This document shows positions 1-38,343 of a DNA stretch of 38,343 nucleotides, piece by piece. Source of the DNA: a virus; the IMG/VR virus record IMGVR_UViG_3300030098_001220, positions 1-38,343 of that record; one strand, 5' to 3'. The notes beneath the pieces were generated by a model. That model was not told where the DNA came from. It made no database searches and worked only from the letters and a program-made list of their open reading frames with translations. The position numbers and the translations under genes are program-made. Within the stretch, counting starts at the first letter, position 1; each line of letters begins with the position of its first letter.

Positions 1-2042
1 CTTTCATACATTGCAATATCTGTTGGTCCTGACCACCCATCTTCACAATATGTGTATAATGCATCACACGTACCGTCCCATGTGTCATCACAACAGTAAG
101 GATCTACTTGTATCACCCACTCAAAACAAGCGTTAGGAATGTAATATACATCACCAGAGTTACACCCAGCACTATAATAACACGAACTGTCTGCCACGTT
201 AGCAAGCGGATTGTAATTAATAGCGGTCGCATCAGTGCAGCCAGACAAAGGATAAATACAGCTACCATTATCAGTATTTGCATTATCGTCATAATTAAGT
301 GCTGTGCTGTCAGTGCATCCATAATAGTAAGGTATACAGTTTCCATTATCAGTATTACAAGTATCACAATAGTTCCACATCGTTGGATCAATGCACCCAA
401 ATATTACAGGTATACAAGACCCATCGTCAGTGTTAGCTAACGAATTATAATTAAAGGCTGCACCATCAGTACAGCCCCAGACAACGGGTATGCATGAACC
501 ATCATCTGTATTCGCTAATATGTCGTAATTAAAAGCCGTACTATCTGTACAACCTAATACAACATCTATACACGTACCATCATCAGCGTTTGCTAATGGG
601 TTATAATTTATTGCATCAACATCCATACATCCGTATACAAAAGGAGTACAAGATCCATTGTCTGTATTAGCAAGAGGATCAAAATTAAACATTGTACTAT
701 CTGTACATCCATATATAAATGGTATGCAACTTCCGTTGTCAGTATTTGCAAGTATATTATAATTAAACATACTAGCATCTGTACAACCATATATGTAAGG
801 TATACATGTGTCAGACGCTGTAGCTAACGGATCGTAGTTAAACATTGTTGGGTCCATACATCCATACACATAAGGTATACAAGAACCAGCTATTTCTACA
901 TTTGCTAAAGGATCATAGTTATATGCTGTACTGTCCATACATCCTAAAACAACTAAAGTAGCACATGACCCATCATCATAATCGTAAGATGCATCATACT
1001 CTAAATATATAGGATTAGTACATCCTGGATTGTAATAACAGCTACCATCGTCTGTGTTTACAGAATCATCATAGTTTACTGCTAAACTGTCTATACAACC
1101 ATATGTTCTTTCTATACAGTTGTTGCCACAATAAGGCTGACCTGTAATAGGAAAGAATGGTGGTATAGGATTAACAAAACCACCTGATATATCTATAGCT
1201 ACATAATCCTCAGAATATAACTTATAACCACATTGTACTGCTGTAAAGTCTGATTGCTGTGTTATCTCAAATACTGCTCTTACAGGATAACCTGCTACTA
1301 AATTTATAAAGAACGTTGTATCAAAACCATCTACTAATGTATATGTTCCAATGTCTTGATAATTAAACGGTGGTAATAAACTAGTTGCTTGTGCTAACTT
1401 TAAACTAGATCCAGCCCAACCGTTACCAGCTAAATCTGTTAATTCTAACTCATGCATACAGCTATCTATGTTTATATCTGTATTAGCTGAGTCTATATAG
1501 TTATATGCTAGTGAGTCTGTACATCCGTATATTCTTGGTGTAAAACACATACCTGTGTCTAATGTAGCCGCTAAATCAAACTCTACATAGCTACTATCCA
1601 TACACCCAAATACTGGTGGGGGCGGAGGGCATCCTGACGTATATATTGTATCAAATATTTGATAACCAAAATCTGCACCATCAAGTTCCCATATAGTATC
1701 TCCACATTGTTCTATATATACAGAACCATCATTACCACCCCATAAACTACCAGCAATACCATCACCATACAAATCGTTTATAACAATATAAAAACTATCA
1801 ATAGGTGCACAAGCTGCAGCATATTGCGGTTCATAATCTATAATACCTGTGTATGGTCCACCTTGCATTAATGTATCACCAAAGAAAGTCATTATATACC
1901 AAGATGTTTCTTCTGGATATTGATCAGGGTTTATTGTAACGTTTAAACTCCACGTACCTGGAGGGCACTGTCCAAATGTTGTAGCTACAGTAAATACTGT
2001 AACCATAATTAGTGCATATAATATTTTTGTAAAATTATTCAT
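1..2042 (-). CDS. Exported Cys-rich tandem-repeat surface protein (partial, runs off the window start)
   Basis: An open minus-strand frame starts at the ATG at 2042-2040 and runs without a stop to base 1, giving at least 680 residues; the C-terminus lies outside the window. The N-terminus is a typical signal peptide (MNNFTKILYALIMVTVF, then VATTFGQ), so the protein should leave the cytoplasm. About 120 residues of a domain with acidic and aromatic residues follow, then a proline run (GCPPPPP). After that come about 14 copies of a 26-residue repeat of the form GC-[TM]-D-x3-x-NY-x2-x-A-N-x-D-x-GSC, broken once by a domain of about 110 residues. The repeat is shared with the 1468-residue protein at 7176-11582. 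The start overlaps the stop of the upstream gene as TAATG, so it is translationally coupled. A surface or adhesive role is inferred; a signal peptide is odd for a virion protein. A type IX secretion C-terminal domain cannot be checked here. Confidence 0.85.
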   Translation of the reverse strand, partial: MNNFTKILYALIMVTVFTVATTFGQCPPGTWSLNVTINPDQYPEETSWYIMTFFGDTLMQGGPYTGIIDYEPQYAAACAPIDSFYIVINDLYGDGIAGSLWGGNDGSVYIEQCGDTIWELDGADFGYQIFDTIYTSGCPPPPPVFGCMDSSYVEFDLAATLDTGMCFTPRIYGCTDSLAYNYIDSANTDINIDSCMHELELTDLAGNGWAGSSLKLAQATSLLPPFNYQDIGTYTLVDGFDTTFFINLVAGYPVRAVFEITQQSDFTAVQCGYKLYSEDYVAIDISGGFVNPIPPFFPITGQPYCGNNCIERTYGCIDSLAVNYDDSVNTDDGSCYYNPGCTNPIYLEYDASYDYDDGSCATLVVLGCMDSTAYNYDPLANVEIAGSCIPYVYGCMDPTMFNYDPLATASDTCIPYIYGCTDASMFNYNILANTDNGSCIPFIYGCTDSTMFNFDPLANTDNGSCTPFVYGCMDVDAINYNPLANADDGTCIDVVLGCTDSTAFNYDILANTDDGSCIPVVWGCTDGAAFNYNSLANTDDGSCIPVIFGCIDPTMWNYCDTCNTDNGNCIPYYYGCTDSTALNYDDNANTDNGSCIYPLSGCTDATAINYNPLANVADSSCYYSAGCNSGDVYYIPNACFEWVIQVDPYCCDDTWDGTCDALYTYCEDGWSGPTDIAMYE
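168..1607 (-). repeat. Array of about 14 Cys-rich 26-residue (78-bp) coding repeats
   Basis: In the minus-strand frame the segment encodes about 14 units with two conserved cysteines (GC at the start, SC near the end), a central NY or NF and an acidic DDG or DNG. Two units lie near 1607-1450 and twelve more run back to back from 1100 to 168. The units are diverged in DNA sequence but constant in length, which points to old duplication under protein-level selection. Each unit has two cysteines, so one disulphide per unit, and an Asp/Asn-rich loop that could bind calcium; both are inferences. Confidence 0.85.
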
Positions 2043-2758
2043 TATAAACTATTTCTATCTTTTATGTCTGCTTCTATTAAAGCTATGTCTGCATCGCTTA
2101 CCAGTTCGTTGAAAATAACTACTTCAAAAAACTTAGCTCCAATAGCTGTAGCAGCTGTAGCACCTAGTCTAATTATTGAAAATGTTCCAGCAGCTGTAAT
2201 TGGAAAAGCACCGCCTAAAGAAGTATCGTCTTCAAAAAAATCAACGTTATTACTACCATCTCTTTGAAGTCTAAATAAAGCTTTGCTAGTACTAGGAGCC
2301 GTTGCTGCTATTGGTGCACTATCAGAAACTCCTCCAAATTTAAATCTAAACTTAGCGTCATTATTACCATGAGACATTCTAAAAAAGTTTGTTCCACTAC
2401 CTTGAAGTATTGTTTCTGCATTTAAATCATCCGCCACATCTAAAACCATGAATATAGTAAAAGCACCTGTTAAATCCATTTCAGTAGTAAAGTTTGCTTC
2501 TGGTCCTGTGCCACTAACATCTTGCTTTAAATGTAACGCCCCGCCAGTAAATTCTACTCTATCATTTGTACCAGCTGAAGCATCGTCTATAGGATTACCT
2601 TGGCCACTACTATCAGCCCATATAATTCTATCGCCATCGTCTGATTGACCTTCGTTAAACTTTAGCCATGTTTGTATACCAGATACATTAGCTATGCTAA
2701 ATGCTGATAACGGTCTATTACCACTAGATGATGTTGTATTTGATATTCCTAACCTCAT
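2042..2758 (-). CDS. Concanavalin/LamG-like jelly-roll protein, probable adhesin
   Basis: 238 residues. The pattern SGIQTWLKF, then WADSSGQGN, VEFTGGALHL and a row of alternating beta-strands (AFTIFMVLDV, FRMSHGN, KFRFKFGG, FFEVVIFNE) is that of the concanavalin A-like/LamG jelly-roll fold, which usually binds glycans or acts as a receptor-binding module. No signal peptide is visible. It lies between an exported thioredoxin-fold protein and the exported repeat protein and overlaps both neighbours at TAATG junctions (2758 and 2042), so the three are translated together. Binding a host surface sugar is likely, but the ligand cannot be told. Family assignment is from pattern only. Confidence 0.6.
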   Translation of the reverse strand: MRLGISNTTSSSGNRPLSAFSIANVSGIQTWLKFNEGQSDDGDRIIWADSSGQGNPIDDASAGTNDRVEFTGGALHLKQDVSGTGPEANFTTEMDLTGAFTIFMVLDVADDLNAETILQGSGTNFFRMSHGNNDAKFRFKFGGVSDSAPIAATAPSTSKALFRLQRDGSNNVDFFEDDTSLGGAFPITAAGTFSIIRLGATAATAIGAKFFEVVIFNELVSDADIALIEADIKDRNSL

Positions 2759-3114
2759 TAAAATTTACTCATTATTAGTTCGTCTATATAGTTTTGTACC
2801 TCTTTTCTTGTTGCCTGCATAGCAAAACTAAGATCTGCTTGAAATCTTTTTACTTCTTCGCCATCATCAAATATTATAATAGTTGGTACTACAGCTATTT
2901 GATATTTCTTTTGTAAATCATTATTGTCTATCATATGTGATTCTTTATCACAATCTCCTAGTTTGTTAAACCACTCTACGCTGTTTTGTTCATTCCAACT
3001 AGCATTAAATTGCATCGCGGTCACCTGAGCTGAGCACGTAACACAAACCAGCAATAATGGCAATACTAGCAAGTATGTCGCAAATGTTTTCCATATTAAA
3101 TTTAGTTTTTTCAT
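2758..3114 (-). CDS. Exported thioredoxin-fold protein lacking the CxxC active site
   Basis: 118 residues. Residues 1-30 form a signal peptide (MKKLNLIWKTFATYLL, then a hydrophobic stretch ending CSAQ). The rest fits the second half of a thioredoxin: FNASW at 36-40 in the place of the usual F-x-A-x-W-C-x-x-C, the cis-proline VVPT at 75-78 followed by the strand IIIFDDGEEVKRF, and a C-terminal helix. The cysteines expected just after W40 are replaced by NEQN, so a disulphide reductase activity is not expected; the only Cys residues are in the signal peptide and at 55. The role may be structural or a decoy in the periplasm. The start codon abuts the stop of the upstream gene (TAA-ATG). Confidence 0.65.
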   Translation of the reverse strand: MKKLNLIWKTFATYLLVLPLLLVCVTCSAQVTAMQFNASWNEQNSVEWFNKLGDCDKESHMIDNNDLQKKYQIAVVPTIIIFDDGEEVKRFQADLSFAMQATRKEVQNYIDELIMSKF

Positions 3115-3390
3115 TTATCTTAATTCATCAATCTTATCTTCCATTCTAATCATTCGCTCTTCTAATTTTTTAACATCATCGCGTGTTTCTATAATTGTAT
3201 TACGAATGTTTATATCCTTCATATCAAATTCCATTTTTGATACTTCAGGTTTTGGAAGTTCTTTTGCTTCTGATATGTCAGCTTGTAATGTAAACCACAT
3301 ACCAACAAGAGTAAAAATAAGTGCAGCTATGCCTGCTAATGTTTTTATACTTATTTTAAAGCTAGTGTCTTCGTTTAATTCTTTTGCCAT
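3115..3390 (-). CDS. Small membrane protein with coiled coil (holin- or spanin-like?)
   Basis: 91 residues from the ATG at 3390 (MAKELNEDTSF). A GTG four codons upstream, at 3402, would give 95 residues, but the ATG has the AAAATAAAATGGCA context shared with other late genes and follows the stop of the 28-residue ORF by one base. There is one membrane segment near residues 17-36 (TLAGIAALIFTLVGMWFTL), then a charged region rich in Lys and Glu that should form a coiled coil (ETRDDVKKLEERMIRMEDK). One membrane helix plus coiled coil fits a class III holin, an inner-membrane spanin or a tail accessory protein. Which of these it is cannot be decided from sequence, and no endolysin is seen next to it. 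Confidence 0.65.
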   Translation of the reverse strand: MAKELNEDTSFKISIKTLAGIAALIFTLVGMWFTLQADISEAKELPKPEVSKMEFDMKDINIRNTIIETRDDVKKLEERMIRMEDKIDELR

Positions 3391-3391
3391 T

Positions 3392-3478
3392 TTATTTTTC
3401 ACAATTAACAGAACAGTGCCCTAAACACACTTTTCCAAAAGTTAAAAATTTAATTATATTACATAGTGTCTTTTTCAT
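3392..3478 (-). CDS. 28-residue Cys-rich micro-protein
   Basis: A tiny ORF: ATG at 3478-3476, TAA at 3394-3392, product MKKTLCNIIKFLTFGK followed by VCLGHCSVNCEK. It fills the only gap between two late genes: it starts 2 bases after the TAG of the 344-residue protein and ends 1 base before the ATG at 3390. This exact packing, in an operon whose genes touch everywhere, is the main evidence that it is real. It has four cysteines (6, 18, 22, 26) and a short hydrophobic stretch (NIIKFLTF), so it could be membrane-associated or bind metal. The function is unknown. Confidence 0.6.
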   Translation of the reverse strand: MKKTLCNIIKFLTFGKVCLGHCSVNCEK

Positions 3479-3480
3479 AT

Positions 3481-4515
3481 CTAAAATATTATATAGTTTA
3501 TACCTAATTTAAAATCGTACCACTCTTTGTTCCAATACTTATTGTATTTACCTTCAATAAAGCATCCTAAATTTTTAGTAGCTTTTAGTCCAAATATTAA
3601 TCCCCCTGAGTAATCATACCACTGCTCTCCATTATTGAAGTTGTGGTATGAGTATTGTCCGCCATCATCATAGTGATAAGGCATTAGGTTACCCCAGGAA
3701 TGTAACCAAAAGTTTTTCTTATAATAGTAATAATCAAATCCTACTACTATTGAATATTGCCATTGATTAGCTAGTGCATTTCTTTTTTTCTCTACATACT
3801 CTTCTAGCACCTGTGGTATAACCACCTCATTCCAAACTTCTGCACTAGTAGCAACAACATTTCCATTAGGATCACTATACTCAGATTCATATACATCAAC
3901 GTTATATCCCTGTTCAATAGCTAGCTGAGTGTAGTGTAAATTACCAGATTGCATTGTCCATTCTTCTAATGGATCATAACCGTATGGTTCAGCTAATCTA
4001 GTAACTCCTCCAAAATTAAACGATAACTTTTTGTTACCTCGTAATCTAAATCTTTGCGTTGCTTCATAGTATTCTATGTCTGCAAACCCATCTTTAATAT
4101 ACTCTACTTTTGTAAACCAAATAGGTCTTACATATCGTATAAAATGATGTTGATCTAAATACTCTATACCTTCTTGTCTTTTATATTCTATCTCAAATAG
4201 ATACTCAAAGGGATTTCTTCCTACACTTGCTGCATCAGAAAAAGATGTTTCTGTACCATCTTTAAACGGTGATGTGCCTTCATATTGAAACCTTTGTATC
4301 TTACGTATGCCCATAGCTAATGAATAGTCATACGGGGTACGTATTGTATCATATACAAGACTACTACCATCTACAGAATATACTTCTCTATCTGATAGTG
4401 ATGTGCCGCCATTTGCTGCTACATAGAATGTAGAAAACTTAAAAGCTTTTCTAAACTGTGCAGTTGCAGATAGTGACGCAAAAAGAAATACTAATATAAG
4501 TACTCTCAATTTCAT
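3481..4515 (-). CDS. Exported outer-membrane-like beta protein
   Basis: 344 residues. Residues 1-20 are a Bacteroidota-type signal peptide (MKLRVLILVFLFASLSATAQ). The mature part is rich in Tyr, Trp and Phe with alternating strands (FEYLFEIEYKRQ, WQYSIVVGFDYYYY, YDYSGGLIFGLK, LGCFIEGKYNKYW) and ends in a strand with a terminal Phe (LGINYIIF), all typical of outer-membrane beta-barrels. A barrel protein in a phage late operon is unusual. It could change the host surface, help lysis, or be an exported relative of a host protein. The stop is 2 bases before the 28-residue ORF. No family was recognised. Confidence 0.6.
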   Translation of the reverse strand: MKLRVLILVFLFASLSATAQFRKAFKFSTFYVAANGGTSLSDREVYSVDGSSLVYDTIRTPYDYSLAMGIRKIQRFQYEGTSPFKDGTETSFSDAASVGRNPFEYLFEIEYKRQEGIEYLDQHHFIRYVRPIWFTKVEYIKDGFADIEYYEATQRFRLRGNKKLSFNFGGVTRLAEPYGYDPLEEWTMQSGNLHYTQLAIEQGYNVDVYESEYSDPNGNVVATSAEVWNEVVIPQVLEEYVEKKRNALANQWQYSIVVGFDYYYYKKNFWLHSWGNLMPYHYDDGGQYSYHNFNNGEQWYDYSGGLIFGLKATKNLGCFIEGKYNKYWNKEWYDFKLGINYIIF

Positions 4516-4518
4516 ATA

Positions 4519-4884
4519 CTATGCTTTACTAAACTGTGCGTATTCAAGTACACAAGAAGCAGTATATGCCTCTGCTTTAACAGTTAAACCACTGTACATA
4601 GGAATAAATGCAAACTCTCCTACATCAAGTCTTATAACTGCAGCATCTCCCAGTTTAATTTGTAAAAACGCAGCAGCATTGCTAGATGAAATATTTTTTA
4701 TGTATAGATAAGAAAAAGCACTATTACTAGCTAGCACGTCTTGTGCAGATCCAGTTGCTATTGATTTTCTTGATACATTTGTAGTAGGTTCTCCAACTAC
4801 TAATACATCTGATACACTTAAATTTAAAACATCGCTTGTAGCAGTGCTACTATTTAACGTTAATTTTGTTGTTAATGTTGCCAT
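4519..4884 (-). CDS. Small beta-rich virion-like protein
   Basis: 121 residues, rich in Ser, Thr, Ala and Val, with predicted beta-strands (FSYLYIKNIS, AAFLQIKLG, VIRLDVGEFAFIPMYSGL) and no signal peptide. The pattern of a small beta-sandwich with a run like 'LDVGEFAFIPM' is seen in phage tail or head accessory proteins, but no named family was recognised. The start at 4884 has the context TAAAATAAAATGGCA, identical to the fibre-like gene at 7158. It sits in the distal virion part of the late operon, 3 bases before the outer-membrane-like gene. Confidence 0.5.
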   Translation of the reverse strand: MATLTTKLTLNSSTATSDVLNLSVSDVLVVGEPTTNVSRKSIATGSAQDVLASNSAFSYLYIKNISSSNAAAFLQIKLGDAAVIRLDVGEFAFIPMYSGLTVKAEAYTASCVLEYAQFSKA

Positions 4885-4909
4885 TTTATTTTATGATTAA
4901 TAATTAATA

Positions 4910-5206
4910 TTATGAAGGTGTTACACCTGTTCTTGCATATGCTAAAACCTTACCACTATCTAATTCAATAGAAGTAAAGTTTCCATATATAGTCATACCT
5001 TTTGGTATTGAAATTGTCGCTGCTGCATCTGTAATATTTGTTGTACACTCTGAAGTGTCTATAACAGAGTCTTCTAATGCAGCTATTGCAAAGTATGGCC
5101 CAGTGTGCTCAACTGTGTCGTCAATCATATGCACAACACCTGGAGCCATAGTTTCATTTAAATTTTTTACTAAGCTTAATAGTAAGCTTTCTGATACTGT
5201 TGACAT
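4910..5206 (-). CDS. Small hypothetical virion-like protein
   Basis: 98 residues with no signal peptide. The second half (TISIPKGMTIYGNFTSIELDSGKVLAYART) looks like a small beta domain of the kind found in phage head or tail decoration proteins; the first half is helical. The ATG overlaps the stop of the upstream 133-residue protein (TAATG at 5208-5204), so the two are coupled. The function is unknown; the virion assignment is from context. Confidence 0.45.
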   Translation of the reverse strand: MSTVSESLLLSLVKNLNETMAPGVVHMIDDTVEHTGPYFAIAALEDSVIDTSECTTNITDAAATISIPKGMTIYGNFTSIELDSGKVLAYARTGVTPS

Positions 5207-5607
5207 TATTCTATAATTTTATCTATGTTAATAATTTGTTCTCCAGTAATATCTGCTGGCAAGCAGTCTTCTGGTATACCATGCAATTCAATTTCAGTTT
5301 CTTCTAATAGTAGTTTGTCTATCTCAGCTAACTGTTCTTTACGAGCATCAACAAGTTCCTTATTCTCTTCCTCTAATTTAGCTATCGCTTCATCATCTTT
5401 CTGATTCATAAGAACCTGCATTTTTTGTGATAGTCCTAAAAACTCTTCTGTAGGCTTACTAGCCTCTTCAATATCTTTAAGTTCTTCTTGAATAGTTCTA
5501 ATATTCTTAGATACTAATAATCCAAACTTAACTCCTTTCAGTTGTTGTACTGCTGTTAGTCCGTTAAATAATTCAACAAACTCACCATTTTTCATTTTTA
5601 CTTTCAT
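5206..5607 (-). CDS. Coiled-coil protein, possible tail-fibre chaperone
   Basis: 133 residues. Residues 1-35 are a small folded part (MKVKMKNGEFVELFNGL). Residues 36-105 are highly charged Glu/Lys heptads (IRTIQEELKDIEE, EAIAKLEEENKELVDARKEQLAEIDKLL), predicted as coiled coil. It lies directly after the fibre-like gene and overlaps the next gene at TAATG. Small coiled-coil proteins in this place are often fibre assembly factors, which is inference only. Confidence 0.5.
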   Translation of the reverse strand: MKVKMKNGEFVELFNGLTAVQQLKGVKFGLLVSKNIRTIQEELKDIEEASKPTEEFLGLSQKMQVLMNQKDDEAIAKLEEENKELVDARKEQLAEIDKLLLEETEIELHGIPEDCLPADITGEQIINIDKIIE

Positions 5608-5634
5608 TTTGTCTATATAATTAATTGGTTAATA

Positions 5635-7158
5635 TTAAGCGATTCTGTACATAGTTACTGCACTAGCGCCTGTTCTTCTTATCCTGAATCTGCCAACACC
5701 TGCATATCCTGCATCGTCAACGTCATCTTGTGATTTTACTTTCATGTTACCTAGAAGTGTTACACCTGTTCCTCCAGTAAGAGTAATATCAGATGTACCG
5801 TCTGTAGCTAAACTAATTAAACTAAAATCAAAACTATCATTATCTGCTGTTAAAGACAGTCCTGATATTAAATTAGATGCTGTATCTGTAGCTTTACTTC
5901 TATCAGCTGTAGGTGTACATTTTATAATACCTGTCAAAATATTAGCTGCAGATAATGCTGTAGTGCCATCATCTGTTTCAGCTTCAGCTCCTTGATATTG
6001 TATAAATGCTGCTGTACTAGATGCTCTTGCATAAATAGGTTTTGCTTTTACAAATAGATTACCTGTTTCTACTGATACATCTTGACTAGTATCTACAGTT
6101 AATGCTGTAGTTACTGATCCTCCGCTTGTATATGTTCTTAATAATACATTACCTGCATCTCCTGATGCTGCATCTCCTCCAGATAGTGCTACATCACCTC
6201 CATTACCAGATCCTGTAGCAGTACCTGCTGAAAGTCTTAAATCACCACCATCCATATTTCCACCACCTGCAGTAGCTGCGTTTATAGCTAAAGTGGCACC
6301 ACGAGTTCCAGACGCTGATGTTGTAGTTTGAATAGTGTATATAGATTGATATGCAGCAGTGTTACCTATTGTAATTACTGTAGCTGTACTACCTTGTATA
6401 TTTAATTGACCTGTAGCTTCACCCGTAGTTAAAGTTGACCCAGAATCATTAAGTATTGTTTTACCATTAGTATGTACATATATACCTCTATCAGATCCAT
6501 CATCACTAATATAGTTAGTATTAAGATCAATATTAAAACTACCTGTATCTAAATTAGATGCTAAACTTGCTAAACTAGCTGCAAGTGTAATTGTACCTGC
6601 ACCATTAGTAACAGTCATATTAGCTCCAGCTGTAAGTGTTGCTACTGATGGAAAGCCATTAGTTGCATTACCTATTAGTAGTTGTCCATTTGTAGACATT
6701 GCATCTGTAGCTGCTATTACATTATCTGCACTAGCGTATAGTAACTGCCCTTTAGATATTGTAGATAATCCTGTACCTCCATTTGTAACTCCACATTCTC
6801 CTGTAACTGTACCTGAAAAATCCATTCCAGATAAAAATCCTGCTGTTGTATTATTACATAAGCTAAGATCTATACCTGCTTCTAATACTGTTAATACTAT
6901 ATTACTTGAACTAGTTGCTACTGTTAACAAACCTGTGTCTCCAGAAGCAATACCCTTAAATACTATCTGATTTTTATTTGTTAGTGTTGCACTAGTATAT
7001 ATTGTTTCTGAACTTGTACCTGCTGTAGAAACTGCTGGAAACAACGTTTGTAGTTGTAACTTTTTAGCAGCTTTTGTACTAGAGTTAGCTACTAATAAAA
7101 ATTCATTAGCATCTACGTTAGTTTTTGAAAGGGTACTTAATGATGTTATTTCTGCCAT
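5635..7158 (-). CDS. Tail fibre/spike-like protein
   Basis: 507 residues. The N-terminal part (residues 1-45) resembles a virion-attachment module (MAEITSLSTLSKTNVDANEF). Middle sections carry the degenerate motif GGTGLSTISKGQLLYAS followed by NGQLLIGNATNGFPS, which recurs in many phage tail fibres as a beta-stranded shaft. A Gly/Thr/Ser-rich part follows (DGGDLRLSAGTATGSGNGGDVALSGGDAASGDAGN) typical of fibrous trimers. The C-terminal about 35 residues (VGRFRIRRTGASAVTMYRIA) are basic and end the fibre. Receptor contact or shaft function is likely. The start has the same TAAAATAAAATGGCA context as 4884. Confidence 0.7.
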   Translation of the reverse strand: MAEITSLSTLSKTNVDANEFLLVANSSTKAAKKLQLQTLFPAVSTAGTSSETIYTSATLTNKNQIVFKGIASGDTGLLTVATSSSNIVLTVLEAGIDLSLCNNTTAGFLSGMDFSGTVTGECGVTNGGTGLSTISKGQLLYASADNVIAATDAMSTNGQLLIGNATNGFPSVATLTAGANMTVTNGAGTITLAASLASLASNLDTGSFNIDLNTNYISDDGSDRGIYVHTNGKTILNDSGSTLTTGEATGQLNIQGSTATVITIGNTAAYQSIYTIQTTTSASGTRGATLAINAATAGGGNMDGGDLRLSAGTATGSGNGGDVALSGGDAASGDAGNVLLRTYTSGGSVTTALTVDTSQDVSVETGNLFVKAKPIYARASSTAAFIQYQGAEAETDDGTTALSAANILTGIIKCTPTADRSKATDTASNLISGLSLTADNDSFDFSLISLATDGTSDITLTGGTGVTLLGNMKVKSQDDVDDAGYAGVGRFRIRRTGASAVTMYRIA

Positions 7159-7175
7159 TTTATTTTATTGTTATG

Positions 7176-10100
7176 TTAGTTTAAATCTGCAAAAGTGTCT
7201 TCGCCTGTTTCTTCTGCTTCGTCCTCTCCTAGTGACCCTCCTAATTCTGTAACATCAGAAACATCATCAAAAGTAGAATCATTCACTGTTACAATAGTTC
7301 CACCTATATTAAAGGTTCCTGTAACCTCAGTATTTGAGTCACCCGTTTCTCTATATGCTGGTATGCCGCAGTCTTTACAATACTCTTTAGCAAAGCTAAG
7401 AAAATTTGATAAATAATTTTCAGTCTCATTTTGTATTTGGAAAGTTATACATTTTCTCCAACCGCTTGCTGGGTCAGTAGAAAAAGGATCTATATGCAAA
7501 CCTGTATTAGATATTGCTACATATATTACTCCAGCCAGTCCAAGTGGATTTGGAACAAATGCTCTTCTTACATATGTACCTAATGCATATGAGCCTACAT
7601 TAGCAGGGTTCCAAAATTGAGAACCAGAGTTATTCCACCTATCAACACAATTTACTTGCGCTGCCGCTAAACTAGGTGTTGCTGGATCTGTGCAATTGTA
7701 TATACAAGGTAATCCTTGTCTAGACATTAAGTCTTGTATAATAACCATCTTCCATGTTTCCATGTTAGAACAGTTGTTTCCTAGTCCTGTTATGTGTTTA
7801 GTGTAAAATCTATGTCCAGATCTTGCAATACACTCAGCATTATAATCTAATAAATTAGCAATACCTCTTGGAGTACATGCTGGAATAGTTGTATCTACAT
7901 CATCACAATCTTCTACACATCCATTATATTCATATTCACAAGGACATGTAGCATCTGTATAATTTGCGGCTGGATTATAGTTAACAGCATTTTCATCCAT
8001 ACACCCACATATTGTATTATCAGGACAACAAGTAGGACTAAATGTTCCATCAAGACATGGGCACCCTCCTGGAGGTGGTGGATCATCAAACTCACAACAC
8101 CCATCATCTACATTTGCTAGAGGCACAGATACACCAGCACAATTTACAAGATAGTTAAGTGCACTAGGATCTAAACACCCATGAATAATATTACCACCAC
8201 TTCCATCATCGCAATCTGCTATCGCTAATGTTACCTGAGCTGTAAAACCTGCGCAGGGACGGCTTATTGAAACAGCACCATCAGCATCAGTATCAAATGG
8301 AATTTCTGTATTGCCGTTAGCATTGATAAAAGCATCATCCCAGAATATTACTTGAAACATATATGCTCCACCAGGAAGATCAGTAATATTTATTGTTTCA
8401 TTAGCTGTAAGAGTATCAGCTTCAAAAGGAGACAAAGTATCTAAGTTTAATATAGGATCAATATTAGTGACTGGGCCTGCAAACCAGCTTCCATAATTAA
8501 GATCAGCAGTCATATGCGTTAAAATCCAAGCATACCCAACACCAGCTGGGTTAGTTATATTCGATAATAAACTTGTTGCATCTGGCAAGTTAACAGTCAA
8601 AGAGCCTGTAGAATCGTCATCACACAATCCTGTAGTTTCATTATAAGTTGATGTAGAATCTACTATATTACTAAATTGTACACCTCCAGATGCATTTGCT
8701 GCTGCCTCATATTCTTCTAGTTCACAACAGTCAGTATCTAACCCTCCATTATTTTGCAAATAACCTTCGCACGATGCTTGTGTAGGAAAACCAAGACCAG
8801 CTGTACCTATTTCACTTACACATGTACCACATCTGTCTGGTACCCAAGTTACACCATTTCCATATAGACATGAGCCATCGTCAATAGTTGCTAGTGGATT
8901 AAAATTAGTCGCTGTTGGATCAGTACAACCTAAAACATCTTCGATAGGGTCTGGATCATAAATACAACTTCCATCATCTATTACTGCATTTGGATCAAAA
9001 TTAATTGCTGCTGGATCTGTACATCCAGATGGAGGATTAACAGGACAACACCCTTCTATTGTAGATATTTGTGCTGCAGTAAATGGTACGAATACATCAA
9101 CAGTTTCTTCCCAAACATTATTTGTTCCATAGTTATATGAAAAATTCATACCTGTAGGAGAACCATGAACTTGTATTAGAGCACACATGTCATTAGTATA
9201 TGGATCAAAAGCGGTGCCACTACCTTGATTAAGGATAGAAGTTGTAGCATTAAATGAGCCTTGTGCAATAATGGTCCCATCAGCCATAACTATGTTATGG
9301 TTTATCTGTAGGAGGTCAAAGGCTTGACCATTACCGCTATATGGTGAAATCGTTAAAGGGTCACCATTTGTATTTAAAGTAGTAATTGTAGGTGAATTCC
9401 CATCAATTAAACCACTTCCTCCAACTGAATTTATTACTTCATTTGGATTAAATGACGGATAACATAAATAATTGCTAATTATATATTGTGTAGCTATATG
9501 AATATCTGTAGCTGAAGACCAATCAGCAAACTGACCAGTATTGGGACCATTGCTAATAGTATAAGCATTAACAGCCATAACATCAGCTATGTCAGGATTT
9601 GATACCGTTAAACCTTGTATTACAATCTTTGGATAGTCTCCAAGTAGCGCATCATTTGCACAAATTACATCTACCCCAAAATTTAAATCATTACAACCAT
9701 CAAAGTCAGGGTCTGGTGGTAAACATGAACCATCATCAAAACTAGCAACTGGGTTAAAATTTGGAGAGTTTGGATCAGTACATCCTGCCTGCTCTACTGA
9801 ATACTGTCCAAAAATAGTATAACACTGTTCTACTTCATCATCACCATCGTGAGTTCCATCGTTATCATAAACAGCTACTATAAAATAATCTCCTGCTTCT
9901 AAACCTGTAAATGTATGTGCACCCCCAGTTCCTGAGAATGTTGTAATTAATGTTGAAGTTGGAGTTAGATAACTAAGACCATCTCCTCCACCTTGTATTA
10001 TCAACTGTGCAGCAAATACCTGCAACGCATTGCCCAGTTTATATAGCTTATAGTCAATTGGGTCAGCCTGATTACTAGTGGTAAATTCTGAAGCAGGGTC

Positions 10101-11582
10101 AAAAATTAAAGGAGTTGGTCCAGGTAGAACAGTATAAGGTGATGCAAAATTAACTCCTGCAAAAGAAATAGTACCATCAGAAACAGCTGTTCCCGCAGGA
10201 GTTGTTGTTGCAGGGGTCGTGCTTGTTCCTATACCTTCTTCAAATAAAGGTCCTAATGTTTGTAAAAAGCTACCACTACCTGCTTCTAACTGACCTGATA
10301 TGGCATTACAAAATACACAGGCAGCATCTTCATTTGTAGTAACAGTATTATCGTGGTTAATTGCAGATACAGTGTCTTTACATCCAAAAGAGCTCTCTAC
10401 AACATCTATATCTTCTCTAATATTAAATTTTATAAAACCAGTACAGGCTGTTCCACTAGTAGAATCCACTACTGTAATATTGTAGCTTCCTGGAAATAAA
10501 CCAGTAACAGTAAAAGGAGAGGAACTTATTCCTGAAGTTGTTGATGTGCTGTAACTTAATGTTGGGTTAAGTAAATAATTAGCTTGTACAACCGCAGTAA
10601 AGTTTGCTGTACCACCTGTAATAGTAACAGTAATTGCACCATCAGCTGTATCTGTAGTTGCTGGAGTTATATTTGATAAAGTTATTTCAAAATCATCACA
10701 TCCAGTAGTATACTCACAACATCCTCCATCTACATTAACATAAGAATTAAGCCTTTGTGAAGTAAGAGCAATGCCATCACAATCGTTAGCATGCGTAACA
10801 CCAGAGTCTGTACAAGGCAATAAATTGTCAACACATCCTGTTAAATAATAGTTTGAGGCTGTAGGATCTAAACATACGTTGTTTATAATAAGATCCCTAG
10901 CCTGCATTTCATTAAAGACAAAACCACCCACAACTGTTGGTTGATCTTCTCCTGTAACGTTTGGAGTTGTAGTAAATAATAAACTACTGTTATTATCAAA
11001 TCCTCCTCTAGGTTTACCTAAATTTTTAGAAGTAGACCCACTGTTTGTATATTTTATGTTATTTAAAAACTGATTTTGTAAATCAGTAGACGCTACATAT
11101 GCTGCATTGCCAGAACTTAAATAATAAAAATCTCTTTTACTACTCGTATCTAAATGTGGATTTGTAGATTCTGGAAATATTACTAACTGTTTAAATATTG
11201 CTTTATCATAATATAAAGCATCTGTAATATTATATCCAGTTTTTGAGCTTTCTTCTATAGAAAATGTAAAAGACCTTTGTAAACTTGCATATGGAACTGG
11301 TAAAGCTTGTGCTTCTGTTAGTTCATTTAAAACAACTTGACTTCTATCCCCGTTTTGAAATTCAATGTCAAATGTACCTGAGCCGTTATAAGTTAGTACT
11401 ATTTCAATTGTTCCGTCTCTTAGAGATTGTCTAGTATCAGAAGTGATTACACTTAAACCCTTAAGAGTAGGTGTTATAGATACAATAGGATTCTCTGCAT
11501 GAGAATTGAAAATAGCGTAGTTTACGCCAGCAGCATCTTTTAGATACTTATATGAATAAAATGTCTGTAATACCTTTGACAT
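7176..11582 (-). CDS. Giant modular adhesin-like tail protein with SprB-like and Cys-rich repeats
   Basis: 1468 residues. The first about 160 residues look like a virion-binding head with no signal peptide. Near residues 295-385 is a segment of SprB-repeat type (DGAITVTITGGTANFTAVV, then GLFPGSYNITVVDS), known from flavobacterial gliding adhesins. From about residue 400 to 1230 at least five copies of the GC-D-P-x3-NFNP-x-A-x-x-DDGSC repeat occur (near 600, 850, 885, 1135 and 1195), separated by beta domains. A Cys-rich stretch (PGGCPCLDG, CCPDNTICGCM) precedes a C-terminal domain and an acidic tail (GEDEAEETGED). It lies between virion genes, so a large tail-tip or fibre protein that meets the host surface is the best guess. 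The likeness to host adhesins suggests modules taken from the host. Confidence 0.7.
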   Translation of the reverse strand: MSKVLQTFYSYKYLKDAAGVNYAIFNSHAENPIVSITPTLKGLSVITSDTRQSLRDGTIEIVLTYNGSGTFDIEFQNGDRSQVVLNELTEAQALPVPYASLQRSFTFSIEESSKTGYNITDALYYDKAIFKQLVIFPESTNPHLDTSSKRDFYYLSSGNAAYVASTDLQNQFLNNIKYTNSGSTSKNLGKPRGGFDNNSSLLFTTTPNVTGEDQPTVVGGFVFNEMQARDLIINNVCLDPTASNYYLTGCVDNLLPCTDSGVTHANDCDGIALTSQRLNSYVNVDGGCCEYTTGCDDFEITLSNITPATTDTADGAITVTITGGTANFTAVVQANYLLNPTLSYSTSTTSGISSSPFTVTGLFPGSYNITVVDSTSGTACTGFIKFNIREDIDVVESSFGCKDTVSAINHDNTVTTNEDAACVFCNAISGQLEAGSGSFLQTLGPLFEEGIGTSTTPATTTPAGTAVSDGTISFAGVNFASPYTVLPGPTPLIFDPASEFTTSNQADPIDYKLYKLGNALQVFAAQLIIQGGGDGLSYLTPTSTLITTFSGTGGAHTFTGLEAGDYFIVAVYDNDGTHDGDDEVEQCYTIFGQYSVEQAGCTDPNSPNFNPVASFDDGSCLPPDPDFDGCNDLNFGVDVICANDALLGDYPKIVIQGLTVSNPDIADVMAVNAYTISNGPNTGQFADWSSATDIHIATQYIISNYLCYPSFNPNEVINSVGGSGLIDGNSPTITTLNTNGDPLTISPYSGNGQAFDLLQINHNIVMADGTIIAQGSFNATTSILNQGSGTAFDPYTNDMCALIQVHGSPTGMNFSYNYGTNNVWEETVDVFVPFTAAQISTIEGCCPVNPPSGCTDPAAINFDPNAVIDDGSCIYDPDPIEDVLGCTDPTATNFNPLATIDDGSCLYGNGVTWVPDRCGTCVSEIGTAGLGFPTQASCEGYLQNNGGLDTDCCELEEYEAAANASGGVQFSNIVDSTSTYNETTGLCDDDSTGSLTVNLPDATSLLSNITNPAGVGYAWILTHMTADLNYGSWFAGPVTNIDPILNLDTLSPFEADTLTANETINITDLPGGAYMFQVIFWDDAFINANGNTEIPFDTDADGAVSISRPCAGFTAQVTLAIADCDDGSGGNIIHGCLDPSALNYLVNCAGVSVPLANVDDGCCEFDDPPPPGGCPCLDGTFSPTCCPDNTICGCMDENAVNYNPAANYTDATCPCEYEYNGCVEDCDDVDTTIPACTPRGIANLLDYNAECIARSGHRFYTKHITGLGNNCSNMETWKMVIIQDLMSRQGLPCIYNCTDPATPSLAAAQVNCVDRWNNSGSQFWNPANVGSYALGTYVRRAFVPNPLGLAGVIYVAISNTGLHIDPFSTDPASGWRKCITFQIQNETENYLSNFLSFAKEYCKDCGIPAYRETGDSNTEVTGTFNIGGTIVTVNDSTFDDVSDVTELGGSLGEDEAEETGEDTFADLN

Positions 11583-11584
11583 AA

Positions 11585-12085
11585 TTAACAGTTACACCCA
11601 CAATGTCCTGCGCACATGTCTTGGGCTGTTAGATACTTTCTTTTTGCATTGTCGATAACAGCTTGAATTTGATCTATGGTACCTTCTTCAGATGAGGTAG
11701 CTAATTCATTTTCTGCTGTTTTTAGTAATAAAAATATTTTTTGTGCTTCAACAAAATGTGGTGAACATTTGTTACAATCGCAATCACAGTCTAATAATTC
11801 GTTAATTTTATGGGCTATACAACACAAAACATCACACGCAAAAAGTATTCCTTTACGTGCAAAAACTTGCCCATCTACAATATGGTCAATAATAAATACA
11901 CCATTACCACCGCCTACTTGACTTGCTAAAACAATTCTTGTATTATCTGGTCCTCCTGGAAATGTATAATTATAGGTTCCGTTAGGCCCTGTTACTAATA
12001 TTTCATGTGTAGCTTGTGGGTCAGGACTTGTAACTCTAATTATAACTTTATTACAATCCGCTGTTTGAGTTGTGTTTATTGCCAT
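11585..12085 (-). CDS. Small protein with Cys-rich C-terminal half
   Basis: 166 residues. The N-terminal half is a beta-rich domain (VIIRVTSPDPQATHEILVTGPNGTYNYTF). The C-terminal half carries dense cysteines (CDVLCCIAHKINELLDCDCDCNKC, then CAGHCGCNC at the very end) around a helical hairpin (VEAQKIFLLLKTAENEL, IDNAKRKYLTAQDM). The Cys cluster suggests metal binding. The stop is 2 bases upstream of the 1468-residue protein start, so it may be a partner of that protein. A terminator sits just before its start (12101-12139). The function is unknown. Confidence 0.55.
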   Translation of the reverse strand: MAINTTQTADCNKVIIRVTSPDPQATHEILVTGPNGTYNYTFPGGPDNTRIVLASQVGGGNGVFIIDHIVDGQVFARKGILFACDVLCCIAHKINELLDCDCDCNKCSPHFVEAQKIFLLLKTAENELATSSEEGTIDQIQAVIDNAKRKYLTAQDMCAGHCGCNC

Positions 12086-12100
12086 TGTTTAAATTTTTGT

Positions 12101-12139
12101 AAAAAAAGACCTATAGGGGGACTGTGCCCCCTATGAGTC
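12101..12139 (-). terminator. Rho-independent terminator between virion genes
   Basis: On the minus strand GACTCATAGGGGG pairs with CCCCCTATAGGTC (12 pairs, one mismatch) around a 6-base loop and is followed by seven T. It lies directly after the 125-residue gene and 15 bases before the next late gene (start 12085), so downstream expression needs read-through or a promoter that was not found. Confidence 0.85.
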
Positions 12140-12156
12140 TTAAATTAAATATCTAG

Positions 12157-12534
12157 TTACGCAGATACAGGCGCGAAATAATACTCAACGTATACATCAA
12201 CTACACCAGCAGTTAAAGCTGCTGTTGCAATTGTAAATTGAATACCTGTTGAAGATGTAGTTTTGTCTGTAACAGCGTGTTCTGTTACGTCCTCATCATC
12301 AAAAGCTCCGTTATCAAATGCTGTTGCAGCTTTTAAAGTAACTCCTCCCGCAGTAAGAGCTAATGTAGCTGAACCACCACTTGTCATTGCTGTAGTAACT
12401 ACAGAGTAACATCTAACAATAACTGCATTATCAGGGATAATTGCAGAGTTAGCTGGTACAATTGTACTTGCAGCACCGCCATCAACTGCAAAGTCGTATC
12501 TAGCGTGTGCTGTCATTAATTTAGGATGTGCCAT
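12157..12534 (-). CDS. Small virion protein, decoration-like
   Basis: 125 residues, beta-rich and Ala/Thr-rich (MAHPKLMTAHARYDF, TIVPANSAIIPDNAVIVR, SATLALTAGGVTL, VVDVYVEYYFAP). The pattern of a hydrophobic start followed by 'VPANSAIIPDNAVIV' and a terminal strand occurs in phage head or tail accessory proteins. A strong terminator right behind it and its own A-rich start site suggest it may be made in amounts different from its neighbours. A head decoration or tail role is inferred. Confidence 0.5.
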   Translation of the reverse strand: MAHPKLMTAHARYDFAVDGGAASTIVPANSAIIPDNAVIVRCYSVVTTAMTSGGSATLALTAGGVTLKAATAFDNGAFDDEDVTEHAVTDKTTSSTGIQFTIATAALTAGVVDVYVEYYFAPVSA

Positions 12535-12562
12535 TTTTTATTTGTTTTTAAAAGTTAATAAA

Positions 12563-13495
12563 TTATAATATTACTGGAGCAAATCCTACAGAACCAGTAT
12601 AACCATTCAATTGGTTCTCAAATATTACACCATCCGCATCACCTGCAGCAAATGCAATATAGATTTCAATTAAATTATCTACACCATGAATCTGAGAGCT
12701 TGAGCTTCCATCTTTAGTAGATACAATGTGATACATATCATATGTAGTACCAGTTACAGCGCTTTGAGCTGGAGTATTAGGTAATTCTACTCTGTTGTAA
12801 AAACCATAGTTTATACCTCTTAAATCCTCTTCCATTTGCTTAACGTAAAATCCATCACCTACACCTCTGTCTCCAGCAGTTTGATAAGTTACAGTATCTG
12901 TTGTTCCGTTAGATCCTGGAACTGTTTCAAATACTATATCAATATGTACTAACTCATCTGCTACAGATCCGTCAGCTTTAACTTCACCTTTTTTGAAACC
13001 AGTAAAATCAATACTAGTACCATTATTAGTAATGCTATTTATATAGTGAGGTAAATTAGCATTTATAGCTGTAGTAAAAGCTGTACACTGAGTAGTTGGA
13101 GTTGCACCTGCTGCTACTTCAATCTCAAAAGAGTCAAACTCAAATGGTGCTTCACCATTAGTTAAATTAACTAACTTAATTGTGTGTTGTCCTGCTGCTG
13201 TAGCATTAGTAGCTAAAGCGATTCTAGCTACTTCCGCAGTTTGAGCTGCGCCAGATCTTCCACTCACTACTTGTAGGTCACGTCCGTAAACCCAAGGAGA
13301 TACAATATTTACATCAATGCCTGAAGGTCCACCTTGTACAAATCTAATTTGATCAGAATCTGCAACAGTGTCACCGATAGCTAATGAAGTTGGTCCGTCA
13401 GAAGATAACTTTTGAATATCAATAGCTCCGTCAGCTAAGAGACCGTTAGTATACGCTACCGTAGTACCGTCTCCAATTAACAATTGTCTTGCCAT
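12563..13495 (-). CDS. Structural protein, candidate tail or head protein
   Basis: 310 residues, beta-rich, no signal peptide. The start (MARQLLIGDGTTVAYTNG) and phrases such as FEIEVAAGATPTTQC are typical of beta-sandwich virion proteins. It follows the hairpin at 13511-13525 and its ATG has an A-rich context (AAAAAAATGG). It lies between a candidate ring/adaptor protein and a small decoration-like protein. Not assigned to a named family. A major non-capsid virion protein is the most likely role, from context. Confidence 0.5.
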   Translation of the reverse strand: MARQLLIGDGTTVAYTNGLLADGAIDIQKLSSDGPTSLAIGDTVADSDQIRFVQGGPSGIDVNIVSPWVYGRDLQVVSGRSGAAQTAEVARIALATNATAAGQHTIKLVNLTNGEAPFEFDSFEIEVAAGATPTTQCTAFTTAINANLPHYINSITNNGTSIDFTGFKKGEVKADGSVADELVHIDIVFETVPGSNGTTDTVTYQTAGDRGVGDGFYVKQMEEDLRGINYGFYNRVELPNTPAQSAVTGTTYDMYHIVSTKDGSSSSQIHGVDNLIEIYIAFAAGDADGVIFENQLNGYTGSVGFAPVIL

Positions 13496-13510
13496 TTTTT
13501 TAAAATTTAT

Positions 13511-13525
13511 GCGGCACTATGCCGC
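13511..13525 (-). terminator. GC-rich intercistronic hairpin
   Basis: GCGGCA pairs with TGCCGC around a 3-base loop, in the 39-base gap between two virion genes. On the minus strand it is followed by an AT-rich stretch (ATAAATTTTAAAAAAATGG) that already contains the next start codon. It may be a weak terminator or a 3'-end stabilising structure. Confidence 0.6.
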
Positions 13526-13534
13526 TATTAATAA

Positions 13535-14698
13535 TTATTCATTCTTTGTCACTTCTCCAAGCGCTGTTCTATATCGCGGATCAGAGATAGCTTCTAAAAT
13601 ACTACTCACTGTCATAGCAACAATCTCTTGATGAGTGTGCTCTGGCAGTTCGCAATTAATCCCCAAAGATAAGGATATTTCTTTCGGCTTTCTTATGTAC
13701 GTTATTTTTAAGGTATCTATTATAAATATATCACTAGTGTATACATCTATAGACCTTCCTCTAATTGTTGTCAATGGAGAGGTATGTTTTGTTGTATTAA
13801 ACGGGTCATTTAAAAGCGCAAATATGTCGTCTTGTTGAGAGAATCTATTTCCCTCTTGTATTCTTTTTGAAAAGTCTATTGGTTCTCTTCTTTCAGCATA
13901 TGTTATATCCACAACCTGTGCTGCCTGTGCTGTAGGTGCTGTAGCTGTTGCTATAGGAGTTCCTACTATGTGACTAACATTTCCTGCGGATAAATCAAAG
14001 TTAAACCAGTCATGTTGATCTGTATCTACTACAACAATAAACTGGCCTGGAAAATTTAATGTTTCATACTCTTCCCAGTATATTTCAAACCCAGGTCCTG
14101 GGTGATCTAATATATCCTGTATAACTGCTTGCACATTTGCAGGATAGCTTTCTGGTGTCCATCCTGTAGCTACAAAGTCTGGTGATGGATTCCATACTAC
14201 AGCAGATGTAGGATCAGCTCCTGTAATATCAGCAACCATATCTATAGCAGTGATAAATGCTGTAGAGTTATTAGCTGCATTATTCAATACAAAATTATTT
14301 AAGTCTAGTGTAAAGAATGATACTGCTGGAGGATTAACTAATTCAAAACTTATAGGTTTACAATTATTAATCCATATTTTAGACATTTGATTTACTAGAT
14401 ACATATAATCTACAGGTAGTTGAAATGTATCTACAAATATTTTTGGTTTTAACTGCTCCTTAAATGTTACAGGAGCTTCATACTCACGCACAAGTGTACG
14501 TAAATCATCTATTCTTTTTTGTGATTCTTCAAAACCTTTTCTGTACATGTTATTTCTACCATACTTGGTGTTGATGAATCTAAACATGTTTTTGTTTAAT
14601 TCAATATCTATCTCTTCAGATAATAAACTGTCAGCTTGGAGTGAATTAATCTTATCCACTCCTTGCTGTACAGCTATATGCATTTCAGTTACATTCAT
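13535..14698 (-). CDS. Virion protein, candidate portal-ring/adaptor protein
   Basis: 387 residues. The first about 85 residues are helical (MNVTEMHIAVQQGVDKINS, then MYRKGFEESQKRIDDLRTLV); the rest is mixed beta, with an Asp-rich middle section around residues 170-230 and a helical end (HTHQEIVAMTVSSILEA). It lies two genes after the capsid protein, the usual place of connector and ring proteins in podoviruses. The start overlaps the upstream stop at TAATG (14700-14696). Assignment is from position and shape, not from a known motif. Confidence 0.5.
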   Translation of the reverse strand: MNVTEMHIAVQQGVDKINSLQADSLLSEEIDIELNKNMFRFINTKYGRNNMYRKGFEESQKRIDDLRTLVREYEAPVTFKEQLKPKIFVDTFQLPVDYMYLVNQMSKIWINNCKPISFELVNPPAVSFFTLDLNNFVLNNAANNSTAFITAIDMVADITGADPTSAVVWNPSPDFVATGWTPESYPANVQAVIQDILDHPGPGFEIYWEEYETLNFPGQFIVVVDTDQHDWFNFDLSAGNVSHIVGTPIATATAPTAQAAQVVDITYAERREPIDFSKRIQEGNRFSQQDDIFALLNDPFNTTKHTSPLTTIRGRSIDVYTSDIFIIDTLKITYIRKPKEISLSLGINCELPEHTHQEIVAMTVSSILEAISDPRYRTALGEVTKNE

Positions 14699-15507
14699 TA
14701 AGATGCTAATGTTTTAAGTTTTGCTCTTAAAGTAGTTAATTTTCCTGAGTTCTTTTTGTCATTCAGGTGTATAACAGTGTCATCTAATGTTTCTCCTAAT
14801 ACCTCATCAATAAAGATAACTTGGTTACCTATCTTTCTTAGTACTCCTGCAGACACCATTGTCTCGATTTCTGCTTTCAGTTCTAAGTGTTTATCTTGAG
14901 ATACTTTGATAAACTTCTTAGGATCTTTCTCCTTAATATCATAGAGTAAGTTTTCTACTTGTTCTCTAGTCAATGTTTTAGGATCAATATTTCCTAATAA
15001 TCTAAACACTCTTCTCATTTGATTTTCATCATTAGATATTTTGATAAATGCTTTGTCAGCATCTTTCTTAATCTGAATATCATTATTACGTTGAAGATCC
15101 TTCTTAGCTAAATCTTGAATATAGAAACGTTTTTGTGAACTTGCGTTCATTTCTTTTTCTGATAAAGCTACATGTGGATGTCTCAATGCAAAATTATATT
15201 TGATAAAATCAGTAATATCAATAGGTTCACCGTCTTCAGTTTTACCTACTTCTAGTTCTACACCTTCAAAGCCTACTGGGATTGTAAATTCAGCCCAGAA
15301 TGTTTTGGTGTGTTTAGGCCACTCCATATGTGAAGGGTCTACATCTAACATACCAGCTAAATATTTCTTTTCATCTTCTGGATCAAAAGCTTTTAGTGGT
15401 TGTCTGTTTACATATACGCTACTTAGTTTTCTAACAGCGCTTGCGTTAATTTCTTTGGGTAAGTGATTATTAATCTGCTTAGCCCTTAAATAAACTTTCT
15501 TGCTCAT
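14698..15507 (-). CDS. Hypothetical protein downstream of the capsid gene
   Basis: 269 residues, charged and mostly helical (QKRFYIQDLAKKDLQRNND, TREQVENLLYDIKEKDPKKF), with a beta segment at residues 67-88 (TKTFWAEFTIPVGFEG). There are no membrane segments and no signal peptide. It lies between the capsid protein and the adaptor-like protein and is coupled to the latter by TAATG. Such genes in crAss-like and related phages are virion or head-vertex proteins; this is a guess by position. Confidence 0.5.
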   Translation of the reverse strand: MSKKVYLRAKQINNHLPKEINASAVRKLSSVYVNRQPLKAFDPEDEKKYLAGMLDVDPSHMEWPKHTKTFWAEFTIPVGFEGVELEVGKTEDGEPIDITDFIKYNFALRHPHVALSEKEMNASSQKRFYIQDLAKKDLQRNNDIQIKKDADKAFIKISNDENQMRRVFRLLGNIDPKTLTREQVENLLYDIKEKDPKKFIKVSQDKHLELKAEIETMVSAGVLRKIGNQVIFIDEVLGETLDDTVIHLNDKKNSGKLTTLRAKLKTLAS

Positions 15508-15575
15508 AATATAGTACTTTTAAAGTTTTAATAGTGGATGTAAAGTATAACTCCCCAATATCTTAAAGTAAGGAA

Positions 15576-15596
15576 GCGGGGGCACTAAGCCCCCAC
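15576..15596 (-). terminator. Hairpin downstream of the capsid gene
   Basis: On the minus strand GTGGGGGC pairs with GCCCCCGC (eight pairs, one G-T) around a 5-base loop, about 55 bases after the stop of the capsid gene. The T-run after it is poor (TTCCTTACTTT), so it may be a leaky terminator or protect the 3' end of the abundant capsid message. Confidence 0.7.
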
Positions 15597-15651
15597 GACC
15601 TCAACCAAAAACCAATATATAGACTTGCGAATGCACGCTTCTTTAGTCTCT

Positions 15652-17100
15652 TTATGAAGCGATACACGTAATGTCTAAAGACGTATCAAATCTACGTAAG
15701 CAGATACCTGCAGTCTTTAACATGTGTACGCTCGCACCATCAACATCTGACGCTCTAGTATCAGTAGCCGCGAATCCTCGTGGAACTACAGAACCAGCAA
15801 CGCACCAACGCATCATCTCACGACCTTTCTTAGAGATCATTGTAAGGTTAGCTTGTCCGTCATAGTTAGACTGGTCAACAAATACCATACGGTAAGACTC
15901 TAATGAGTAACCAGTAACTGGGTGCTTTTCACGAGCTTGTGCAACAGGACCATGATCAAATAATGGAATCTTAACCACATTGATCACATGACCATCTACG
16001 TGCTCGTAAGTAGTGAAGTAACCAGTTAATCCTAAGTTACGTCCGCTACCTGTGATGAATCTGTTCTCACCACCTACTTTGAAAGTATTAGTTGAGAAGT
16101 GATTTTTAAGAGCCTCATCAAACTCTCTTGCTCCACCAGTACCAGTAAATAATGTTACTTGCTTCTGGTTTGCATCCGTCATTTGGTAGAATAAATCACC
16201 AATGATGTTCTTCAACTTAGTTTCAGTCATAGTTGAATAAGTATCAGTGTTTACGATTTGCTCGAATAAACCTGGGCCTACAATTACAGGCTGTCCATTC
16301 TCATCTTTCATAAACGTGTTACCGTTTGAATCATAAGTTTTTTGTCCATACCAGTAGTACATCTCACACTCTTCTTTAAAGTCAAGCATGTGGTTGTACT
16401 CCTCATAGTCCATCCAAAGGTTGGTAGAACCACCACCTTTAGTTGGTAAAGTAAAGTTCGCTACGTAATCTTTAGCATGTCCTGACATGTGGTAAGATTT
16501 ACGAACTGTAGTAATTTTGTTACGAACTTTTCCTGGAGCTTGCCAGTTAGAAGCGTTACCTCTTGAGAAGTCAACACCTACTGGTGCATACAATTGAGCC
16601 CAAAGGTCACCTGCAGTAAAACCTGAAGTTAATACTGTAGCTGCTGCTGGGTTTACTAATTGTAATGTATACTCCCATCCTGAACCTGCCGCATAAGGTG
16701 TAGGTTCTTTCATGATACGAGCTAGTTCACCTTTGTTGTTTACTAACACGTATGGAAATACGAATCGTTTGTCAGGGAAAACCAATGTAAAAGTTGATCC
16801 TCCTTGTCCTAAGTTTGCTCCTGCATTAGTCACAGCCACTGGACGCGTTCTCAATTTGTGAGTAGCCACACGATATTCGTACTCTAAACGGTCAATTGAT
16901 TGAACATTTCCAGCTCCTTCAGTTAAGAAAGATAGTGGAAAACGCTTATCATCTTTACCCGCTAGGTGCGTAATAATCGGAGATAGTTCAGTTGGCTTAG
17001 ACAGTAATGCATTAGCTAGACTGTTCATGTCTGTCATTTGCGAATCATTATAAAACGTCTTGTGTACGCTAATGTTCGTTCCGGTCATTTGTCCTGCCAT
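15652..17100 (-). CDS. Major capsid protein (probable)
   Basis: 482 residues, the right size for a major capsid protein of HK97 fold. It starts MAGQMTGTNISVHKTFYND and has a helical N-arm (DMNSLANALLSK), long mixed strands and a conserved-looking core (WMDYEEYNHMLDFKEECEMYYWYGQ). Near residues 300-355 is a region typical of capsid proteins that form the spine helix (KLKNIIGDLFYQMTDANQKQV, FDEALKNHFSTN). It is flanked by an acidic scaffold-like protein upstream and hairpins downstream, and its codon use looks more GC-rich in third positions than its neighbours (clearly so at the C-terminus, 15660-15780), as expected for the most highly expressed gene. The family link to crAss-like capsids is inferred. 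Confidence 0.75.
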   Translation of the reverse strand: MAGQMTGTNISVHKTFYNDSQMTDMNSLANALLSKPTELSPIITHLAGKDDKRFPLSFLTEGAGNVQSIDRLEYEYRVATHKLRTRPVAVTNAGANLGQGGSTFTLVFPDKRFVFPYVLVNNKGELARIMKEPTPYAAGSGWEYTLQLVNPAAATVLTSGFTAGDLWAQLYAPVGVDFSRGNASNWQAPGKVRNKITTVRKSYHMSGHAKDYVANFTLPTKGGGSTNLWMDYEEYNHMLDFKEECEMYYWYGQKTYDSNGNTFMKDENGQPVIVGPGLFEQIVNTDTYSTMTETKLKNIIGDLFYQMTDANQKQVTLFTGTGGAREFDEALKNHFSTNTFKVGGENRFITGSGRNLGLTGYFTTYEHVDGHVINVVKIPLFDHGPVAQAREKHPVTGYSLESYRMVFVDQSNYDGQANLTMISKKGREMMRWCVAGSVVPRGFAATDTRASDVDGASVHMLKTAGICLRRFDTSLDITCIAS

Positions 17101-17146
17101 TATTATCTAATTTATAAAGTTAAGTTTTGCATTTTAAAATTGCCAT

Positions 17147-18280
17147 TTATATGTTAAGATCTAAATCATCCAAGTCTACTTGCTTACTCTTACGTCTTTG
17201 ACGTCCTCGTGCACTTTTAACTCTTTCTTCATTTCTGGATATTCTATCTCGTAATGATTTAGCATTTGATGTTCTAGCTTTTGTTTCTACCAATTTTGAT
17301 AAATCAAAACCTTTGAACATTAAATAATCAATCGCGAGTTTAGTCTCCATCTCTGCTTCAGAATGATCTAAGTCTCGTTGTGTGCGACCATCATTAGTCA
17401 CAGGGTTTGAGATATAGTCAAAAAACTTTGACTTCTCTCTCTTTGGAATAGAGATACCTGCAAAATCATCAGTACTATCGATGGCTTCATACACACCATT
17501 CCAAAATTCTTCTTGCTGTTCTTCTTGTTGAGCTCTTTGTTGTTTTTGCTGTTCAACCAATTGACTTCTTGATTGTTCTTGCATCTTACCTAAAGCTACT
17601 CTAGCAGATTCAGCTTTCTGGTATAACTTACCAGTATCTTCATAATCAATCAATAGCTCATTTATAAAACTCTGATCGTGTCCTTTTGTTGCAAAGTAAT
17701 CAGATAAAATAGCTTTTTGACTTCTTGTGTCATCTTCTTCAAAACTAACTTGGTTGTAATCTAGTTGCGGATCATATGCCTGCATAAAATCTCTAGATTC
17801 CCCTCCGTTAAGAACGTATTCTAGATGTCTTTGTACTAGTGGAAAGTTCTCAAACAAATTGTTTAGTTGATCTTCCGCTATCTGTTGTCCAACATCTTGT
17901 GTCATTGCTAAAAGACCTTCTTCAGTATCATCATACTCTTCTTCAGTCTCAAAGCCTAACTTATCTAGTATTGAAGAAACTACTGTAGAAGTAACAGGTT
18001 CTCTGTCATCTTCTTCTTCATCGTCATCTTCATACTCTTCATCTTCTTCGTAGTCCTCATCCTCTTCATATTCTTCCTCTTCTTCCTCTTCTTCTTCAAC
18101 TTCTTCTACGTCTTCAGACTCTTCTAATTCTTCTGCATCCGCATCTAACTCTTCAGCTTCTGCGCTTGGGGTTTCAACTGCTAAATCTTCAGCAACTTCA
18201 CCTCCTGGATTTCCTCCATCTAAAACATCGTCAAATGAAATATCATCCAAACCGATGCCTTCTTCTTCTGGTTCTATCAT
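17147..18280 (-). CDS. Acidic scaffold-like protein
   Basis: 377 residues. The N-terminal about 100 residues are almost entirely acidic: residues 37-96 contain long Glu/Asp runs (EEVEEEEEEEEEYEEDEDY and on). The middle is helical with Gln-rich coiled coil (EQSRSQLVEQQKQQRAQQEEQQ). The C-terminus is basic (ARGRQRRKSKQVDLDDLDLNI), as in scaffolds that hold the capsid protein by a basic helix-turn-helix. Its place between portal-side genes and the capsid protein is the usual scaffold position. On the minus strand a TATTTTTG element at 18309-18302 lies 21 bases before its start and could be a -7 box, but no -33 TTG was seen. Confidence 0.6.
   Translation of the reverse strand: MIEPEEEGIGLDDISFDDVLDGGNPGGEVAEDLAVETPSAEAEELDADAEELEESEDVEEVEEEEEEEEEYEEDEDYEEDEEYEDDDEEEDDREPVTSTVVSSILDKLGFETEEEYDDTEEGLLAMTQDVGQQIAEDQLNNLFENFPLVQRHLEYVLNGGESRDFMQAYDPQLDYNQVSFEEDDTRSQKAILSDYFATKGHDQSFINELLIDYEDTGKLYQKAESARVALGKMQEQSRSQLVEQQKQQRAQQEEQQEEFWNGVYEAIDSTDDFAGISIPKREKSKFFDYISNPVTNDGRTQRDLDHSEAEMETKLAIDYLMFKGFDLSKLVETKARTSNAKSLRDRISRNEERVKSARGRQRRKSKQVDLDDLDLNI
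18004..18135 (-). repeat. Low-complexity Glu/Asp-coding tract
   Basis: On the plus strand this is a run of TCT/TTC/CTT triplets, coding Glu and Asp on the minus strand. It is a simple-sequence tract prone to length change, inside the scaffold-like gene. Confidence 0.7.
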
Positions 18281-18314
18281 AATCTATATATTAATTTTTT
18301 ACAAAAATAGTTAA

Positions 18315-18342
18315 ATATGTGTGTATTGGTACACTCACATAT
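18315..18342 (-). terminator. AT-rich stem-loop before the scaffold-like gene
   Basis: On the minus strand ATATGT pairs with ACATAT and GTGT with ACAC (ten pairs with a 2-base bulge, 6-base loop), followed by a T-rich stretch (TTAACTATTTTTG). It lies in the 92-base gap after the 239-residue gene. It could be a weak terminator; the T-rich tail overlaps a possible -7 box for the next gene. Confidence 0.5.
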
Positions 18343-18372
18343 GTTTTTGGATATGTCTTTATTATATATCAC

Positions 18373-19092
18373 TTATGCTCTTTTTCTAGACCTTCTAATA
18401 GCCTCTTTACCTTTAGTAAATATACTTGCCACCTGTCTTTTACCCATTACTTTGGCTCTTTGTTCACCTACCGTAAGGATTTGGATCTTCCTAGCAAACG
18501 GTTTATTAACTCTTTTAACCTTAGCCACAGTAGCGCGAGCGTCAGCAGGTGTGGCAAAACGTATACCAACAGTATCCTTTGGATTTTCATCCGTATATAA
18601 TCTTCTACCACTTCCTTTTGGTTTTTTACCTGTTCCTGTTACTGGGTCTTTACCATGCTTAGATCTATAACCGCCCTTTTTGTAAGCTGGTGTCTCTATA
18701 ACTGTGCCACGCTTTGGTCCTGTAGGTAAATCTTTGATGCCTGGTGGTACGTTCTGATACGATTGTACTAAATGTCCTTGGTCATCCACCTTTGTAATAT
18801 TGATAGGTACTTGCATACCTTCAGTATTAAATGATGTATTAGCTGGTACGTCTGGAAAAACCATACTAGCATCTGTATTACCCATAGCTTGTTGCTCACG
18901 TAAACCTACTTGTTGTTCTTGTGGAGTTTGTGCAACTAACATATTCTCTTGCTTAGCCTGTGCCTCTGCTTGTAACATTGCTGGTACATCAGCGCCCTGG
19001 TTAGCCATTTGATACAAGTCTAATATGCTACCTTCAAATCCAGTAGACCTAGCCATGTCTAATATTTCTCTACGCATTTGGTTATTCAGCAT
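18373..19092 (-). CDS. Virion-associated basic protein of unknown function
   Basis: 239 residues. The N-terminal half is helical and Gln/Ala-rich (LYQMANQGADVPAML, AEAQAKQENMLVA). The C-terminal half is very basic with Gly/Lys linkers (AYKKGGYRSKHGKDP, GTGKKPKGSGRRLY) and ends IRRSRKRA. It starts inside the last codons of the portal gene (11-base overlap), so it is coupled to it. The basic half may touch DNA or the acidic scaffold-like protein encoded next. Not recognised as a named family. Confidence 0.55.
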   Translation of the reverse strand: MLNNQMRREILDMARSTGFEGSILDLYQMANQGADVPAMLQAEAQAKQENMLVAQTPQEQQVGLREQQAMGNTDASMVFPDVPANTSFNTEGMQVPINITKVDDQGHLVQSYQNVPPGIKDLPTGPKRGTVIETPAYKKGGYRSKHGKDPVTGTGKKPKGSGRRLYTDENPKDTVGIRFATPADARATVAKVKRVNKPFARKIQILTVGEQRAKVMGKRQVASIFTKGKEAIRRSRKRA

Positions 19093-21337
19093 TGCCCTCT
19101 CTTGCTATCTGATTTTTCTCGCTATCGTTATCCATTTTAGCACCAAGCTCTCTTTCTCTAATATCTAGCTCACGCTGTTTGTTTTCAAAGTCTTGAATTA
19201 ACTTCTGCATATTGAAGCTATCTAACTCTGGATTCTTTCTAGCTTCTGCGTTGATTAATGCTACCTCAATATCTAGCTGTCTATCTTTTTCTTTATCAAT
19301 AGAAGCTCTTTCCATTTCTTGCTGTTGCATTTGCATCTGCTGTTGAGCTTGTGCTTGTTGAGCTTGTTGTTGTGCTTGCTCTAATTCTGCTGCAGCTTTC
19401 TCCGCTGCTTTTAACTTGCCTTTTATTTGACTGAAGTTTTCAGACTCAAACATCTCAGCAACCATAGAAGCTTTAGTACCATTCTGAATCATAGCCTGTG
19501 CGAGACCCTTAATCTGATCTAATCTTTGTTGATCCTTGCCAGCGTCAGATACAAAGATACCATAGTTAGCCTCCATATGTTGCAAAGTGTCAATGTCTAA
19601 AAAGTCTGCAGTACCATCAGGCATTACAAACATACCTTGTTTACCAGTAAGCCATGCTTCTTTTGAATAGTCAAGCAGTGCTTGTAAATCTCTTTGTTCT
19701 AGTCTAGCAAATTTTCTAAATAAATCTTCTGTAATATGTGAAGATTGTAGTATAGCTTGCTGTGAACTAGCTTTACCTTCATATGCACCAATCGTACCTT
19801 GTCTTTGTCTAGACACACCAGATATTTTCTCCCACTCTTGTAGTATAGATTCTAGTAGTGTTATGTATTGTGATATAGTCTTGATTGACATATCAAGAAC
19901 TGATTGATGTTGTGGGTTAAGTTGTATACCTTCTTTGTTATAATCTACCCATGCAATACCCGTACCTTCTACATAGTACATAAATTTATCCATGTCCCAT
20001 TTCTTAGGAATCATGTTAATATCAAACTGTGCAATAATATCTTTACTTCTAGCTATTGCCAGTTCCATTCTATACTTGTAGATGTTGTAGTTTAACTGAT
20101 AAGGTATACCAAGTGATACTAGTGAAATATTGTCTGCATTTATATCAGAGTACTTTCTACCATTGATAGGCAGTTTGCAAGTAGATGCATTGTCAATAGA
20201 TAACCTTTGATTAGCTACAGGATTAATGTTAATGTAAAATCTACCATCAATACGTGTACCTTCCCATACTTCATTTACCCATAGATAAGTTACCTTAGCT
20301 CCTGTTTCTTTTAGCTCTTTAGGCATTCTAAACTTTTCATCAACCTCCATCTCTTCCATAGCTCCAGTCTCTGGGTCCATGTATTCTAAGAAACCTATTC
20401 TTTTTCTTGACTTCCAATATACAGTAACTACTTCTATTAATCTGTTTCTGTATGTGTTTGGATCAGAACCTGCTCTTGCTCTTCTGTATAATAGATATGA
20501 TTCTGGATCTGATTGTCTAGGCTCTTCTAGTTCTAGTACTTGTTCATCTGTCAATGACTCATAGAATGAATCTATAACTGATGATGCATGTACATACTTT
20601 CTAACTAACGCCCAATCTCCATCTTCTACAAACTCTATGTCTGGATCTTTATCATAATCAATATCAATAGGATTTAATACTTCATAGAATGGCTCTTTGT
20701 TTCTAACACCTCTATGTGTATATACTTCACCTGATACTAAAAAGTGAAACCAAGCTTTTTGTATCTTATCATACACTTCTGACTGTTGCATTATGTATGT
20801 CATAGCATGTTGTCCTTTGATAGCTCTGTTATCTACATAACTATTCTCAAACTGATCTGCTATTTCTTTAGGCATTGGAATATCTTCTGGAGTTTCAAGA
20901 TTTTGCATTGCTTCTGGATTAGTTTCAGCTAATACTTTTAAGAATCTTTGTTGTAAGTTTTGATATATAGCTTGTTGCTTTGCTTTTTCTTTTTGACTTA
21001 CAGCGTCTCCATTTTGTACTGTAACGGTGTAATTAAGAGGTCTTTTAGACTTCTCACCTAATAAAAGATCAATAATAGGTTTGATAATAGGATAGTTACG
21101 CATTTTAGAGGGGAAATTTGTACGGGACTTGCCGTAAGGTTGTGTAACGTAACGATAGTCATCCTCATAAATTACACCGTTGTAGTAATCATACAATCTC
21201 TTTAGGTCATCTTTTCTTTCGTTGACCCCATATAAAGACAACTCTATGTAGGCTTCTACACAGCTTTCTCTCCATTTTTTATTCTTCTTTGATAAAGGCA
21301 GCTTTTGCTGCGGTATTTTGTCTCCCCCTAGATACAT
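19082..21337 (-). CDS. Portal protein (probable)
   Basis: 751 residues, directly after the large terminase, the normal portal position. The N-terminal region has helices and the phrase LYDYYNGVIYEDDYRYV, as in many portal proteins. The middle has beta and stem regions (RYKMELAIARSKDIIAQF-like helices around residue 430). Residues about 500-590 form helices as in portal stem and clip (ISQYITLLESILQEWEKISGV, then RQRQGTIGAYEGKASSQQA, a stretch typical of portals). The C-terminus is Gln-rich coiled coil (AAAELEQAQQQAQQAQAQQQ) and a charged tail. The protein forms a dodecameric ring through which DNA enters the head. The ATG at 21337 lies 7 bases after a TAATTTTG element (see the finding on leaderless starts). 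Confidence 0.8.
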   Translation of the reverse strand: MYLGGDKIPQQKLPLSKKNKKWRESCVEAYIELSLYGVNERKDDLKRLYDYYNGVIYEDDYRYVTQPYGKSRTNFPSKMRNYPIIKPIIDLLLGEKSKRPLNYTVTVQNGDAVSQKEKAKQQAIYQNLQQRFLKVLAETNPEAMQNLETPEDIPMPKEIADQFENSYVDNRAIKGQHAMTYIMQQSEVYDKIQKAWFHFLVSGEVYTHRGVRNKEPFYEVLNPIDIDYDKDPDIEFVEDGDWALVRKYVHASSVIDSFYESLTDEQVLELEEPRQSDPESYLLYRRARAGSDPNTYRNRLIEVVTVYWKSRKRIGFLEYMDPETGAMEEMEVDEKFRMPKELKETGAKVTYLWVNEVWEGTRIDGRFYININPVANQRLSIDNASTCKLPINGRKYSDINADNISLVSLGIPYQLNYNIYKYRMELAIARSKDIIAQFDINMIPKKWDMDKFMYYVEGTGIAWVDYNKEGIQLNPQHQSVLDMSIKTISQYITLLESILQEWEKISGVSRQRQGTIGAYEGKASSQQAILQSSHITEDLFRKFARLEQRDLQALLDYSKEAWLTGKQGMFVMPDGTADFLDIDTLQHMEANYGIFVSDAGKDQQRLDQIKGLAQAMIQNGTKASMVAEMFESENFSQIKGKLKAAEKAAAELEQAQQQAQQAQAQQQMQMQQQEMERASIDKEKDRQLDIEVALINAEARKNPELDSFNMQKLIQDFENKQRELDIRERELGAKMDNDSEKNQIAREGNAE

Positions 21338-21344
21338 ATGTATG

Positions 21345-21352
21345 CAAAATTA
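21345..21352 (-). promoter_or_regulatory. TAATTTTG -7-like element before the portal gene
   Basis: On the minus strand TAATTTTG is a perfect match to the Bacteroidota -7 box (TAnnTTTG) and lies exactly 7 bases before the portal ATG. No TTG was seen about 20 bases further upstream, so it is weaker than the promoter at 25780-25811. If active, the message would be nearly leaderless. Confidence 0.5.
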
Positions 21353-21415
21353 ATTAAATTTATATTTTGTTATACTACCTGTGTGTCTTTTGTACTCCCT
21401 ATTATAAATATAACA

Positions 21416-23407
21416 CTAGTAGTAATTTTTATCAAACCAATCGTTTGATGCATTATCTTCTAATATTTCTTTTACCTCTGCGTTATACAACTCTCTAGTA
21501 TGATACATTCCTACCATTAGCGCCATAACACGGTCAAAGTTACCCCTGTGATTAAACTTTATTAACTCTTGTAAAAGAGCCAAGTCATATATCTTATGTA
21601 AGTTCAAAGTTATCTTATCCCCATCGTCTGATCTTACAGCATTTAACCAGTCTCGTATGTATAACTCGCCTTGTCTTTTTCTAGCCTCTGTTGTATGCAT
21701 ACCATAGTTACGTTTTACATTTCTAGATCTTAGATCTTTTTTGTCTAGCATTTCAAACTCTTCTTGTAATCTATGTAACTTTCTATGCTGTCTTGCGTAT
21801 TGTATAACAGCACCACGATCATTCTCAAACCCTATCTTTGCATTATAATAATCAGCTAGCATAAATAAATTTTTATTATATTCGTCTTGCGTATGTGGTC
21901 TACCTACATAACTAGCAACAATTAAATCATCAGGCTTTGATATATTATTTATTCTCTTTATCACATACGCAGCACCTAGAGAACTGGAATCTGCTGATTG
22001 GTTTTGTCCATACGGGTCATGACAAACTAGATATAGATTGTGTGGGACTTGTCCCTCTTGATTCCGATATGGACCTTCATACAGAACAATGGCTCCTGTT
22101 AAATTATCTTCCTTACGATGAGGAAACCTTAGAATAGGTCTTGCATCTCCATCTGGTTCAAACTTTATCTTATTATCTTTACCATAGTATAATCTACCAG
22201 CTGTACCTATTGCATGTAGCTTGTTTGCTTTTACTTTGTTATACTGTTCTTGTAATGATGAAATATCAAATAGATTTGATGATACTTGTAGTGTAGCCTC
22301 ACTAGGACATAATGGATGTTCTGCTATATATTGATCGTAGGCTTTTGGATCATTAGTACCTTTCTTTTTATTCCTATTAGACTGTTCAAACTCTTTAGCT
22401 TCTTCTATTTTAGAGTTACCATCATCATCAATAAATCCTTCTAAGTTCTCAAAGATTGGTACAAAGTACCCACACTCTGTGCCCATAGCACCATCATCCC
22501 ACTCATTTGCAAAAGATAAACAATCATATGACTCTGGATTGTAGAACAGTTCTTCCATACCTGCAAAGTCTACGCCTTGTGTACCACCTGTACCAAAAGC
22601 AATCATAGTACCTAGTGTCTTACTACCTTGACGCATTGTTGGCATAGCTACTTCCCAAGCTTTTAATAGTCCTGGAAATGATCCTGCCTCTTCAAAAAAT
22701 ATAAGTTCACCTGCCTTACCCCTTACTTTATCTGGATCATCTTTTAGTGATACACCTATAATCTGTGACTTCATACCCATCTCTACAAGTGCACCATTTA
22801 CATTCTTCTTGTATCCAGATTGCTTGTGCATCTCTCTATCTCGTAGTCTTGGTTGTGTCCATGCTGTATTATCATCTACAAATGACATAATATCCCAAGC
22901 TTTAGATAGTAAACCATCCCCAATCAAGTATTCTTTCTGTCCTGCAAAAACATAATTCTTACTATTACGCACATGAAAGTAGTTACGTACTAGCATAGCT
23001 GCAGCTTTATAAGAAAATCCTTTACGACGTGCTTTTAACACTGTCATATGCTTGTTTTCTTTCCTACATCTGTCTACTGCAGTAAAGTATTTCCAATCTC
23101 CATCGTAAAATGCTGGGAATGTACGCTCTCTTCGAGCTATAACTGTGCCATCTGGTAGTTCCTCATCAACAGATCTGTCAATGGGACAATAGTTAAGATA
23201 AAAATAGTGGTTGCCTGTGATTGTTACACCATTATAGGTGTACCCATATAAACATCTTTTGCGTTCTTCGTCCCAGTATTCAAAGTATGGTTTTGTACCA
23301 GGCAGTGCATTAGTATAATATCCGTTCTTAAGATACTTATTAGCTGCTGGAGCTAGTCCTTGCGTTTGTTTAAAAATTTGTTTTTTATATTCTGTAACTC
23401 CTGACAT
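21416..23407 (-). CDS. terL: Terminase large subunit
   Basis: 663 residues. The ATPase that packages DNA into the head and the nuclease that cuts it. The Walker A variant KARRKGFSYK is at 125-134, the Walker B LIFFEEAG (acidic pair) at 235-242, and the coupling motif FGTGGT at 271-276. The C-terminal nuclease has CHDPYG with Asp464, and FENDRG with Glu528/Asp530, as the metal-binding acidic residues of the RNase H-like fold. Length fits phage terminases of this type (about 600-700). The start overlaps the end of the 92-residue gene by about 55 bases, so it is likely coupled; no small terminase subunit was recognised with certainty. Confidence 0.9.
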   Translation of the reverse strand: MSGVTEYKKQIFKQTQGLAPAANKYLKNGYYTNALPGTKPYFEYWDEERKRCLYGYTYNGVTITGNHYFYLNYCPIDRSVDEELPDGTVIARRERTFPAFYDGDWKYFTAVDRCRKENKHMTVLKARRKGFSYKAAAMLVRNYFHVRNSKNYVFAGQKEYLIGDGLLSKAWDIMSFVDDNTAWTQPRLRDREMHKQSGYKKNVNGALVEMGMKSQIIGVSLKDDPDKVRGKAGELIFFEEAGSFPGLLKAWEVAMPTMRQGSKTLGTMIAFGTGGTQGVDFAGMEELFYNPESYDCLSFANEWDDGAMGTECGYFVPIFENLEGFIDDDGNSKIEEAKEFEQSNRNKKKGTNDPKAYDQYIAEHPLCPSEATLQVSSNLFDISSLQEQYNKVKANKLHAIGTAGRLYYGKDNKIKFEPDGDARPILRFPHRKEDNLTGAIVLYEGPYRNQEGQVPHNLYLVCHDPYGQNQSADSSSLGAAYVIKRINNISKPDDLIVASYVGRPHTQDEYNKNLFMLADYYNAKIGFENDRGAVIQYARQHRKLHRLQEEFEMLDKKDLRSRNVKRNYGMHTTEARKRQGELYIRDWLNAVRSDDGDKITLNLHKIYDLALLQELIKFNHRGNFDRVMALMVGMYHTRELYNAEVKEILEDNASNDWFDKNYY

Positions 23408-23631
23408 TTTTCATATTCTTCTGTGCTTATAAAATGATGTATTAACAAATCTAAAGTAGCTTCATCTCTTCCATCACTTTCTATAGGATCAAAAGGTAAA
23501 TAAAAATCTTCTATCCTACCCGTCTTCTCAGCCTGCTCGTATATATCATCAAGAGTTATTCTTTTAGTTACAAAGTCATACGCATTATCCATGGCATTGT
23601 TATAATCTTGTAAGTCTTCTAAAAAATCCAT
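23353..23631 (-). CDS. Hypothetical acidic protein
   Basis: 92 residues, acidic and helical (MDFLEDLQDYNNAMDNAYDFV, DDIYEQAEKTGRIEDFYLPF). It overlaps the terminase start by 55 bases and lies 9 bases after the 168-residue gene, so it belongs to the packaging cluster. No motif was recognised; a packaging accessory role is inferred from position only. Confidence 0.5.
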   Translation of the reverse strand: MDFLEDLQDYNNAMDNAYDFVTKRITLDDIYEQAEKTGRIEDFYLPFDPIESDGRDEATLDLLIHHFISTEEYEKCQELQNIKNKFLNKRKD

Positions 23632-23640
23632 GTCTCAAAT

Positions 23641-24147
23641 CTACGAACTATATTTGTTAACTACAACACCGCCACGTGTATTTGTATTTACTTGTTCTTG
23701 TTTAGCTACTTGTTCCTCTAGTTTTGATAATCCACTAACTACATCTCCCATCTTAGATAAATTAGCAACCAAGTCCTTTGCATGAAAGATTGGTCTACCA
23801 TTATCGTCCATCATTGTTAGATCTACAGTTTCAAAATACTTTTGTAATTTTATTACTGACAGTCTTGCTGCCTTCAACAGTTTTACTGCAGATGTTTCTT
23901 TTAACTTTTTATATGTATCACAAGCTGCCTTTACTTTAGAACTAGGTGCCCACTTTGATTTACCATATACACCTAACACTACCTCATCATGCCTACTCTC
24001 TTCATCATATACAGCATATGGAGATTTATGATCACACATAAAGTACACATATGCAAGTTCTTTAGAATCTAAAGTCTTAAATTCTATAATACTTAGTGCA
24101 TATGGTGATGGCACTGCTACGTTATCAACTATCTCTAGTAACTCCAT
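23641..24147 (-). CDS. Hypothetical protein, candidate small terminase-like factor
   Basis: 168 residues. The first 75 residues are mixed (MELLEIVDNVAVPSPYALS, then a Tyr-rich stretch YVYFMCDHKSPYAVYDEES); the C-terminal half is helical with a coiled-coil-like end (LVANLSKMGDVVSGLSKLEEQVAKQEQ). A small helical protein two genes before the large terminase may be the DNA-recognition subunit, but there is no clear helix-turn-helix. It overlaps the HU/IHF-like gene by 23 bases. The function is uncertain. Confidence 0.5.
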   Translation of the reverse strand: MELLEIVDNVAVPSPYALSIIEFKTLDSKELAYVYFMCDHKSPYAVYDEESRHDEVVLGVYGKSKWAPSSKVKAACDTYKKLKETSAVKLLKAARLSVIKLQKYFETVDLTMMDDNGRPIFHAKDLVANLSKMGDVVSGLSKLEEQVAKQEQVNTNTRGGVVVNKYSS

Positions 24148-24340
24148 TTATATTATCTCTTCTTTCTTTTTTAGAATAAAATCTACCAAAGTATGGCAGT
24201 CTTACAGAGTGAAAATTACCTTCAGACATAATTTTTGCTACATACTTAAACTGGCTGTTTATAATTTTCTCTACCTTTTCAAGAGGTAAATTATACTTTG
24301 TCGCTAGTATCTGTATTACTTCTTTTTTCGACTTTGCCAT
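24125..24340 (-). CDS. HU/IHF-like DNA-bending protein
   Basis: 71 residues. It has the helical N-terminal half (KKEVIQILATKYNLPLEKVEKIINSQF) and the short strand motif around the bend region (VRLPYFGRFYSKKERR) of the HU/IHF family (R-L-P-x-F-G-x-F), but is shorter than host HU (about 90) and lacks the full beta arm. A gene of this type near the terminase and portal is a known feature of crAss-like phages. It probably shapes DNA at packaging or control sites. It overlaps both neighbours. Confidence 0.7.
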   Translation of the reverse strand: MAKSKKEVIQILATKYNLPLEKVEKIINSQFKYVAKIMSEGNFHSVRLPYFGRFYSKKERRDNINGVTRDS

Positions 24341-24590
24341 TGGTTTGTGATTTCCACTTGTTTATAGGACATGTAGTTGATCTCCATTTTGCTTTGTGTT
24401 GTATTAAACATCCGCATTTACCACACCTCATTCTATCTCTTATTAAATGTTCACAGCTATTACAATCAGATAATCTCTCTGCGTAGTCTGCTTCAGATAC
24501 ATTAGGAGCACCTTCAGATATATACTTAGCAAGATCTTTACTAAAACTCTTAGTCATCTGCCATAAACTTGGCATTTTATCCTTACTCAT
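24291..24590 (-). CDS. Zinc-ribbon protein
   Basis: 99 residues. A central cysteine set (C43-x2-C46, then RCGKCGCL and a Cys after TT, near residue 74) with the neighbouring phrase KAKWRSTTCPINKW is a small zinc ribbon seen in many phage hypothetical proteins. The N-terminal about 40 residues are helical. It overlaps the HU/IHF-like gene by 50 bases. It probably binds DNA or a protein; the function is unknown. Confidence 0.6.
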   Translation of the reverse strand: MSKDKMPSLWQMTKSFSKDLAKYISEGAPNVSEADYAERLSDCNSCEHLIRDRMRCGKCGCLIQHKAKWRSTTCPINKWKSQTNGKVEKRSNTDTSDKV

Positions 24591-24915
24591 TCCAGTTAAT
24601 GTTTACTTCTACTTTCTTAGTATCTAAATTTAATAATCTACTTAAGATATAATTTTTACCATCCTTTCTAATAGCTCTTTTGTCTTTCATCTTCTTTACA
24701 TAATTATTTAATGTATTGAAGTCTGCTAATCCTAAAACTTTTGCTGCAGCTTTTTTAACTTTTGCAGAACATATACTAGGATCTTCTAAAACAACAGCTG
24801 CATCTACTAAGGCTGCTAAAACTTTTACTTCTGTAGAAGTAAGATTAAACACCCCGTTCCAGAACTGTAGATATTTTAGTGTAGAATTTACTTTAATCGT
24901 TATCTTTTGTTCCAT
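24583..24915 (-). CDS. Winged-helix-like DNA-binding protein
   Basis: 110 residues. The segment FNLTSTEVKVLAALVDA, then KVKKAAAKVLGLADFNTLNNYVKKMKDKRAIRKDGKNYIL, has helices followed by a hairpin 'wing', as in winged-helix DNA-binding domains. It is near the promoter-proximal start of the late operon, so it could be a late regulator. It overlaps neighbours by 8 and 23 bases. Assignment is from secondary-structure pattern. Confidence 0.5.
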   Translation of the reverse strand: MEQKITIKVNSTLKYLQFWNGVFNLTSTEVKVLAALVDAAVVLEDPSICSAKVKKAAAKVLGLADFNTLNNYVKKMKDKRAIRKDGKNYILSRLLNLDTKKVEVNINWNE

Positions 24916-25075
24916 CTTGTTCTTCTTTTTCTTTTAAATACGCAGTAAGTATAGCTTCGTACTGTTGTAATTGTAATTTTTGGTTTTCTAATAATTGATA
25001 CACTTCATACGCCACTCTTATAGGTTTACCATCAATATATATTCTTCTTTTATTCTGTTTCTTCAGTGCTTTCAT
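24893..25075 (-). CDS. Small charged helical protein
   Basis: 60 residues, basic at the start (MKALKKQNKRRIYIDGKPIR), then a helix (VYQLLENQKLQLQQYEAIL) and an acidic tail (EKEEQDGTKDND). It overlaps both neighbours. Not recognised. Small, but the tight operon spacing supports it. Confidence 0.5.
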   Translation of the reverse strand: MKALKKQNKRRIYIDGKPIRVAYEVYQLLENQKLQLQQYEAILTAYLKEKEEQDGTKDND

Positions 25076-25241
25076 CTTCTACTGTTACTATTAATATATA
25101 TTCCATGTCTCCTATCAAGACTTGTATATCCCATGTACAATTTATATTTTTTTCTGACCACATGTCTAACTTTTCTTCAAATTCTCTATACAATAAAAAG
25201 AGTTCTTCCCAACTACTTGTCTGAAACTTTGTTCTGATCAT
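25050..25241 (-). CDS. Small hypothetical protein
   Basis: 63 residues, acidic and aromatic (MIRTKFQTSSWEELFLLYREFEEKLDMWSEKN), with a beta stretch (CTWDIQVLIGDMEYILIVTVED). It overlaps the genes on either side (29 and 26 bases). The function is unknown. Confidence 0.5.
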   Translation of the reverse strand: MIRTKFQTSSWEELFLLYREFEEKLDMWSEKNINCTWDIQVLIGDMEYILIVTVEDESTEETE

Positions 25242-25479
25242 CCTTAAATTGTATTGTTGCTCTATCGTTTTCTACCACTATAGTAGCAGTCTTAGATTGT
25301 CTGTTAAATTCATCTATATACTTAGATATATCTTCTCTTGTACACAAAAATGACAAGAATACAGACAGCTCTTTTGCTGCTCTGGATGTATTATGCTTTA
25401 GATCGTTAGTTTTTTGAGTGTGTTCTATCAGTTCTAAGTAATCATCCAGATTTATTGTAACTGTTCCTGGCAACTTCAT
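25213..25479 (-). CDS. Small hypothetical protein
   Basis: 88 residues. It begins with a strand (MKLPGTVTINLDDYLELI), then a helical middle (KHNTSRAAKELSVFLSFL) and a C-terminal strand (TATIVVENDRATIQFKD). The ATG overlaps the stop of the GroES-like gene (TAATG). Not recognised. Confidence 0.5.
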   Translation of the reverse strand: MKLPGTVTINLDDYLELIEHTQKTNDLKHNTSRAAKELSVFLSFLCTREDISKYIDEFNRQSKTATIVVENDRATIQFKDDQNKVSDK

Positions 25480-25754
25480 TAGAACTTACCTAATACTTGA
25501 AACTCATTAACAAACAAATACTGAACTTCGTCAATATGTATCATCATAGCCTCTGTATTTGGATCTACCATGATCTTATCACCTGGCTCACACTGCGTAA
25601 CTTGCGGTCCTACCGCCAATACTTCTACAATATTTGTCTGTAATTGTCTTGCAGTCTCGTCATCAAGAATGATACCTGCATCTGTCTTCTTTTTGTCCGG
25701 TCTTGGTACTACTATCCATGCACCAAACGGTTGAAATGTAAATTCCTTTGCCAT
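25479..25754 (-). CDS. GroES-like co-chaperonin
   Basis: 91 residues, close to the normal size (about 95-100) of GroES/Cpn10. Family features: an N-terminal FQPFGAWIVVPRPDKKKTDAGIIL (compare V-x-P-L-x-D-R-x-x-x-x-x-x-x-x-x-x-G-I-x-L), the internal phrase IVEVLAVGP and GDKIMVDPNT, and the final YLFVNEFQVLGKF. It is the first gene of the late operon and likely replaces or works beside host GroES on the host GroEL, to fold the capsid or other large virion proteins, as phage T4 gp31 does. The start codon lies 25 bases after the -7 box. Confidence 0.8.
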   Translation of the reverse strand: MAKEFTFQPFGAWIVVPRPDKKKTDAGIILDDETARQLQTNIVEVLAVGPQVTQCEPGDKIMVDPNTEAMMIHIDEVQYLFVNEFQVLGKF

Positions 25755-25779
25755 TGCTATCTATAATTAGTTATAAATG

Positions 25780-25811
25780 CAAAGGTATAACAAAATATTT
25801 TACAAATACAA
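25780..25811 (-). promoter_or_regulatory. Late-operon promoter of Bacteroidota type
   Basis: On the minus strand, TACCTTTG at 25787-25780 is a perfect -7 box (TAnnTTTG). TTG at 25811-25809 lies 21 bases upstream, the usual -33 position. Transcription would start near 25773 and lead into the GroES-like gene (ATG at 25754). It is the only good promoter found for the 25-kb late block. Confidence 0.75.
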
Positions 25812-25818
25812 GTGTTTT

Positions 25819-25832
25819 GTGAAGAACTTCAC
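25819..25832. promoter_or_regulatory. Inverted repeat just upstream of the late promoter
   Basis: GTGAAG-AA-CTTCAC, six perfect pairs about a 2-base centre, ends 8 bases before the -33 TTG of the late promoter. Position and symmetry suit an operator or activator site for late control; no regulator has been matched to it. Confidence 0.5.
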
Positions 25833-26226
25833 TATTGGGTACACCACACCCCTAGGAGATTTGCTATTTCAGTTGGAACTTTACCTCTGGCAGTGCTGTC
25901 TTTTGGACTACCTAAGGACACTAAAACTGATGTTAATTCATCACACCTACCTCTGTGTAATGTGCCCTAACCGTTGGCTATATCCGCCTTTTCAGAGACT
26001 ATTGGAGAAAACTCTAATCCTTATTTAGGATCTACAATCCAACGTCTGACCCCATAACTACCTTTCGGCCCTCTGGGGTGATACGTATATTACGTGTCTC
26101 TGCGGACAAAAATAATAAAAAAATTTTAACTACCAAAATCTTTGAGCGTGTGGACCAACTATTGCAAAGACCCCCACTAGGTTTCGAGGTTGGAATAGTC
26201 CCGCCTATAATTTAATAACAATTGTG
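25833..26226. other. Non-coding divergent control region
   Basis: No convincing gene. The plus-strand frame at 25777-26028 starts inside the late promoter region and has no protein-like composition. It holds several hairpins: TGATG/CATCA near 25930; ATCC/GGAT near 26020; ACCCCA pairing with TGGGGT at 26049-26079, with an inner CC-TTTC-GG; and a palindrome ACGTA-TAT-TACGT at 26083-26095. An AT-rich stretch (26108-26130) and a TATAAT at 26206-26211 lie before the first early gene, but no full plus-strand promoter was found. The likely function is early/late control, perhaps a leader RNA. Confidence 0.5.
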
Positions 26227-26409
26227 ATGACTGCAAAAATTGTGAAAATCCTAGAGAAGACCGTGAATAGACACGGTGTTGAGTGCCGTATAGGCATAAC
26301 TACTGATTATATTGACGAAACAGGTGTGTTTCGTAAAGGTCAGTTAGTGTATACTGAAAATCCAGACTTGTTCGACAAGTTTGTGGTAGGATTAGAGGTG
26401 GCTTTATAG
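26227..26409 (+). CDS. Small hypothetical early protein
   Basis: 60 residues from the ATG at 26227 (MTAKIVKILEKTVNRHG). A GTG sits directly before it at 26224, but the ATG is the simpler start. Beta-rich (ECRIGITTDYIDETGVFRKGQLVYTE) with a helical end. It is the first plus-strand gene and is followed at once by a terminator that overlaps its stop codon, so it is expressed as a short separate unit, as many early phage genes are. The function is unknown. Confidence 0.6.
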   Translation: MTAKIVKILEKTVNRHGVECRIGITTDYIDETGVFRKGQLVYTENPDLFDKFVVGLEVAL

Positions 26410-26424
26410 CCACTTCTTTTTTTT
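26394..26424 (+). terminator. Rho-independent terminator overlapping the stop codon
   Basis: AGAGGTGGCT pairs with AGCCACTTCT (ten pairs, one G-T) around a 4-base loop, followed by eight T. The stop TAG at 26407-26409 lies in the loop and 3' arm. Confidence 0.85.
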
Positions 26425-26691
26425 ATTCTACCTTTCTAACAACCTTACGACAAACTTACGAGCGTATATACTAGCTCGCATTCACCACATTTCACCACAT
26501 TTTACTAATCAATAGGTTTATTCCTATTACATTATATAACATTTAGGTTGGAGACACTGTAATGCCATGGAAGAGACAAAGAATTGGTTTGGCCGTAATT
26601 AACTGTATGTATTTCTTGACCAAAAGATAGAACTATATCAGTTTTCCTAATTAACTTTAACTTACATTTATTAACCAACACTTACATTATT
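26425..26691 (+). other. Non-coding gap with repeats and hairpins, candidate origin
   Basis: About 270 bases without a credible gene, AT-rich. It holds CGAGC/GCTCG (near 26460-26480), the tandem TTCACCACAT repeat (26481-26500), and an AATAGG/CCTATT hairpin (near 26512-26530). Repeats plus hairpins beside the replication genes are the usual look of a phage origin; this is inference. The sequence ACCACATTT(T)ACTAATCA occurs here and again at about 27687. Confidence 0.4.
26481..26500. repeat. Perfect tandem 10-base repeat TTCACCACAT x2
   Basis: Two exact head-to-tail copies. The first 9 bases differ from the DnaA box TTATCCACA at two positions. A similar 9-mer (TACACCACA) lies at 25840-25848. 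The phage encodes a DnaA domain IV protein, so these may be its sites. Confidence 0.75.
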
Positions 26692-26943
26692 ATGAAATCT
26701 TACTTTCATTTAAAACGATTGACAGCCGTTTACCAAATACTGTCGTTTATTTCTTTTGTTCCTATGCTTATATCTATGGTTTTTATCATAGAAGGTAAAG
26801 CTTTTACATTAGAAACTACATTAACTTTAATCATATCTATCATAGCAATGATTGGATTTACTATGCGTCATGATATGTATCAGAAGAAGTTAAGGAACTT
26901 TGATTACAAACATTATCTTGATAAAAAATACGGTGATGAATAG
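26692..26943 (+). CDS. Small membrane protein with two membrane segments
   Basis: 83 residues with two hydrophobic helices: near 13-33 (YQILSFISFVPMLISMVFI) and near 43-59 (LTLIISIIAMIGF), a short loop between them and a charged C-terminal tail (KKLRNFDYKHYLDKKYGDE). Both likely cross the inner membrane. It overlaps the lipoprotein gene by 8 bases (ATG within the last codons), so the two are made together. A possible role in superinfection exclusion or membrane remodelling is inference only. Confidence 0.65.
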   Translation: MKSYFHLKRLTAVYQILSFISFVPMLISMVFIIEGKAFTLETTLTLIISIIAMIGFTMRHDMYQKKLRNFDYKHYLDKKYGDE

Positions 26944-27439
26944 TAACTACACACTTAAGAATTTAACAGCACTAGTTGTGCTGTTTGTTCTTGCGGTGTC
27001 ACTAACATCGTGCGACAAAAGAGAAGATGAGTATAATCTTATGATGTCAACAGCTACTGTTGCTATTATGGAAGATAACTCTTACACTTCAACTATTACA
27101 TACAGTTGTGGAGATAACCCTGGCACACACATTATAGAGAATGTAAACTTTGGTGTAGCTTATGTGGTTAACCTAGCTCGTATACCATTTATCAATGATA
27201 TAAATGACGAGTTTGAGTTTTACGCTATGAAAGATGGTGTAAAATATAAATGTGATGATGTACTACAACGCTTAGTGCCACCACATGGACTTGATATTAT
27301 TAATGTTCTTGTTGATGATCAAATACCATACAATAAGAAGATTAGTGTATATGTATTAGAAGAATACATAAATGAATATGAATACTTTATACAAAAAGGT
27401 TCTGATGTAGTGCAACTACAGATGGACTGGGTATATTAA
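26936..27439 (+). CDS. Small phage lipoprotein
   Basis: 167 residues from the ATG at 26936 (MNSNYTLKNLTALVVLF). An upstream in-frame ATG exists at 26900 but lies deep in the previous gene; the later start gives a proper signal peptide with a lipobox LTSC (Cys near residue 26), followed by charged residues, as in lipoproteins. The mature part is mixed beta (STITYSCGDNPGTHIIENV, FGVAYVVNLARIPF) with a C-terminal beta strand. Phage lipoproteins of this type can block receptor entry or modify the envelope (for example T5 Llp). Which applies here is unknown. Confidence 0.7.
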   Translation: MNSNYTLKNLTALVVLFVLAVSLTSCDKREDEYNLMMSTATVAIMEDNSYTSTITYSCGDNPGTHIIENVNFGVAYVVNLARIPFINDINDEFEFYAMKDGVKYKCDDVLQRLVPPHGLDIINVLVDDQIPYNKKISVYVLEEYINEYEYFIQKGSDVVQLQMDWVY

Positions 27440-27446
27440 ATACTAA

Positions 27447-27505
27447 ATCTCGTCGGGCTTTCCCTAACCAACTGACTATGCTTTACGCTAAAGGTTGGAC
27501 GAGAT
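27447..27505 (+). ncRNA. Structured RNA candidate 1
   Basis: Perfect 8-base pairing ATCTCGTC (27447-27454) with GACGAGAT (27498-27505). Inside, CAAC (27469-27472) pairs with GTTG (27494-27497), and CTTTA (27481-27485) with TAAAG (27489-27493) around a CGC loop. The three helices are contiguous on the 3' side, so they can stack into one rod with two bulges. Not a tRNA: no T-arm. It lies just after the lipoprotein gene, so it may be a 3' UTR structure or a small RNA. Confidence 0.55.
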
Positions 27506-27581
27506 ATACTAGTGCGACAACAGAGGTAAAACAAAAACTATGTGAAGAGTTGTCCGAGAATTCACACACTAATTTTTAAAT

Positions 27582-27682
27582 AAAGAGAGTTGGCTAGTGC
27601 ACTAGTCACCAGGATAGTTCAAACTGCTAATCAAAACTACAGAGATATGAAACTGGACTCTGTACTCTCTTTTATATTTTTG
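27582..27682 (+). ncRNA. Structured RNA candidate 2, cloverleaf-like, with U-tract
   Basis: AAAGAGAGT (27582-27590) pairs perfectly with ACTCTCTTT (27664-27672), closing a junction. Inside are GGCTAG-TGCA-CTAGTC (27592-27607; six pairs, one G-T), a weak AGTT/AACT hairpin (27616-27638), and ACAGAG/CTCTGT (27639-27644 with 27658-27663) that directly abuts the closing helix. A T-rich tail follows. The shape is like a tRNA, but no TTCRA loop, anticodon arm or CCA is present. ACTAGTGC at 27508-27515 could also pair with GCACTAGT at 27599-27606, joining candidate 1 to candidate 2. Confidence 0.5.
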
Positions 27683-27722
27683 TGCTAACCACATTTACTA
27701 ATCATTTAATACATTTATTACC

Positions 27723-27962
27723 ATGCACTACGTAGTTACCTACACCGCAAACAGTTGTGATGAACACGATTGTGACCCAATCTATCACACGCACAAATTT
27801 ACTAGAACTTTTAAGGTTGAGATAGATGCCTTACATTTTCTAGGTGAATGCACAAGTATTCACAAAGATCTTCACGCAATAGAAGGTTCAGTCGAGACTG
27901 AAGAAACAGAGACACTGAAATCATTTGTTGACGACGAAGGAACAATTATCTATTATTATTAA
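27723..27962 (+). CDS. Small hypothetical early protein
   Basis: 79 residues, His- and Asp-rich near the start (CDEHDCDPIYHTH), then mixed. Its ATG follows a sequence (ACCACATTTACTAATCA) shared with the candidate origin region. The His/Cys cluster suggests metal binding. No family was recognised. Confidence 0.6.
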   Translation: MHYVVTYTANSCDEHDCDPIYHTHKFTRTFKVEIDALHFLGECTSIHKDLHAIEGSVETEETETLKSFVDDEGTIIYYY

Positions 27963-27982
27963 TCATTATTAACATTTTAATC

Positions 27983-28573
27983 ATGGCAAATTTATTGCAC
28001 AGTGGTGACCTTAACACTCTAAAACTAGGTCAAACATTACTTACGAGATTCAGAAAGATTGAAGGTGGCTTTGTCCAAATGGAATTGGCAGAAGTCAAAG
28101 AAGGATCTCGCGGCTTGTCTGCCGCGTTTGTATTTAATCAATCTGATAACAGATTTAGTAGAAACTCTGCACGTAGAGCGTGGCAACCAGCTACACCTGC
28201 GGATGTTCAGAGTGCACTTGGTATCTCAGTTGGAGATGACCAAGCTTGGGAAATGGATGAGATGGGTAATGAAATACTTACCGTGAATATCCTTAATCCT
28301 GTTGCTTCTTTTGAAGGACAAGATTATCCATTGAGAGTTCAGATAGTAGAAACTACTGAGCCAACTGACTGGCAAAGAGCTAACATCAATACTGCTGCAA
28401 AGCGTAAAGGTAGAGATGGAGAATTTATCTTACATGATGGAGAGTATATCTTTACTCGTTCTAGCATTGTATTCAACGAACCTGTAGATGTATACCTTGA
28501 AGCTGATACAGCACCTGTTACTAAAGCAGTAATAGAAAAGGTAGACACAGCTACTGGAGAGATACTTTCTTAG
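27983..28573 (+). CDS. Hypothetical early protein (possibly nucleic-acid binding)
   Basis: 196 residues, mixed alpha/beta, with no signal peptide. Short phrases (GQTLLTRFRKIEGGF, NILNPVASFEGQDYPLRVQIVET) look like a beta-barrel or OB-like domain, but no motif is certain. The C-terminal about 35 residues have strands and charges (IEKVDTATGEILS). It precedes a strong terminator and so forms its own unit. A role in DNA binding is a guess from place and fold. Confidence 0.5.
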   Translation: MANLLHSGDLNTLKLGQTLLTRFRKIEGGFVQMELAEVKEGSRGLSAAFVFNQSDNRFSRNSARRAWQPATPADVQSALGISVGDDQAWEMDEMGNEILTVNILNPVASFEGQDYPLRVQIVETTEPTDWQRANINTAAKRKGRDGEFILHDGEYIFTRSSIVFNEPVDVYLEADTAPVTKAVIEKVDTATGEILS

Positions 28574-28580
28574 TATAAAT

Positions 28581-28617
28581 AAAATGGGTATATCACTTGT
28601 GTGGTATACTCATTTTT
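28581..28617 (+). terminator. Rho-independent terminator
   Basis: AAAATGGGTATA pairs with TATACTCATTTT (12 pairs, one G-T) around a 12-base loop, followed by further T. It ends the 196-residue gene; its loop holds the TTG of the next promoter. Confidence 0.85.
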
Positions 28618-28627
28618 ACTATATTTG
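28597..28627 (+). promoter_or_regulatory. Bacteroidota-type promoter for the AT-hook gene
   Basis: TTG at 28597-28599, then 20 bases, then TATATTTG at 28620-28627, a perfect TAnnTTTG. Transcription from about 28634 leads into the ATG at 28676. Confidence 0.75.
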
Positions 28628-28675
28628 CTTAAATTTATAAAGAATATTTATACATTATTATCTAAATCATTGAAA

Positions 28676-28861
28676 ATGAATACATTAATCAAAAACGCAG
28701 GGAAGGTAGTAGCTACTGTATCTGCATCACACAATGTAACTGTTACTGAAAAACAGATTACTATTGACTTATTTTCCACGACTAAAACCAAAACCAAAAG
28801 ACGTGGTCGTCCAACAGGTTCTAAGAACCGTGCGACTAAAAAAACAACTGCTACTAAATAG
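28676..28861 (+). CDS. AT-hook DNA-binding protein
   Basis: 61 residues from the ATG at 28676 (MNTLIKNAGKVVATVSASHN). An upstream ATG at 28601 lies in the terminator and promoter region, so it is not used. The C-terminal third is strongly basic and holds the AT-hook KRRGRPTGSKN, which binds the minor groove of AT-rich DNA, the kind that fills this genome. It may be a nucleoid-type or transcription factor made early. It has its own promoter and is followed by a terminator. Confidence 0.75.
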   Translation: MNTLIKNAGKVVATVSASHNVTVTEKQITIDLFSTTKTKTKRRGRPTGSKNRATKKTTATK

Positions 28862-28894
28862 GTAGTAATTGTCACAATTGTTTGATTTGATAAT

Positions 28895-28915
28895 AAAGGG
28901 GCCTTGTGCCCCTTT
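28895..28915 (+). terminator. GC-rich hairpin terminator
   Basis: AAAGGGGC pairs with GCCCCTTT (eight pairs) around CTTGT. The following T-run is short, so it may be partly leaky; it stands between the AT-hook gene and the next operon. Confidence 0.75.
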
Positions 28916-28936
28916 GTTGTCTCTAATACTTTAACT

Positions 28937-29137
28937 ATGGAAAGAACTAATTTAACCAAGGATGAACTTGTACTTGTCATAAACAGCGTACAACGTCAGA
29001 TCATAGTGCTAGATAAAACTGAGAAGAAAGATGCTAAACTTATGCCTAAGTATAGACTTCTTCTTAAAACTTTACTAGAAATGGAAGACGAGCTGTCAAA
29101 ACCAATCAAGAAAGAACCTTTAAACTATTATAAATAA
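28937..29137 (+). CDS. Small hypothetical protein
   Basis: 66 residues from the ATG at 28937 (MERTNLTKDELVLVINSVQ); an upstream in-frame ATG at 28904 lies in the terminator hairpin. Helical and charged (KDAKLMPKYRLLLKTLLEMEDEL), likely coiled coil. The next gene overlaps it by TAATG (29135-29139), so the two are coupled. Not recognised. Confidence 0.6.
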   Translation: MERTNLTKDELVLVINSVQRQIIVLDKTEKKDAKLMPKYRLLLKTLLEMEDELSKPIKKEPLNYYK

Positions 29138-29355
29138 TGGGAAAGATGAAAGAACTATATATGGATTTACAGCAAGGATATAACGAAGAGTTAAAACTTG
29201 CATACATCAAGGCAATACAGGAGAACAACGACACAGTGTTTGTTCATGGGAGACAAGTCTCAAAAGCCTATGCCGAGTATCTACTACAATTTGAAGATAC
29301 ATTCTTAAAACAATTAAAAGATGATAAAATTTGTAACAACAACGACGAGTCTTAG
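29137..29355 (+). CDS. Small hypothetical protein
   Basis: 72 residues, helical (MGKMKELYMDLQQGYNEELKLAYIKAIQEN). The last part overlaps the start of the polymerase gene by 35 bases. It may be a polymerase partner, but there is no motif to say so. Confidence 0.6.
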   Translation: MGKMKELYMDLQQGYNEELKLAYIKAIQENNDTVFVHGRQVSKAYAEYLLQFEDTFLKQLKDDKICNNNDES

Positions 29356-31210
29356 TGATTCGTATGAAAAAGCATACATAAATGAGGTTGTAGCATACTG
29401 TTCAGAACAGAAAGTTCTTGGCGTTGATACAGAAACTGAAGGCTTTGACTTTACCTGTAAGAAAATGATTATGTTTCAGATAGGTGATGAGCACAATCAG
29501 TATGTAATTGACACTAGATTTGTGGACATAGAACCTCTTCGTGCTATACTTGAAAGCAAAGATATTATTAAGATATTCCACAATGCTAAGTTTGACTACA
29601 AGTTTATTAAGAAATGGTCAGACATAGAATGTGAGAATGTATACGATACGTTTTTGGTTGAACGAATACTATCTTGTGGTCGTCACATAGGTTATGGACT
29701 GAAAGACTTGTGTAAGCGATACTTAAATGTAGAGCTAAACAAAGAAGTTAGAAACCAATTTATAGGCTTATCAGGTCAGGCCTATCGTGATGACCAGATA
29801 GTTTATGGTGCTAAAGATGTAGAATATCTATGCAAGATACGTGAGTTACAATTACCTAAAATAGATGAATTTAAACTTAACAAAGTTGTTGAGTTAGAAA
29901 ACCGTGCAGTGTTAGCATTCTCTGATATTGAATACAATGGTATTGATATTGATAGAGATGCTTGGGAGGTCATTGCACGTGCAAGCGAACAAGAAGCCTT
30001 GGTTATGAGAGATAAATTGGATACACTAATAGTTAATAATTCAAAGTTATGTGAATTTGTACCATCTCATATTCAAGGTGACTTGTTTACTCCACAAGAA
30101 GAATTGCGTAAAGTTGGGATTAAATGGACTAGCCCTACACAAGTTCTTAAAGTATTTCAAAAACTAGTCCCTGATTTAGAAGACGTTAACGGTAAGAAGA
30201 TGTATAAATACAGACGCAAACATGAGATCATTGATTTGTATGTTAAGTACAAAGAAAAGATGAAGCTAGCTACTTCTTACGGTAAGGACTTCTTTAAATT
30301 TGTTTCAAGCGATGGTAAGATACATACACAATTCAATCAAATACTTGACACTGGACGCGTCGCATCCAAGAAGCCAAACATGCAACAGATACCTGCGGAT
30401 AATAAGTTCCGTAATTGTTTTCTTGCTCCTGGAGGTTGGTGCTTTGTTTCTAGTGATTACTCTTCTCAAGAGTTAAATGTAATAGCATTTGGTTCTAAAG
30501 ATCCTGTATGGATAGATGCTCTTGAACAAGGACAGGACTTGCACAGTGTATGTGCAGATCTTGTGTACGGACAAGAGTGGGCTGATGCAGCTGAAGATGA
30601 TTGTAGTTATATGAAGAATAAAAGTAAATGTAAGTGTCCCAGACACGGTAGGCTACGCACTAATGTTAAGACAATTAACTTTGGTCTAGCCTATGGTATG
30701 GGACCTCACAAACTTGCAGATACTCTTGATATAAATACAAAGGCAGCTGAAGTTTTGATTAATAAATACTTTGACGCTTTTCCAGCTATTGGTGGCTTTC
30801 TAGAAAAGCTAGGTAGTTTTGGTAAACAGTATGGATATATCAAAACCTTTCCACCATTTAACAGAAGACGCTGGTTTCCATCATGGTATCCCCGCATATA
30901 CAAAGACAAGAGTCAAGCTTTTGAGCTTGGTAGTATAGAACGTGCTAGTAAGAATACACCTATACAAGGTGCATCAGCTGACATGACTAAGCTTGCTCTT
31001 ATATATATTCGTCAAGCTATCAAGAAGAATAACTTTCCTGTAAAGATTGTGATGACAGTTCATGATCAGATTGATACTATATGTAGAGAAGACTTTGCAG
31101 AACAGTGGGTAGATATAATGACTACACACATGGAGGAAGCAGCATTAAAAGTAGTAACTAACGGTCTGTTAAAAGCAGACACAAATATTAGTAAATCATG
31201 GCAAAAATAA
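29321..31210 (+). CDS. polA: DNA polymerase family A with 3'-5' exonuclease
   Basis: 629 residues. Replicative DNA polymerase of phage type, without the 5'-3' exonuclease of host Pol I. Exonuclease: Exo I VDTE with Asp36/Glu38, Exo II HNAKFD with Asp92, Exo III YGAKD with Asp166. Polymerase: motif A VSSDYSSQEL with Asp379; O-helix RTNVKTINFGLAYG with Arg446, Lys450 and a Phe at 454 (the E. coli 762 position); motif C VHDQ with Asp582, but Gln583 where most have Glu. A Cys/His insertion (C428, C437, C439, H442) lies between motif A and the O-helix. The start overlaps the previous gene, but Exo I at residue 36 supports it. Confidence 0.93.
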   Translation: MIKFVTTTTSLSDSYEKAYINEVVAYCSEQKVLGVDTETEGFDFTCKKMIMFQIGDEHNQYVIDTRFVDIEPLRAILESKDIIKIFHNAKFDYKFIKKWSDIECENVYDTFLVERILSCGRHIGYGLKDLCKRYLNVELNKEVRNQFIGLSGQAYRDDQIVYGAKDVEYLCKIRELQLPKIDEFKLNKVVELENRAVLAFSDIEYNGIDIDRDAWEVIARASEQEALVMRDKLDTLIVNNSKLCEFVPSHIQGDLFTPQEELRKVGIKWTSPTQVLKVFQKLVPDLEDVNGKKMYKYRRKHEIIDLYVKYKEKMKLATSYGKDFFKFVSSDGKIHTQFNQILDTGRVASKKPNMQQIPADNKFRNCFLAPGGWCFVSSDYSSQELNVIAFGSKDPVWIDALEQGQDLHSVCADLVYGQEWADAAEDDCSYMKNKSKCKCPRHGRLRTNVKTINFGLAYGMGPHKLADTLDINTKAAEVLINKYFDAFPAIGGFLEKLGSFGKQYGYIKTFPPFNRRRWFPSWYPRIYKDKSQAFELGSIERASKNTPIQGASADMTKLALIYIRQAIKKNNFPVKIVMTVHDQIDTICREDFAEQWVDIMTTHMEEAALKVVTNGLLKADTNISKSWQK

Positions 31211-31635
31211 AATTATACAAACTAGACTCAAATGTTGCTCGTATACTTGCGACTGTATCTAGATTGACTGAAGTGCCAATTAGTAAAATTAGAGGTAAAA
31301 CTAGAAATGGTGAGGTAGTTGCAGCCAGACGTATATGTATGATACTTATCAATGATAAGCTAAAGTACAGCACTACAGTAAATGGTGCTATATTTCACAG
31401 AGATCATTCTACAGTACTACACGCATTCAAGGTACATGCTGATCTTATGGATGTAGACAAAGCATATGAAGAGTTTTTTGGTATATGTGAGGTAGCTGTA
31501 GGTATCAAAGGTATGGGTGATTGTAACGACAAGGATGACATGATTGCAAAGTTTGCTGCACGTGTGGAGCATCTTGAATTTGAGAACGAAGATTTAAAAC
31601 AACAAATTATTAACATAAAAGAATTATTAACATGA
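31198..31635 (+). CDS. Stand-alone DnaA domain IV protein with coiled-coil tail
   Basis: 145 residues. Residues about 5-80 are the DNA-binding domain IV of DnaA: EVVAARRICMILINDKL, then the signature RDHSTVLHA (68-76), the part that reads the DnaA box. The AAA+ ATPase and N-terminal domains are absent. Residues about 110-143 are a coiled coil (KFAARVEHLEFENEDLKQQI), probably for dimer formation. The ATG lies 13 bases before the end of the polymerase gene. It could mark the phage origin for its own helicase, or bind the host origin and block it. Domain identity is secure; the role is inferred. Confidence 0.85.
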   Translation: MAKIKLYKLDSNVARILATVSRLTEVPISKIRGKTRNGEVVAARRICMILINDKLKYSTTVNGAIFHRDHSTVLHAFKVHADLMDVDKAYEEFFGICEVAVGIKGMGDCNDKDDMIAKFAARVEHLEFENEDLKQQIINIKELLT

Positions 31636-31907
31636 GTTTATATGAATTAGAACTTGATGGCGGATACGTTGTTCAAGTAGAGTACGAATACTCTGAACCA
31701 GATGACACCACGGGGTATAGAGGTGGAGTTAGGGTTGACCATGTATGGGCACACCTGCGAGATAAAAATGAAAAGTATACAACTGTAGATCTTTTACATT
31801 TCTTAACCAAAACAGGAATCACAGATACAGAAACACTTGCAGAAAGTATTGAAGAAGAAATATCAGATTATGAGCCAGATCCAGATGCCTATCGTGACGA
31901 TGTCTAA
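31632..31907 (+). CDS. Small acidic protein of unknown function
   Basis: 91 residues, very acidic in the last third (ESIEEEISDYEPDPDAYRDDV). It starts with strands (MSLYELELDGGYVVQVEYEY) and overlaps the DnaA-like gene stop (ATGA) and the helicase start (8 bases). A possible DNA mimic or helicase partner; no motif was recognised. Confidence 0.6.
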   Translation: MSLYELELDGGYVVQVEYEYSEPDDTTGYRGGVRVDHVWAHLRDKNEKYTTVDLLHFLTKTGITDTETLAESIEEEISDYEPDPDAYRDDV

Positions 31908-33072
31908 ATTAATAAAAGTAAAAGATGAAGAGCAAAAGAAAGCACTTAATAACTGGGCTAAACATAAGTTTAGTGGGAGCATTATTGCTGGCACCGGTTT
32001 TGGTAAGTCTAGATGTGGAGTTATCGCTATTGGTAAAACTCTGGATAGTACTGAGTCTGGCAAGGGTCTTGTGCTAGTTCCAACTAACCAACTACAAGAA
32101 CAGTTTAAAGAAGAGTTTATTAAGTGGGGCTACGAGCATGTGTTAGATCATGTAGATATACTTTGCTATGCATCTGCTTACAAGCTTGAAGATAATCATT
32201 ACAGCGTCGTAGTCTGTGATGAAATACACCTTGGTCTGTCTCCTGAGTATCGTAAGTTCTTTGAGAACAATACTTGGGATAGACTATTGTGTATGACTGC
32301 TACACTGCCAGAAGATTTTGAATACAAAGAGTTATTATTTAAGATGGCTCCAACTGTATATAAAATATCTTTGGATAAATGTGTAGACTTAGGACTTGTT
32401 TCTCCTTATGAGATTGTATGTATACCTATTGAATTAACTGACGTTGAACAAGAACAATACAAAAAAGCAAACAATACATTTGTATATGCTAAGTATTGTC
32501 TTGGTCAGTTTGGTGCGTTTGATAGAGCTAAACATATTATGGGAGCAGGCAAGAATACAGCTAGTAATGAAGACAAAGCAGCGGCTGCACAGTTCTACAG
32601 ATCTATTAGACAGCGTAAGGCTGTAGTAGATCATGCAGATAATAAGATTGCACAGCTACAGAAGATTGTTATTAGAAACATAGGTGAAAAGATACTTGTG
32701 TTTGGTGGTAGTAATGAGTTTACAAACAAACTTGCTGATGCTACAGAAACATTTTCTAGCGTATACCATAGTGGCAAAACAAAAAAGCAAAGAGAAAAAG
32801 CATTAGCAGATTTTAGATCAGGTGATAAGCCTGTGTTATGTTCTACTAAAGCTTTGAACCAAGGCTTTGATGTAGCTGATGCAACTATGGCTGTGATATG
32901 TGGACTAACTAGTAAAGCTTTAACTATGATACAACGTGTGGGTAGAATCATACGCTATCAAGAGGGCAAGATAGGTAAGATACATATACTATATGTTAAG
33001 GATAGCCAAGAAGAAAAGTGGCTAAAAAGTAGTGTTAAAAATCTAGATAATGTGACCTGGTTAAGTTGTTAA
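31900..33072 (+). CDS. DEAD/DEAH-type superfamily 2 helicase
   Basis: 390 residues from the ATG at 31900 (MSKLIKVKDEEQ). Motif I AGTGFGKS at 30-37, motif II DEIH at 107-110, motif III TAT at 133-135, a C-terminal RecA domain with VFGGSN and STKALNQGFDV, and motif VI QRVGRIIR. DEIH with TAT and QRVGR is the SF2 pattern of UvsW, RecG and XPB relatives. It probably moves forks or Holliday junctions during replication and recombination. In-frame upstream ATGs exist but lie in the previous gene. Confidence 0.85.
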   Translation: MSKLIKVKDEEQKKALNNWAKHKFSGSIIAGTGFGKSRCGVIAIGKTLDSTESGKGLVLVPTNQLQEQFKEEFIKWGYEHVLDHVDILCYASAYKLEDNHYSVVVCDEIHLGLSPEYRKFFENNTWDRLLCMTATLPEDFEYKELLFKMAPTVYKISLDKCVDLGLVSPYEIVCIPIELTDVEQEQYKKANNTFVYAKYCLGQFGAFDRAKHIMGAGKNTASNEDKAAAAQFYRSIRQRKAVVDHADNKIAQLQKIVIRNIGEKILVFGGSNEFTNKLADATETFSSVYHSGKTKKQREKALADFRSGDKPVLCSTKALNQGFDVADATMAVICGLTSKALTMIQRVGRIIRYQEGKIGKIHILYVKDSQEEKWLKSSVKNLDNVTWLSC

Positions 33073-33096
33073 TCAGGCACATTTTTCGTAAATTTA
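33066..33096 (+). promoter_or_regulatory. Candidate promoter, nearly leaderless, for the 181-residue gene
   Basis: TTG at 33066-33068, then 20 bases, then TAAATTTA at 33089-33096 (TAnnTTTG with the last base changed). The ATG at 33104 is 7 bases after the box; the box and the following bases (CAAGC-TATG) match the element before the primase gene at 36477. Confidence 0.55.
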
Positions 33097-33103
33097 CAAG
33101 CCT

Positions 33104-33649
33104 ATGCAAATAGAAATTGATATAAATTTATTACTTGAAAATAAGATTAGTGCAGATGATTATCTCGCACTATATGCTATATACAGAAAAGGGTTTAAGA
33201 CATTAAATGCTTTGCAGCTAAACGTTAACTGGGAAGATCTACAATCCAAAGGGTTTGTAAAGTTAGGGGATAGTGCAGAGCAGCATGTAATACGCCAAGA
33301 GTTTATAGATTTATTTTCTAGTGATTTTGATCAGATGTTTACAGAACTAATTAATACATACCCAATGAAAGTATCAACTAACAGAGGGTTTAGAATATTA
33401 CATGCAGCTGATCCTGACTGTAAATCAAATGACAAAGCTAGAGCTAAGTATAGTAGAATCGTTGGAACTAAAAAGTTTGTACATGATAAAATTATTAAGT
33501 TATTAAAAGTACAACTTAAAGTAGAACGAGATAGGCTAGAGTATATGCAAGGCTTAGAAGTTTGGTTGAATAATCATACTTGGGAAAAGTATATAAATAT
33601 AGACGAGAATGCAGAACAATCAGAAAACCGTATCACAAGACGGCTCTGA
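33104..33649 (+). CDS. Unknown protein in helicase-loader position
   Basis: 181 residues. The first 60 residues look like a helical or winged-helix-like domain (ISADDYLALYAIYRKGF). A conserved-looking part follows (RGFRILHAADPDCKSNDKARAKYSRIVGTKKFVHDKIIKLL), then a helical end with Trp (LEVWLNNHTWEKY). It overlaps the DnaB-like helicase gene by 41 bases; in many phages the gene before the helicase encodes its loader or initiator. No loader motif was recognised. Confidence 0.55.
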   Translation: MQIEIDINLLLENKISADDYLALYAIYRKGFKTLNALQLNVNWEDLQSKGFVKLGDSAEQHVIRQEFIDLFSSDFDQMFTELINTYPMKVSTNRGFRILHAADPDCKSNDKARAKYSRIVGTKKFVHDKIIKLLKVQLKVERDRLEYMQGLEVWLNNHTWEKYINIDENAEQSENRITRRL

Positions 33650-34559
33650 TGTATTCCAAACTAGAGGGTTTCAAAAAATAGATAGGGCTGTTAATCAGTC
33701 CATAGCAGTTGTAAAGCAAGCCAAACTTGGTAAGCGCAATGTGCTAGCTACGTCTTGGAAAAGACTAAACAAGAATCTTTTAGGTGGATTACAGAAGGGC
33801 AAGATGTATGTGATAGCTGGCCGTCCCGGTGTGGGTAAGTCAGCATTTAGTAATCAACTTATCTTTGATGTATTAGATACAAACAGTGATAAGAAGCTAA
33901 TAGTATTATACTGGACCTTTGAGATGCCGGGTTACCAACAGGTAATGCGTAGTGCGTCAAAAGATGTAAAGAAAGAGATGTCAGATCTGTTGTCAGTAGA
34001 GTCACCGCTATCAGATATAGACTTCAAAACTTATGCAGCTAAAGTACAAAAGTATGGTAACTATCCTATATACTTCAATAACATACCTCGTAGTATGGAG
34101 TATATTATGAACACAAACGAGGAACTATTTACTCAGCATCCTAGTCATACAGTAATTAATCTGTTCGACCATTCACGTTTGATACGTGGTAATGAAGATA
34201 CAGAATTACGTAGACTAAATACAATATCCAAGGGTTGTATGTGGATGCAATCAAAACTTGGAGTTATTAATATATTATTATCACAGCTTAATCGTAACAT
34301 AGAACAAGAACATCGTGCTAAGAATCAGTACCAGCCACTACTAACAGATTTGTTTGGTGGTGACAGTATTGGTCAAGATGCGCATGTAGTTATGATTCTT
34401 AATCGTCCCTATGATTTGTATGGTATTACAGAATCATACTGCGGCGAAGATCCGCAAGGCCTGCTTGCATGCCATATGGAAAAGAATCGTGATGGTTTAC
34501 TTGGTATGATTGGCTATGAAGCAGATATGAGTACGTTTAATATTAAAGAAAGAAACTAA
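33609..34559 (+). CDS. DnaB-like replicative helicase, N-terminal domain absent
   Basis: 316 residues. RecA-fold core of SF4: Walker A GRPGVGKS at 71-78, the catalytic Glu in WTFEMP (E105), Walker B-like VINLFDHSRL with Asp187, and H4-type LLSQLNR at 223-229. Host DnaB is about 450-470 with an N-terminal domain for primase contact; this one lacks it, as several phage helicases do. It unwinds the fork in front of the polymerase. It overlaps the upstream gene by 41 bases and the downstream gene by TAATG. Confidence 0.85.
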   Translation: MQNNQKTVSQDGSDVFQTRGFQKIDRAVNQSIAVVKQAKLGKRNVLATSWKRLNKNLLGGLQKGKMYVIAGRPGVGKSAFSNQLIFDVLDTNSDKKLIVLYWTFEMPGYQQVMRSASKDVKKEMSDLLSVESPLSDIDFKTYAAKVQKYGNYPIYFNNIPRSMEYIMNTNEELFTQHPSHTVINLFDHSRLIRGNEDTELRRLNTISKGCMWMQSKLGVINILLSQLNRNIEQEHRAKNQYQPLLTDLFGGDSIGQDAHVVMILNRPYDLYGITESYCGEDPQGLLACHMEKNRDGLLGMIGYEADMSTFNIKERN

Positions 34560-35257
34560 TGGAGCTACCAAAAACCGTGGTAAAGGCGAGCCGTAAGTCG
34601 CCTAAGAACATGATAATCTATGGTCCACCTAAGATAGGTAAGACTACAGTATTATCGCAGTTGAAAGACTGTTTGATTATTGATCTCGAAGAAGGTTCAG
34701 ATATGGTTGATGCCTTGAAAGTAAAGGTTACAAACTTGAAAGAACTTGCCGAGGTTGGTAAAGCTATTATGAAAGATGGAAAACCATATAAGTATGTAGC
34801 TATTGACACTATCTCTAAACTAGAGGAATGGTGTGAAGCTGAAGCTAAAACTATATACATGCAAACTCCTATGGGTAAAAACTTTGAACAAAAGAATCCT
34901 GGTGCATCAGTACTATCATTGCCAAACGGCGCTGGCTACTTATACTTACGTATAGCCTACAAAAAATGGATAGACAGACTGAACAAGCTAGCGGATCATG
35001 TGATTCTAGTAGGACACCTGAAGGATAAGATGCTTGAGAAGAAAGGCAAAGAGGTTGCAGTTAAGGACCTTGATTTGACTGGTAAGATCAAGCAGATTAC
35101 ATGCGCTAACGCAGATGCTGTTGGTTATATCTACAGAGAAGATGATAAAACTATGATTTCATTTAACTCTTTGGATGATGTAACTGCAGGTTCACGCTGC
35201 AATCACTTAAAAGGTAAGACCATACCTTTAAACTGGTCAGATATATTTATAGATTAA
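34559..35257 (+). CDS. Sak4-like RecA-fold ATPase (AAA_24 type)
   Basis: 232 residues. Walker A YGPPKIGKTT at 21-30, Walker B YVAIDT with Asp83, and the phrase HVILVGHLKDK. This is the pattern of the small phage ATPases of the Sak4/AAA_24 group, which bind single-stranded DNA and help annealing with an SSB. The SSB-like gene two places downstream supports this. The ATG overlaps the helicase stop (TAATG). Confidence 0.75.
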   Translation: MELPKTVVKASRKSPKNMIIYGPPKIGKTTVLSQLKDCLIIDLEEGSDMVDALKVKVTNLKELAEVGKAIMKDGKPYKYVAIDTISKLEEWCEAEAKTIYMQTPMGKNFEQKNPGASVLSLPNGAGYLYLRIAYKKWIDRLNKLADHVILVGHLKDKMLEKKGKEVAVKDLDLTGKIKQITCANADAVGYIYREDDKTMISFNSLDDVTAGSRCNHLKGKTIPLNWSDIFID

Positions 35258-35280
35258 TTAACCGCGTAAAATTTTAAATC

Positions 35281-35652
35281 ATGATTGAAGCACGCACAAA
35301 CAATCCTGGCGAGGCCACGCAGAAAAATGAAACACCAAGCACTATTACAGTATCTATGATCTTGGAAGATCTTGACAACGGCATTGACCGTACAGGTATC
35401 CAAGAGAAGTATGGTCTAGAAAAGTGGGAAGTAACACAGATGTTCCAGCACCCAACATTGAAGGGTAAGAAAGCTAGAAAGATCCGTAAGTTATCTTTCA
35501 ACTTTGTAGATGATACAGCTGTAGATCCTAACCAGACTAGCATTCCTGTAGAAGATGTACATACAGAAGCATCTATGGTTGTGGAAGCTACACCTGAGTT
35601 ACAAGAAGAAGATCCTTTTATAGGTGCATATGGTGAAGAAGATGAATTTTAA
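35281..35652 (+). CDS. Small protein with HTH-like part and acidic tail
   Basis: 123 residues. Residues about 25-70 look like a small helix-turn-helix domain (SMILEDLDNGIDRTGIQEKYGLEKWEVTQMF, then basic KGKKARKIRKL). The C-terminal half is acidic and ends GEEDEF, resembling the acidic tips of single-strand binding proteins. It lies between the Sak4-like and SSB-like genes. Role unknown; a DNA-binding co-factor is inferred. Confidence 0.55.
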   Translation: MIEARTNNPGEATQKNETPSTITVSMILEDLDNGIDRTGIQEKYGLEKWEVTQMFQHPTLKGKKARKIRKLSFNFVDDTAVDPNQTSIPVEDVHTEASMVVEATPELQEEDPFIGAYGEEDEF

Positions 35653-35670
35653 TTATTAAACTAGTTTATT

Positions 35671-36420
35671 ATGGCAATTAAAAGCAATGACAGCAATGTC
35701 GAAGTATCAGGTGGTGGAGTAAAATTATACTCTGGACTTGGTAATTTTAAAGTTATCGCAGTGAATCCTACTATGGCTGAGCTGCATGACTTGGGTATCA
35801 TGGTAAAACAAGACCCAAATTATTTCGTTGACTTAAATGGAACGGAATATTTCAAACTAACTTTCTGGATTAAGAATGCAGATCTTACTACAAGGTTTGA
35901 TATTCTTATGAATGGATCAGAGCGCGTATCGCAGACAGGTAAGAACCAGTGGATCAACTCTATTGGTCAGTCTACTTGGTCTGATGGTGAGCCTGAGTAT
36001 GATTGGTTCAAGAAAGAAGGTTTACGTAAAGCACTAACTGGCGAAGAAACACTTATTAACTTTGTTAAGCAGTGGGCTAACGTTGCTAATGGCGACGAAG
36101 CTTACTTTGACAGTATAGCTAAGATTGTTAAAGGTGATGTAACTGAAGTAAAAGCTTTGGTTAAGTTACTTGAGAACAATGAAGTTAGATTATTAATCGG
36201 TGTTAAAGATGGTAAGTATCAAACTGTGTACACAAAAGTATTTGGCCGTGTGAAACCACAGCGTGATGACCTCTTTATTAAGAACTTAAATGATGACTAC
36301 GGTACATTCAATGCTGAGTTTGATACCACACTTGCGTGGGGTACATTCACTCCTGAGTTATCTGTAGTGACTCCAGATGGGGATTCTGACAATGTTTCAG
36401 AAGACGAAGACTGGGTCTAA
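35671..36420 (+). CDS. Candidate single-strand DNA-binding protein
   Basis: 249 residues, mixed alpha/beta with a long beta part (LYSGLGNFKVIAVNPTM, YFKLTFWIKN, RLLIGVKDGKYQTVYTKVFG) and an acidic C-terminal tail (DGDSDNVSEDEDWV) with an aromatic near the end, as in phage SSB proteins. Position in the replication operon next to a Sak4-like ATPase fits. The OB-fold is not proven, and another DNA-binding protein is possible. It is followed by a strong terminator. Confidence 0.55.
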   Translation: MAIKSNDSNVEVSGGGVKLYSGLGNFKVIAVNPTMAELHDLGIMVKQDPNYFVDLNGTEYFKLTFWIKNADLTTRFDILMNGSERVSQTGKNQWINSIGQSTWSDGEPEYDWFKKEGLRKALTGEETLINFVKQWANVANGDEAYFDSIAKIVKGDVTEVKALVKLLENNEVRLLIGVKDGKYQTVYTKVFGRVKPQRDDLFIKNLNDDYGTFNAEFDTTLAWGTFTPELSVVTPDGDSDNVSEDEDWV

Positions 36421-36444
36421 CATTATAGTAGTATGGCCATAAGA

Positions 36445-36473
36445 AGTGGGGAGCTAACAACTCCCCATTTTTT
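36445..36473 (+). terminator. Rho-independent terminator
   Basis: TGGGGAG (36447-36453) pairs with CTCCCCA (36461-36467) around CTAACAA, followed by six T. It closes the SSB-like unit and stands directly before the primase promoter element. Confidence 0.85.
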
Positions 36474-36476
36474 ATG

Positions 36477-36484
36477 TACATTTG
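36477..36484 (+). promoter_or_regulatory. TACATTTG -7 box before the primase gene
   Basis: A perfect TAnnTTTG, 7 bases before the ATG at 36492. No TTG lies about 20 bases upstream, where the terminator hairpin sits. The box and the bases after it (CAAGC-TATG) match those before the gene at 33104, which supports a real signal. Confidence 0.55.
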
Positions 36485-36491
36485 CAAGCTT

Positions 36492-37484
36492 ATGATTAAA
36501 AGTAGAAGCAGTGAAGATGTCTTGACAGTTGAAAGAATACTGTCAAAGATTAGTGAGGTGGATATATTTGCATACTACTGTAGTTCTTTTAAACAACTTG
36601 GTAAATCTTTCTGTAGTGAGCTTAGGCAAGATAACAAACCAGGTGTCAGTATTATTCTTTGGAAAGGTAAACTGTTGTATAAAGACTTTGCGCATCCTGA
36701 TCATACATTTGATTGTTTTGGATATGTAATGGCTGCATACAACTGTAGTTTTTACTCTGCACTTAGAATTATTGACAATGATTTTGGTTTGAATCTTTCG
36801 TCGCGCAAAGAAGAGATGCAGTTTACTCGTGGCTATCTTGGTTATCAATCTAATATTAAAGTAGAAGATAAAAAGGTAACTATAATTAAGAAGAAGACTA
36901 GGTCATGGAAAAGAAAAGATGCAGCTTTTTGGTCCCAATATTTGATTAGTAAGAAAACTTTGATTAAGTTTGCTGTTACACCTATTTCTCACTACTGGAT
37001 TAATGACAGTAGATTTACATGCAAGCTAAGCTATGCATATAAGATTGGAAATAAGTATAAGATCTACTCTCCTCGTGAAGAGGTAAAGTGGATGAGCAAT
37101 ACCAACGCTAAACAAATTCAAGGATATGCTCAGTTACCTAAAGAAGGTGACCTTTGTATTATTACTTCGTCCCTTAAAGATGTTATGTGTCTTTTTGAAA
37201 TGGGAATCCCTGCAATTGCCATGCAATCAGAGATGCAAATGCCGACAAGTAAAATAGTAGAGGAGCTGAGACAGAGATTTAAAAAAGTTGCGGTGTTCTA
37301 TGATAATGATTTTACTAATCCTAACAATCCTGGTCAGACGATGGCTAAAAAGATTTGTAAGAAATATTATCCAATGAGAAATATTTATTTACCAGAGGAT
37401 TATGAAGTAAAAGATTTATCAGATTACATTGCTAAATTTAAAAGCACCGAAGGATTAAAAACATTGATAGACATACAATTGTGA
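36492..37484 (+). CDS. DnaG-like primase with Toprim domain
   Basis: 330 residues from the ATG at 36492 (MIKSRSSEDV). An ATG at 36474 is in frame but lies before the -7 box. The N-terminus has a CHC2-like fold (SFCSELRQDNKPGVSIILW, then LLYKDFAHPDHTFDCFGYVM) but lacks the full zinc ligands. The C-terminal Toprim has LCIITSSLKD at 221-230, where the usual catalytic Glu is Ser, and FYDNDF with Asp271/Asp273. It makes RNA primers for the DnaB-like helicase and polymerase. The Glu-to-Ser change may be a phage variant or mean weakened catalysis. Confidence 0.8.
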   Translation: MIKSRSSEDVLTVERILSKISEVDIFAYYCSSFKQLGKSFCSELRQDNKPGVSIILWKGKLLYKDFAHPDHTFDCFGYVMAAYNCSFYSALRIIDNDFGLNLSSRKEEMQFTRGYLGYQSNIKVEDKKVTIIKKKTRSWKRKDAAFWSQYLISKKTLIKFAVTPISHYWINDSRFTCKLSYAYKIGNKYKIYSPREEVKWMSNTNAKQIQGYAQLPKEGDLCIITSSLKDVMCLFEMGIPAIAMQSEMQMPTSKIVEELRQRFKKVAVFYDNDFTNPNNPGQTMAKKICKKYYPMRNIYLPEDYEVKDLSDYIAKFKSTEGLKTLIDIQL

Positions 37485-37924
37485 AACGACGTACACGAAA
37501 GCCAAAGAATAAAAAAGTAAGAAACGCTACTAGTAAAGTATATAAAGGGATTAAGTTCAGGTCTAAGCTTGAACTTTTTACGTATAAGAAGTTAGAGGAT
37601 GCAGATATAAAATCTCTGTATGAAAAGAAAAAATATGTGTTACAAGAAGGGTTACATTATTCTGAAGCGTGTTACGAACCGCATAAAACAAAAGGCTATG
37701 TCAACAATACCTATAAAGTTAGAGATATTACATATACTCCTGACTTTGTAGATCCTAATGGTAAATGGATTATAGAAGTAAAAGGTTTTGCTAATGATGT
37801 CTTTCCTATAAAATGGAAGATGTTTAAGAAACACCTTATGCAGCTAGAGAATCCTCCAGTATTATATCTACCTAAGAACCAAGGCCAGGTTCTCAAAACA
37901 ATAGAATTAATTAAACAACTTTAA
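37481..37924 (+). CDS. PD-(D/E)XK nuclease of T7 endonuclease I/DUF1064 type
   Basis: 147 residues. The start is the GTG at 37481, overlapping the primase stop as GTGA; the product begins KRRTRKPKNKK, basic. The nuclease core has KFRSKLELF with Glu31, RDITYTPDFV with Asp88, and WIIEVKG with Glu99/Lys101, the D-E-K set of the fold. It likely cuts branched DNA (Holliday junctions) before packaging. Length fits T7 endonuclease I (149). Confidence 0.85.
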   Translation: MKRRTRKPKNKKVRNATSKVYKGIKFRSKLELFTYKKLEDADIKSLYEKKKYVLQEGLHYSEACYEPHKTKGYVNNTYKVRDITYTPDFVDPNGKWIIEVKGFANDVFPIKWKMFKKHLMQLENPPVLYLPKNQGQVLKTIELIKQL

Positions 37925-37927
37925 CTT

Positions 37928-38239
37928 ATGGAATACACACATGATTTGCTCCTCCGTTTGGATGGGCTTGGGATTGATATGTCTAAAGGTCCCGCAGATA
38001 CAAAGCGGCAGCTTGCTAAGCTGTACGAAGAAACAAGGTACAATACATTTGGATACCTTGAAGACTTGGAAAAGTTTGATAGAATCTTTGAACCTGTATA
38101 TGGTTTGGAGTTCTTCATCTTAGTTAGAGATGTACAACAACAGTTCTTTAAGGAACTTAAGTACTCTACACTAGCTAGTGAATTAAATGAAATACATGAA
38201 CAAAGTAAAATAAACAGACATGAGTATAAAAACGATTGA
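37928..38239 (+). CDS. Small hypothetical helical protein
   Basis: 103 residues, helical (MEYTHDLLLRLDGLGIDMS, then FDRIFEPVYGLEFFILVRDVQQQFFKEL). It starts 3 bases after the nuclease stop and overlaps the next gene by 20 bases. No motif was recognised. Confidence 0.55.
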   Translation: MEYTHDLLLRLDGLGIDMSKGPADTKRQLAKLYEETRYNTFGYLEDLEKFDRIFEPVYGLEFFILVRDVQQQFFKELKYSTLASELNEIHEQSKINRHEYKND

Positions 38240-38343
38240 CAAACAGATTAAAGGATCTGAAGGCCTTGCTAAGAAGATTAACAAGGGCGCAGAAAAAATG
38301 GTCTTTGACATTTTGCAGTCTACACAGTACTCTACACCTATCC
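38220..38343 (+). CDS. 5' end of a gene cut by the window end, possibly rIIA-like ATPase
   Basis: The ATG at 38220 opens a frame that runs to the end of the window (41 codons: MSIKTIDKQIKGSEG and on to FDILQSTQYSTPI). It overlaps the previous gene by 20 bases, a normal junction here. The end phrase resembles the start of phage rIIA-like GHKL ATPases, where a 'D-I-L-Q-x-x-x-Y-x-x-P-I' run precedes the first ATPase helix. That is recalled pattern, not a search. Confidence 0.4.
   Translation, partial: MSIKTIDKQIKGSEGLAKKINKGAEKMVFDILQSTQYSTPI

What the first reader, a model, noticed from the sequence alone, without database searches (positions are those of the whole stretch)
1..4515. Three of the last genes of the phage late operon carry signal peptides
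The exported repeat protein (2042 to base 1), the thioredoxin-fold protein (3114) and the outer-membrane-like protein (4515) start with Bacteroidota signal peptides ending GQ or AQ. Virion proteins do not need export. The set, with a lectin-like protein in the same coupled run, could be a phage-made surface or envelope programme acting late in infection: lysis help, altered cell surface, or release of a sticky secreted protein.
Basis: partly seen in the sequence, partly recalled or inferred. Interest (0 to 1): 0.75.

Follow-up and report, generated by a model that had tools for sequence, protein, structure and literature searches.

The report
Phage module for coating host surface
These viruses of Bacteroidota-type bacteria carry a block of genes for proteins that are shipped out into the host cell's envelope, one of them tagged for the host's own surface-secretion machine, and unrelated phages share the block, which points to a late remodelling of the infected cell's surface.

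Summary
The window is a fragment of a crAss-like phage. The three genes encode a predicted 12-strand outer-membrane barrel (OMP), an exported thioredoxin fold without CxxC (Trx), and an exported repeat protein (Rep). In relatives that extend past base 1, Rep ends in a type IX secretion (T9SS) type A sorting domain. With a small membrane/coiled-coil protein (TMcc, 3115-3402) they form a conserved module: all four in 66 of 68 OMP loci with enough flank. A signal-peptide rule fits OMP 116/117 and Trx 100/101, against 5/1121 background ORFs. Carriers include crAss-like phages whose portals are 13-30% identical while their OMPs stay 53-86% identical, and contractile-tailed phages. It is missing from a close relative that keeps most neighbouring late genes. 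The lectin-like gene is not a conserved part. Best reading: an accessory, horizontally shared module that puts a T9SS-delivered protein on the host surface late in infection, probably against superinfection or receptor binding. Lysis help is the main rival. Phage T9SS cargo is in print; my searches found no description of this module.

The parts
3481..4515 (-). OMP: exported 344-aa predicted 12-strand outer-membrane beta-barrel
   Evidence: Signal peptide (one search rule on the family); AlphaFold2 mean pLDDT 77.5, 12 strands; barrels top the PDB lists; C-terminal F in 95 of 114 complete homologues
3115..3402 (-). TMcc: one N-terminal membrane helix plus coiled-coil-like tail; many homologues start at the internal ATG (MAKELNEDT)
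   Evidence: Read from the sequence; PHROG hits of unknown function; beside Trx in the module
2758..3114 (-). Trx: exported thioredoxin fold without CxxC
   Evidence: PF00085 in 38 of 42 members at E<=0.1; PDB thioredoxins by profile and by fold; CxxC past residue 25 in 0 of 101, [VI]PT motif in 101 of 101
3..2042 (-). Rep: exported Cys-rich GCTD-repeat protein, cut by the window edge; most complete relatives end in a T9SS type A sorting domain
   Evidence: signal peptide; 12 repeats by pattern in the window part; sorting domain in relatives
2042..2758 (-). Lectin-like (LamG/ConA-type) protein, coupled here but variable in relatives
   Evidence: PF13385 in the L082 counterpart, E 3.4e-6; no Pfam hit for the window's own; Lec238 best hits near 5 and LecL082 best hits near 5 of 68 OMP loci
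7176..11582 (-). Tail-region protein with the same kind of GCTD repeats, no signal peptide
   Evidence: 5 repeats by pattern; starts without a signal peptide; L082 homologue fails the rule
19082..21337 (-). crAss-like portal, which places the virus
   Evidence: phrog_6547 E 3.5e-125; 31.5-34.2% identity to crAss-like portals in the 20 rows listed

Best explanation
OMP, TMcc, Trx and Rep are an accessory envelope module made late in infection. SHOWN by sequence: conserved signal peptides on OMP, Trx and Rep; a predicted outer-membrane barrel; a thioredoxin fold without the redox motif; a T9SS type A sorting domain on most complete Rep relatives; a conserved four-gene set with overlapping genes; presence in unrelated phages; absence from a close relative's contig. 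INFERRED: the genes are late (from position and strand); the host Sec pathway exports OMP, Trx and Rep; the host T9SS then carries Rep across the outer membrane and fixes it to, or releases it from, the cell surface; OMP and the redox-dead Trx act as dedicated partners of Rep (docking barrel, periplasmic adaptor), with TMcc as inner-membrane end. The most likely gain is that the dying cell's surface is changed so that further phages, or the phage's own progeny meeting debris, no longer adsorb.
For: Signal-peptide conservation. T9SS sorting domain: PF18962 in 27 of 38 Rep members at E<=0.1, best 3e-14; TIGR04183 in 35 of 35 tails at E<=0.01, best 3.6e-16 (tails picked for the PNP motif); PDB T9SS sorting domains 8glk and 8glj at E 3.9e-9 and 9.3e-9. 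Of 107 complete Rep-profile proteins, 88 have a hydrophobic N-terminus with a PNP tail (69) or a TDxLGR tail (19); the other 19, non-exported, have neither tail. Module: 66 of 68 loci, or 59 of 61 counting each OMP once; three gene orders, 84, 19 and 2 of 105; TMcc/Trx overlap in 80 of 111. Horizontal spread: 20 phages, 190 pairs, portal identity median 18.4%, OMP 65.0%, rank correlation 0.00; contractile-tailed carriers. Dispensable: the G054 contig lacks OMP, with an MCP 93% identical to the window's. Rep's N-terminal domain matches 26 of 149 genomes of the class of the L163 MAG, that MAG among them, so Rep looks built from host surface-protein domains.
Against: No expression, localisation or binding data. 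Lysis-type genes lie near (DUF5675 or the 3TM holin within 8 kb of 39 of 68 OMP loci), which fits an egress role as well. Full-length Rep of L082 gives no NCBIfam hit at E<=0.1 and PF18962 only at E 0.05, 14.3 bits against a cut-off of 27; its tail alone scores 16.8 against 23. 19 of 88 exported Rep end in another tail that my sorting-domain profile does not recognise. Nothing ties OMP or Trx physically to Rep: within the 20 phages OMP and TMcc identities do not correlate (rho 0.00), OMP-Trx only 0.37. Loci were found by OMP similarity, which limits the range of OMP identity and weakens correlations.
Confidence: 0.55

Rival explanations
1. Egress module: TMcc is an inner-membrane spanin-like protein, OMP the outer-membrane partner, and the secreted Rep loosens the outer layer; the set helps breach the Bacteroidota outer membrane.
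For: TMcc has the layout of an i-spanin (membrane helix, then coiled coil; read from the sequence). DUF5675 near 38 of 68 loci and the holin near 22 of 68. In L163 an endolysin gene follows Trx directly. At the same spot G054 has a 71-aa membrane/coiled-coil protein with weak Rz-like spanin hits (E 0.0015 and 0.01, among similar hits to PHROGs of unknown function).
Against: The G054 contig does without OMP, Trx and exported Rep. TMcc itself gives no spanin hit. T9SS delivery of a long Cys-rich repeat protein is not a lysis step that I know of (recalled). Coiled coils give weak hits easily.
Confidence: 0.25
2. Auxiliary adhesion or nutrient module: the barrel and the surface protein help the infected cell stick to particles or take up a substrate during infection, like a phage-borne uptake locus.
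For: Barrel, periplasmic protein and surface protein together; Rep's N-terminal domain resembles parts of host proteins. A published phage carries T9SS-tagged glycosidases (PMC7468147, passages read).
Against: No enzyme domain recognised in Rep beyond weak single-member Pfam hits and no transporter family for OMP.
Confidence: 0.13
3. Virion components: the proteins end up in or on particles, for example acquired while crossing the envelope.
For: They sit among tail-fibre genes, and Rep shares its kind of repeats with the tail-region protein 7176-11582.
Against: Conserved signal peptides and a T9SS tail direct them away from the cytoplasm where tailed phages assemble; a close relative's contig lacks them.
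Confidence: 0.05

Closest known systems
Cryophage T9SS cargo genes (PMC7468147, passages read)
   Same: Phage genes with T9SS type A sorting domains that would use the host's system; the authors suggest inter-strain competition or superinfection effects
   Different: Those are an endoglucanase, a GH39 and a PA14 protein, variable between variants; the passages read name no conserved barrel, thioredoxin or inner-membrane partner
Cluster-2 crAss-BACON phages (PMC6949934, passages read)
   Same: T9SS sorting-domain proteins noted upstream of the head genes in crAss-BACON gut phages
   Different: No partner module or export of other proteins in the passages read; BACON rather than GCTD repeats
SprB/SprF-type T9SS adhesin with its dedicated PorP/SprF barrel in Flavobacterium (recalled)
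   Same: Secreted surface repeat protein with an adjacent outer-membrane barrel gene
   Different: Type A sorting domain here, type B there (recalled); OMP shows no sequence match to a Pfam barrel family apart from one weak YfaZ hit; the genes belong to phages
Phage T5 Llp (recalled; only a search listing seen)
   Same: Exported phage protein acting in the host envelope
   Different: Llp is a small lipoprotein; no T9SS, barrel or module (recalled)
Rz-type spanins
   Same: TMcc layout: membrane helix plus coiled coil
   Different: TMcc has no spanin profile hit; OMP is a predicted barrel, not a small lipoprotein

Membership tests
T9SS type A cargo | N-terminal Sec signal peptide | tested here: met
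   88 of 107 complete Rep-profile proteins have a hydrophobic N-terminus together with a PNP or TDxLGR tail; 92 of 120 pass the stricter rule
T9SS type A cargo | C-terminal sorting domain (TIGR04183/PF18962) | tested here: met
   TIGR04183 in 35 of 35 chosen tails at E<=0.01; PF18962 in 27 of 38 at E<=0.1; L082 alone stays under the curated cut-offs; 19 of 88 exported members have another tail. The window's own tail lies outside the window.
T9SS type A cargo | T9SS-dependent secretion in a host | not testable with these tools
   Needs a host and a T9SS mutant
PorP/SprF-type partner barrels | Sequence match to that Pfam family | tested here: not met
   11 families listed at E<=1 for 63 members, none of that name; the only barrel-like one is YfaZ, one member, E 0.076
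PorP/SprF-type partner barrels | Outer-membrane barrel of that fold | tested here: inconclusive
   Barrel predicted; many unrelated barrels lie at Z 9-11.5
Thioredoxin (redox enzyme) | CxxC active site | tested here: not met
   CxxC past residue 25 in 0 of 101
Thioredoxin (fold) | Thioredoxin fold with cis-Pro | tested here: met
   model confidence modest, pLDDT 69.1, pTM 0.46
Two-component spanin | Inner-membrane subunit with periplasmic coiled coil | tested here: inconclusive
   Layout read from the sequence; window TMcc hits only PHROGs of unknown function at E<=0.1; L163 TMcc weakly hits phrog_473 (virion structural, 0.059) and phrog_1193 (hemolysin, 0.28)
Crassvirales | crAss-type portal, major capsid protein and large terminase | tested here: met
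   phrog_6547, 11589 and 6681, E 9.7e-87 or better; that these are crAss families rests on the portal search

The most novel reading that the evidence does not exclude
Unrelated phages of one host group share a phage-made cargo-presentation device: a dedicated barrel, a redox-dead periplasmic thioredoxin and an inner-membrane helper that together take over the host's type IX secretion system to dress infected cells in a phage-coded repeat coat, comparable to SprF serving SprB but carried and traded by viruses.
Probability: 0.3. Interest if true: 0.85.

Novelty: new variant of a known kind. Interest (0 to 1): 0.7.

Why it matters
Phage T9SS cargo had been noted as single genes. A conserved four-gene envelope set, shared by crAss-like and contractile-tailed phages, makes 'what do phages do with the host's T9SS' directly testable and gives exact genes to delete or express.

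Tried and rejected
Essential virion or lysis genes: rejected as the simplest reading because G054 (28 kb; portal 85% identical; MCP 93%) has no OMP match and no OMP, TMcc or Trx profile match at the site between g121 and DUF5675. It keeps MCP, g387, g310, g166, the g1468 type, Fib507, g133, g121 and DUF5675; g125 and g98 were not hit there. Its contig ends 7 kb past DUF5675, so a copy elsewhere in its genome is not excluded. G064 lacks the module at that site too, but its contig ends 1.4 kb past DUF5675. G075 and G073 do not reach the site. The OMP hit in L248 (E 6.5e-5, a 75-aa ORF opposite g387) was taken as chance.

Lectin as part of the set: rejected. Host origin of OMP and Trx: not found. 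OMP in 1 of 295 genomes of the class of the L163 MAG and Trx in 1 of 149, both times that MAG itself. A motif-based scan of GTDB genomes gave 4 loci, all MAG contigs; 3 of the 4 carry neighbouring module genes, the fourth ends inside OMP. The MAG of L163 has T4-type portals on five contigs, not on the module's contig, so its host label is unreliable.

T4 label: the T4 portal family PF07230 was NOT found in G035, G038 or G370 (G371 not searched), and phrog_262 also rings in 5 of 14 control genomes, so I write 'contractile-tailed phages with a T4-type DNA polymerase'.

Named phages: no tblastn match for OMP, Rep, Trx or TMcc, nor for two divergent OMPs at E<=10 except four Caulobacter phage hits at E 0.5. 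One unnamed BFVD protein matches OMP (TM 0.68, 24% identity); its phage was not identified.

A 23-aa peptide in G054 resembles the Trx signal peptide (E 0.001 in a four-sequence test), perhaps a deletion scar; too short to lean on. The alternative Rep tail was sought in host genomes: 4 of 149, 7 of the 10 matches in the phage-laden MAG; undecided. One search undercounted Rep through a strict signal-peptide rule; replace it. 21 of 28 portal-relative records have no OMP; by their contig lengths most do not reach the site. Papers: six searches found no description of the module; the library is open-access PMC only, and searches listed 15 of 282 and 15 of 33 papers. Habitat was not checked.
Full report
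What the window is. It is a 38,343-base virus record. TerL, portal and MCP match phrog_6681, 6547 and 11589, and the portal is 31.5-34.2% identical to crAss-like portals in the 20 rows listed. The structural genes run on the - strand towards base 1.

The observation. The three ORFs and their signal peptides are as described. Signal peptides are conserved while their letters vary: 116 of 117 OMP and 100 of 101 Trx homologues meet a Q-rule test, against 5 of 1121 other ORFs in the same loci and 151 of 4360 shuffled N-termini. The rule was made after seeing the sequences. The Q-rule itself is published (PMC5837995, abstract and outline seen). 37 of 114 OMPs have a CC[AGS]Q junction, often behind an earlier Cys, that might also be read as a lipoprotein signal.

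The parts. OMP: 12 strands, mean pLDDT 77.5, pTM 0.72, five models from 59.4 to 77.5. PDB matches are general barrels (best Foldseek E 1.2e-6 with TM 0.34; VIA Z up to 11.5, rmsd 5.2, 185 aligned). No Pfam barrel family apart from one weak YfaZ hit. Trx: thioredoxin fold; CxxC in none of 101, [VI]PT motif in all 101. TMcc: one membrane helix and a coiled-coil-like tail, read from the sequence. Rep: an N-terminal domain with matches in 26 of 149 genomes of the class of the L163 MAG, that MAG included; GCTD repeats, 12 by pattern in the window part; and in most complete relatives a T9SS type A sorting domain. The window ends before that domain. Its last residues are the same as those that precede the domain in L082 and L103. 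Against: full-length L082 Rep gives no NCBIfam hit and is under Pfam's cut-off; the evidence rests on the family.

The module. Of 129 loci with OMP (4 of them MAG contigs; 117 distinct OMPs), 68 have more than 5 kb on both sides, and 66 of these hold all four genes, also under a strict test for exported Rep; counting each OMP once, 59 of 61. L135 lacks TMcc and Trx, L149 lacks TMcc. Orders among 105 loci with all four: OMP-TMcc-Trx-Rep 84, TMcc-Trx-Rep-OMP 19, Rep-OMP-TMcc-Trx 2. TMcc and Trx overlap in 80 of 111. The lectin is variable. In L120, TMcc and Trx are 100% and 97% identical to the window's but OMP only 72%, so parts recombine.

Who carries it. The crAss-like portal is in 36 of 50 records with OMP and 28 of 34 further ones; two of the first 50 are whole MAGs. 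A contractile tail sheath (phrog_23) is in G035, G370, G038, G371 and on the L163 contig itself (G049:C32), and in 0 of 7 other carriers searched (2 of 14 controls ring). A T4-type DNA polymerase in two adjoining pieces is in G035, G370 and G049:C32, and G035 has GroEL. None of G035, G370, G038, G371 and G049 has the crAss portal. The T4 portal family was not found in G035, G038 or G370. In a quick OMP tree the six rows that I labelled T4-like group with one other row, L207, on a weak branch (support 77), so one transfer between the two phage kinds would do. For 20 crAss-like carriers that I chose from the 36, portals are 12.7-94.3% identical (median 18.4) and OMPs 53.1-93.9% (median 65.0), rank correlation 0.00; 138 of 190 pairs have portals under 30% with OMPs at 53.1-85.8%. 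The OMP set was gathered by similarity, so its lower bound is partly set by the search; the mismatch in conservation is still large and points to exchange between phage lineages.

Absence. The G054 contig has a portal 85% identical and an MCP 93% identical to the window's, most of the same tail genes, g133 and g121, then a 23-aa peptide, two small membrane/coiled-coil proteins and DUF5675, with no OMP, Trx or exported Rep. The 79-aa one of these has matches in 10 other loci, in several just before TMcc, and the 71-aa one has weak Rz-spanin hits. So the spot has to do with membranes in any case, and TMcc may be closer to lysis than OMP, Trx and Rep are.

Reading. Conserved export, a T9SS tail, presence and absence among close relatives and sharing between unrelated phages suit a host-interaction device better than a virion or core lysis part. 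Surface change against further adsorption is my first choice; T5 Llp is a recalled analogue. Two papers already note phage T9SS cargo (PMC7468147 and PMC6949934, passages read). I found no paper with this module in six searches, two of which listed only part of their hits.

Noticed in passing
window 7176-11582 and 3-2042: A tail-region protein without signal peptide and the exported Rep share the same kind of GCTD repeats (5 and 12 by pattern); possibly matching surfaces of virion and host coat.
   Followed up: partly
L247:7288-7839 (- strand): In module-less G054 a 23-aa peptide like a Trx signal peptide and two small membrane/coiled-coil proteins occupy the site.
   Followed up: partly
L082:14884-15351: DUF5675 (PF18925, E 1.8e-27) lies near many copies of the module (38 of 68) and has matches in 162 named phage records; of the ten rows listed one is annotated L,D-carboxypeptidase/transpeptidase and one peptidoglycan hydrolase: candidate lysis enzyme of this group.
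   Followed up: partly
L129, L153 and others, end of Rep: A second Rep tail type (TDxLGR...YDDGxVEKK) in 19 of 88 exported members; similar stretches in 4 of 149 genomes. Perhaps another sorting signal.
   Followed up: partly
L163, L164, L165 (genome contigs): Phage-like contigs binned into MAGs named Flavobacteriales, Nitrosopelagicus and Maricaulis; the first bin has T4 portals on five contigs.
   Followed up: no
L215:18129-19763: A GroEL gene (phrog_5725, E 9.8e-156) in the contractile-tailed carrier G035.
   Followed up: no
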